Shown: positions 1 to 43,196 of the stretch, in pieces
How positions within the stretch are numbered: the stretch's first letter is position 1
Layout: each line of letters starts with the position of its first letter
Assembly (NCBI GenBank): GCA_947489085.1
Contig: CANLCJ010000034.1
Span: 1 to 43,196 of the forward strand
DNA from: an uncultured Flavobacteriaceae bacterium
GTDB taxonomy: Bacteria > Bacteroidota > Bacteroidia > Flavobacteriales > Flavobacteriaceae
Direction: 5' to 3'
Length of the DNA stretch: 43,196 nucleotides
The notes under the pieces: model-generated
Databases searched by the model: none
What the model saw: only the letters and a program-made list of their open reading frames with translations
Told to the model about the DNA's origin: nothing
Program-made: the position numbers and the translations under genes

Positions 1-79
1 TTTAAAGTCATTATGTGAGAATAACACTTTAATATACTGAATTCCAGTATTTTATACAACTAAATTAATACCTATTTAT

Positions 80-108
80 TTGAAAATTAATGATTTATGT
101 CATTTTTG
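80..108 (+). promoter_or_regulatory. candidate promoter before the polysaccharide locus
   Basis: TTG at 80-82 and CATTTTTG at 101-108 are 18 bp apart, one base away from the Bacteroidota consensus TTG-N19-TAnnTTTG. It would give a leader of roughly 85 nt before the TTG start at 202. The rest of 1-201 holds only a weak hairpin (ATACTG 34-39, CAGTAT 45-50, then TTTTA) that could end a gene to the left. The locus could equally be read through from upstream. Confidence 0.3.
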
Positions 109-201
109 TCATGTACTAAAAAAAAAGTGACTCTAAAAAGTATAAGAGAAAAGAGGTGTAATATTAAGTAGCACAGCTTTATTTAACGTTAAAAACTAAT
201 T

Positions 202-1146
202 TTGAAAATAGTAAAACTTACATTTAATTATGAGTGGCCTTTATTTAGGCAAACTCCAAGTTTTTCTCAAGTTTGGGGAAATTATAAGTTTGTAATAGAT
301 GATAATTTAAAAGAATGCGATTACTGGATTATTTATTGCGATTATAAGTTAAAACGTGAAACAATTACTTGTCCCAAAGAACATGTAATTTTTATACCAG
401 GGGAATGTTATAATACAAGTCCTTATTTTTATAAGTCTTTCTTAAAACAATTTGGAGCTATAATTACAGTGCAGAGAGAAATAAAACATAAAAACGTAAT
501 ATATAGCCATAATGCAAATCCTTGGTTTATAAATAAGTCGTATGATGAATTAATTGACAACAGTGCCACAAAAAAAAATAAATTAATTTCGGTAATTACT
601 TCTAACAAGAATTTTACAGAGGGGCATAGAAAAAGATTAAATTTTGTCGAAATATTAAAAGCTCATTTTGGAGATCAATTGGATGTATTTGGTAGAGGAA
701 TAATGGACTTTGATGATAAATGGGAGGTGTTGTCCCAGTACAAATACTCCATAGCAATTGAGAATGATTTTTGTGAAGACTGGGTTACAGAAAAGTATTT
801 TGATTGCATTTTGGCTGAAACGGTACCAATATACTATGGATGCCCTAATATTAAATGTTATTCAAAGAATGACATTTCTGTAAAAATAGATATAAACGAA
901 CCAAAGGAAGCTATAAAAATTATAGAAGGAGCTATTAGTAATAATTTATATGAAAGCTATAAAAAAGCTCTAAAAGAGGAAAAGGTATATGTTTTAAATA
1001 ACGAGCAGTTTTTCCCTTGGATTGTAAATATTTTAAAAAAAATGGATTACAGTTTATATAAAGAGAATAGATTAAAATTAAATAAGCCATCTCGGTACAG
1101 TTTTAATATTTTAAAAAAGAAATTAAAATATCATCTCAAATTATGA
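202..1146 (+). CDS. GT10 family fucosyltransferase (alpha-1,3-type)
   Basis: Probably transfers L-fucose (or a related 6-deoxy sugar) from a GDP donor to a GlcNAc- or Glc-type acceptor in the glycan made by this locus, at the cytoplasmic face. The GT10 donor-site motif is clear at residues 180-215: KYSIAIEN, then DWVTEKYFD, then VPIYYGCP. The start is TTG. It is supported because the second GT10 of the window, at 6659, begins with a matching N-terminus (RQTP at residues 16-19 in both) from an ATG. At 314 residues it has normal bacterial length and no membrane anchor. The stop overlaps the next gene by 4 bp (ATGA), so the two are translationally coupled. Family assignment is firm. Linkage and donor are inferred, and because a ColD-type enzyme is encoded at 11990 the donor might be GDP-colitose. 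Confidence 0.9.
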   Translation: MKIVKLTFNYEWPLFRQTPSFSQVWGNYKFVIDDNLKECDYWIIYCDYKLKRETITCPKEHVIFIPGECYNTSPYFYKSFLKQFGAIITVQREIKHKNVIYSHNANPWFINKSYDELIDNSATKKNKLISVITSNKNFTEGHRKRLNFVEILKAHFGDQLDVFGRGIMDFDDKWEVLSQYKYSIAIENDFCEDWVTEKYFDCILAETVPIYYGCPNIKCYSKNDISVKIDINEPKEAIKIIEGAISNNLYESYKKALKEEKVYVLNNEQFFPWIVNILKKMDYSLYKENRLKLNKPSRYSFNILKKKLKYHLKL

Positions 1147-1817
1147 TAGTAAAAATTTTAAATTTAATTAAAAGAAAATTAAAGATAAAGACTCGAAAAC
1201 AGAAGCAGCATGAATTACAGTTTAAACGCTGTCAGCCATGGTTTAAAGCAAATGGCGATAATACTTTACGATTAGATTATCCATTAAATAAAAATGCTGT
1301 AGTTTTTGATTTAGGAGGATTTAAAGGTGAATTTGCAAATGAGATATACAATAAATACGAGTGTAATATTTATATTTTCGAACCCATATTGTCTTTCTAT
1401 GAACTAATAAAAGAGAAGTTTACTTTTACAGAAAAAGTAAAGCCATTTCAATATGGTTTAGCTGGAAAAGATGCGGAAATGCAAATAAGTTTAACAGACA
1501 ATTCGTCTTCAGTATATATAAAATCAAAAACAACAGAGACAATTAAACTTAAATCTATAGTGAGTTTTATCAAAGCGCATTCGATTCAGCATATAGATTT
1601 AATAAAAATAAATATCGAAGGAGGAGAATATGATGTTTTAGAATCATTAATAGAAAATAATATGTTGACACGCTTTACAGATATTCAAATTCAGTTCCAT
1701 GACTTTATAATCCCAAATGCAAAACAAAGAATGCAAAGTATTCAAAAAGAATTAGCCAAAACTCATAAGCTAACATATCAATATGAGTTTGTTTGGGAAA
1801 ATTGGACTCTAAAATAA
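1143..1817 (+). CDS. FkbM family SAM-dependent methyltransferase
   Basis: Likely O-methylates a sugar of the glycan or a lipid-linked intermediate. The SAM-binding motif is visible at about residues 53-62 (VFDLGGFKGEF), followed by the acidic loop IFEP near residue 78. The FkbM-type segment DLIKINIEGGEYDVLE lies near residues 152-167. The 224-residue length fits the family. The start ATG sits inside the stop of the preceding GT10 gene (ATGA), so both belong to the same transcript. FkbM proteins are common in capsule, O-antigen and flagellin glycan loci; the methylated position cannot be read from the sequence. Confidence 0.85.
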   Translation: MIVKILNLIKRKLKIKTRKQKQHELQFKRCQPWFKANGDNTLRLDYPLNKNAVVFDLGGFKGEFANEIYNKYECNIYIFEPILSFYELIKEKFTFTEKVKPFQYGLAGKDAEMQISLTDNSSSVYIKSKTTETIKLKSIVSFIKAHSIQHIDLIKINIEGGEYDVLESLIENNMLTRFTDIQIQFHDFIIPNAKQRMQSIQKELAKTHKLTYQYEFVWENWTLK

Positions 1818-1822
1818 TAATT

Positions 1823-2644
1823 TTGATAGTTGTAAAACTAATAGGAGGATTAGGAAATCAGATGTTTCAGTATGCAGCAGCTAAAGCATTGGCATTAGAA
1901 AAAAACCAAAATTTATACCTAGATACCAGTGCATTTAAAAATTACGATTTACACGCTTATGGCTTGCATCACTTTAATATAAGAGAAAAAAAGCATAAGC
2001 AACAACCTAAATGGTACAGAAAGATTCAAAATAAGTTAAAGCGTGTTACTACTTATAATGAAACGTCATTCCGATTTAATGCTAAGATTTTTGAAATTAA
2101 AACGAAGCATGTATTTTTAAATGGATACTTTCAATCGGAAGCTTATTTTCTAAAGTATAGAGAGCGTCTTTTAGAAGATTTTAAAATAACATCTGAGTTT
2201 AAATCAGAAACTAAAGCATTGCTCAAGGATATAAGCATTACAAATGCGATATCTATTCATATTAGAAGAGGCGATTTTTTAAAACATCACGTTCACAACA
2301 CGTCTAAAGAAGACTATTATAAAGCCGCAATGCAATACATTGAAAATAAAATAGAAAACCCAACCTATTACGTGTTTTCCGATGATATGGAATGGGTGAA
2401 AACTAATTTTAAAACCAATTACAAAACCATTTATGTAGATTTTAATGATGCTTTAACAGGATTTGAAGATTTAAAATTAATGTCGCATTGCCAACATAAT
2501 ATAATTGCCAATAGTAGTTTTAGTTGGTGGTCTGCATGGTTAAATACATATCCTAATAAAATCGTAATTGCTCCAGAACACTGGTTTAATGGAGATCAAT
2601 ACGATTATACAGATGTTGTGCCTAAAAGTTGGATAAAGATATAA
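1823..2644 (+). CDS. GT11 family glycosyltransferase (alpha-1,2-fucosyltransferase type)
   Basis: GT11 signature motifs are present: the N-terminal GGLGNQMFQYA, the central HIRRGDF that binds the GDP-sugar, YYVFSDD, and NSSFSWWSAWL near the C-terminus. Enzymes of this family usually move fucose to the 2-OH of galactose; some GT11 enzymes, such as WbgN of E. coli O55, are colitosyltransferases. The open frame extends to an ATG at 1793, which would overlap the FkbM gene by 25 bp and add ten residues (MGKLDSKIII) not typical of the family. The TTG at 1823 gives the standard start MIVVKLIGGLGNQ, lies 5 bp after the previous stop and makes a 273-residue protein. I prefer it. Donor (fucose or colitose) is unresolved. 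Confidence 0.88.
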   Translation: MIVVKLIGGLGNQMFQYAAAKALALEKNQNLYLDTSAFKNYDLHAYGLHHFNIREKKHKQQPKWYRKIQNKLKRVTTYNETSFRFNAKIFEIKTKHVFLNGYFQSEAYFLKYRERLLEDFKITSEFKSETKALLKDISITNAISIHIRRGDFLKHHVHNTSKEDYYKAAMQYIENKIENPTYYVFSDDMEWVKTNFKTNYKTIYVDFNDALTGFEDLKLMSHCQHNIIANSSFSWWSAWLNTYPNKIVIAPEHWFNGDQYDYTDVVPKSWIKI

Positions 2645-2652
2645 CTACAACT

Positions 2653-3672
2653 ATGGCTAATTTACCACTTGTAACGGTTTTACTACCAACATACAATTGC
2701 GAGTTGTATGTTAAAGACGCTGTACAAAGTATTTTAAAGCAAACCTATTCTAATTTTGAATGTATTATTATAGACGATTGCAGTACAGATAAAACAGTGG
2801 AGATTCTAAAGTCTTTTTCTGATAGAAGAATTAAGCTAATTGAAAAGCCTAAAAACTCAGGTTACACCAATAGTTTAAATTATGGATTAACGATAGCACA
2901 AGGCAAGTATATTGCTAGAATGGATGGTGATGATATAAGTTTGCCTACACGATTTGAAAAGCAAGTTGCATTGTTTGAAGCGAATCCTAAATTAGTAGTT
3001 TGCGGTTCTGTGTTTCAAATTATAGATTCGGATCAAGTTATTTTTAAACCAGAAACCCATGAAGATATTAAATTAGAGCTACTAAAAGACTCAGCCATAG
3101 GGCACCCAACAGCAATGTTGAGAGCTTCAGTGTTAAAAACACATAATATAAGTTACGATACATCTAAAGAACCAGCAGAAGATTATGACCTCTGGGTGAG
3201 ATTACTTAAGTATGGTGTTTTTTATAATATTCAAGAGGTTTTATTTTTATATCGTATTCACGAAGGACAAGTATCTATAACCAAAAAAGAAAAACAAAGA
3301 ACAAAAGCGAGTGAGTCACGCTTTAAAATGTTATCCTATTTTAACGTTCCTCTAAATGAAGCACAAAAAGAGGCTTATATAAACTTGTTTTCTTATACTA
3401 AGAAAGTGAAATCAAGGGATATTCAACAATTTATAGGGCTAAGAGATGCGGTTAATAGTTCTCTTACTAATTTTATAAATAAACGAGACGTACGACAATT
3501 ATTGAAAGTATATGAAACAATAGCAGTAAGACAATGTTTTTTAGGGGCTAAAGCGTATAATTTTAAATTATATTTTGATTATGCGAGATTAAAACGAAAA
3601 TTGGATTACCGTTTAAGTACTATTGAAGAGTCGAAATTACTAATCAAATCGATATTACACAAAGGTAACTAA
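2653..3672 (+). CDS. GT2 family glycosyltransferase
   Basis: GT-A fold inverting glycosyltransferase. From the ATG at 2653 it starts MANLPLVTVLLPTYN. The nucleotide-binding IIIDDCSTDKT follows near residue 40 and the metal-binding ARMDGDD near residue 90 (DxD-type), then an acceptor-side EDYDLWVRL near residue 180. The frame is open to a TTG at 2629 inside the preceding gene; the ATG after the GT11 stop is the more natural start (339 residues). The stop shares one base with the next ATG (TAATG). It adds one sugar to the lipid-linked repeat; the sugar is unknown. Confidence 0.87.
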   Translation: MANLPLVTVLLPTYNCELYVKDAVQSILKQTYSNFECIIIDDCSTDKTVEILKSFSDRRIKLIEKPKNSGYTNSLNYGLTIAQGKYIARMDGDDISLPTRFEKQVALFEANPKLVVCGSVFQIIDSDQVIFKPETHEDIKLELLKDSAIGHPTAMLRASVLKTHNISYDTSKEPAEDYDLWVRLLKYGVFYNIQEVLFLYRIHEGQVSITKKEKQRTKASESRFKMLSYFNVPLNEAQKEAYINLFSYTKKVKSRDIQQFIGLRDAVNSSLTNFINKRDVRQLLKVYETIAVRQCFLGAKAYNFKLYFDYARLKRKLDYRLSTIEESKLLIKSILHKGN

Positions 3673-4616
3673 TGGTTTCTATTATTATTCCCATATACAA
3701 TCGTGAAACTTTAATACAGGAAACTATCCAGTCTATTAAAGCGCAGACCTATACTAATTGGGAATGTATTATTGTTGATGATGGTAGTACAGATAATACC
3801 GTAAATTATACAAAGGAGTTAATAGAAGGCGATTTACGATTTCAACTATATGAAAGACCAATCGAAATCATAAAAGGACCAAGTGCATGTAGAAATTATG
3901 CATTTAAAAAAGCAAAAGGAGATTATATTCAGTTTTTTGATAGTGATGATATTATGCATCCAGAGCATTTGCAGCTTAAAAAAAAACGTATCAAAAATAA
4001 TGATGCAGTAGTTTGTAAACTAAGAGATTTTACTGGTGAATTTAGGGGAGAGAGCTTTTATGAACCATCACCAAATATATCTAAGCCAGATAATAACTTT
4101 GAAGCTTTTCTAATAGGAGCGTTTCCTATGATGATGGTGGCGCCTTTATGGAAGAAAGCAACATTACAAAAGTATATGCCGATTCGAGAAGATTTACATA
4201 TTCTTGAAGATCACGAATTGTATGCAAGAGTACTTTCAGAAGAAAAAAATATAGCAGTAATAAATAAGGATTTAATATTCTATCGCATAGGGGAGGCGTC
4301 ATCTACCAATTCATTTTATACAAATGTAGCGTATGGTTTAACGTCTTATATTGAAGCAAAAAAAACCGTATTAAAATTATCTCAAAAAAAAACAGTAAAA
4401 TTAGCAGTCCTAAAAATGACATTAGGTTTTTTTAGACAAGCATTGGCCGAACGTAATTTTAGTGCAGCACGCATATGTTTATACTTTATAAGAGAACAAA
4501 AGTTATGTTATAATTTTAATCTGAGGTTGAAATGTTTTAGAATTCGTTTTTTTTATATCCTTTTTAGAGTAGTTAAAAAAGGAGACACTAAATTTAAACC
4601 ACTTTTTAAACTGTAA
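3672..4616 (+). CDS. GT2 family glycosyltransferase
   Basis: GT-A fold enzyme with MVSIIIPIYNRE at the N-terminus, IIVDDGSTDNT near residues 34-45, a DxD-like FFDSDD near residue 94, and EDHELYARVL near residue 190. The C-terminal 80 residues are basic and hydrophobic, as expected for peripheral membrane attachment. Length is 314 residues. It is coupled to the preceding GT2 through a TAATG overlap and lies 1 bp before the next gene. The two adjacent GT2 enzymes differ enough that they probably add different sugars. Specificity cannot be deduced. Confidence 0.87.
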   Translation: MVSIIIPIYNRETLIQETIQSIKAQTYTNWECIIVDDGSTDNTVNYTKELIEGDLRFQLYERPIEIIKGPSACRNYAFKKAKGDYIQFFDSDDIMHPEHLQLKKKRIKNNDAVVCKLRDFTGEFRGESFYEPSPNISKPDNNFEAFLIGAFPMMMVAPLWKKATLQKYMPIREDLHILEDHELYARVLSEEKNIAVINKDLIFYRIGEASSTNSFYTNVAYGLTSYIEAKKTVLKLSQKKTVKLAVLKMTLGFFRQALAERNFSAARICLYFIREQKLCYNFNLRLKCFRIRFFYILFRVVKKGDTKFKPLFKL

Positions 4617-4617
4617 T

Positions 4618-5769
4618 ATGAGAATTTTAACTGTAGCCATACCCAACCACCACTTTTTTCAATGGGTTAACCAATTGAAGGATTCTGGCTATGAGGTTTT
4701 TTGGTTTGATATTACAGATGGAGGCCCAGAATCACCAAAAATTCCTTGGGTAAAGCAAATAAAAGGTTGGAAACTAAAATGGGATTTTCCTTTTAGAGTA
4801 GGTGTAAAGAATAAGTTACCAAGGTTATACAGTTTTATACAGAAGTTAAATACAAATCACTTAGAAAGTAGCTTTCAAGATGTTCTGGATAGCATACAAC
4901 CAGATATAGTACATTGTTTTGAAATGACTTTAGTAGGTTTACCTCTATTGAAAATTATGCAAAATAACACTATTCCCTTAATCTATTCTTCGTGGGGGAG
5001 TGACATGTTTAACTCCAAGAATATGGGCATAACAGATGCTCAGGTAGCTGTTTTTCTAAATCGTGTAGATTATTTAATCACAGATTGTAAAAGAGATTTT
5101 GAAATAGCCAAGACAAAAGGATTCGATACTACGTTTTTAGGCGTCTATCCCGGTAATGGAGGTATAAGCATAGACCCAAAATTAATTTTAGAAATTGAAA
5201 AAAGAGACATTATACTTTTTAAAGGCTATCAATATGATGTTGGAGAGGCTATACAGGTTGCTAAAGCTTTAGAATTAGTGCCATTAGGTCTTTTAAAAAA
5301 CAAAATAATAGTTGTATACAGTGCAGATAAAGCCGTTGAAACATACATAAGAACCTCTCAGTTTTTTAAACAATTGCATTATAAAATTTATTCAAGGGGG
5401 AAACATGTTCCAAACCAAGATTTATTGCGTATAATGGGGAAAAGTGTTATACATATTGGGAATAACACATCCGATGGGATGCCAAACACATTGTTGGAAG
5501 CCATGGGAATGGGTGCCTTTCCAATTCAATCGAATCCAGGGGGAGCGTCTGCAGAAGTAATATCTAATAATGAAAACGGATTTTTAATTGAAAACCCAAT
5601 AGATGTAGCACACATTGCAATATTGTTAGAAAAAGCTCTAAAAAATCAAGAACTTAGAATTAAAGCAAAGAAATACAATGTGCCATATATAGAAAACAAT
5701 TATAATCGTATAACTTTGGCTTCAAAAATCGAAAGCTTATACAAACAAGTAATTGTAGATTCCAAATAA
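4618..5769 (+). CDS. GT4-type (GT-B fold) glycosyltransferase
   Basis: A retaining GT-B enzyme of 383 residues. The N-terminal domain starts MRILTVAIPNHHFF and contains PDIVHCFEM near residue 98 and YSSWGSDMF near residue 125. The C-terminal nucleotide-sugar domain holds the GT4-like segment with SDGMPNTLLEAMGMGAFPI around residues 283-301, followed by NPGGASAEVI and NGFLIE. The E of LLEAM is the usual donor-contacting glutamate. The gene shares one base with the start of the next. It probably extends the same oligosaccharide; substrate unknown. Confidence 0.85.
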   Translation: MRILTVAIPNHHFFQWVNQLKDSGYEVFWFDITDGGPESPKIPWVKQIKGWKLKWDFPFRVGVKNKLPRLYSFIQKLNTNHLESSFQDVLDSIQPDIVHCFEMTLVGLPLLKIMQNNTIPLIYSSWGSDMFNSKNMGITDAQVAVFLNRVDYLITDCKRDFEIAKTKGFDTTFLGVYPGNGGISIDPKLILEIEKRDIILFKGYQYDVGEAIQVAKALELVPLGLLKNKIIVVYSADKAVETYIRTSQFFKQLHYKIYSRGKHVPNQDLLRIMGKSVIHIGNNTSDGMPNTLLEAMGMGAFPIQSNPGGASAEVISNNENGFLIENPIDVAHIAILLEKALKNQELRIKAKKYNVPYIENNYNRITLASKIESLYKQVIVDSK

Positions 5770-6647
5770 TGAAAATAACATTTCTTATTGTAACAAAAAA
5801 TAGAGCTAGAGATTTAACCATAACGCTGCATAAACTTAAAACACTAATAGAAGCTTCTACACATGAAGTATTAGTGTTTATAGACGGTTGTAAAGACACA
5901 GAGACCTTAATTGATAAATTTCATTGGGTAAAATGGATGATATCACCTAAAAGCATAAGCGCTTCTCCAGCAAGACATAAACTTTACAAGGAAGCCAAAG
6001 GAGATATACTTATAGGTTTGGATGACGATGCCCACCCTATAAGTCCAAATTTTATAAATGAAATATTATCTCATTTTAGAAAGCACAGAAATACAGCTAT
6101 TCTGGCATTTCAAGAGGTAAGGGGTATATTCGCCGCAGACGAAGAAGCCCTGTTAGAGTTAAAAAGTAAAGAAACTTACAAGACTAACGATTTTGTCGGT
6201 TGCGGTTTTGCAGTAAGGCAAAGCGTTTATAAAAAAACTAGAGGATTTCCAACCTGGGTAGACATCTATGGAGAAGAATCTGCATTAGCGATAGAAGTTC
6301 TAGATCTGGGGTACGATATAATATACCAACCAGAAATAGCTGTAAACCATAGAGTAAATGTAGAAAAGCGAAAAAAAATAGGAAGAAATTATTTTAGGTT
6401 TGAGCATCAATTTAAAAACACGATAAGGTTTTACATTATATACTACCCAAACCCTATTTTGAAACTAGGAAAAATTTTATGGCATAATTTTAAAACATAC
6501 GCTGTTTTAGATAAAAGATACTTGAAAAGTTATTTTAAAATAGTATTGCAACAAATATACCATTTGCCATATATTTTAAAACATCGAAAACCAGTAGCGA
6601 AAGCCACCATACATAAAAGAATACAATTAAAAGGTTTAAAATATTGA
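5769..6647 (+). CDS. GT2 family glycosyltransferase
   Basis: Protein of 292 residues beginning MKITFLIVTKNRARDL, typical of the GT2 A family. VLVFIDGCKDTE follows near residues 35-46, the metal-binding LIGLDDDAHP near residues 80-90, and FVGCGFAVRQ plus a GEESALAIEVLDLGYDI segment near residues 168-183. The EESALAIEV part is the acceptor-side acidic motif of GT2 enzymes. It starts on the last base of the preceding stop (TAATG) and sits 11 bp before the second GT10 gene. Substrate unknown. Confidence 0.85.
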   Translation: MKITFLIVTKNRARDLTITLHKLKTLIEASTHEVLVFIDGCKDTETLIDKFHWVKWMISPKSISASPARHKLYKEAKGDILIGLDDDAHPISPNFINEILSHFRKHRNTAILAFQEVRGIFAADEEALLELKSKETYKTNDFVGCGFAVRQSVYKKTRGFPTWVDIYGEESALAIEVLDLGYDIIYQPEIAVNHRVNVEKRKKIGRNYFRFEHQFKNTIRFYIIYYPNPILKLGKILWHNFKTYAVLDKRYLKSYFKIVLQQIYHLPYILKHRKPVAKATIHKRIQLKGLKY

Positions 6648-6658
6648 TCTAAATAGAT

Positions 6659-7639
6659 ATGTTAGTAAAAATATGTAGGTATTACAAGTATCCAGATATT
6701 AAACGCCAAACACCAAACATGTCTTTTACTTGGGGAGACATAGAGTTTACAGAGGCAGACGTGGACGAATGTGACTTTTTGGTAATTCTAGACTACCCAA
6801 AGCATGATTTTAAGGTAAAGGTTAATAAAAACAATATTTTACATATTTGTTTAGAGCCAGCAAACGAAATTTCTAAATACAGGCAGTACGCAAACAAACA
6901 AGTTGCACTAATTTATAATCAGATACGTAATAGAGGAAAATTCGTAAAATCTCACCCAGTATTACCATGGCATTTAGATAAAACCTACGATTACTTTAAA
7001 AAATTAAAACCTAGTGATTTACAAAAAGAAAACAAAATAGCTTGGGTTACTAGTAATCAACGTACATCAATACAACATAATAAAAGAATGGATTTCTTAG
7101 ACTCTATTATAGACTTGCCATTTATGGACATTTGTGGTAGAGGTATAAAAGCAGTAGAAAGCAAATGGGACGTTATGAAAACCGCAAAATATGCAATTGC
7201 TTACGAAAACTTTAAAAACCCATACAATTGGACCGAGAAAATATCAGACTGTTTTTTAAGTTACACAATACCACTATACTTTGGTTGTGAGCGTATAGAA
7301 GATTATTTCCCAAAAGAAGCTGTAATACAAATAGACCCCACAGATAAGCACATCAAGAAGTTTTTGCGAGAAACAGTAACATCAAAAAATTATAAACATC
7401 GAATTGAAGCTTTAGTAGAAGCAAGGAATTTGTTTTTAGATCGATACCAACTTTTTCCGTTTCTGGCAAATCAAATTCAAGCTACAGTATCAAGAGAAGG
7501 TATTTATAATACCTCAAAATTAAAGGAAGAATTTAGTTTTAAAGGCGGTAACGCTTACTTCGATAATTATCCTGTAATATTGGACGCAAAAAGACTGATT
7601 AGAAAAGCGAAAGCAAAGTTAAAAACTAAATTAAAGTAA
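6659..7639 (+). CDS. GT10 family fucosyltransferase (second copy)
   Basis: Second GT10 enzyme of the locus, 326 residues. The donor motif lies at residues 176-210 (KYAIAYENF, WTEKISDCF, TIPLYFGC), and IDICGRG-like MDICGRG at about 156-162 matches VFGRG of the copy at 202. The two proteins share architecture but are diverged, so they are paralogues with probably different acceptors, not a recent duplication. Lys/Arg-rich C-terminus (KRLIRKAKAKLKTKLK) suggests peripheral membrane binding, as in Helicobacter alpha-1,3-fucosyltransferases. ATG start, 11 bp after the previous gene. Confidence 0.9.
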   Translation: MLVKICRYYKYPDIKRQTPNMSFTWGDIEFTEADVDECDFLVILDYPKHDFKVKVNKNNILHICLEPANEISKYRQYANKQVALIYNQIRNRGKFVKSHPVLPWHLDKTYDYFKKLKPSDLQKENKIAWVTSNQRTSIQHNKRMDFLDSIIDLPFMDICGRGIKAVESKWDVMKTAKYAIAYENFKNPYNWTEKISDCFLSYTIPLYFGCERIEDYFPKEAVIQIDPTDKHIKKFLRETVTSKNYKHRIEALVEARNLFLDRYQLFPFLANQIQATVSREGIYNTSKLKEEFSFKGGNAYFDNYPVILDAKRLIRKAKAKLKTKLK

Positions 7640-7644
7640 ATTAA

Positions 7645-9084
7645 ATGCTTTTTAATTCCATAGACTTTGCAATATTTCTTCCATTGGTATTTATACTCTA
7701 TTGGAGTATTAATAAGTACAATTTAAAGTTTCAAAATGCATTACTGGTCTTGGCAAGTTACGTGTTTTATGGTTGGTGGGATTGGAGATTTTTAACCTTA
7801 ATTATATTTAGCTCTCTAATAGACTATATAATAGGCGTGAAATTAGGAGAGATTAAAAACAAGAGTAAACGTAAAGCATTACTGTGGATTAGTATTTTAA
7901 TTAACCTAGGAATCTTAACTACGTTTAAATACTATAACTTTTTTGTTGATAATTTTGTGAGTGCATTTTCTTGGTTTGGAAAAGATATAAAACCAAATAC
8001 GCTAGATGTTATTTTGCCAGTAGGGATTAGCTTCTATACATTTCAAACCTTAAGTTATACTATTGATGTGTATCGTAAAAAGTTAAAACCAACCAAGCAC
8101 ATCATATCTTTTTTGGCTTTTGTTAGTTTTTTTCCGCAATTGGTGGCAGGGCCTATAGAACGCGCCACACATTTACTGCCTCAATTTTACAAAAAACGAC
8201 AATTCCACTATTCAAAAGCCATTAACGGTTGTAAACAAATGCTCTGGGGTTTTTTTAAGAAAATAGTTATCGCAGACACCTGTGCGCAATATGTAAATAT
8301 AATATTTGAGAATTATCAGGATTATTCAGGAAGCACACTGTTTGTAGGCGCACTGTTCTTTACATTTCAAATTTATGGAGATTTCTCGGGGTATTCAGAT
8401 ATTGCCATAGGCACATCTAGATTGTTTGGATTCGATTTACAGCAAAATTTTGCATTTCCATATTTTTCAAGAGATATTGCAGAATTTTGGAGACGCTGGC
8501 ATATCTCACTATCAACATGGTTTAGAGACTATTTATATATTCCCTTAGGAGGAAGTAAAGGAGGCAATTGGACGAAAATACGAAACACATTCCTTATTTT
8601 TTTAGTGAGTGGTTTTTGGCATGGTGCAAATTGGACATTTATAGTATGGGGAGGCTTAAATGCTATATATTTTTTACCATTACAACTTACCAAGCGCAAT
8701 AGGAATAACTTAAAAATTGTAGCTTACAACCGCATGTTTCCAAGTGCTAAAGACATAGTTAGAATTTTTATAACCTTCAGTTTAACAGTAGTAGCATGGA
8801 TATTTTTTAGAGCAAAAACAGTAGCTATAGCAGTTGATTATATAGAAAAATTAGTTTCTAAAAGTTTATTTAGTATTCCTGAAATTAGACCTACAAACGT
8901 ATTAGCTTTCATTGTATTTTTCATGGGGGTTGAATGGGTAGGGCGTCGACAAAAGTACGCTTTAGAAACCATCTTAATAAATCAAACAAAAGCATTACGT
9001 TGGGGATTTTACTTTTTTTTATTAGCAGTAATATTAATGTACAGTAACACAGCACAACAAGAATTTATATATTTTCAGTTTTAA
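7645..9084 (+). CDS. MBOAT family membrane O-acyltransferase (AlgI/DltB-like)
   Basis: Polytopic membrane protein of 479 residues. It carries the MBOAT hallmarks FWRRWHISLSTWFRDYLYIPLGG (H286) and the catalytic SGFWHGANW (H326). YTFQTLSYTIDVYR near 131-144 and PQLVAGPIERA near 164-174 are also family typical. In AlgI systems such a protein passes acetyl groups across the membrane to an SGNH-type partner that acetylates the exported polysaccharide. The next gene, 3 bp downstream, encodes such a partner. The pair therefore probably O-acetylates the polymer of this locus at the periplasmic side. Confidence 0.93.
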   Translation: MLFNSIDFAIFLPLVFILYWSINKYNLKFQNALLVLASYVFYGWWDWRFLTLIIFSSLIDYIIGVKLGEIKNKSKRKALLWISILINLGILTTFKYYNFFVDNFVSAFSWFGKDIKPNTLDVILPVGISFYTFQTLSYTIDVYRKKLKPTKHIISFLAFVSFFPQLVAGPIERATHLLPQFYKKRQFHYSKAINGCKQMLWGFFKKIVIADTCAQYVNIIFENYQDYSGSTLFVGALFFTFQIYGDFSGYSDIAIGTSRLFGFDLQQNFAFPYFSRDIAEFWRRWHISLSTWFRDYLYIPLGGSKGGNWTKIRNTFLIFLVSGFWHGANWTFIVWGGLNAIYFLPLQLTKRNRNNLKIVAYNRMFPSAKDIVRIFITFSLTVVAWIFFRAKTVAIAVDYIEKLVSKSLFSIPEIRPTNVLAFIVFFMGVEWVGRRQKYALETILINQTKALRWGFYFFLLAVILMYSNTAQQEFIYFQF

Positions 9085-9087
9085 AAA

Positions 9088-10005
9088 ATGAAACGCTTTA
9101 TAAAAAACATATTTTTATTTGTAGTTCTGTTTTTCTTCATAGAAAAAATGGCATGGTTACTTCTTGTAAATGGCGTAGAAAAACAATTCGACAAGCGTCT
9201 AAAAAATATCGTAACCGGGCAAATAAATAAAGAACTCATAATTTTAGGTTCTTCAAGAGGTATTGGTAATATAATTGCAGGCAAACTTCAACAAGAAACC
9301 AGCTTAACCACTCACAATTTATCTTATCACGGGTCTAACGTTATATTTCACGAATACATTTTAAAATTATTTTTAAAATATAATAAAACACCAAAAGTAA
9401 TTATTCTAACCATAGACAATCCAAGTGAATTTTTGGAAGACAAAAGCATAACGTTTAGAGAAGACATGCTAAAGCCATTTACAAGATACAATTGTATTAA
9501 TAATACTTTAATAGAAAGAGGTGTTCATAGTAGCCTTTCTTCACTGTTATTCACTGCTAGGCTACATGGTTCTCATTTTTTTACCAACAAAAAAGAACCC
9601 CATAAAAATAATCCAATGGATAGTTTAGGTACTATGCCTCTTTTAGAAAAAACGAGTTTATACTTGTTTTACGATAAACAAGTAAAACCCTATAAAATTA
9701 TAGAAGAACAAGACGCTAAGTTAAAAGCCTTCGAAAACATACAACATTTGTGTAAAACGAATAATATTATACTGGTTTATGCTATTCCGCCGAGTTTTAA
9801 CACTTTTAATTATAACTTTTACAAACGTTTTAAAACTTTAGTAGAAGAGAGGCATATTATGGTTTACGATACCTTAAAGTCTGAATATAAGGATACAGCA
9901 TATTATTTTGACGAATCGCACCTACTTAAAAAAGGGGCTGAAATATTCACAACAGAAATTAGTACATTTATCAACCAAAATACAGACATAAACCCTCAAG
10001 AATGA
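9088..10005 (+). CDS. membrane-anchored SGNH-hydrolase-like protein, MBOAT partner
   Basis: 305 residues with an N-terminal membrane segment (about residues 6-27) and a periplasmic domain. GSSR at 54-57 fits the nucleophile block of SGNH/GDSL enzymes, an asparagine-containing SYHGSNV follows near residue 80, and DESH at 275-278 supplies the Asp-x-x-His of block V. This is the layout of AlgJ/AlgX/DltD-like partners of MBOAT proteins, though overall similarity to those named families is low. Its place directly after the MBOAT gene supports the role. The stop overlaps gmd by 4 bp (ATGA). Hydrolase or esterase activity in place of transfer cannot be excluded. Confidence 0.65.
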
Positions 10006-11063
10006 AAACAGCCCTAATTACAGGTATAAATGGACAAGACGGTTCGTATTTGGCAGAATTACTTTTAGATAAAGGCTACGAAGTACACGGCATTATAAGA
10101 AGAAGTTCTACATTTAATACAGAACGTATTGAACACCTTTACATAGATACGCTACTTAAGGATTTGCATGAAAAGCAGAATATAAAATTGCATTACGGAG
10201 ATATGACGGATGGATCTAATCTCATTCGGTTAGTACAAGAACTCCAACCAAACGAAATCTATAACCTAGCAGCACAATCCCATGTTAAAGTATCCTTTGA
10301 TTTGCCAGAATATACAGCAGAGGCAGATGGAATAGGCACGCTAAAATTATTAGAAGCTATAAGAATTTGTGGTTTAGTAGATAAAACAAGAATCTACCAA
10401 GCATCTACGTCTGAGTTATACGGCAAAGTCCAAGAAATTCCGCAAACAGAAACAACACCATTTTATCCAAGATCTCCTTATGGTGTAGCAAAGTTATATG
10501 CATTTTGGATAACCAAAAACTATAGAGAATCTTATGGAATGTATGCTGTAAATGGTATTTTATTCAATCACGAATCGGAGCGCAGAGGCGAAACCTTTGT
10601 AACTCGAAAAATAACTTTAGGAGCTGCGCGAATAGCTAATGGCATACAAGACAAATTGTATTTAGGTAACTTAGATGCAAAGCGAGATTGGGGGTATGCC
10701 AAAGATTATGTAGAATGTATGTGGCTAATGTTACAACAACAAGAGCCAGAAGATTATGTTATTGGTACAGGAGAGCAACATACAGTTAGAGAGTTTTGTG
10801 AATTGGCATTTAATGAAGCAGGAATTACTATAAAATGGGAAGGAGAAGGTAAAGCAGAAAAAGGTATAGATGAAAAAACAGGAAAAACCTTAATCCAAAT
10901 AGATCCCAATTATTACCGGTTGGCAGAAGTAGAAACCCTTTTAGGAAATCCAGCAAAGGCAAAGCAAAATTTAGGATGGAACCCCAACAAAACGTCATTT
11001 AAACAACTTGTAGAAATAATGATGGCACACGATTTAAAATATGTGCTAAAACAAAACATGTAA
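10002..11063 (+). CDS. gmd: GDP-mannose 4,6-dehydratase
   Basis: Converts GDP-D-mannose to GDP-4-keto-6-deoxy-D-mannose, the branch point to GDP-L-fucose, GDP-colitose, GDP-rhamnose and GDP-perosamine. It is a short-chain dehydrogenase fold: NAD(P) loop [11 protein letters not shown] at 7-17, catalytic T136/E138 in STSELYG, and Y160-x3-K164 in SPYGVAK. The Gmd-specific [12 protein letters not shown] follows near residue 190. Length 353 is normal. It begins in the stop of the SGNH-like gene and is followed 7 bp later by the fcl-like gene, forming the GDP-6-deoxyhexose module. No manB/manC is present in the locus, so GDP-mannose must come from elsewhere. Confidence 0.97.
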
Positions 11064-11070
11064 ACGTAAT

Positions 11071-11997
11071 ATGAAAATCCTCTTAACAGGTCATAGCGGT
11101 ATGGTAGGGCAAAACATATTGGAACACCATAAAGCTCAAAACTATACTTTTTTAACCCCCAAAAGCACGACTCTAAATTTAGAACACAAATTAGAGGTAG
11201 AAGCTTATATAGAAGCGCATAAACCAGATTTGGTTATACATGCAGCAGGTATGGTGGGAGGTATTCAAGCAAATATAGCACACCCTGTAGATTTTTTAAT
11301 AAAAAATTTAGATATGGGTAAGCACATTATTATGGCAGCAAAAAAGCATAAAATTAAATCTTTAATTAATTTATCAAGCTCATGCATGTACCCACGTTTA
11401 GCACAAAATCCTTTAAAGGAAAGTGAGATTCTTAAAGGAGAATTAGAGCCAACTAACGAAGGTTATGCTTTAGCAAAGATAGTAACAACGCGATTATGTG
11501 AGTACATAGTAAAAGAAAGCCCAACCTATAATTATAAAACAGTAATTCCATGTAATCTGTATGGGAGGTACGATAAGTTTTCACCTAAACACTCTCACAT
11601 GATTCCTGCAGTTATAAAAAAAATTCACGACGCAAAAACTCGTAAAGACAAGGAAGTAGAGATATGGGGAGATGGCCAAGCCAGACGAGAGTTTATGTAT
11701 GCAGAAGATTTGGCAGATTTTATTTTTTATACTATTGAACACTTAGAAAAATTACCACAAAATTTGAATGTAGGTTTAGGGAGCGACTGGACAATTAATG
11801 AGTACTACCAAACCATTGCAGATGTAGTTGGTTATAAGGGCGTATTTAAGCATGACCTTACCAAACCAGTTGGTATGAAACAAAAATTAATAGACAATGA
11901 AAAGCTAACTGCATTTGGTTGGAAAGCTAGAACCTCGTTAAAAGAAGGCATAGAAAAAACATATGCATATTATAAAAACGCTATTTTAAATGATTAA
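11071..11997 (+). CDS. fcl: GDP-L-fucose synthase-like epimerase/reductase (Fcl or ColC type)
   Basis: NADPH-dependent 3,5-epimerase/4-reductase that would make GDP-L-fucose from the Gmd product. Visible residues: GHSGMVG cofactor loop at 7-13, SSSCMYP with S103/S104 and C105, Y132-x3-K136, and H176 in SHMIPA (the position of the second acid/base in Fcl). All catalytic positions of Fcl are kept. ColC, which makes GDP-L-colitose by 5-epimerisation and 4-reduction, is a homologue, and the next gene (8 bp overlap) is ColD-like. The protein could therefore serve either pathway or both. Length 308 is normal. Family is certain; substrate is not. Confidence 0.9.
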   Translation: MKILLTGHSGMVGQNILEHHKAQNYTFLTPKSTTLNLEHKLEVEAYIEAHKPDLVIHAAGMVGGIQANIAHPVDFLIKNLDMGKHIIMAAKKHKIKSLINLSSSCMYPRLAQNPLKESEILKGELEPTNEGYALAKIVTTRLCEYIVKESPTYNYKTVIPCNLYGRYDKFSPKHSHMIPAVIKKIHDAKTRKDKEVEIWGDGQARREFMYAEDLADFIFYTIEHLEKLPQNLNVGLGSDWTINEYYQTIADVVGYKGVFKHDLTKPVGMKQKLIDNEKLTAFGWKARTSLKEGIEKTYAYYKNAILND

Positions 11998-13162
11998 ATA
12001 TCCATTAGCCACATCTACATGGGATACTAACGAATTAGAAGCCATACAAGAAGTTATAGATAGTGATATGTATACTATGGGGAAGTACGTATCACAATTT
12101 GAAACAGAATTTGCTCAATTTATAGACGCCAAGTATGCTGTAATGGTAAACTCAGGATCTTCTGCAAACCTATTGGCAGTAGCAGCATTGTTTTACACTA
12201 AAAATCCAAAATTAAAACGAGGAGACGAAGTTATAGTACCAGCCGTATCTTGGAGTACAACGTACTTTCCTTTGTATCAATACGGATTAAAGTTAAAGTT
12301 TGTAGATGTAGACTTAGAAACTTTAAATTTCGATTTAGAGCAGTTAGAAAGAGCAATAACCCCCAATACTAAAATGATTTTTGCAGTAAATCTGCTAGGT
12401 AATCCCAATGATTTTCAAAAAATAGAAGCTTTAATAGAAAATAAAAATATTATTCTTCTTGAAGACAATTGCGAATCTATGGGAGCAGAGTACAATGGAA
12501 AACAAGCTGGAACTTTTGGAATAATGGGAACTTTTTCGACCTTTTTCTCACACCATATGGCTACTATGGAAGGCGGTTTAGTAGTAACAGATAACGAAGA
12601 ATTATACCATGTTTTAATAGCGCTGCGCGCGCATGGCTGGACTCGACACTTGCCTAAAGAAAATCAAGTTAGTAATAAAACAAACGATTGGTTTAAAGAG
12701 TCGTTTCGTTTCGTTTTGCCGGGATACAATTTACGCCCTGTAGAAATGTCTGGAGCTATAGGCATAAAACAACTGCAAAAATTGCCGAATTTTTTAAAAG
12801 TAAGACGCGAAAATGCCAGTTATTTTATAAAAAGATTTAAAAACCATCCCGATTTTTACACGCAAAAAGAAATATCTAAAAGCAGTTGGTTTGGTTTTAG
12901 TTTGATTATAAGACCAGAGTCTAAGCTAAAACGACAAAAAATTACAGAAGTATTAAAAGCAAAACAAATAGACTGTAGACCAATTGTAACGGGAGATTTT
13001 ACAAAGAATGAAGTGTTAAAGTATTTTGATTATGAGATATTTGGAGAGATGAAGCATGCAAAATATTTGGATGAACACGGTTTTTTTGTAGGGAATCACC
13101 AAATAGATTTAAAACAACAAATAGATTATCTCTATGAGGTACTTAAACCAAAACCACTTTAA
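11990..13162 (+). CDS. colD: ColD-type GDP-4-keto-6-deoxy-D-mannose 3-dehydratase (DegT/DnrJ/EryC1/StrS fold)
   Basis: PLP enzyme of 390 residues with the fold of sugar aminotransferases. The lysine that normally holds PLP is replaced: the segment around 183-195 reads STFFSHHMATMEG, with S187 and H188. In E. coli ColD the same two positions, S187 and H188, mark the dehydratase, and changing both to Asn/Lys is known to turn it into an aminotransferase. D159 (LLEDNCES), which pairs with the PLP ring nitrogen, is also kept. It lacks the iron-sulfur insertion of the longer E1 dehydratases. Expected reaction: glutamate-dependent removal of the 3-OH of the Gmd product, the committed step to GDP-colitose. 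It overlaps the fcl/colC-like gene by 8 bp. Automatic annotation as an aminotransferase would be misleading. Overall confidence in 3-dehydration is high; colitose as end product is inferred from neighbours. Confidence 0.85.
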   Translation: MIKYPLATSTWDTNELEAIQEVIDSDMYTMGKYVSQFETEFAQFIDAKYAVMVNSGSSANLLAVAALFYTKNPKLKRGDEVIVPAVSWSTTYFPLYQYGLKLKFVDVDLETLNFDLEQLERAITPNTKMIFAVNLLGNPNDFQKIEALIENKNIILLEDNCESMGAEYNGKQAGTFGIMGTFSTFFSHHMATMEGGLVVTDNEELYHVLIALRAHGWTRHLPKENQVSNKTNDWFKESFRFVLPGYNLRPVEMSGAIGIKQLQKLPNFLKVRRENASYFIKRFKNHPDFYTQKEISKSSWFGFSLIIRPESKLKRQKITEVLKAKQIDCRPIVTGDFTKNEVLKYFDYEIFGEMKHAKYLDEHGFFVGNHQIDLKQQIDYLYEVLKPKPL

Positions 13163-13220
13163 ATTAATAAGTAAAACTGTATTTTAGCAATTACTATAAA
13201 CGGTATTAGTAAATAACACA

Positions 13221-14375
13221 ATGAAAACATTAGGCTTTATTCCATTACGAAAAAACTCTAAAGGCATTCCTGGGAAAAATAGAAGGAAAATGGTTGGAAA
13301 GCCCTTATTTACTTGGGTACTAGGAGAAGCATTACTCTCTAATTTAGATGAGGTATATGTGTATACAGATGATGATGTTATTTTAGAATTTATAGAAAAA
13401 GAATACCATTATACCACAAAAATAAAAGTCCTAAAGCGCTCTAAAGAAAGTGCAACCGATACAGCAACAACAGAAAGCGCAATGCTAGAGTTTGCGCAGC
13501 AAATAAATTATAACTTTGATGTGTTTTGTTTGTTACAAGCAACTTCGCCTTTTACAAAAGCAGAAGACATTAACAAATGTTTAAAGCAATTACAGCAAGG
13601 AAAAGACGCCGCATTAACAGTTGTAAATACCCATCGGTTTACGTGGAATGCAAATGGTACACCCGCAAACTATAACCCTAAAAAACGTCCCAGAAGGCAA
13701 GATTTTGAAGGACTATTAATAGAAAACGGTGCAGTTTACACTTGTACAAAAACCACGCTAATTAACCATAAAAACAGATTAGGAGGCAATATAGGCTTAG
13801 TACGTATGCCAGAAGATACTCTCTATGAAATTGATTCTGAAACAGACTGGACCATTGTTGAAAGCTTATTAATAGAGCGGCAAAAGCGTGAAAAAATAGC
13901 TAAAAAAATAACACATTTAGTGTTAGATGTAGATGGCGTGTTTACAGATGGTACGATTACCTATACCTCAGAAGGCGAGCATACCAAAAACTTCGATATG
14001 CGAGACGGTATGGGAATCGAAATTTTGAGAGAATTTGGTGTTGAGGTAATGATAATGACAAGTGAACAATCAAAATTAGTGGCCAAACGCATGCAGAAAC
14101 TAAAAATAGCCCAAGTGTTTTTAGGAGTCAAAGACAAACACACTTTACTCCAACAGTTAGCTAAAACACAAGAGTTTTCCTTAAATAATGTAGCTTACGT
14201 GGGAGACGACGTTAACGACATGGCTAATATATGTAGCGTAGGGTGGTCTTTAACGCCTGGTAACGCTATGCCCGAGATAAAAGCTTTAGCAGATGTAGTG
14301 CTAACAAAAAAATCAGGAGCAGGTGCCATAAGAGAAGCCTGCCAATTTATTAAAAATTACAACAAACGTTTCTAG
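13221..14375 (+). CDS. CMP-nonulosonate (acylneuraminate) cytidylyltransferase fused to KdsC-like HAD phosphatase
   Basis: Two-domain protein of 384 residues. Residues 1 to about 220 are a NeuA-like cytidylyltransferase: the CTP loop is RKNSKGIPGKN at 10-20, LLQATSPF lies near 104-111 and the DSETDW segment near 205-210. Residues 230-384 are a HAD phosphatase of the KdsC type: D236/D238 in LDVDGVFTDG, the MRDGMGI flap segment, MTSEQ for the Thr/Ser motif and VGDDVNDM for the metal site. The fusion suggests dephosphorylation of a nonulosonate 9-phosphate and its activation by CTP in one polypeptide, resembling the phosphorylated sialic acid/KDN route known from animals and Bacteroides. It lies 58 bp after colD and 12 bp before the neuB-like gene. 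Confidence 0.88.
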   Translation: MKTLGFIPLRKNSKGIPGKNRRKMVGKPLFTWVLGEALLSNLDEVYVYTDDDVILEFIEKEYHYTTKIKVLKRSKESATDTATTESAMLEFAQQINYNFDVFCLLQATSPFTKAEDINKCLKQLQQGKDAALTVVNTHRFTWNANGTPANYNPKKRPRRQDFEGLLIENGAVYTCTKTTLINHKNRLGGNIGLVRMPEDTLYEIDSETDWTIVESLLIERQKREKIAKKITHLVLDVDGVFTDGTITYTSEGEHTKNFDMRDGMGIEILREFGVEVMIMTSEQSKLVAKRMQKLKIAQVFLGVKDKHTLLQQLAKTQEFSLNNVAYVGDDVNDMANICSVGWSLTPGNAMPEIKALADVVLTKKSGAGAIREACQFIKNYNKRF

Positions 14376-14387
14376 CGTAAATTAAAT

Positions 14388-15263
14388 ATGAGTAATTATA
14401 AGGCCCCTTACATTATAGCAGAGATTGGATGTAACCATAAAGGAGATATTGAAATAGCAAAGGAACTCATTAAAGTAGCAAAAATATTTTGTAATGCAGA
14501 TGCCGTAAAATTTCAAAAACGACACAATAAAGAGTTACTAACAGAAGCGCAATACAATCAGCCTCATCCCAATCCAATAAATTCTTATGGAGCTACCTAT
14601 GGTGCGCATAGAGAGTTTTTAGAATTTACACTAGAACAACACAATACACTTAAATTATTCTGTGAAGATATAGGAATAGATTATTCCACATCCGTATGGG
14701 ACCTTACATCTGCAACAGAAATAGTTTCGCTTAACCCTAAGTTTATTAAAATACCATCGGCCTGTAATAACAATACTAAAATGTTAACCTACCTATGTAA
14801 CAATTACAAAGGTGAAATACATATCTCTACAGGAATGACAACCAAATCTGAAATAGAAGATTTGGTGTCGTTTTTTAACACGAAGAACAGACTTAAAGAC
14901 CTTGTACTTTATAATTGTACATCTGGGTACCCCGTACCATTCGAAGATGTCTGTTTATTAGATATCAATCTTTTAATAAAAAAATACGGTAAAGAAGTGA
15001 AGCATATTGGCTTTTCAGGACACCATTTAGGTATAGCTATAGACGTAGCTGCATATACCTTAGGAGCAAATGTAATAGAACGCCATTATACGTTAGACCG
15101 CACATGGAAAGGTACAGACCATGCAGCATCTTTAGAACCAATGGGGCTTCGTAAATTATCACGAGATTTAAGAGCTGTACACAAAGCTTTAAGTTATAAA
15201 AGTCAGGATATTTTGCCAATAGAACAAGTACAACGCGATAAGTTAAAAAACAAAAAAGGATAA
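14388..15263 (+). CDS. NeuB-family nonulosonate (sialic acid/KDN-type) synthase without SAF domain
   Basis: Condenses phosphoenolpyruvate with a mannose- or ManNAc-type aldose (possibly its 6-phosphate) to give a nine-carbon acid. TIM-barrel landmarks: IIAEIGCNHKGD at 9-20, AVKFQKR near 39, KIPSACNN near 121, HISTGMTT near 144, and ERHYTLDRTWKGTDH near 235-249 followed by SLEP. The protein ends about 40 residues later at 291; usual NeuB proteins are near 340-350 residues because of a C-terminal SAF (antifreeze-like) domain, which is absent here. No frameshift is seen: the next gene starts 9 bp later. With the fused phosphatase upstream, a 9-phosphate-forming synthase (KDN-9-P type) is a reasonable reading. 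No NeuC epimerase is in the window. Confidence 0.88.
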   Translation: MSNYKAPYIIAEIGCNHKGDIEIAKELIKVAKIFCNADAVKFQKRHNKELLTEAQYNQPHPNPINSYGATYGAHREFLEFTLEQHNTLKLFCEDIGIDYSTSVWDLTSATEIVSLNPKFIKIPSACNNNTKMLTYLCNNYKGEIHISTGMTTKSEIEDLVSFFNTKNRLKDLVLYNCTSGYPVPFEDVCLLDINLLIKKYGKEVKHIGFSGHHLGIAIDVAAYTLGANVIERHYTLDRTWKGTDHAASLEPMGLRKLSRDLRAVHKALSYKSQDILPIEQVQRDKLKNKKG

Positions 15264-15271
15264 GAATTGTA

Positions 15272-16672
15272 ATGCAGAAAAAAGTATTTGTTTTTTTTCC
15301 AGATGGCGTAGGGTTAAGAAATTTTGCGTTTACTAATTTTAAAACAATAGGAACAAACATGGGGTTTGACATTACCTATTGGAATAATACGATATTTTCA
15401 CTTCAAGACAATTTAGGTTTTAAAGAAGTTAAAATAAAAAACACCCAACAACACCCATTAACACCTTTATATTCTAGAGCAAGGAAACGCTGCGAATTAA
15501 ATGTATCTAGAGATAAATTTAAGGATGCTGTTTATCCAACCTATAAATTCCCCTTTAATTACAACGGTCTAAAAAACATAGCCAAAAGTATTTTTATAAA
15601 AGGGCTAATAGGATTGCATTCTTCGGAAAAAGGAATAAAGAAATTACGGAAAAAGATAAATACATTAGAGCGTAAAAATCCAAAATATGCTTATTGTAAG
15701 GCTCAATTACAAGAGCACAAACCAGATTTGGTATTTTGTACTACCCAGCGCGCAACGCAATCGATCAGTGCACTTTTAGCAGCTCAAGATTTAGGCATAC
15801 CTACAGTAACTTTTGTATATTCTTGGGATAATGTGCCCAAAGCGATGCAAGTTGTAGAAACCGATTATTATTGCGTGTGGAGTAAGCATATGAAAAATGA
15901 AATGCTGCAATATTACCCTTTTGTAAAAGCAGAACAGATTTTTGTAACAGGTACACCACAATTCGAACCACATTACAATGAGGCTTTAAAAATACCTAAA
16001 GTAGAGTTTTTTAAAAGACAGGGTTTAGATGTAGACAAAAAATACATTTGTTATTCAGGAGACGATGAAACCACATCGCCATTAGATCAATATTATCTTG
16101 AAGATCTAGCTCATGTAGTGAGACGTTTAAACGGAAAAGGGTATAACTTAGGTATTATTTACAGGAAATGTCCAGTAGACTTTACGCCAAGATATAACGC
16201 CGTTATTAACGCATATAAAGATGTTATTACCGTTATAGATCCTATCTGGAAGCAAGTAGGAGACCAATGGAATCAAGTACTACCAGCTAAAGAAGATTTT
16301 GAGATGCTTTACAATGTATGCGAGCATAGCGAATTTGTAACCAATGTATGTTCCTCTACGGTATTCGATTTTGTAGTACACAATAAACCATGTATATACT
16401 ATAATTATGAGCAACCTCAATTAAAAAAAGGAATTAGAGACATTGGCCAGAATTATAACTATGTACACTTTAGATCTATGCCTAGTAAAGAAGCCGCAAT
16501 ATTTTGTACAGATAAAAGAGATTTAGAAGGCTTAGTAACGTCTATTTTAGACGGTAATTTATCTAATGTAGAAGAAGGAAAGAAATGGTACCAAACAATA
16601 GCAGGGGAAACACCAAAAGAAGCATCCCTTAATATCTGGAAAGCAATTAATGCTATACTTAATAATAGTTAG
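15272..16672 (+). CDS. GT-B-like glycosyltransferase of unknown family, possible nonulosonate transferase
   Basis: 466 residues, soluble, beginning MQKKVFVFFPDGVGLRNF. Two Rossmann-like halves can be seen: DLVFCTTQR near residue 150 and TFVYSWDNVPKA near residue 180 in the first half; GTPQFEPH near 229, then YICYSGDD and NVCSSTVFDFVVHNKPCIYY near residue 360 in the second. The last motif resembles the donor-phosphate loop of CDP-glycerol- and capsule-type GT-B enzymes, though I cannot name a family. It directly follows the CMP-nonulosonate genes (8 bp) and precedes a GT4, so transfer of the nine-carbon acid from CMP is the most obvious guess. That role rests on position only. Confidence 0.5.
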   Translation: MQKKVFVFFPDGVGLRNFAFTNFKTIGTNMGFDITYWNNTIFSLQDNLGFKEVKIKNTQQHPLTPLYSRARKRCELNVSRDKFKDAVYPTYKFPFNYNGLKNIAKSIFIKGLIGLHSSEKGIKKLRKKINTLERKNPKYAYCKAQLQEHKPDLVFCTTQRATQSISALLAAQDLGIPTVTFVYSWDNVPKAMQVVETDYYCVWSKHMKNEMLQYYPFVKAEQIFVTGTPQFEPHYNEALKIPKVEFFKRQGLDVDKKYICYSGDDETTSPLDQYYLEDLAHVVRRLNGKGYNLGIIYRKCPVDFTPRYNAVINAYKDVITVIDPIWKQVGDQWNQVLPAKEDFEMLYNVCEHSEFVTNVCSSTVFDFVVHNKPCIYYNYEQPQLKKGIRDIGQNYNYVHFRSMPSKEAAIFCTDKRDLEGLVTSILDGNLSNVEEGKKWYQTIAGETPKEASLNIWKAINAILNNS

Positions 16673-16675
16673 AGC

Positions 16676-17827
16676 ATGCATATAGGTTTTATAACATCAG
16701 AATATCCACACCAAAAAACGACACATGCAGCTGGAATAGCAACAAGCATAAAAAATTTAGCAATAGCTCTAGTTAAACAAGATGTTAAAGTTAGTGTTTA
16801 TGTATACCATCAAAAAGAAGATGCAGTATATAAAGACGAAGGTGTAGATATACATTTAATTAAGCATAGGCATTATAAATTTTTCTCGTTCTACAAATAT
16901 AGAAAACACGTACAGCGGTATATAAAAGAAGAAGTAAAAAAGTGCAATATAGATTTATTAGAAGCTCCAGATTGGACAGGCATAACAGCATTTATGCATT
17001 TTAGAGTGCCTTTGGTAATACGCTTCCACGGTAGTGATGCATACTTTTGTAAATTAGAGAACCGAAAACAAAAATTTAAAAACTTTTTATTTGAAAAATT
17101 AGCACTTAAAAATGCTAATGCATATATAGCGCCAACAACTTATGCAGGAGACGTAACACGAAAAATATTTGGATTGAATCCTGAAAAAATAAAAACCATC
17201 CATTACGGTTTAGAATTAAGTAAGTTCGTAAACAAAAACCCAGAACATTACAACGAAAAAACGATACTATACATTGGAACGTTAATACGAAAAAAGGGTG
17301 TTTTAGAGTTAACTAAAATTTTTAATACAATTGTAGATCAAGATCCAGATGTAAAACTTATTTTAATAGGAAACGATGCTCCAGATATAAAAACAGGAAG
17401 CGAATCTACTTATAAGTTGATGCGAACCTATTTTTCAGACGAAGCAAAAAAAAGCGTAGACTATTTAGGTAAAGTACCATACTCTAAAGTGAAATCGTAT
17501 ATAGAGCAAGCCCATGTTTGTGTATTTCCATCGTTTGCAGAAACCCTAGGAATGGTAACTATAGAAGCAATGGCATTGCAGAAGCCAGTAGTAAACACAA
17601 ATATTGATTGGGCTCTAGAATTAATTGATAATGGAATTAACGGGTATTTAGTACACCCAAAAGCGACAGAAGCGTACAGTTTAAAAATTTTAGAGCTACT
17701 AAATAACAAGTCATTGTGTACCAAAATAGGAAAAGAAGCTTATAATAAAGTAGGATCTACCTTTAATATAGACAAACAGGCAAAAACTAACATAACGTAT
17801 TACAAAAGAGTAATAGAAACATTTTAG
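16676..17827 (+). CDS. GT4 family glycosyltransferase
   Basis: Retaining GT-B enzyme of 383 residues. The N-terminal domain reads MHIGFITSEYP and has the glycine-containing AAGIATSIKNLA loop near 18-29 and VIRFHGSDAYF near 118. The C-terminal donor domain has ILYIGTLIRKKGVLEL near residue 200 and SFAETLGMVTIEAMALQKPVV near 285, holding the E-x7-E pair typical of GT4. It starts 3 bp after the previous stop. Substrate unknown. Confidence 0.88.
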   Translation: MHIGFITSEYPHQKTTHAAGIATSIKNLAIALVKQDVKVSVYVYHQKEDAVYKDEGVDIHLIKHRHYKFFSFYKYRKHVQRYIKEEVKKCNIDLLEAPDWTGITAFMHFRVPLVIRFHGSDAYFCKLENRKQKFKNFLFEKLALKNANAYIAPTTYAGDVTRKIFGLNPEKIKTIHYGLELSKFVNKNPEHYNEKTILYIGTLIRKKGVLELTKIFNTIVDQDPDVKLILIGNDAPDIKTGSESTYKLMRTYFSDEAKKSVDYLGKVPYSKVKSYIEQAHVCVFPSFAETLGMVTIEAMALQKPVVNTNIDWALELIDNGINGYLVHPKATEAYSLKILELLNNKSLCTKIGKEAYNKVGSTFNIDKQAKTNITYYKRVIETF

Positions 17828-17834
17828 GCTATTA

Positions 17835-18791
17835 ATGTTCAATAAACATATAAAGAAAGCAATAAGTAAGCATGTAAAACAAATTAAATTATTGTTTTTT
17901 CATACCAAGCAAATAAGTACTAAACGTTATCCTAAAAAGCGCATAGTAGTATGTTTTAATGGTGTTTTGCCTCATGGCGGTTTGGTAGATAGGTTAAAAG
18001 GTATAATTTCGTATTACGATATTGCGAAATATTTAAATTATGATTTTTACATACAATTTGACGATCCTTTTGAGCTAAGTGTTTTTTTAAAACCAAATGC
18101 TGTAGACTGGAAAATAGAAAAGGCACATCTAGAATACCATCCAACAAAAACTAAGATTGTTTATACAGTTAATAATTTTGATATTAATCCCCTACGCGAT
18201 ATAGAAACCTCCAATGCAGAAACATTTTTAGTTTATGCCAATATTGATTATCTAAACGTATTGTATCCCACAAAAACTAAAGCTTTCTTAGAAGAAAAAT
18301 GGAGAACACATTTTAATACACTATTTTTAAAATCAGAGGTATTAGAAGCAAAGCTTAAAGAAATAGAGACAGATGCATACATCTGCTTTCACTCAAGATT
18401 TACCACACTAATGGGGGATTTTGCAGACACAACATCTTTAGTTTTAGGTACTAAAGAAAAACAAGAACTCATCCAAAAGTTGCAAAAAAAGATAGAAGAA
18501 ACTTCACAACTGTCTAGCCAAAAACGTTATATGTTTTCAGACAGTATTTATTTTTTGAATGCTATAAAAGGGAGAATAAATATTGAAGTGGTTGAAGGGA
18601 AACCTTTTCATATGGATAATTTTGATGTAAATTCTAGTCTAGAAAGCCATTTAAAGACAATGTTAGATTTCTTTATGATTTCTAAAGCCGAAAAGGTTTA
18701 TCTTTTAAACATAGGGAAAATGTATCCTAGCAGTTTTAGTAAATATGCAGCTATAATTGGAGAAAAACCATTCGAAGTAATTACAGATTAA
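17835..18791 (+). CDS. protein of unknown family with fucosyltransferase-like (GT-B/NodZ-like) features
   Basis: 318 residues with a basic N-terminus. Segments recall the GT11/GT23/O-fucosyltransferase superfamily: GGLVDRLKGIISYYDIAKYL near residues 51-70 (compare the GG-x-(G/D)-x-R-x-x-G loop), YICFHSRFTTL near 186-196 in the place of the H-x-R-x-D GDP-binding site, RYMFSDSIYFL near 236, and LDFFMISKAEKVYLLNIG near 283-300, which resembles the C-terminal D-x-x-x-(M/L)-(S/A) element. Each match is weak and the HxRxGD motif is not intact. It lies between a GT4 and a GT2 with 7 and 1 bp spacing. A glycosyltransferase role is my inference. Confidence 0.45.
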   Translation: MFNKHIKKAISKHVKQIKLLFFHTKQISTKRYPKKRIVVCFNGVLPHGGLVDRLKGIISYYDIAKYLNYDFYIQFDDPFELSVFLKPNAVDWKIEKAHLEYHPTKTKIVYTVNNFDINPLRDIETSNAETFLVYANIDYLNVLYPTKTKAFLEEKWRTHFNTLFLKSEVLEAKLKEIETDAYICFHSRFTTLMGDFADTTSLVLGTKEKQELIQKLQKKIEETSQLSSQKRYMFSDSIYFLNAIKGRINIEVVEGKPFHMDNFDVNSSLESHLKTMLDFFMISKAEKVYLLNIGKMYPSSFSKYAAIIGEKPFEVITD

Positions 18792-18792
18792 T

Positions 18793-20346
18793 ATGATTGT
18801 ACTGGTACATGATGGTAAAATAATTGTTGCAGTTTTAAATGAAAATTTAGAGCATATAAACGACGTAATCTCCTTACCTAGTACCTTATTAAACGGTTTT
18901 AGAAAAATAATTGAAAGTAAAATAGAAACTTTAGTAATATGGTGCCACGAGAAGTTATTGCAAGAGTTAAATATTGCAAAATTGGATTCAATTTTTCATC
19001 ATGAAAAACTTTTGATAAGTTATAATACTAACGAAACCAACTATATTCCAGATCAAATAGGGTACGTAGAGCGTAGTTTTTTTGTGAAAATTAATAAAGA
19101 TGTAACTTATCCAACTTGGCTTATGAGTAGCCATGTAGGAGGAGTAAATACTAGAGTTATTAATTGTGTAAAACACCCATTAGATTATAACGAATCCTTC
19201 GACTATTTTTTGAATTCATTAGCAAAAAGTGCCATGGTAGAAGGCCTTTTTTGTTATTCAGAACCAAAATTATTAAAAGATAAAACAAGAATTAAAATCG
19301 AAACTATAAAAGCGAAAAAAAGTACACTTTTTAAGTTTGTAAAACAACATTATAAATGGGTTTGGTTTTTTTTCTTAGCATGGTGTTATGCGATTTACGA
19401 AAGGAAAACAACCATATGTAGTATTACAAAACACCTTTTTGTTAAGCAATTAAAGGTTAAAATCGATTTTGATAGTCTACCAATAAAATCATCTAAAAAA
19501 GTTACAGTAAATAATACTGTGGATGTGGTTATACCTACTATAGGCAGAAAAAAATATTTGTATGATGTACTAAAAGATTTATCTAACCAAACGCTTTTGC
19601 CAAAAAACGTTATTATTGTAGAGCAAAATCCAGTACCCAATTCTTTTTCAGAATTAGAATATTTACAAACCCAAATTTGGCCATTTAATGTAAAACACGA
19701 ATTTATAGCACAAATAGGCGTGTGTAATGCAAGGAATATAGCATTATCTAAAGTAGAAAGTGAATGGGTTTTTTTTGCAGATGATGATATTAGATTTAAC
19801 TCTAATTTTCTAGAATTATCTCTAAATCAAATAAAACAATACGGTATAACAGTATTAAATTATTTATGCTTGCTACCAAAACAAAAACAAACTTTTTTTA
19901 AAATGCACCAAACCACAATTTTCGGTTCTGGTTCCAGTATGGTAGCATCAAAAGCATTAAAAAATATAGAGTTTAATACCGCATACGAATTTGGGTTTGG
20001 GGAAGATACAGAATTTGGCATGCAGTTGAGAAATAAAGGAGAAGATGTAATATTTATTCCTAATCTTAAAATTACACACCTAAAAGCACCCTTTGGAGGC
20101 TATAGAACAAAAATAAAACAACTTTGGGATGCAGAAAGCATACAACCTAAACCCTCGCCTACAATACAACTGTTATATCAAACACATTACACCACAAATC
20201 AAATAAATGGTTACAAATTACTATTGTTATTAAAAGAATTTAAGGCTTTTGGGTATAAAAATCCTTTTAAATTTAAAACGTTGTTTAGAGAAAAATGGAG
20301 CAAGAGTGTATATTGGAGTTCTAAAATTAAGGCAAATACCTTATGA
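18793..20346 (+). CDS. GT2 glycosyltransferase with a 240-residue N-terminal extension of unknown function
   Basis: 517 residues. The C-terminal part from about residue 243 is a GT2 domain: VDVVIPTIGR at 243-252, IIVEQNP near 274-280, VCNARNIALSK near 312, the metal site FFADDDIRF near 330, and FGFGEDTEFGMQLRNKG near 395-411. The first 240 residues match no domain I recognise. They contain TWLMSSHVGGVNTRVI near 109-124 and an aromatic membrane-like segment around 188-203 (WVWFFFLAWCYAIY). The extension could be a second, degenerate transferase domain or an acceptor/membrane-binding part. The next gene starts inside its stop region (4 bp overlap). Confidence 0.75.
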   Translation: MIVLVHDGKIIVAVLNENLEHINDVISLPSTLLNGFRKIIESKIETLVIWCHEKLLQELNIAKLDSIFHHEKLLISYNTNETNYIPDQIGYVERSFFVKINKDVTYPTWLMSSHVGGVNTRVINCVKHPLDYNESFDYFLNSLAKSAMVEGLFCYSEPKLLKDKTRIKIETIKAKKSTLFKFVKQHYKWVWFFFLAWCYAIYERKTTICSITKHLFVKQLKVKIDFDSLPIKSSKKVTVNNTVDVVIPTIGRKKYLYDVLKDLSNQTLLPKNVIIVEQNPVPNSFSELEYLQTQIWPFNVKHEFIAQIGVCNARNIALSKVESEWVFFADDDIRFNSNFLELSLNQIKQYGITVLNYLCLLPKQKQTFFKMHQTTIFGSGSSMVASKALKNIEFNTAYEFGFGEDTEFGMQLRNKGEDVIFIPNLKITHLKAPFGGYRTKIKQLWDAESIQPKPSPTIQLLYQTHYTTNQINGYKLLLLLKEFKAFGYKNPFKFKTLFREKWSKSVYWSSKIKANTL

Positions 20347-21374
20347 TTAAGCTTTATACAGATAATAAATTTTTAACAGAAACCTATCGAAGTCAGGTAT
20401 TCCCCTTATTATTCGATTTAGTATATAAGAAAAGCAAGGTATTATCTAAATATTATACTTTGGTATCTGTACCTCAAGAAAGCGATGTTATAGTTGTACC
20501 CATAAATTATTCTACTTTTTTTGCTAAGCGCAAAGACTATGAAAACGTATTAAGGAGTGCCAAACTATTTGGAAAACCGTTGTGGGTATATACCGCAGGA
20601 GATTACGGATATACAACAAATATTCCTAACAGTTTTACATTTAGATTAGGTGGTTTCGAGACTAAAATGTCAAAAACCACTTTTATTTTACCATCATTTA
20701 TAAACGATCCCTACAGCCAAATTTTAACCAAAGATTTTTCAGTTTTACCAAAAGAAGATAAACCAAGTATAGGTTTTGTAGGGCATGCAAAATCAGGAAT
20801 ACAGAAGTATATAAAAGAATATGCCAATCATGTTAAACACAATTTAAAAACGACTTTAACAAAGGCACTAATAGATAAACAAAGTTTTTACCCATCCAGT
20901 ATTAAAAGAGCCAGATACCTTAAGCAATTGGCAGCGCTTAATTGTTTTAATACGCAATTTATATTGCGAGATAGTTATAGAGCAGGAGTACACTCTACAC
21001 AAGCGCAACAAAAAAGTACTCTAGAGTTTTATACTAACATCTACAATACCGCTTATACGTTTTGCATTAGAGGTGTGGGTAATTTCTCGGTTAGACTATA
21101 CGAAACATTAGCTGTTGGACGTATTCCTATTCTATTTAACACAGACTGTAGGCTACCATTACATAAAAGTATAAATTGGAGCAAACATTGTTTAATTTTA
21201 GATAATACAAGTCCAGTATCGGTAAAAGATCAAATACTAGCATTTCATAATAATTTAAATAAAGATGAATTTGAAGCCTTACAAAAATCCAATCGAAATT
21301 TATGGCTAAACACTTTGCAAAGAGAATCTTATTTTATACAGATACATCAACATTTTAAATCAAAAACAAAATAA
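20343..21374 (+). CDS. exostosin-like (GT47-type) glycosyltransferase
   Basis: 343 residues. The C-terminal half carries the exostosin donor-site pattern FCIRGVGNFSVRLYETLAVGRIPILFNTDC near residues 236-265: basic Arg, a Ser/Arg-Leu-Tyr-Glu core and the R/C-x-P-(I/V) segment. The N-terminal half has SDVIVVPINYSTFF near 47-60 and SIGFVGHAKSG near residue 140. This family contains eukaryotic heparan and plant cell-wall transferases as well as bacterial members of unknown specificity. It overlaps the previous gene by 4 bp and abuts the next with no gap. Confidence 0.75.
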   Translation: MIKLYTDNKFLTETYRSQVFPLLFDLVYKKSKVLSKYYTLVSVPQESDVIVVPINYSTFFAKRKDYENVLRSAKLFGKPLWVYTAGDYGYTTNIPNSFTFRLGGFETKMSKTTFILPSFINDPYSQILTKDFSVLPKEDKPSIGFVGHAKSGIQKYIKEYANHVKHNLKTTLTKALIDKQSFYPSSIKRARYLKQLAALNCFNTQFILRDSYRAGVHSTQAQQKSTLEFYTNIYNTAYTFCIRGVGNFSVRLYETLAVGRIPILFNTDCRLPLHKSINWSKHCLILDNTSPVSVKDQILAFHNNLNKDEFEALQKSNRNLWLNTLQRESYFIQIHQHFKSKTK

Positions 21375-22373
21375 ATGGCTTTACCATTTTCTTTAATTAT
21401 CTGTACTTATATGAGAGCCGAAGCAGTGATTAAACTCTTAGGCTCTGTTGAAAAGCAAACTTTATATCCAGGTGAGATTATTATTGTTGATGGCTCTTTA
21501 AATGATGAAACCAAAGAAGCGTTAATAGGTGAAAATTATAAAAACATTAGATACTATTTAGTAGGGGCAGATCTTCGAGGTTTAACAAAGCAAAGAAATT
21601 TTGGAATAACTAAAATAGCAAGAGCCAGTGCAATTGCATGTTTTTTGGATGATGATGTTATCCTTGAATCAGATTACTTTGAAGTCTTGTTATCAAGTTA
21701 TAAAACTCATCCCAAAGCATTAGCAATTGGAGGGTATATTACTAACGAAGTAAATTGGAATATAGCAACGGGCAAAAAAGATAAAGACAGTTTTTACTAT
21801 GACGGCTGGATGCGTAAAGAACCCTCAAGATTTAAAATAAGGAAAAAAGTTGGGTTGGCACCAGATACCCCGCCTGGGTATTTACCCACTTTCTCGCACG
21901 GTCGTTCCATTAGTTTTTTGCCGCCATCGGGGAAAACATATAAAGTAGAACAAATCATGGGAGGTGTTTCTAGTTATAGAACTTTAGTTTTTGAAAAAAT
22001 TAAATTTTCAACATATTTTGAAGGGTACGGACTTTATGAGGATACCGATTTTTCTCTAAGATTAGCTAAAATAGGAGAGCTATACGTAAATACTAATGCA
22101 AAACTAGCACATTACCACGAATCATCTGGAAGACCAAACCAATACCACTATGGTAAAATGGTGGTAAGAAACGGGTGGTATGTTTGGAAGGTAAAATATC
22201 CAAACCCAAAACCAAAGCCCAAACTTAAGTTTCATGCAACAGTTCTGCTTTTAACATTAGTTAGAGCAACAAATGTATTAACAACCAGAGATAGAAAAAA
22301 AGCACTAACAGAAACTATAGGTAGGCTAAGTGGGTGGTTTTCTATTATATTTAACCCACCCAAGATCGAATAA
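21375..22373 (+). CDS. GT2 family glycosyltransferase
   Basis: 332 residues: PFSLIICTYMRAEA at 4-17, IIIVDGSLNDET near 35-46, TKQRNFGI near 72, and the metal site CFLDDDVIL near 89-97. YEDTDFSLRLAKIGELYV near residue 217 supplies the ED-x-D acceptor motif. LPTFSHGRSI and PPSGKTYKVEQIMGGVSSYRT indicate the rhamnosyl/galactofuranosyl-like GT2 architecture, but substrate cannot be told. Start ATG follows directly after the previous stop. Confidence 0.87.
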   Translation: MALPFSLIICTYMRAEAVIKLLGSVEKQTLYPGEIIIVDGSLNDETKEALIGENYKNIRYYLVGADLRGLTKQRNFGITKIARASAIACFLDDDVILESDYFEVLLSSYKTHPKALAIGGYITNEVNWNIATGKKDKDSFYYDGWMRKEPSRFKIRKKVGLAPDTPPGYLPTFSHGRSISFLPPSGKTYKVEQIMGGVSSYRTLVFEKIKFSTYFEGYGLYEDTDFSLRLAKIGELYVNTNAKLAHYHESSGRPNQYHYGKMVVRNGWYVWKVKYPNPKPKPKLKFHATVLLLTLVRATNVLTTRDRKKALTETIGRLSGWFSIIFNPPKIE

Positions 22374-22375
22374 TT

Positions 22376-22927
22376 ATGACTTTAAAATCCTTAGTAACAT
22401 CAGATTATTTAAAGTACAAGAAATACGGTGCACATTTTTTTAGTATCATTTTCTTTACCCAAGGGTTTTGGGCTATTTTTCAATACAGAATAGCACATTC
22501 ATGCTATAAATTAAGAGTACCATTATTAAAACAAATTCTTTTGGGACTTTGTGTAATTTGGCAAAAAATAATAGAACTGCTAACAGGCATTTCAATTCCT
22601 TATACAGCAAAAATTGGACATTCTTTTTATATAGGGCATTTTGGAGGAATAATTATAAATGCTAAAAGCGAAATTGGGAATAACTGTAATATCTCTCAAG
22701 GCGTAACCATTGGTATTAGCGGTCGTGCAGAAAACCGAGGTGTGCCAATCTTAGGACACAACATATACGTAGGTGCTAATGCTGTAGTTGCAGGCAAAAT
22801 AGTTATAGGTAATAATATTGTTATAGGAGCGAATACCTTAGTGGTAAACTCTTTTCCAGAAAATGTAACACTATTAGGCGTTCCAGCAGAAATAGTAAGT
22901 AATAACACGTCTAAAGATTATATATAA
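22376..22927 (+). CDS. hexapeptide-repeat acetyltransferase (serine acetyltransferase-like fold)
   Basis: 183 residues. The N-terminal 70 residues are hydrophobic/aromatic (FFSIIFFTQGFWAIFQYRIAH), and a left-handed beta-helix follows: IGHSFYIGHFGGIIIN near 79-94 with the catalytic-type His, NISQGVTIG, GHNIYVGANAVVAGKIVIGNN, and the end cap LLGVPAEIV. Members related to CysE/EpsC in polysaccharide loci O-acetylate sugars or lipid-linked intermediates. A true serine acetyltransferase role is unlikely here because of the locus and the absence of the CysE N-terminal domain. Two base pairs separate it from the preceding GT2. Confidence 0.82.
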   Translation: MTLKSLVTSDYLKYKKYGAHFFSIIFFTQGFWAIFQYRIAHSCYKLRVPLLKQILLGLCVIWQKIIELLTGISIPYTAKIGHSFYIGHFGGIIINAKSEIGNNCNISQGVTIGISGRAENRGVPILGHNIYVGANAVVAGKIVIGNNIVIGANTLVVNSFPENVTLLGVPAEIVSNNTSKDYI

Positions 22928-24043
22928 ATGAAATTTTTGATTGTTACAAATGCACCAACTTTACAAGAAAAGCATAAGTATGTAGCTTATAGCCCTTATG
23001 TTAAAGAAATAGACATTTGGACAAAATACGTAACAAAATATAAGATAGCGTCTCCAAATACGTACACTCAAAAATTATTAAAACAAGAGTTTAAAAAACA
23101 ACCAGAACTAGTAATACTACCAAGTTTAGAATATAAGTCTATAAAGCATATATGTTACAGTTTGTACAAAACACCGCAAATATTGTTCGCACTTTATAGG
23201 GCTATGAAGTGGGCGGACCATATTCATCTACGTTGTCCTGGTAACATAGGGCTTTTGGGGTGCTTGGTGCAAATAGCGTTTCCTAGTAAAATTAAAACTG
23301 CGAAATATGCTGGGAACTGGGATCCTAAAGCAAAACAACCTATAAGTTACGTTATTCAAAAAAAAATTTTGAGCAATACGTTTTTAACAAAAAACATGAC
23401 TGTTTTAGTTTATGGTAAGTGGAAAAAACAAACTAAAAATATAAAACCTTTCTTTACGGCATCGTTTAGAGAAGAAGACAAAATAGAACCAAAACTTAAG
23501 GCCTACACTAAGCATATAAAATTTATTTTTGTGGGAAGTTTGGTAAAAGGTAAAAGGCCATTGTTTGCTATACAAATTATAGAAAAGTTAAAAAGAAAGG
23601 GCTACAAAATTTCTTTAGATATTTACGGAGACGGCGTATTGAGAACAGCATTGCAAGACTATTGCAATGCTAAAAAATTACAAGATCAAGTTGTTTTGCA
23701 TGGTAACGTAAAAGCAAATGAAATTAAAGAAGCATTAAAGCACACGCATTTTTGTATCTTGGCCTCAAAATCTGAAGGTTGGCCTAAGGCCATAGCAGAA
23801 GCCATGTTTTTTGGAGTTATACCAATAGCAACTCCTGTATCTTGCGTGCCAGATATGTTAGATTACGGTAAGAGAGGAATTTTAATACCCTCTAAACTAG
23901 ACGAAGCAGTAAGTAAAATTGAGGTAGCTCTTAAAAACGAAAAATTATTGCAAGAAATAGCCTTTAATGCAGCTCATTGGTCTCAAAATTACACCCTCAA
24001 TACTTTTGAAAAGGAGATTTCAGAATTATTAGCAAAAAAATGA
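22928..24043 (+). CDS. GT4 family glycosyltransferase
   Basis: 371 residues, starting MKFLIVTNAPTL right after the previous stop. WADHIHLRCPGNIGLLG near residue 96 belongs to the acceptor domain. The donor domain shows FIFVGSLVKGKRPLFAIQ near residue 200, LDIYGDGVLR near 236, VVLHGNV near 258 and SKSEGWPKAIAEAMFFGVIPI near 280-300, with the E-x-x-P/E pair of GT4. It overlaps the next GT4 by 4 bp (ATGA). Substrate unknown. Confidence 0.88.
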   Translation: MKFLIVTNAPTLQEKHKYVAYSPYVKEIDIWTKYVTKYKIASPNTYTQKLLKQEFKKQPELVILPSLEYKSIKHICYSLYKTPQILFALYRAMKWADHIHLRCPGNIGLLGCLVQIAFPSKIKTAKYAGNWDPKAKQPISYVIQKKILSNTFLTKNMTVLVYGKWKKQTKNIKPFFTASFREEDKIEPKLKAYTKHIKFIFVGSLVKGKRPLFAIQIIEKLKRKGYKISLDIYGDGVLRTALQDYCNAKKLQDQVVLHGNVKANEIKEALKHTHFCILASKSEGWPKAIAEAMFFGVIPIATPVSCVPDMLDYGKRGILIPSKLDEAVSKIEVALKNEKLLQEIAFNAAHWSQNYTLNTFEKEISELLAKK

Positions 24044-25119
24044 GAGTATTACAACTTATAGATTCTTTAGAGACAGGAGGAGCAGAGCGCGTAGCTGTTA
24101 ATATTTCGAATGCTTTGGTAGAGTCTGTAGAGCAATCTTATTTGTGCGCTACAAGAAAGGAGGGAGATTTAAAGGAGACTATAATACAAGGAGTAAAGTA
24201 TTTGTTTTTACAAAGAAAAGGAACACTAGATGTTAAAGCAATACATCGTTTAAATAAATTTGTAAAAAGAAATGATATTACACATATACACGCTCATGCC
24301 ACGTCTTTTTTTATAGGAACATTAATAAAACTTTTAAATCCTAGTATTAAGTTAATATGGCACGATCATTATGGGAAAAGCGATTTTTTAAACGATAGAC
24401 CTAAACAAGCATTAAAACTATGTTCAAGATATTTCAATCATATCTTCTGTGTTAATTCTAATTTAAAAGATTGGGCAGAAAAGCACCTAAGTAGTAAATC
24501 AATTAGCTACTTAGCCAATTATCCAGAATTAAAGCAGGTAGAGAACAACATCAACATAACATACCTTAAAGGCGAAAAAGGCAAGCGTATTGTTTATTTG
24601 GCTAACTTTAGAGCGCAAAAAGATCATATAACACTTTTAAAAGCATTTCAATTAGTTTTAAGAGATGTTCCAGATTGGACGTTACACCTTGTGGGTAAAG
24701 ATTTTAAGGACAATTACTCAAAGTCTATTTTTAATTTTATAGATTTAGAATTTCTAAAAGATAAAGTATTTACGTATAATAATTGTGTTTCGATTTATGA
24801 AACATTAAAACAATGTAATATTGGCGTTATAGCATCAAAATCGGAAGGTTTACCTTTAGCACTTTTAGAATATGGATTAACAGGTTTACCTGTAGTTGTT
24901 ACCAATGTTGGATTTTGTGCAAAAGTTGTAGAACATAACAGAAGCGGTTTGGTTGTAGAACCTAAAGCTTATGTAGCGTTATACAAGGCGCTACGTTTTA
25001 TGATTAAAAAAGAAGACAAAGCAGCTCAATTTGCTAGAAATTTAAAAACAAAGGTGATAAATACTTACTCTAAAGAAATTACACTAAAAAAAATAATAGA
25101 AACTTATTTCGAGCTGTAA
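24040..25119 (+). CDS. GT4 family glycosyltransferase
   Basis: 359 residues with the classical start MRVLQLIDSLETGGAERVAVN, IHAHATSFF near 84, LIWHDHYGKSD near 105, IVYLANFRAQKDHITLLKAF near 185-204, LHLVGKD near 216, and SKSEGLPLALLEYGLTGLPVV near 268-288. This form is shared with WcaL/EpsF-like enzymes of exopolysaccharide loci. Start overlaps the previous stop (ATGA) and its own stop shares one base with the wzy-like gene. Substrate unknown. Confidence 0.89.
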   Translation: MRVLQLIDSLETGGAERVAVNISNALVESVEQSYLCATRKEGDLKETIIQGVKYLFLQRKGTLDVKAIHRLNKFVKRNDITHIHAHATSFFIGTLIKLLNPSIKLIWHDHYGKSDFLNDRPKQALKLCSRYFNHIFCVNSNLKDWAEKHLSSKSISYLANYPELKQVENNINITYLKGEKGKRIVYLANFRAQKDHITLLKAFQLVLRDVPDWTLHLVGKDFKDNYSKSIFNFIDLEFLKDKVFTYNNCVSIYETLKQCNIGVIASKSEGLPLALLEYGLTGLPVVVTNVGFCAKVVEHNRSGLVVEPKAYVALYKALRFMIKKEDKAAQFARNLKTKVINTYSKEITLKKIIETYFEL

Positions 25120-26474
25120 TGAAAAGTAAACACTTAATATTTTTGGGTTTACATATTATCTTAGGAGCGATAATGTTTTTCAATAGAGGGTTGGCAAATA
25201 TCTATTTTTTTTCAATTTTAACCTATTTCTTCATTAAAACTATTAACGCTCCAAGCCATGTAAGAGCTTCAATAATACTAAAGGCATGTACATATATTTT
25301 AGGGATGGAAGTGCTTTTAAGAATGCGAGGCGGACTATTACTTTATGAAGCCAACAAATATGCTGTAATTTTATTTGTAGTAATGGGTTTTGTATACAAC
25401 GGGTTTAATAAAAAAGCAGTTCCTTATGTTCTTTACATTGCACTTTTAATACCAGGAGTTTACCTATCTCTTAATTTGTTAGATCTTGGATATAATATAA
25501 GAAAAGCAATTGCTTTTAATTTAAGTGGTCCGGTTTGTTTAGGACTTTCTGCTTTATTCTGTTATGGTGTTTCAGTAACCAAAAAACAGTTAGAGGCAAT
25601 TATTAGTTATGCTATTTATCCCCTAGTTAGTACTTTGGTTTACATATTTATTTACAACCCAGATGTGGCCAGTGCCTCTTCAGGAACTTCGTCTAATTTT
25701 GTAACTTCTGGTGGTTTTGGTCCAAACCAAGTTGCTACAGTATTAGGTTTAGGTGGGTTTTTAGTAACAGTTAGGTTTTTTTATTTCAGTAAAACCTCTT
25801 TACTAAAATATGTTGATTTGGCACTTATAATCCTATTTTCGTTTAGAGCCCTAGTAACATTTAGTAGAGGAGGTGTTTTTACTGCTGTTATTATGATATT
25901 TATTTTTATCATTATGCAGTATAAGTTCATGGATAAAAAGGGTAAAAGCAAAATGTTACTTTCCATAATATTATTTTTTTTGGTAGCAGTAATTTCATGG
26001 GGAGTTTCTACAATTCAAACAAATGGGTTTTTACAAAAGCGATACGCAAATCAAAATGCAAGAGGAGAAGACAAAAAAGACATAACCACCGGTCGAAAAG
26101 ATATATTTCTTTTGGAATTTGAAGAATTTATCAATAGTCCTTTCTTAGGAGTAGGTGTTGGTAGAGTAAAAGATTTAAGGTTTCAAAAAACAGGAAGGCA
26201 TGCTGCGTCTCATAACGAAATGAGTCGTATTCTATCAGAACATGGGCTGCTAGGTATTTTGGCTTTTTTAATACTCTTATTAGTACCCCTTTCTTTTAGG
26301 ATAAGAGATCGGAGTAATGTACTATTTTATTCGTTCTATTTATTTTGGATTTTAACCATAAACCATTCGGCAATGCGTATAGCAGCTCCAGCATTTATAT
26401 ACGCACTAAGCCTTTTACATGTTAAAAATGAAACACCTCGTTTACATAGGAAACCGCTTAGCGCAAAAGCATAA
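25119..26474 (+). CDS. O-antigen polymerase/ligase family membrane protein (Wzy_C type)
   Basis: Polytopic membrane protein of 451 residues with about ten to twelve predicted hydrophobic segments. The large periplasmic loop before the C-terminal helices holds TTGRKDIFLLEF near 320 and GVGVGRVKDL, then H365 in HNEMSRILSEHGLLG at 365-379, the Wzy_C/WaaL-type motif. It either polymerises the lipid-linked repeat unit or transfers a finished chain to an acceptor (lipid A core or protein). Wzy and ligase cannot be separated from sequence alone; position between GTs in the locus favours Wzy. Its 3' end overlaps the next gene by 47 bp or more. Confidence 0.85.
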   Translation: MKSKHLIFLGLHIILGAIMFFNRGLANIYFFSILTYFFIKTINAPSHVRASIILKACTYILGMEVLLRMRGGLLLYEANKYAVILFVVMGFVYNGFNKKAVPYVLYIALLIPGVYLSLNLLDLGYNIRKAIAFNLSGPVCLGLSALFCYGVSVTKKQLEAIISYAIYPLVSTLVYIFIYNPDVASASSGTSSNFVTSGGFGPNQVATVLGLGGFLVTVRFFYFSKTSLLKYVDLALIILFSFRALVTFSRGGVFTAVIMIFIFIIMQYKFMDKKGKSKMLLSIILFFLVAVISWGVSTIQTNGFLQKRYANQNARGEDKKDITTGRKDIFLLEFEEFINSPFLGVGVGRVKDLRFQKTGRHAASHNEMSRILSEHGLLGILAFLILLLVPLSFRIRDRSNVLFYSFYLFWILTINHSAMRIAAPAFIYALSLLHVKNETPRLHRKPLSAKA

Positions 26475-27441
26475 AACAGAAACCACAATTGATACCTTAG
26501 GAAAACAATTGGAAGGTTTGGGGTTTAAGGTGTCTTATGCGTCGAGTTACAAACATATAGGGTTGAGGTTTATAGACATGCTGTTTACCGTTTACAAACA
26601 TAGAAGTACAGTAGATTATGTTCTAATAGATACCTACAGTACTCTAAATTTCTACTATGCTTATTACGTTGCCAAATTGTGTCGTGTCTTTAATTTAAAA
26701 TACATTCCTATACTGCATGGTGGTAATTTACCAAAACGTTTAAAGCAATCTTCTAAACGATCTCGTAAACTTTTTGGTAAAGCATATTTTAATATCGCTC
26801 CATCTCAATACTTATATTCTAGTTTTAAAGAAGAAGGTTATACCAATTTAGTGTATATACCAAATGCTATTGTAATAGAAAATTATAAATTCGAAAAGAG
26901 ACCAATAAATAGTACTGTTAAGTTGCTTTGGGTACGTTCATTTTCTAAAATATACAATCCGAAATTAGCAGTAACAATTATAAAAGCTCTAAAAGATAAA
27001 GGAATCAAGGCGGCCTTGTGTATGGTAGGTCCAGATAACGACGGCAGCCTGTTAGAAACAAAAGATTTTGCAAAGCAACTAGGTGTTGATGTTGAATTTA
27101 CTGGGCTACTATCTAAAGCTAACTGGCATAAAAAGGCACAAGATTACAATATATTTATAAATACAACATCTATAGACAATACTCCTGTAAGTGTTATTGA
27201 AGCAATGGCGCTAGGCTTACCCGTTATATCTACAAACGTAGGAGGTATGCCTTTTTTAATAGAAAATGGTAAAGATGGATTTTTGGTAACGCCTAATAAT
27301 TCTAAAGCATTTGTAGATGTAATACTAAAACTTGTTAAAGGAGAGATTGATACAGAGAATATTGTCGAAAACGCAAGACTTAAGGTGGACACTTTTAGTT
27401 GGGATGTTATTAAGCAAAAGTGGCTTTCTGTATTGAAGTAA
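26428..27441 (+). CDS. GT4 family glycosyltransferase
   Basis: 337 residues from the ATG at 26428 (MKHLVYIGNRLAQKH); an ATG at 26419 would add three residues. Either way the gene begins inside the wzy-like gene, with 47 or 56 bp of overlap. The donor domain holds LLWVRSFSKIYNPKLA near 163, ALCMVGPDNDGS near 190, VEFTGLLSK near 217 and NTTSIDNTPVSVIEAMALGLPVI near 239-261. Asn/Thr replaces the common Ser-x-x-E-G. The upstream reading frame ends normally, so the overlap appears genuine and implies translational coupling. Confidence 0.87.
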   Translation: MKHLVYIGNRLAQKHKTETTIDTLGKQLEGLGFKVSYASSYKHIGLRFIDMLFTVYKHRSTVDYVLIDTYSTLNFYYAYYVAKLCRVFNLKYIPILHGGNLPKRLKQSSKRSRKLFGKAYFNIAPSQYLYSSFKEEGYTNLVYIPNAIVIENYKFEKRPINSTVKLLWVRSFSKIYNPKLAVTIIKALKDKGIKAALCMVGPDNDGSLLETKDFAKQLGVDVEFTGLLSKANWHKKAQDYNIFINTTSIDNTPVSVIEAMALGLPVISTNVGGMPFLIENGKDGFLVTPNNSKAFVDVILKLVKGEIDTENIVENARLKVDTFSWDVIKQKWLSVLK

Positions 27442-27465
27442 TATGGTTTCTAAAGATTTCCTTGT

Positions 27466-27473
27466 TATATTTG
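27466..27473 (+). promoter_or_regulatory. candidate -7 element before the initiating transferase gene
   Basis: TATATTTG matches the Bacteroidota -7 consensus TAnnTTTG exactly, inside the only sizeable gap (65 bp) late in the locus. No TTG lies 19 bp upstream. It would start transcription about 25 nt before the ATG at 27507 and could supply the initiating transferase independently of the long operon. Confidence 0.4.
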
Positions 27474-27506
27474 ACAACCTATTTAACCTAACTTGAACCA
27501 ACCCAT

Positions 27507-28898
27507 ATGCCCAATCCTAGTGTGCATTTTAACATTTCTGAAAGAAGAGTACTTCTAAGAGTGTTTGATATACTATTTACTTTAGTAACACTTTATGTTG
27601 TTGGTAATACGTTTGAGTTCGATTATTTTTCCATGAAGCATAAAAAATGGACTTGGATGCTTGTGTTGGTATCCTACATTTCTGTATTTGGTTCTATTTT
27701 CGAGTTGTACGACTTACAAAAATCTAGTAAGTTCGAAAGGGTTTGGATAAATGTTTTACTAACAACTTCTACTACGGTATTATTTTATCTGTTTACACCT
27801 TATTTTACTCCAGTTTTGCCAGATAATAGGTTACAAATACTTTATTTCTTTTTATCAATATTACTACCTATACTTATTTGGCGCTTTGCTTACACCACAT
27901 TAATATCTTCACCTAGATTTTATAAAAAAGTACTGTTAGTAGGCGAAACATCTAATATAGAATCTATTATAGAAACATTTAATGATGCAGACCCTAATTA
28001 TAAAATAGTAGGATTTATAAACTGTGAAATAAATAAAAAAAACACAATTAAATATAAAGGACTAAAGGAGTATGCACCCAAACATATTTTTAAAGTATTA
28101 AAGGAACAAAATGTTTCAGAGATCGTAGTAGCCACGTACGATTCAGAAAACATAACACCAAAAATATATAAAGATTTAATTACGCTTTTAGAGCGAGGTG
28201 TACCTATTAAAGAATATACACAAGTGTATGAGGAGTTAACCCAGCGTATACCTGTACAGTTTGTTGGCAAGGACTTCTATAAGTACTTTCCTTTTAGTAG
28301 GTCTAATCAAAATAAGTTATACCTCTCTTTTTATAGAATGTTCGATATAATAATCTCGCTTATAGGAGCCGTAATAAGTGTGTTGTTTGTACCTTTTGTT
28401 ATTTTAGGAAATGCAATTGGTAATAGAGGGCCACTATTCTATATCCAAGAGCGTGTTGGTAAAAATGGCAAAACCTTCAATATTATTAAATATAGAACAA
28501 TGGTTGAAAATGCTGAAATTAATGGTGCTGTTTGGGCGAAAAAAAACGACTCTAGAATAACACCTTTTGGCAAATTTATGCGGAATACAAGGATAGATGA
28601 AATGCCTCAATTTTTAAATGTATTAAAAGGCGAAATGAGTTTAATAGGGCCTAGGCCAGAACGTCCTGTATTTGTTAAGGAATTATCGGAAGTATTACCA
28701 TTTTACGAAACCAGACATATTGTAAAACCAGGTGTTACAGGATGGGCACAAGTTAAAACAAGATATGGCGCATCTATTGACGATAGTTTGTTAAAATTAC
28801 AGCACGATCTTTATTATATAAAACACAGAAGTTTTGTGTTGGATGTAAATATTTTGGTAAAAACGCTAAGCACAGTAATTTTCTGTAGAGGGCAATAG
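27507..28898 (+). CDS. polyprenyl-phosphate hexose-1-phosphate transferase (WcaJ/WbaP type)
   Basis: Initiating enzyme that loads the first sugar phosphate onto undecaprenyl phosphate. 463 residues: membrane segments in the first 135 residues, a Rossmann-like CoA_binding_3 region (VLLVGETSNIESI near 147), one further membrane segment near 273-295, and the catalytic C-terminal domain. That domain has IQERVGKNGKTFNIIKYRTM near 313-332, RNTRIDEMPQFLNVLKGEMSLIGPRPERP near 359-387, PGVTGWAQV near 412 and a final DLYYIKHRS. Only the C-terminal domain is needed for transfer in WbaP. It is the last gene of the locus; the next genes are convergent. The sugar (glucose, galactose or other) is not readable. 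Confidence 0.92.
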   Translation: MPNPSVHFNISERRVLLRVFDILFTLVTLYVVGNTFEFDYFSMKHKKWTWMLVLVSYISVFGSIFELYDLQKSSKFERVWINVLLTTSTTVLFYLFTPYFTPVLPDNRLQILYFFLSILLPILIWRFAYTTLISSPRFYKKVLLVGETSNIESIIETFNDADPNYKIVGFINCEINKKNTIKYKGLKEYAPKHIFKVLKEQNVSEIVVATYDSENITPKIYKDLITLLERGVPIKEYTQVYEELTQRIPVQFVGKDFYKYFPFSRSNQNKLYLSFYRMFDIIISLIGAVISVLFVPFVILGNAIGNRGPLFYIQERVGKNGKTFNIIKYRTMVENAEINGAVWAKKNDSRITPFGKFMRNTRIDEMPQFLNVLKGEMSLIGPRPERPVFVKELSEVLPFYETRHIVKPGVTGWAQVKTRYGASIDDSLLKLQHDLYYIKHRSFVLDVNILVKTLSTVIFCRGQ

Positions 28899-28936
28899 CG
28901 TCGTTGTTCTTTATTAATTTAAATGCTATCGTAGAT

Positions 28937-29377
28937 CTATAATTTATCCCTGTGAGCTCTTTTTAATTCTTGTAGCATTTTTTTGTTAAAATCAGTTTCT
29001 GCTATTTTTAATTGAATTACTTTTTTTGCGGGAAGTATTTGAATTACTTTTTTTGAAAACTCAGTATTAATTTGATGCAATTTTTCCATAGCAGTATTGA
29101 ACTTGTTTAGTAAAATACGAGCTTCTTCCTCAGACATTGCATCGTAATTAGTTCTTATTTCTCTGCGATAAGTTCTTAGTTCTTGAGATCTTACTTGAAA
29201 AACTTGTTTGTCGAATGCATTATATACAGGCCAAAATTCTTGTGCTTCTTTAGGTGTTAAATCCAGTTTTTCTGTAATAAATGCCACCTTAAGTGTTCTT
29301 ATACGCTCTCTTTTTTGCCTTTGCGCAGTGCTGCTTAAGGTTATCAATAAAAGTATTAATGTTATAAATGGTTTCAT
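28937..29377 (-). CDS. Spy/CpxP-like periplasmic protein of an ECF sigma operon
   Basis: 146 residues. A signal peptide (MKPFITLILLLITLSSTA) is followed by a highly charged, helical mature part with the LTPKEAQEFWPVYN motif near 39-52, typical of Spy/CpxP/LTXXQ-like proteins that Bacteroidota pipelines call sensor of ECF-type sigma factor. Third gene after the sigma factor and membrane protein, 12 bp from the latter. Probably senses or buffers periplasmic protein or metal stress; the function is inferred from family and operon. Confidence 0.75.
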   Translation of the reverse strand: MKPFITLILLLITLSSTAQRQKRERIRTLKVAFITEKLDLTPKEAQEFWPVYNAFDKQVFQVRSQELRTYRREIRTNYDAMSEEEARILLNKFNTAMEKLHQINTEFSKKVIQILPAKKVIQLKIAETDFNKKMLQELKRAHRDKL

Positions 29378-29389
29378 GTGTACGTACGT

Positions 29390-29899
29390 TTAATCAATTA
29401 TTAAGCCCGTTAGATCTTCGTTTTCTAATAAATAAGCTTCTATGTGGTTTGCATCAATGTCATGCTCTATTGAAATGGCGCCTTCAAGTTGCTCTTCAGA
29501 GAGAAGTGAAGCAATATCATAGGCATTAATACCTTCGTCTAAAATATAGTCTTCTACTGTATTTGTAGCTAAATCTTTAAAGGAGGGTTTTGTTTTAAGG
29601 GAGTTAAGACTAAATACTAATAATACAGCAGCAGCAATACTAGAGACGTATAAAAGCGTGCGTTTATTTACCAGCGAAATTACTTTAGAATTAGGAGTAT
29701 CATTAGCAATTTTGTCTAATACGGAAGCTTCTAGAGTACCAAAATAATCATCAGGAACTTTATATCCAGATGCATTTACTTTATCTTGAAGTACTTCTGT
29801 TTTTAACTTAGAAATAACTTCATCATCAAGAGCATCTAAATATTGGTCTGGTATTTTAAAACCTGTAGATTTAATATTTTGCAATTTTGTATTTGTCAT
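29390..29899 (-). CDS. probable anti-sigma membrane protein
   Basis: 169 residues with a single membrane segment at about 81-99 (TLLYVSSIAAAVLLVFSL). The cytoplasmic N-terminal 80 residues hold two copies of a short motif: GFKIPDQYLDALDDEVI from residue 13 and GYKVPDDYFGTLEASVL from residue 45. The C-terminal part is acidic (EDYILDEGINAYDIASLL, LLENEDLTGLIID). Proteins of this layout sit next to ECF sigma factors in many Flavobacteriaceae and are presumed anti-sigma factors, though no zinc-binding ASD motif is visible. It lies 43 bp after the sigma gene and 12 bp before the Spy-like gene. Confidence 0.6.
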   Translation of the reverse strand: MTNTKLQNIKSTGFKIPDQYLDALDDEVISKLKTEVLQDKVNASGYKVPDDYFGTLEASVLDKIANDTPNSKVISLVNKRTLLYVSSIAAAVLLVFSLNSLKTKPSFKDLATNTVEDYILDEGINAYDIASLLSEEQLEGAISIEHDIDANHIEAYLLENEDLTGLIID

Positions 29900-29942
29900 G
29901 GGTTTTGTAATTACAAATAAGACTCTATTTTAAACCAATAGT

Positions 29943-30485
29943 TTAATTACTGGTAAGGTAAGCCTCTATTTTTTTTACAGCGATGTGGTACGACGATTTT
30001 AGTGCACCTTCGCTAGTTTCTAAGATCTCAGACATGTCCTTATATTTTATATCTTCAAAATACTTCATATTAAATACGAGTTGTTGTTTTTCTGGTAAAG
30101 TAGCAATAGCTTGTTGTAATTTTAGTTGGATGGCATCACCTTCAAAATAAACATCAGATTTTAAGTTATTAATGGCCAAATTTTGTGCCTCTTCATTAGA
30201 AATTTGTAAACGTTTCGCTCTTTTGTTTATAAAGGTAATTGATTCGTTAGTGGCTATACGGTACATCCAAGAAAACAATTTACTATCGCCTTTAAAACTA
30301 TTAATGTTTTTATATATTTTAACAAAAGTATTTTGCAGTACATCGTCAGTATCGTCATGAGATTTCACAATATTACGTATATGCCAATATAAACGTTCTT
30401 TGTAAACAGACACTAGCGTTCTAAAAGCCTTCTCTTTGTGCTTCTCAGATTTTAAGTTTTCAACCAGTTCTATATCGCTAATCAC
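29943..30485 (-). CDS. ECF-type RNA polymerase sigma-70 factor
   Basis: 180 residues starting at a GTG. Region 2 is at about 23-90 (YKERLYWHIRNIVKSHDDTDDVLQNTFVKIYKNI, SWMYRIATNESITFINKR), with region 4 at about 122-175 (LPEKQQLVFNMKYFEDIKYKDMSEIL, GALKSSYHIAVKKIEAYL). It would redirect RNA polymerase to a small regulon and probably to its own operon (sigma, anti-sigma, Spy-like). No confident promoter could be picked in the AT-rich upstream region, but a 10-bp inverted repeat and two palindromic boxes lie at 30597-30635, between this gene and a plus-strand promoter. Confidence 0.92.
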   Translation of the reverse strand: MISDIELVENLKSEKHKEKAFRTLVSVYKERLYWHIRNIVKSHDDTDDVLQNTFVKIYKNINSFKGDSKLFSWMYRIATNESITFINKRAKRLQISNEEAQNLAINNLKSDVYFEGDAIQLKLQQAIATLPEKQQLVFNMKYFEDIKYKDMSEILETSEGALKSSYHIAVKKIEAYLTSN

Positions 30486-30596
30486 GCTTATTATTTAAAT
30501 GTAAGACACAACAATTTATAAAAAGTTTAATGCAATTTAAAGGTTTCATACGAATTGTTTTTATCGCACTGAATATCAGTATTTTAGATTTAAATA

Positions 30597-30635
30597 ATCG
30601 TTAAAATGTATTTTTTTAACGATAAAATGCATTTT
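30597..30635. promoter_or_regulatory. inverted repeat and twin AAAATGYATTTT boxes (possible operator)
   Basis: ATCGTTAAAA (30597-30606) and TTTTAACGAT (30614-30623) are perfect 10-bp arms around 7 bp. Overlapping this, AAAATGTATTTT (30603-30614) recurs as the perfect palindrome AAAATGCATTTT (30624-30635), exactly 21 bp or two helical turns away, and the second box ends next to the -33 element of the promoter at 30640. The arrangement suits a dimeric regulator acting on the plus-strand transcript, the divergent sigma gene, or both. AT-rich chance similarity is possible. Confidence 0.4.
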
Positions 30636-30639
30636 TTGC

Positions 30640-30670
30640 TTGTTAGTAAATAAAATTTATCTTATTTTTG
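30640..30670 (+). promoter_or_regulatory. Bacteroidota-type promoter of a candidate small RNA
   Basis: TTG at 30640-30642, 20 bp spacer, TATTTTTG at 30663-30670; this matches TTG-N19/20-TAnnTTTG. No gene on the plus strand follows before 36424; instead a hairpin and a strong terminator end by 30756, which suggests a short stand-alone transcript starting near 30677. Confidence 0.6.
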
Positions 30671-30676
30671 GAGTAT

Positions 30677-30756
30677 AACCTACTTACTAAGTGTTATTTG
30701 CCCCAATACTTAGCCCAACTAAAAAAGGATAGTGTAGACACTATCCTTTTTTAGTT
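30677..30756 (+). ncRNA. candidate small RNA of about 80 nt, undescribed
   Basis: Downstream of the promoter at 30640-30670, CTAAGTGTT (30687-30695) pairs with AATACTTAG (30705-30713) through 9 bp, one of them G-U, around the 9-nt loop ATTTGCCCC. Three C bases later a 19-bp perfect terminator hairpin begins. The loop and linker give two accessible C tracts (CCCC and CCC) that could pair with G-rich targets. No open reading frame of useful size fits. It lies in the 605-bp gap between the sigma operon and the ABC exporter gene, both on the other strand. I do not recognise a known RNA family. Transcription is inferred, not shown; the terminator could instead serve the minus-strand exporter transcript. 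Confidence 0.45.
30717..30756. terminator. strong, possibly bidirectional intrinsic terminator
   Basis: AACTAAAAAAGGATAGTGT (30717-30735) and its exact complement ACACTATCCTTTTTTAGTT (30738-30756) are separated by 2 bases. The folded stem has a GC-bearing core GGATAGTG and a run of six T on either strand, so it can work in both directions: for the candidate small RNA (plus) and for the exporter operon ending at 31091 (minus). Confidence 0.8.
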
Positions 30757-31090
30757 TATAGCATAACTAAAACAATTTATTTATACGCGCCTTAAATAAT
30801 TTTATCGCTAGTCTAAGGCAAAAAATTAAAGTTTAGCTGTAGTTAAGGTTTCATCTTTTAACCCTAAATACAGCAGAAAAGAAACCACGTATACAAGAAA
30901 TTTTTGTTTGTACATCGTATATCCAATTATTCATTAGAAGATTTGTTAGGGCTTTCAATAGCTCCAAACATCTAGCGTTATGCCCCATGTTTTTCATTTA
31001 ACTGTAGCGATAACTACACAGAAACTAGAGAATGGTAGTGTTTATGGCATTTGAAACCTTCATGACGATATTCCGATACAAAACCCAAGC
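30757..31090. other. non-coding gap of 334 bp
   Basis: No open reading frame with coding character, no tRNA-like fold and no clear repeat could be seen between the terminator at 30756 and the stop of the ABC exporter gene at 31091. It could be the long 3' untranslated region of the exporter transcript or decayed sequence. Confidence 0.5.
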
Positions 31091-32914
31091 TTAATCGAAA
31101 CTTTGCATTTGTACCAAGTTATAATAAGTGCCTTTTTTAGCAATAAGAGCATCGTGTTTGCCTTGTTCTACAATCTCTCCTCGATTTAGTACTATAATTT
31201 CGTCTGCATTTTGTATTGTAGATAAGCGGTGCGCTATAACAATGGATGTTCTGTTTTTCATCATTTTTTCTAAAGCATCTTGTACAAGGCGTTCACTTTC
31301 TGTATCTAGTGCAGATGTAGCCTCATCTAATACCATAATAGGAGGGCTTTTTAATACGGCTCTTGCTATACTTAAGCGTTGTTTTTGTCCTCCAGACAAT
31401 TTGCCTCCAGAATCTCCAATGTTTGTATTAATGCCATTATTCAGGTTTTTTACAAAGTCCCAAGCATTGGCAATTTTTAACGCGCTTATTATTTCTTCGT
31501 CTGTTGCATTTGCATTACCTATTAGGAGGTTGTTTTTAACAGTATCGTTAAACAAGATGGAGTCTTGGGTTACTAAGCCCATAAGATGTCTTAAAGAGCT
31601 TTTAGTAAGTGTTTTTATGTTTTCCCCATCTATGGTAATGCTACCTTCGTTAATATCGTAAAACCGGGTTACCAAATTGGCTATGGTACTTTTTCCGCTA
31701 CCAGATTGGCCAACCAATGCTATAGTTTTTCCTTTAGGAATGGTTATAGAGAAATTTTTGAGAACAAGATCGTCTTCATATTTAAAAGAGATATTGTTTA
31801 ATACCAATGCATCTGTAAAATCGGTTTTTACTTTAGCTGTTGGGAGGTCTTGTAAGGGGCTCTTTGTTTCCAATACTTCCAGTACGCGTTCTGCTGCCGC
31901 ATTACCTCTTTTTACACTATACATTGCTTTACTAATAGCTTTTGCAGGTGTTAATATTTGATACGCCAAACCCATATAACCTATAAAAGCACCTCCAGAT
32001 AACGTTTTATCTATAAGCACCATGCTACCGCCATACCATAATAGAATAGCTATAGTTACAATACCTAAAAATTCGCTGGTTGGAGACGCTAAATTTTGAC
32101 GGTGCGATAATTGGTTAGAGAAATGGAAAAAGCGTTTTGTAGAGTCGCTAAAACGCGTCATAAATCTGCCTTCCGCATTAAAGCCTTTTATAATTTTAAG
32201 CGCACTCAATGTTTCTTCTACTGTAGATAAGAATACCCCTTGCTCTTTCTGTACGTTTTGCGAATGTTTTTTTAGTTTTTTACCAATAGCAGATATAATA
32301 AATCCAGAAATTGGAATAAATAAAAAGACAAAAATTGTTAGTTTAACACTAGTTATAAACATAGCCACTATAGCAAATAATATTGTTAAAGGTTCTTTAA
32401 CAATAAGCTGTAAAATAGACAAGAAGGACCTTTGTACTTCGTCTACATCTCCAGAGATTCTAGCTATAATATCGCCTTTGCGTTTTTCTGAAAAAAAGCT
32501 AATAGGTAGATGTAGGGTTTTAAGGTAAATATCATTTCGTAAATCCTTTAAAATACCATTTCTTAAAAAGGTGATAAAATACAGCCCCAAATAACTAAAT
32601 AAATTTTTTAATAAGAATAATGAAATTATGATGATAACCATTAAAGTTAAAACCGCTTCTGGTCCATCTTTATCCAACTTATCCGAAACAAAAAAATTAA
32701 AATAATCTTTTATGAAATCTTTTAAATTAGAAACACCATCAAAGACGGGTTTGGCTACAGGTTTTGTTTCATTAAATAATATATTAATCATAGGCATTAC
32801 CGAAAGCATGGCTAAGGTGCTGAATAATGCGTAAAAAATATTAGAAACTATGTTTAAAAATGCATATTTTTTATAAGGTAATGCAAACCTTAAAATTTTT
32901 TTTATATAATCCAT
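31091..32914 (-). CDS. ABC exporter, fused permease and ATPase (MsbA-like)
   Basis: 607 residues. The membrane domain (six segments, about 15-330) is followed by an ATPase: Walker A GQSGSGKST at 402-410, Q-loop VTQD at 448-451, signature LSGGQKQR at 506-513, Walker B IMVLDEATSALD at 526-537, and H-loop IAHRLST. All ATPase residues are intact, so a homodimer should be active. Such half-transporters in Bacteroidota are annotated as lipid A/MsbA-like or multidrug exporters; the substrate is unknown. The start shares one base with the stop of the phosphohexomutase gene (TAATG), so both are in one operon. Confidence 0.92.
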   Translation of the reverse strand: MDYIKKILRFALPYKKYAFLNIVSNIFYALFSTLAMLSVMPMINILFNETKPVAKPVFDGVSNLKDFIKDYFNFFVSDKLDKDGPEAVLTLMVIIIISLFLLKNLFSYLGLYFITFLRNGILKDLRNDIYLKTLHLPISFFSEKRKGDIIARISGDVDEVQRSFLSILQLIVKEPLTILFAIVAMFITSVKLTIFVFLFIPISGFIISAIGKKLKKHSQNVQKEQGVFLSTVEETLSALKIIKGFNAEGRFMTRFSDSTKRFFHFSNQLSHRQNLASPTSEFLGIVTIAILLWYGGSMVLIDKTLSGGAFIGYMGLAYQILTPAKAISKAMYSVKRGNAAAERVLEVLETKSPLQDLPTAKVKTDFTDALVLNNISFKYEDDLVLKNFSITIPKGKTIALVGQSGSGKSTIANLVTRFYDINEGSITIDGENIKTLTKSSLRHLMGLVTQDSILFNDTVKNNLLIGNANATDEEIISALKIANAWDFVKNLNNGINTNIGDSGGKLSGGQKQRLSIARAVLKSPPIMVLDEATSALDTESERLVQDALEKMMKNRTSIVIAHRLSTIQNADEIIVLNRGEIVEQGKHDALIAKKGTYYNLVQMQSFD

Positions 32915-34644
32915 TAAATAAGATTCATGGCTTTTAATAGAGTTTCTGCTTTAGTATCCAGCTCGGTTTCTAAAGCTTTAAAATTTGAAGTAGCATCTAA
33001 ATCTGCATTTACACTAACATAAAACTTAATTTTAGGTTCTGTACCGCTAGGCCTTAATGCTATTTGGCTGCCATCTTCTGTGTAATATATAATAACGTTC
33101 GATTTTGGAATGTCTAAGGCAGTTGTTTTACCAGTTTGCATGTCTTTAGAAGTAGCCGACTCGTAATCTTCGATTTTAACCACCTTTGTTCCGTTTATGG
33201 TAGTTAATGGATTTTGGCGTGCATCTATCATCATTTGTTTTATCTCTTCTGCGCCTTCTATACCTTTTTTAGTAAGAGATACTAGCTTTTCTTTGTAGCA
33301 GCCATGGTCTACATAGAGTTTGAGTAATTCGTCGTAAAAAGAACTCCCTTGAGATTTTGTAATGGCAGCAATTTCGCAAGCTAAAAGCGTAGAAGTTACA
33401 GCATCTTTATCTCTAACAAAATCGCCTACCATAAATCCAAAGCTTTCTTCGCCACCGCCAATAAAATCTAGTTCAGGATAGTCTTTAATCAGTTTTGCAA
33501 TCCATTTAAACCCTGTTAATACAATTTTGTTTTCTACGTTATAGGCGTTTGCCAATTTGTGTAACATAGGTGTAGATACTATGGTAGTGGCAATAAGTTC
33601 TTTGCCTTGTATCTTGCCTTCGGCTTTCCACTTTTTAAGCAGAAAAGCCACCATCATTACCATGGTTTGATTACCGTTAAGGAGTTGTAATTTATTTTCG
33701 GAGTTTCTAACAGCCACACCCAATCTATCACAATCGGGATCTGTACCAATAACGATATCTGCTCCAACGTTATCTGCCAATTCTAATGCCATTTTTAAAG
33801 CAGCAGGTTCTTCCGGGTTAGGCGATGTAACTGTTGGAAAATCGCCATCTGGTTTTTCTTGTTCGGTAACAATATGAACGTTTTTATATCCCGCACGTTT
33901 TAAGGTTTCTGGAACAGCAGTTATTGAGGTGCCATGCAACGAGGTAAAAACAATCTTTAGATCGTCTTTTGCAGCTTGTGTAGCACCAACAGTACCATTA
34001 GCAACAGAGGCATCTATAAATGCATTGTCTACAGCAGTACTAATGTAGTGAATTAAATCTGCGTTAGCTTCAAACTTAATATTTGCGTAATCCGTGTTGT
34101 TAATAAGCTCTATTAAAGCACCGTCATGGGGAGGTACCAATTGGCCTCCATCTTGCCAATACACTTTGTAACCGTTATATTCTGGTGGGTTATGAGATGC
34201 TGTTAACACAATACCGCAATGGCAGTTTAAGTGTTTTACAGCAAAAGATAATTCTGGGGTAGGGCGTAAGTCTTCAAATAAATACACTTCTATACCATTT
34301 GCAGAAAATACATCGGCAACAACTTTGGCAAGCGTTTTACTATTGTGCCTACAATCGTAAGCTATAACGGCCTTAGGCGTTTCGTTTGGAAATTGTTGGT
34401 GTAAATATTCGCTAAGACCTTGTGTGCTTTTTCCAAGTGTATATTTATTAATACGGTTAGTACCCACACCCATAACACCGCGCATACCACCTGTGCCAAA
34501 CTCTAGGTCTTTATAAAAACTTTCTTGAAGGTCTTTAGGTGCATTAGCTATACTTTCTTTTATAGTATTTTGTGTGTCGTTATCGAAAGCAGGAGTTAGC
34601 CAAGTGTTTATACGGTCTAAAATTTTAGGTTCTATGTGTATCAT
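32914..34644 (-). CDS. phosphohexomutase (phosphoglucomutase/phosphomannomutase family)
   Basis: Interconverts hexose 1- and 6-phosphates (glucose and/or mannose), feeding sugar nucleotides such as UDP-glucose and GDP-mannose. The phosphoserine loop is TASHNPPEYNGYK near residues 137-149, the metal loop is GTDPDCDRLG near 300, the sugar-binding loop GGGEESFGF near 400, and the phosphate loop RPSGTEPKIKFY near 540. The frame is open to a TTG at 34674, but the ATG at 34644 (MIHIEPKILDRINTWL) is the likely start, giving 576 residues: it is family-typical, and a perfect -7 promoter element overlaps the TTG. Whether it supplies GDP-mannose for gmd at 10002 cannot be told. Confidence 0.93.
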   Translation of the reverse strand: MIHIEPKILDRINTWLTPAFDNDTQNTIKESIANAPKDLQESFYKDLEFGTGGMRGVMGVGTNRINKYTLGKSTQGLSEYLHQQFPNETPKAVIAYDCRHNSKTLAKVVADVFSANGIEVYLFEDLRPTPELSFAVKHLNCHCGIVLTASHNPPEYNGYKVYWQDGGQLVPPHDGALIELINNTDYANIKFEANADLIHYISTAVDNAFIDASVANGTVGATQAAKDDLKIVFTSLHGTSITAVPETLKRAGYKNVHIVTEQEKPDGDFPTVTSPNPEEPAALKMALELADNVGADIVIGTDPDCDRLGVAVRNSENKLQLLNGNQTMVMMVAFLLKKWKAEGKIQGKELIATTIVSTPMLHKLANAYNVENKIVLTGFKWIAKLIKDYPELDFIGGGEESFGFMVGDFVRDKDAVTSTLLACEIAAITKSQGSSFYDELLKLYVDHGCYKEKLVSLTKKGIEGAEEIKQMMIDARQNPLTTINGTKVVKIEDYESATSKDMQTGKTTALDIPKSNVIIYYTEDGSQIALRPSGTEPKIKFYVSVNADLDATSNFKALETELDTKAETLLKAMNLI

Positions 34645-34671
34645 GGTTGTGAATAATATAAATATGTCTAA

Positions 34672-34679
34672 CAAATGTA
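34672..34679 (-). promoter_or_regulatory. candidate -7 element for the phosphohexomutase-exporter operon
   Basis: On the minus strand it reads TACATTTG, an exact TAnnTTTG match, 28 bp before the ATG at 34644. Transcription would begin near 34665, downstream of the alternative TTG start at 34674, which argues against that longer form. No TTG lies at the ideal distance upstream. Confidence 0.5.
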
Positions 34680-34699
34680 AACAATTAGATAAAATAAGC

Positions 34700-34722
34700 C
34701 TCTAAAAATAACATTTTTAGAG
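34700..34722 (-). terminator. AT-rich hairpin terminator of the glycosyltransferase gene
   Basis: CTCTAAAAAT (34700-34709) and ATTTTTAGAG (34713-34722) form perfect 10-bp arms with a 3-nt loop, 18 bp after the stop of the minus-strand glycosyltransferase. In that direction a T-rich stretch (GCTTATTTTATC) follows. The stem is weak in GC, so termination may be partial. Confidence 0.5.
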
Positions 34723-34739
34723 ATGCTATAGATTAAGTT

Positions 34740-35687
34740 TTAAAAATTGAGTTCGTGTTTTATGAGGTAACGTTTTTTGTCGGTTTTATTTCTAAGAATA
34801 AGTTCTCCTAAAAAACCAGCCACAAAAAATTGGGTGCCAATTACCATTGTAGCTAGGGCAATATAAAATTGTGGGCGTTCTGTAATAAGCCTACCAGATG
34901 TATTTATAAAAAGTTTATCAATACCTAAATACAATGAAAACCCAAAACCTATAGCAAACATAATAACACCTAAAGCACCAAATAAATGCATGGGCCGTTT
35001 AGCAAATCTCGAAATAAACCAAATGGTAATAAGGTCTAGAAAGCCATGTGCAAAACGATCCATACCAAATTTAGTTTCGCCATATTTTCTAGCTTGGTGC
35101 TGTACTACTTTTTCGCCTATATTACTAAAACCTGCATTTTTAGCCAATACAGGTATGTAGCGGTGCATTTCACCATTAACGTCAATATTTTTTACAACAG
35201 CTTTTTTGTAAGCTTTTAAGCCACAATTAAAATCGTTTAAAGTAACACCAGACGTTTTTCTGGCGGCCCAATTAAATAATTTAGAGGGCAGGTTTTTAGC
35301 AATTACAGAGTCGTAACGCTTTTTTTTCCAGCCAGAAACAAGATCGTATTTTTGATTAACAACCATGTGGTACAATTGCGGAATTTCATCTGGGCTATCC
35401 TGCAAATCGGCATCCATAGTAATAACCACATCGCCTTGCGCTTTAGAAAATCCAGCATGTAAGGCTTGAGATTTACCAAAATTTCTTAGAAATCGAATGC
35501 CTTTTACGTATCTGTCTTGCCGTGATAACTTAGAAATTATATGCCAAGAAGCATCTGTACTGCCATCGTCAATAAAGATGATTTCATACGTAAATTCGTT
35601 ATAAGTCATTACTTTAACAATCCACTCATGTAGCTCTGTTAGAGCTTCTGCTTCATTAAGTAGAGGTATAACTACAGATATATTCAT
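34740..35687 (-). CDS. GT2 polyprenyl-phosphate glycosyltransferase (DPM1/GtrB/ArnC-like)
   Basis: 315 residues. The GT-A domain starts MNISVVIPLLNEAEAL, with IIFIDDGSTDAS near 37-48 and the metal site TMDADLQDSP near 90-99. FNCGLKAYKK near 150 and QHARKYGETKFG near 197 are typical of dolichyl/undecaprenyl-phosphate sugar synthases. Two membrane segments follow at about 232-258 and 280-302. It probably makes a polyprenyl-phosphate sugar used for periplasmic glycosylation or lipid A/glycan modification. Transcribed on its own: a TATTTTTG element lies 26 bp upstream and a hairpin follows the stop. Confidence 0.9.
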   Translation of the reverse strand: MNISVVIPLLNEAEALTELHEWIVKVMTYNEFTYEIIFIDDGSTDASWHIISKLSRQDRYVKGIRFLRNFGKSQALHAGFSKAQGDVVITMDADLQDSPDEIPQLYHMVVNQKYDLVSGWKKKRYDSVIAKNLPSKLFNWAARKTSGVTLNDFNCGLKAYKKAVVKNIDVNGEMHRYIPVLAKNAGFSNIGEKVVQHQARKYGETKFGMDRFAHGFLDLITIWFISRFAKRPMHLFGALGVIMFAIGFGFSLYLGIDKLFINTSGRLITERPQFYIALATMVIGTQFFVAGFLGELILRNKTDKKRYLIKHELNF

Positions 35688-35712
35688 TAATTTTGCTAGC
35701 TAGATAATTTTC

Positions 35713-35720
35713 CAAAAATA
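35713..35720 (-). promoter_or_regulatory. candidate -7 element for the GtrB-like gene
   Basis: Reads TATTTTTG on the minus strand, an exact match to TAnnTTTG, 25 bp before the ATG at 35687 and just past the stop of the DUF4199 gene. A -33 TTG at the expected distance is not seen. Confidence 0.4.
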
Positions 35721-35726
35721 ATGAAT

Positions 35727-36260
35727 TTATATTCCTGAGGGTTCTCTTTTTTTTAGAATCGCAGCTACAATTAAACCTACTATACTAAAACCTGCAATTT
35801 GTAAAACAAAAGATTGCAATAAGTTAGCGGGCGCATATAAATTACCTTTAGCTTCCATCTTTGCAACAATAGTGTCTATTTTTTGATCTGGTATATTATA
35901 ACTCTCTAATTTTTCTGTTTGAAATGCTATAACCTTCTCTTGAAGTTCTATTGCAGCATCGGGATCTATAACATTAAATATAATAACCGTCATTATAGTA
36001 TTAATTAAACCACCTACAGCTAGTGTTATAAAAAAAGCAGTAAATGCATCTTTAAAGCTAATATAGCCACCTAATGCCTTTTTCGATTTTACTACAGAAG
36101 TAACACCCATAGCAATTGTAGCAGCTAAAAAAAGGAGGCCAAACCAAATTTGAAGAAACAGGTCGAGATTAGTGGCGTAAGCTATGCCTGTAAGTAAAAT
36201 TAGTATTATGCCTAGATAAAGCCCATAATTTAAGGCTACAGATTTAATAGATGTTTTCAT
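35727..36260 (-). CDS. DUF4199 family membrane protein
   Basis: 177 residues with four hydrophobic segments at about 9-30, 32-53, 70-97 and 145-168. The middle soluble loop (about 98-140) is charged and helical (ELQEKVIAFQTEKLESYNIP). GGYISFKDAFTAFF near 65-78 is a common element of DUF4199 proteins, which are small Bacteroidota membrane proteins of unknown function and often lie beside the GtrB-like glycosyltransferase, as here (39 bp away). Confidence 0.8.
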   Translation of the reverse strand: MKTSIKSVALNYGLYLGIILILLTGIAYATNLDLFLQIWFGLLFLAATIAMGVTSVVKSKKALGGYISFKDAFTAFFITLAVGGLINTIMTVIIFNVIDPDAAIELQEKVIAFQTEKLESYNIPDQKIDTIVAKMEAKGNLYAPANLLQSFVLQIAGFSIVGLIVAAILKKREPSGI

Positions 36261-36359
36261 GTTAGTTATTATTATGTTTATTTGTGTTAGGCCGTTAGTG
36301 TGGCGAAGCTGAAAAATGTTACATACAAGAGCGCGAAAATAAAAAATATAAAAAAGTAA

Positions 36360-36389
36360 TTGTTATTTTATAAAAATTAATTAGATTTG
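36360..36389 (+). promoter_or_regulatory. consensus Bacteroidota promoter of rpmE2
   Basis: TTG at 36360-36362, exactly 19 bp, then TAGATTTG at 36382-36389: a perfect match to TTG-N19-TAnnTTTG. The start site near 36396 gives a leader of about 28 nt. It is the cleanest promoter in the window and supports the placement of the organism in Bacteroidota. Confidence 0.8.
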
Positions 36390-36423
36390 CACCTCGAAAA
36401 ATAAGACTTAAAGTATAGGCGCG

Positions 36424-36675
36424 ATGAAAAAAGGTATACATCCAGAAAATTATAGAATAGTAGCATTTAAAGACATGTCTAACAACGATGTGTTTTTAAC
36501 AAAGTCTACTGCAAACACAAATGAAACTATCGATGTTGACGGTGTGGAGTATCCGCTTGTAAAAATGGAAATCTCAAGAACATCACATCCATACTACACA
36601 GGTAAATCTAAGTTAGTAGATACGGCTGGACGTATTGATAAATTTAAAAATAAATACGCTAAGTTTAAAAAATAA
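36424..36675 (+). CDS. rpmE2: 50S ribosomal protein L31 type B
   Basis: 83 residues starting MKKGIHPENYRIVAF. HPYYTGKSKLVDTAGRIDKF near 58-77 is the L31 signature. The two CxxC zinc knuckles of type A L31 are missing, and there is no cysteine at all, so this is the zinc-independent type B form. In some bacteria type B replaces type A under zinc limitation via Zur. No Zur site was identified here, and in flavobacteria this form may simply be the only L31. It stands alone between a consensus promoter and a terminator. Confidence 0.96.
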   Translation: MKKGIHPENYRIVAFKDMSNNDVFLTKSTANTNETIDVDGVEYPLVKMEISRTSHPYYTGKSKLVDTAGRIDKFKNKYAKFKK

Positions 36676-36697
36676 ACGATACAGCGTTGTGCAAATT

Positions 36698-36735
36698 AAA
36701 AGCCTTCTTGATGAAATGTCAAGAAGGCTTTTTTT
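36698..36735 (+). terminator. intrinsic terminator of rpmE2
   Basis: AAAAGCCTTCTTGA (36698-36711) and TCAAGAAGGCTTTT (36719-36732) are perfect 14-bp arms around a 7-nt loop, ending in a run of seven T. It lies 22 bp after the rpmE2 stop. Confidence 0.9.
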
Positions 36736-36751
36736 ATTTCGTCTTTTAAGT

Positions 36752-36759
36752 TACTTTTG
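36752..36759 (+). promoter_or_regulatory. candidate -7 element for the GlmU-like gene
   Basis: TACTTTTG fits TAnnTTTG and lies 55 bp before the ATG at 36815. The -33 position falls in the T run of the rpmE2 terminator and has no TTG, so support is moderate. Confidence 0.4.
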
Positions 36760-36814
36760 GTTTCGTAAATGGTTTGTAAACGAACCTAAAACATACGCTC
36801 TAATTTAAATTATA

Positions 36815-37990
36815 ATGAACTATATTCTTTTTGATGGCCCTGCAAGAGCCAATTTATTACCTTTTACGTTTACAAGACCCGTGGCCGATATTCGTGTGGG
36901 TATATTAACAATTAGAGAAAAATGGGAAAAGTACCTGGGCAGTACGACCACTACCGTTACAGAAGATTACCTTTCTGAGAAATACCCCATGGTAGAAATG
37001 GAGGCTAATGTAATGATTAATGCAGGGTATTTGCCTAACATGGAGCTAGTAGAACTGGTAAAAAGTCTTAAAAAAAATCAAGCTATTTTTAAAGGCGAAG
37101 ATGTTATTGCATTTTTTACCAAAGAAGGTGAAGAAGATATTAATTTTGATACTTACACTGCTATAGAATACCATGGAGAATGTTTGCAAATCGAACATAC
37201 TTGGGATATTTTTTCTAAAAATGGAGCCGCAATACAGGAGGATTTTAACTTAATAACAAAAGACAGAAAATCGCAACCCATACCTAAAATGACGGTTGCA
37301 TTTCATTCTGAAAATATTTTTATAGAAGAAGGTGCTAAGTTGCCTTATTGTTCTTTAAATGCCACTAATGGCCCTATTTACATCGGTAAAGATGCCGAGA
37401 TAATGGAAGGTAGTGTAATTAGAGGGCCTTTTGCACTTTGCGAGCATGCTACAGTAAAACTAGCCACTAAAATTTACGGACCTACCACCATAGGGCCACA
37501 CTCTAAGGTTGGTGGCGAAGTAAATAATTCTGTAATTTTTGGATATTCTAACAAAGGGCACGATGGATTTTTAGGAAATTCTGTGTTAGGAGAATGGTGT
37601 AACCTAGGGGCAGACACCAACAATTCTAACCTTAAAAACAATTATGCCGAAGTGCGTTTGTGGGATTACAATACCGAAGGCTTTGCCAAAACAGGCTTGC
37701 AATTTTGTGGTTTAATGATGGGAGACCATAGCAAATGCGGTATTAACACAATGTTTAATACTGGTACGGTAGTAGGCGTTAGTGCTAATATTTTTGGAAG
37801 CGGTTTTCCAAGAAATTTTGTGCCAAGTTTTAGTTGGGGTGGCAGTAAAGGATTTGTAACCTATTTAACAAAAAAAGCTTTTGAGGTGGCAGAAGTTGTT
37901 ATGTCTCGTAGGGGATTAACACTTACAGACCAAGACAGAGCAATTTTAGAGCACATTTTCGAAACAACCAAAAGTTATAGACGCGAGTAA
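36815..37990 (+). CDS. GlmU-like protein (putative sugar nucleotidyltransferase with hexapeptide repeats)
   Basis: 391 residues. The N-terminal 190 residues begin MNYILFDGPARANLLPFTFTRPVADIR, a Bacteroidota-type GlmU-like nucleotidyltransferase domain in which the usual LxGGxGTRMxx loop is not recognisable. The C-terminal part is a left-handed beta-helix: GPIYIGKDAEIMEGSVIRGPFALCEHATVK near 185-215, GPTTIGPHSKVGGEVNNSVIFGYSNKGHDGFLGNSVLGEWCNLGADT near 223-270 and GDHSKCGINTMFNTGTVVG near 302. This resembles the acetyltransferase half of GlmU and of archaeal dual enzymes. Without the nucleotide loop its uridylyltransferase activity is doubtful. It may act in UDP-GlcNAc or another nucleotide-sugar supply. 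Confidence 0.8.
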   Translation: MNYILFDGPARANLLPFTFTRPVADIRVGILTIREKWEKYLGSTTTTVTEDYLSEKYPMVEMEANVMINAGYLPNMELVELVKSLKKNQAIFKGEDVIAFFTKEGEEDINFDTYTAIEYHGECLQIEHTWDIFSKNGAAIQEDFNLITKDRKSQPIPKMTVAFHSENIFIEEGAKLPYCSLNATNGPIYIGKDAEIMEGSVIRGPFALCEHATVKLATKIYGPTTIGPHSKVGGEVNNSVIFGYSNKGHDGFLGNSVLGEWCNLGADTNNSNLKNNYAEVRLWDYNTEGFAKTGLQFCGLMMGDHSKCGINTMFNTGTVVGVSANIFGSGFPRNFVPSFSWGGSKGFVTYLTKKAFEVAEVVMSRRGLTLTDQDRAILEHIFETTKSYRRE

Positions 37991-38089
37991 TTAAAAATAC
38001 CTGTAAATTAAAATAGAGGTATAGGTACATTTAAGTGATAAGCGCTTTTCTAAATATAAATCTCTAACAGCGTATTAAAACCAATATTT

Positions 38090-38425
38090 ATGTTATCGAT
38101 AATCCTTATTTATTATGTTGGAAAAAAATTTTACGATTTAGCAGGCCAATTCGATAAAAATAAATGGGCTTACGCTATTTCGAGTATAGTTCTATACTAT
38201 GCAAGTAGTTTTATTTTGGGGCTTATTTTGGGTGTTTTAGATATATATGTTTTTGAGTGGGGTATCAATTGGGATTCTAGCATAGGCATAAAAATAGGAG
38301 GTATTGCAGTAGGAATTATAGCGCTCTGGGGTTTTTATACGTATTTAGAAAAAAAATGGGAGGCACAAAAGCCTAAATTTAAAGACGAAATTGATAAAAT
38401 AGGCGAAGATCTAACTAACAACTAG
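38090..38425 (+). CDS. small membrane protein of unknown function
   Basis: 111 residues with two clear membrane helices at about 27-51 and 66-84, perhaps a third short hydrophobic start (MLSIILIYYVG), and a charged cytoplasmic tail (EKKWEAQKPKFKDEIDKIGEDL). I do not recognise the family. It stands 99 bp after the GlmU-like gene and converges with the peptide-binding lipoprotein gene, overlapping it by 4 bp at the 3' ends. No signal of regulation seen. Confidence 0.65.
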   Translation: MLSIILIYYVGKKFYDLAGQFDKNKWAYAISSIVLYYASSFILGLILGVLDIYVFEWGINWDSSIGIKIGGIAVGIIALWGFYTYLEKKWEAQKPKFKDEIDKIGEDLTNN

Positions 38426-40056
38426 TTAGCGCTTTTTTTGCCTTTTGTTACGTATTTTAAGTTTATAAGATTTATAGGGTTTATACCCAGACCTTTAACG
38501 TTTTTTCTTGTAAAACGCACAACTTCATCATAAAACAGCGGAATCATAATAGCATTTTCCATAGCAATAGAATCCATGGCGGTATAGAGGTGTTTTCGCT
38601 TTTCTATATTAGCTATAGTAAATGCCTTATTGTACAAGCTATCAAAAGTTTTATTTTTAAAATGAAAATAATTAGAACCATTTGGAGCAAAGTTTTTGCT
38701 GTAAAAAATAGATAAATAATTTTCAGCATCCAGATAATCTGCAACCCAAGAGCTTCTAAAAATATCGATCTTTCCGTTCGATCTGGCAGAACGTAAAGCC
38801 GCCTCTTGCATAACATCTACATTAACTTTTAATCCAGATTTTTCCAATTCACGTTGAATAAATTCGCAAAAACTTAAATAATTGCCAGAAGTTGTTATTG
38901 TAATTTCAGGATTGGCAATACCAGTTTCGGTCTTAAATTGGGCAATAAGCTGTTTTGCTTTTTCAGGTTGGTAGTTGTAACCAATGGCAGTACTGTGTCC
39001 TGGTAAGCCCTTGGGTATAAAACCACCAAGCGCAGGGTTTCCAATGCCATTCCTTAAATAAATCATCATCTTTTTGCGGTCAAAACCATAATTAACGGCC
39101 TGTCTTATCAATTTCGACTGTATTTCGGGAGTTTCAGATTCGAGATAGAACCCTAAATATTCAGAATTTAAATAAGGCCCTCTATTCATAGTTACGTTGT
39201 CTTGATATTTCGATCTTAAACGTCCGTCGGCAGTTAACAATTCATCCTTATAAGAAGCATCTAAACTCTGTAAATAATCTAGATTTCCCTGAGCAAACTG
39301 TAAGAACTCACTTTGTTTGTCTGGCAAAAAAGTAAGCGCAACAGCCTCTAAGTAAGGTAACTTATTGCCATTGGCATCTTTTTCAAAGTAATTTTCATGT
39401 CGCCTAAGTACTAATTTTACGTTTTCCTCCCAACGTTTAAATTTAAAAGGGCCAGTTCCAATAGGCTGCGCTCTAAACCTATTACCATAATGCGTAACTA
39501 TTTCTTTAGGCACTACAGAGGCATATTTCATAGTAAGTAAACCTATTAAAGCAGGAAAAGGCTGTTTTAAAGTAATTTTAAATACACTATCGTTTACAGC
39601 TTCGTAATGGTTTACTTTTTTTAGAATCCAACTGCCAGGAGCAGCCAAAGTTTCGTCTTTTAAACGGTTAAAACTATACGTAAAATCGTTAGCAACCACG
39701 GTTCGTGTAGCATCTTTACCAAATAGGGGGTGGCTATGAAAATACACATCATTTCTTAGTACAAAAGTATAAGTATAGCCATCTTTAGATACCGTCCAGC
39801 GTTTGGCTATAGCAGGGAGAATGTTAAGCTCGTCGTCCAACTGCACCAAGCCATTAAACAATTGGTTGCAAATGGAATTGTCTTGCAGTGTTCGCGAAAA
39901 AGCAGGATCTAAAGTATTTATATTAGCATGCTCGTTGTACCTAAATACAAGATGGTCTCTATCTGTCTTTTTAGAATTTACACAAGATATTAGAAAAAAA
40001 AGGAAACAACTAAAGGTTAAGTAATTGATTATTTGAAGCTTTATACGTTTTATCAT
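38422..40056 (-). CDS. ABC transporter substrate-binding lipoprotein, family 5 (peptide/nickel type)
   Basis: 544 residues. A lipoprotein signal peptide ends in the lipobox LISC with Cys25, followed by a charged linker. Family 5 landmarks: DPAFSRTLQDNSICNQLFNGLV near 56-77, WTVSKDGYTYTFVLRNDVYFHS near 88-110, ANDFTYSFNRLKD near 122, IGTGPFKFKRWEENVKLVLRRHENYF near 200-225, and AVNYGFDRKKMM near 325. It would bind oligopeptides or another small ligand in the periplasm. No permease or ATPase genes are adjacent, so it is an orphan binding protein and must share a transporter encoded elsewhere or act as a receptor. Confidence 0.88.
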   Translation of the reverse strand: MIKRIKLQIINYLTFSCFLFFLISCVNSKKTDRDHLVFRYNEHANINTLDPAFSRTLQDNSICNQLFNGLVQLDDELNILPAIAKRWTVSKDGYTYTFVLRNDVYFHSHPLFGKDATRTVVANDFTYSFNRLKDETLAAPGSWILKKVNHYEAVNDSVFKITLKQPFPALIGLLTMKYASVVPKEIVTHYGNRFRAQPIGTGPFKFKRWEENVKLVLRRHENYFEKDANGNKLPYLEAVALTFLPDKQSEFLQFAQGNLDYLQSLDASYKDELLTADGRLRSKYQDNVTMNRGPYLNSEYLGFYLESETPEIQSKLIRQAVNYGFDRKKMMIYLRNGIGNPALGGFIPKGLPGHSTAIGYNYQPEKAKQLIAQFKTETGIANPEITITTSGNYLSFCEFIQRELEKSGLKVNVDVMQEAALRSARSNGKIDIFRSSWVADYLDAENYLSIFYSKNFAPNGSNYFHFKNKTFDSLYNKAFTIANIEKRKHLYTAMDSIAMENAIMIPLFYDEVVRFTRKNVKGLGINPINLINLKYVTKGKKSAN

Positions 40057-40071
40057 ATAACTAATTAGTTG

Positions 40072-40079
40072 TAAATTTG
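40072..40079 (+). promoter_or_regulatory. candidate -7 element for mtaB
   Basis: TAAATTTG is an exact TAnnTTTG match, 72 bp before the mtaB ATG and just upstream of the divergent lipoprotein gene. At the -33 distance the sequence reads TTA in place of TTG. Confidence 0.45.
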
Positions 40080-40151
40080 CGCCCTTATCACTTAAAAGGC
40101 ATTGTAGAAAATTTTAAAACATGCTGAAGCACATTCGGCACCACAAATATA

Positions 40152-41492
40152 ATGAACAAAAAAGTTGCATTTCATACTTTAGGGTGTAAACTCAATTTTT
40201 CTGAAACCTCTACAATAGCGAGAAGTTTTGATAAAGAAGGCTTCGATCGGGTAGACTTTTCTCAGGCGGCAGACGTCTATGTAATCAACACCTGTTCTGT
40301 TACCGAAAATGCAGATAAACGTTTTAAAACCATAGTAAAACAAGCCCAAAAGCGAAATCCAGACGCTTTTGTTGCCGCCGTAGGGTGTTATGCACAGCTA
40401 AAACCTCAAGAACTGGCCGATGTAAATGGTGTAGATTTGGTTTTAGGTGCTACGGAAAAATTTAAAGTAACCAGTTATATTAACGATTTGCTTAACAATC
40501 CCGAGCGCAATAAAGGAGGCGCTGTACATGCCTGCGACATCGAAGACGCCGATTTTTATGTGGGAAGTTATTCCATAGGCGATAGAACACGTGCTTTTTT
40601 AAAAGTACAGGACGGTTGCGATTACAAGTGTACCTATTGCACCATACCACTAGCCAGAGGGATTTCCAGAAGCGATACTATGGCTAATGTTTTAAAGAAT
40701 GCCAGAGAAATTTCGAAACAAAATATAAAGGAAATTGTTTTAACAGGCGTAAATATAGGAGATTACGGCAAGGGAGAATTTGGCAATAAAAAGCATGAAC
40801 ATACATTTCTAGATTTGGTAACTGCTCTGGACACTGTAGAAGGTATTGAGCGTTTACGTATATCTTCTATCGAGCCCAATTTGCTTAAAAACGAAACCAT
40901 AGATTTGGTCGCCAATTCCAGAGCTTTTGTACCACACTTCCATGTGCCTTTACAATCGGGGAGCAATACCATTTTAAAGCGTATGAAACGCCGCTACATG
41001 CGCGAATTGTATACAGATCGTGTGGCAAAGATAAAAGCAGTTATGCCACATGCCTGTATTGGTGTAGATGTAATTGTAGGTTTTCCTGGAGAAACCGAAG
41101 CTTGTTTTTTAGAAACATATAACTTTTTAAATGCTTTAGATATTTCTTATCTACATGTATTTACATACTCAGAAAGAGACAATACGGCTGCTGTAACTAT
41201 GGAAGGTGTTGTACCACAGAATGTAAGAAGCAAACGCAGTAAAATGCTAAGAGGGCTTTCCGTTAAAAAACGACGTGCTTTTTACGAAAGCCAGATCGAC
41301 ACCAAGCGCAAAGTACTTTTTGAAAGCGAAAATAAAGAAGGTTACATACACGGATTTACAGAAAATTATGTAAAAGTAAAAACACCTTGGAATCCAGCTC
41401 TGGTAAACACACTACATACCGTACAACTTACCGAAATCGACGAAGATGGCTTAGTGCGCTTTAAGTTTTTAGAAACTACCCATTCGGTTTAA
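40152..41492 (+). CDS. mtaB: tRNA N6-threonylcarbamoyladenosine(37) C2-methylthiotransferase MtaB
   Basis: Radical SAM enzyme that converts t6A37 to ms2t6A37 in tRNAs reading ANN codons. 446 residues. The N-terminal UPF0004 domain starts MNKKVAFHTLGCKLNFSE, the MtaB-specific form (MiaB has a different start), and its three cluster cysteines are C12, C48 and C79. The radical SAM cluster is C156/C160/C163 in GCDYKCTYCTIP. HVPLQSGSN near 271-279 and IVGFPGE near 305 are family marks. A C-terminal TRAM-like domain runs from about 378. All six cysteines are intact. Confidence 0.96.
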   Translation: MNKKVAFHTLGCKLNFSETSTIARSFDKEGFDRVDFSQAADVYVINTCSVTENADKRFKTIVKQAQKRNPDAFVAAVGCYAQLKPQELADVNGVDLVLGATEKFKVTSYINDLLNNPERNKGGAVHACDIEDADFYVGSYSIGDRTRAFLKVQDGCDYKCTYCTIPLARGISRSDTMANVLKNAREISKQNIKEIVLTGVNIGDYGKGEFGNKKHEHTFLDLVTALDTVEGIERLRISSIEPNLLKNETIDLVANSRAFVPHFHVPLQSGSNTILKRMKRRYMRELYTDRVAKIKAVMPHACIGVDVIVGFPGETEACFLETYNFLNALDISYLHVFTYSERDNTAAVTMEGVVPQNVRSKRSKMLRGLSVKKRRAFYESQIDTKRKVLFESENKEGYIHGFTENYVKVKTPWNPALVNTLHTVQLTEIDEDGLVRFKFLETTHSV

Positions 41493-41523
41493 TTTTAACA
41501 GCCCCTTCTTCGGTAAATATAAC

Positions 41524-41606
41524 TAACTTTGATGCTATGCAGCGGTGCTTGCAATTAAAGGTTATAACGTAAAATGTAATAATGCGTTGCTGTTTTAAAA
41601 CGCATT
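41524..41606 (+). promoter_or_regulatory. candidate promoter element and operator-like inverted repeat before the CobW-like gene
   Basis: TAACTTTG at 41524-41531 matches the -7 consensus TAnnTTTG. Downstream, AATGCGTT (41581-41588) and AACGCATT (41599-41606) are perfect 8-bp arms with a 10-bp spacer, in the leader just before the ATG at 41634. COG0523 genes are often under Zur or other metal regulators; this repeat does not match a Zur box that I know, so the regulator is unknown. Confidence 0.4.
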
Positions 41607-41633
41607 GCAGGCGTAAAAAAACACAATGAAATT

Positions 41634-42527
41634 ATGGAAGCAATTATTACAATTGTAGGGTTTTTAGGAGCGGGTAAAACAACATTACTTAAACACCTTG
41701 TGTCGAGATGTATCGATATAGACTGGACGCCTTTTATAATTCTTAACGACTACGAAAATGCAAGTTTAGATGCCCAACAGTTTATAGCAGCGCTATCTCC
41801 AAAATACGTTAAAGCATTAAATGGCAGTTGTATTTGCTGTAGTGGTATTAACGAGCTTAGAGATTTTGTAAACGGCATCCCTAAACGCACCAATGGTATT
41901 ACACTTATAGAAGCCAACGGCACATCAGATGCCTGTTCGCTTATGAGTTTTTTAGGAGTAGGACTCAACGAAAGGTTTTTACCTCCAATACAAATAGCTG
42001 TTGTAGATGTAAAAAATTGGCAAAAACGTGGCGAACACAATACTTTAGAGGCAAGCCAAATACAAGTCTCGTCTTTACTTATTTTAACGCATACAGAAGG
42101 TGTAACAAAAAACAGGTATAATGGTGTTGTTAAAGCACTAAAAGCTCTCAATCCACTAGCAAAAATTACAACTATGGCAGCACTAGACGTTACTCTAATG
42201 CCAAAACTATTGCCTTCTAAGCATAAGCCTCAAAATTTCGATCATTTAAAAGCGCATTGGTCTTCCGCTTCGGTAGATTTACCTAATTTGCCCAATAGAG
42301 AATGCATTTATAAGATCTGTAAAGCCATTCCAGAAACCATATTACGCGTAAAAGGCTGTACACAAATAGCGGGAGCAGATGCTTATACTTATTTTGAGCG
42401 TAAGCCAGATGGAGACGTATTGGTAAGGCCTTTTAACGGTATACCAATAACAGGAGCTAAACTTCTATCCATTGGCTCTGGAAGCACACCAGAATTACTT
42501 GAAAATGCCATTAAAATTAATTTGTAA
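41634..42527 (+). CDS. CobW/COG0523-like P-loop GTPase, putative metallochaperone
   Basis: 297 residues. Walker A is GFLGAGKT at 9-16 and the metal-binding CICC at 66-69 (family GCxCC). A CobW_C domain runs from about 215 to the end. COG0523 proteins deliver zinc or other metals to target proteins by GTP hydrolysis. Odd point: the G4 guanine-recognition motif NKxD is not seen; the equivalent position after a hydrophobic strand (SSLLIL) reads THTE at 152-155. Nucleotide preference may therefore be relaxed or changed. It has its own leader with an inverted repeat. Metal and partner unknown. Confidence 0.82.
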   Translation: MEAIITIVGFLGAGKTTLLKHLVSRCIDIDWTPFIILNDYENASLDAQQFIAALSPKYVKALNGSCICCSGINELRDFVNGIPKRTNGITLIEANGTSDACSLMSFLGVGLNERFLPPIQIAVVDVKNWQKRGEHNTLEASQIQVSSLLILTHTEGVTKNRYNGVVKALKALNPLAKITTMAALDVTLMPKLLPSKHKPQNFDHLKAHWSSASVDLPNLPNRECIYKICKAIPETILRVKGCTQIAGADAYTYFERKPDGDVLVRPFNGIPITGAKLLSIGSGSTPELLENAIKINL

Positions 42528-42797
42528 TAGGATATTACAAATAGTCCATTTTATTAGAATTCTCACAAGGCGTCTGTTACAAATAAGTTTTTTACGTTAA
42601 AAAACAGAAGGAGCTTATTTTTAGGAAAGCTTTTAATCTGTAAGCATATCTATTAATATACTACAGAAAAATAGACTTTTATGTCCGAAAATTATTTTAA
42701 CACTACGAAAAACCTCTTATATTTATAGTATAAGTAATATGTATTAGAGCATGTTATTCGATTGCTACAAAACATTAAGCGCAACTAAAAATATAAA
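42528..42797. other. non-coding gap of 270 bp before the TssD-like gene
   Basis: No gene seen. GTTTTTTA (42587-42594) and TAAAAAAC (42598-42605) form an AT-only hairpin that may end the CobW-like transcript. No TAnnTTTG element is present on the plus strand, so the promoter of the TssD-like gene is not identified. Confidence 0.4.
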
Positions 42798-43124
42798 ATG
42801 ACATTAGTTAAACTATTTATATTAGGACAAGAAATAGAGTTACTCTGGACTGATATGAATTATCATAGAGAAATTAGAATGAATGGTAAACCAGCTACCG
42901 ATGTTATAGATGGATTAATTACTCTTTGCTTCGCTACAGATAGAGTTACTGACATTATTTTGAGATGGATGACCAAAGAAAGCGAAGATAATACTTGGAA
43001 TGAAGCCGATAAAATGGAAAAAGGAAAAGTTTGCTTTTATGAAAACAGATTTGATTATCCACCAACAAAAACTTACAAATTTGATGATGCTCATTTAATT
43101 TACTTTAAAGAAATATTTAATTAA
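42798..43124 (+). CDS. TssD-like (Hcp-type) type VI secretion tube protein, orphan
   Basis: 108 residues. The pattern fits small Bacteroidota TssD proteins (T6SS subtype iii): a short N-terminal strand (VKLFILGQEIELL), then HREIRMNGKPATDVIDGLITL near 23-43 (the R-x-x-x-G-(R/K)-P-x-x-x-V-x-x-G element), ILRWMTKES near 54-62, GKVCFYENRF near 76-85 and a C-terminal TYKFDDAHLIYFKEIF. It would form part of the secretion tube or an evolved carrier. No other T6SS gene (sheath, baseplate, TssH) lies in the window. The recognition is from motif memory, so moderately sure. Confidence 0.6.
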   Translation: MTLVKLFILGQEIELLWTDMNYHREIRMNGKPATDVIDGLITLCFATDRVTDIILRWMTKESEDNTWNEADKMEKGKVCFYENRFDYPPTKTYKFDDAHLIYFKEIFN

Positions 43125-43196
43125 TCATTCCCCCAAAAATAGGACAGTAAATTAAGTTCAAAAAAAACATTAAATTTACTGATATGACACGAAGAA
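43125..43196 (+). mobile_element. left end of a probable IS3-family element, cut by the window edge
   Basis: Directly after the TssD-like stop the sequence TCCCCCAAAAATAGGACAGT appears at about 43129-43148, resembling the ends of flavobacterial IS3-type elements from memory. An ATG at 43184 then opens a frame reading MTRR, a common start of IS3-family OrfA transposases (MTRRKF/KY-like). Only 72 bp are visible, so the call needs the adjoining sequence. Confidence 0.4.
43184..43196 (+). CDS. possible 5' end of IS3-family transposase OrfA (partial)
   Basis: Only 13 bases are present: ATG ACA CGA AGA A, giving MTRR. This fits the N-terminus of OrfA helix-turn-helix proteins of IS3-family elements and follows an IS-end-like sequence. 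The reading frame continues past the window edge. The call depends on the weak evidence for the element itself. Confidence 0.3.

Follow-up and report, generated by a model that had tools for sequence, protein, structure and literature searches.

We propose that the open reading frame at 11990-13162 of the window (the whole 43,196-nucleotide stretch of DNA analysed here, from an uncultured Flavobacteriaceae bacterium) is colD, and that together with the adjoining gmd and colC genes it very probably forms a three-gene module making GDP-L-colitose, the nucleotide-activated form of a rare sugar found on bacterial surfaces. The original prediction of a ColD-type 3-dehydratase within such a module is supported by a ColD tree, by a Gmd score above its model's cut-off and by the position of the reductase in the ColC branch, all of them sequence comparisons. 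With this assignment, the generic aminotransferase label on the gene gives way to a specific chemistry. Profile and identity comparisons also bear out that gmd and an Fcl/ColC homologue adjoin colD, as had been claimed:

10002..11063, + strand: gmd, GDP-D-mannose 4,6-dehydratase (step 1); NCBIfam TIGR01472, 579.7 bits, cut-off 415
11071..11997, + strand: colC, C5-epimerase/C4-ketoreductase of the GDP-L-colitose synthase type (step 3); 58% identical to E. coli ColC, in the ColC branch
11990..13162, + strand: colD, PMP/PLP-dependent GDP-4-keto-6-deoxy-D-mannose 3-dehydratase (step 2); 390 residues, ColD homology with S187, H188 and D159

In the pathway that we envisage, Gmd would convert GDP-mannose to GDP-4-keto-6-deoxy-D-mannose. 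ColD with bound PMP would then form a Schiff base at the 4-keto group, H188 would take a proton and the C3 hydroxyl would leave; hydrolysis would yield a 3-deoxy ketosugar and ammonia, and L-glutamate would recharge PLP to PMP. ColC would invert C5 and reduce C4 to give GDP-L-colitose, which might enter a surface polysaccharide through transferases encoded in the same cluster of ~28 kb, with the GT11 and GT10 enzymes as the likeliest candidates. Inferred here are the catalytic steps, the donors used by the transferases and a colitose-containing glycan. A passage of PMC8987622 outlines the mechanism of ColD itself in these terms, with a PMP Schiff base, histidine-mediated loss of the C3 hydroxyl, hydrolysis and recharging by glutamate, and without an Fe-S cluster.

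The E. coli O55 and O111 clusters carry gmd, colC and colD of the same enzyme types, and there too colC lies directly upstream of colD and overlaps it. Identities to the window proteins are 64-65% for ColD, 58% for ColC and 63% for Gmd (the last for locus L011). Compared for the named enzymes only, the window differs from E. coli O55/O111 in having gmd directly upstream of colC, and also in that the cluster annotation shows no manB or manC beside the trio.

Active site and family of the ColD protein

The match of the 11990-13162 product to ColD is far beyond chance. In a search of solved structures the best hit was ColD (2gms; 577.3 bits, E 1.5e-172), and the four best distinct sequences were ColD and its active-site variants, at 571.7-577.3 bits. 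E1-type dehydratases followed at 179-183 bits, then two other aminotransferases at 131-145 bits and, at 116 bits, the perosamine synthase 3bn1. Like the window protein, which diverges from 2gms by about 35% in sequence, solved ColD and its variants have the same length and S187/H188/D159, and could not accommodate a four-cysteine Fe-S site. Identity to three E. coli ColD proteins from complete genomes was 64-65%, with S187 and H188 invariant across the resulting four-row alignment.

The alignments confirm the proposal that Ser187-His188 occupies the site of the PLP lysine and that D159 is kept; His188 stands in place of the PLP-binding lysine of GDP-perosamine synthase. In E. coli ColD, an Asn/Lys double change reportedly yields an aminotransferase, and PDB entry 3gr9 has Asn-Lys at positions 187-188 in the solved-structure alignment. 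The predicted length of 390 residues without an Fe-S insertion was likewise borne out, and the only cysteines, C161 and C329, are too few for an E1-style [2Fe-2S] site, which a passage of PMC8987622 describes as built from four cysteines.

Phylogeny placed the protein with the dehydratases. Our tree (run, like the Fcl/ColC tree below, in quick mode with SH-aLRT support only) comprised 114 rows: the window ColD, 87 other ColD-type proteins, 12 other His-type proteins and 14 lysine-type aminotransferases. Ser-His was found at 187-188 in 87/87 of the other ColD-type rows, and lysine at column 188 in 14/14 of the aminotransferases. All 88 ColD-type rows, including the window and E. coli proteins, formed one branch (support 98) and the lysine-type rows were set apart (support 99); the 12 other His-type rows lay outside the ColD-type branch, and only one of them has serine at 187. 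Clustering with lysine-containing aminotransferases, which had been named beforehand as grounds for refutation, did not occur in this tree, perosamine synthase being compared by score only. Within a 51-row branch that also holds ColD-like proteins of the Campylobacter loci L050, L052 and L053, the window ColD and eight Flavobacteriaceae rows that have ColC formed a group of their own (support 97).

To enter the tree, a ColD-type hit had to align over more than 350 residues, and hits in general had to exceed 60 bits and 250 residues; the source-genome loci L001-L004 were exempt from these limits. Further copies from that genome (L005, L012, L015, L019) were left out. The lysine rows L004 and L017 are overlapping stretches of the source genome and probably one gene, and in each of the two trees L021 is identical to L028 and L023 to L051. 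Several lysine-type rows and two other His-type rows sit on very long branches. A CxCxxC Fe-S pattern occurred in 0/12 other His-type and 0/90 ColD-type rows and was uninformative; cysteine count and length were used in its place.

Partner reductases and rival products

The product of 11071-11997 shares 58% identity with E. coli ColC and 39% with E. coli K-12 Fcl. With the NCBIfam Fcl model, run on the window protein, it reaches 322.7 bits, below the cut-off of 500, a shortfall that is weak evidence alone. A 129-row tree fell into a ColC side of 76 rows and an Fcl side of 53, the division having an SH-aLRT support of 100, and the identity comparison reproduced the split. The ColC side contains the window ColC and three E. 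coli ColC proteins, all its other rows coming from ColD-bearing loci. The other side contains E. coli Fcl, 30 rows that an Fcl query retrieved from genomes of the family (0/30 in the ColC branch), 7 reductases whose genes immediately precede colD in loci of Campylobacter, Helicobacter, Mailhella and Brachyspira, and 15 further rows from ColD loci. Hits below 130 bits or 230 residues were dropped, and L099, L087, L081, L125 and L066 are long branches of unsure place. The sample is lopsided by design: ColD loci supplied 97/127 fetched rows and the Fcl query the remaining 30, which in part predetermines the tie between the ColC type and ColD. A less biased search of 149 family genomes, in which 30 of the matches were placed in the tree, found identities to Fcl at the ColC level (38-41%) in G000, G002 and G059; all three have ColD.

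At 11803-11808 the window ColC carries Tyr-Tyr (residues 245-246), and tyrosine occupies these positions in 76/76 and 75/76 ColC rows; the Fcl rows mostly have leucine (47/53) and alanine (49/53). This pair is a possible sequence signature separating ColC from Fcl. Seven ColD-type genes have an Fcl-branch reductase, not ColC, directly upstream (L044, L050, L052, L053, L067, L074 and L081, the last being one of the long branches of unsure place). They are candidates for the synthesis of dideoxyheptose or other 3-deoxy sugars, and two of them lie outside Campylobacterota. In this sample, the branch of the partner reductase, ColC or Fcl, appears to show which of the two pathways, colitose or dideoxyheptose, a locus encodes.

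Resemblance to ColD does not by itself settle which sugar is made or which substrate is used, because ColD-like enzymes of C. jejuni act on GDP-heptose; the neighbours gmd and colC therefore decide. A passage of PMC10440746 describes the GDP-3,6-dideoxyheptose module of C. jejuni HS:5 and HS:11, which shares with the window a ColD-family C3-dehydratase (the C. jejuni enzymes are 62-67% identical to ColD and act on GDP-6-deoxy-4-keto-heptose). That module uses GDP-heptose and a separate C5-epimerase and C4-reductase, where the window has a GDP-mannose-type Gmd and ColC. We consider it very unlikely that the window C3-dehydratase serves such a 3,6-dideoxyheptose pathway, derived from GDP-manno-heptose, even though its identity to ColD-like proteins from ColC-lacking Campylobacter loci (L050, L052, L053, L056, L061) is 72-73%, higher than that to E. 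coli ColD, and it belongs to the same 51-row branch as those of L050, L052 and L053. Against this reading, the 4,6-dehydratase clears the GDP-mannose cut-off and shares 28-29% identity with its closest Gmd-like counterparts in L050, L052 and L053; the window reductase is of the ColC type, whereas in all three of these loci the reductase encoded directly upstream of ColD belongs to the Fcl branch; and inside the common branch the window ColD sides with its ColC-bearing Flavobacteriaceae relatives. That the gene encodes a lysine-type aminotransferase relative making an amino sugar, such as GDP-perosamine synthase, is hardly credible: the Pfam family DegT_DnrJ_EryC1 (268 bits), with its generic label, is common to both, but lysine is replaced by H188, the match to perosamine synthases reaches 116 bits and that to ColD 577, and the lysine rows form a separate branch in a tree that holds no perosamine synthase row. 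We give equally little credence to an E1/RfbH-type [2Fe-2S] dehydratase yielding a CDP-linked 3,6-dideoxyhexose. Such enzymes have the active-site histidine in common with the window protein, on which the RfbH model scores 280 bits (cut-off 423), yet solved E1 chains have 437 residues as opposed to 390 with two cysteines, and their scores fall far short of that of ColD; the ColD-type branch excludes the other His-type rows, most of which lack Ser187, and the neighbouring genes encode GDP-sugar enzymes.

The cluster contains two GT10 genes and one GT11 gene, and the window ColC residues S103, C105, Y132, K136 and H176 are the counterparts of Fcl S107, C109, Y136, K140 and H179, which we take to be the Fcl catalytic Ser-Tyr-Lys and Cys/His residues. 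Both observations would fit a module that mainly makes GDP-L-fucose, with ColC as a fucose synthase for GT10 and GT11 and ColD inactive or dispensable, as would the ability of the E. coli GT11 enzyme WbgN, an alpha-1,2-colitosyltransferase, to take GDP-fucose besides GDP-colitose, described in passages of PMC12723683 and PMC11987014. We nevertheless regard this as very unlikely, since ColD is intact at the tested active-site residues and conserved beside colC, and since the three ColC-level matches in the 149 family genomes all occur in genomes with ColD. The E. coli K-12 gmd-fcl pair for GDP-fucose starts with the same type of enzyme (61% identical) and also includes a related reductase, but K-12 Fcl lies in the other branch from the window ColC, and the fetched K-12 stretch (L107) gave no ColD match. 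ColC may form some GDP-fucose as well.

Transferases and the wider cluster

The source draft genome (98.6% complete, 135 contigs) encodes one Gmd and one Fcl/ColC protein; its next Gmd match reaches 30% identity and 53 bits, and the model for fucokinase/GDP-fucose pyrophosphorylase (fucose salvage) found no match in it. A mannose-1-phosphate guanylyltransferase-type match scores 289.6 bits, below the two-domain model's cut-off of 372.95. Nine ColD-bearing flavobacterial genomes have a single Fcl/ColC homologue each (at E 1e-20), 38-42% identical to Fcl and always ColC, and in 9/9 the fucose salvage model found nothing over its cut-off, with weak partial matches in three. The following genes surround the trio:

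202..1146, + strand: GT10 transferase, candidate colitosyltransferase; PF00852, 49.6 bits, cut-off 23.9
1793..2644, + strand: GT11 transferase, candidate colitosyltransferase; PF01531, 119.8 bits, E. coli O55 WbgN family
6659..7639, + strand: GT10 transferase, candidate colitosyltransferase; PF00852, 33.6 bits, cut-off 23.9
7645..9084, + strand: MBOAT O-acyltransferase, probably acylating the glycan; PF03062, 99 bits; 67-72% in L027-L031
13221..14375, + strand: cytidylyltransferase fused to a KdsC-type phosphatase; PF02348 and TIGR01670; 68-79% in L027-L031
14388..15263, + strand: NeuB-family nonulosonate synthase; PF03102, 226.5 bits, the sole Pfam match; 82-85% in L027-L031
25119..26474, + strand: Wzy/ligase-type membrane protein; PF04932, 50.6 bits
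27507..28898, + strand: polyprenol-phosphate sugar-1-phosphate transferase, presumably for chain initiation; PF02397, 209.1 bits

The GT10 and GT11 'fucosyltransferases' of this cluster are candidate colitosyltransferases that would use GDP-colitose, and they may accept both GDP-colitose and GDP-fucose. The GT11 protein is 36% identical to the product of the alpha-1,2-fucosyltransferase gene of the E. coli O55-type cluster L010, and 12/80 fetched loci hold homologues at 35% or more. The GT10 protein encoded at 6659-7639 has a 70-76% homologue in L027, L028 and L029. Among the nine ColD-bearing flavobacterial genomes, four contain GT10, with seven matches that each lie 3.7 to 12.8 kb from colC; the remaining five lack any match to GT10, which therefore cannot serve as colitosyltransferase throughout these genomes. 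An FkbM-type methyltransferase gene at 1143-1817 overlaps the GT11 frame as called from a TTG start, and in L030 an 82% FkbM-type homologue adjoins an 81% GT11 homologue.

The initiating transferase and the Wzy/ligase-type protein fit a surface polysaccharide locus. Gene order in L027-L031 is as in the window (MBOAT, ORF 9088, gmd, colC, colD, cytidylyltransferase-phosphatase, NeuB-family gene, ORF 15272), with several transferases around the conserved block, which places a colitose module beside a nonulosonate-type module in these loci. The cytidylyltransferase-phosphatase fusion would serve the glycan's second sugar, of the nonulosonate type, and its position next to NeuB suggests that a CMP-nonulosonate is made via a 9-phosphate intermediate. 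The NeuB-family protein (291 residues) has no SAF domain match in Pfam; its nearest solved relative is 6ncs, a 290-residue chain called N-acetylneuraminic acid synthetase, and the short NeuB form is therefore already known.

A possibility that we rate a little short of even is that the flavobacterial GT10s and the GT11 are natural colitosyltransferases, building a Lewis-like glycan of colitose and nonulosonic acid in which colitose replaces fucose, in genomes that appear to make GDP-colitose and no GDP-fucose. In Helicobacter mesocricetorum (L058, 7153-7956) a partial GT10 match (34%, 117 residues) lies directly beside gmd-colC-colD. This adds another setting in which GT10 is associated with the colitose module. 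Among the papers listed by a literature search on GT10 and colitose, none had a colitose hit. If the proposal is true, 'fucosyltransferase' labels in such clusters misname the donor, and predicted glycans should carry colitose.

Distribution of the trio

A scan of genome contigs yielded 566 confirmed stretches, the best 80 of which were kept; these include Flavobacteriaceae (among them Aurantibacter aestuarii, L028), Campylobacterota, Pseudomonadota, Bdellovibrionota and others. Among the best 80, gmd is present at 50% identity or more in 69, an Fcl/ColC-like gene lies directly upstream of colD in 65 (in 58 of these nearer to E. coli ColC than to Fcl), and both occur together in 57. A ColC-type gene is found in 68 of the 80 loci and is missing from 12, one of which (L085) is only a 5.7-kb contig. 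Within the family, a ColD search matched 5/299 genomes at E <1e-190 and three more at 34-37% identity, and the one other genome listed for the same genus gave no ColD match at E 1e-60; the module is thus patchy in the family. The colitose trio is widespread, and there is good evidence that the flavobacterial trio represents known chemistry.

Marine bacteria offer an outside point of consistency with a GDP-L-colitose module, since a Colwellia relative carries the trio (L093) and a passage of PMC8914368 reports colitose chemically in C. psychrerythraea 34H; another marine report, in a passage of PMC4052302, concerns Pseudoalteromonas. A genome-wide survey of sugar pathways remarks, in a passage of PMC7725333, that L-colitose is absent from one archaeal group, which implies that it scored the colitose pathway across phyla, and it may already predict the pathway for Bacteroidetes. 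Among the papers listed by searches of the open-licence literature under family, genus and phylum names, none was recognised as a report of colitose from a flavobacterium. Colitose would not be unexpected in the host, which is a Gram-negative flavobacterium, and the colitose module that has been well studied in enteric bacteria can now be placed in Flavobacteriaceae.
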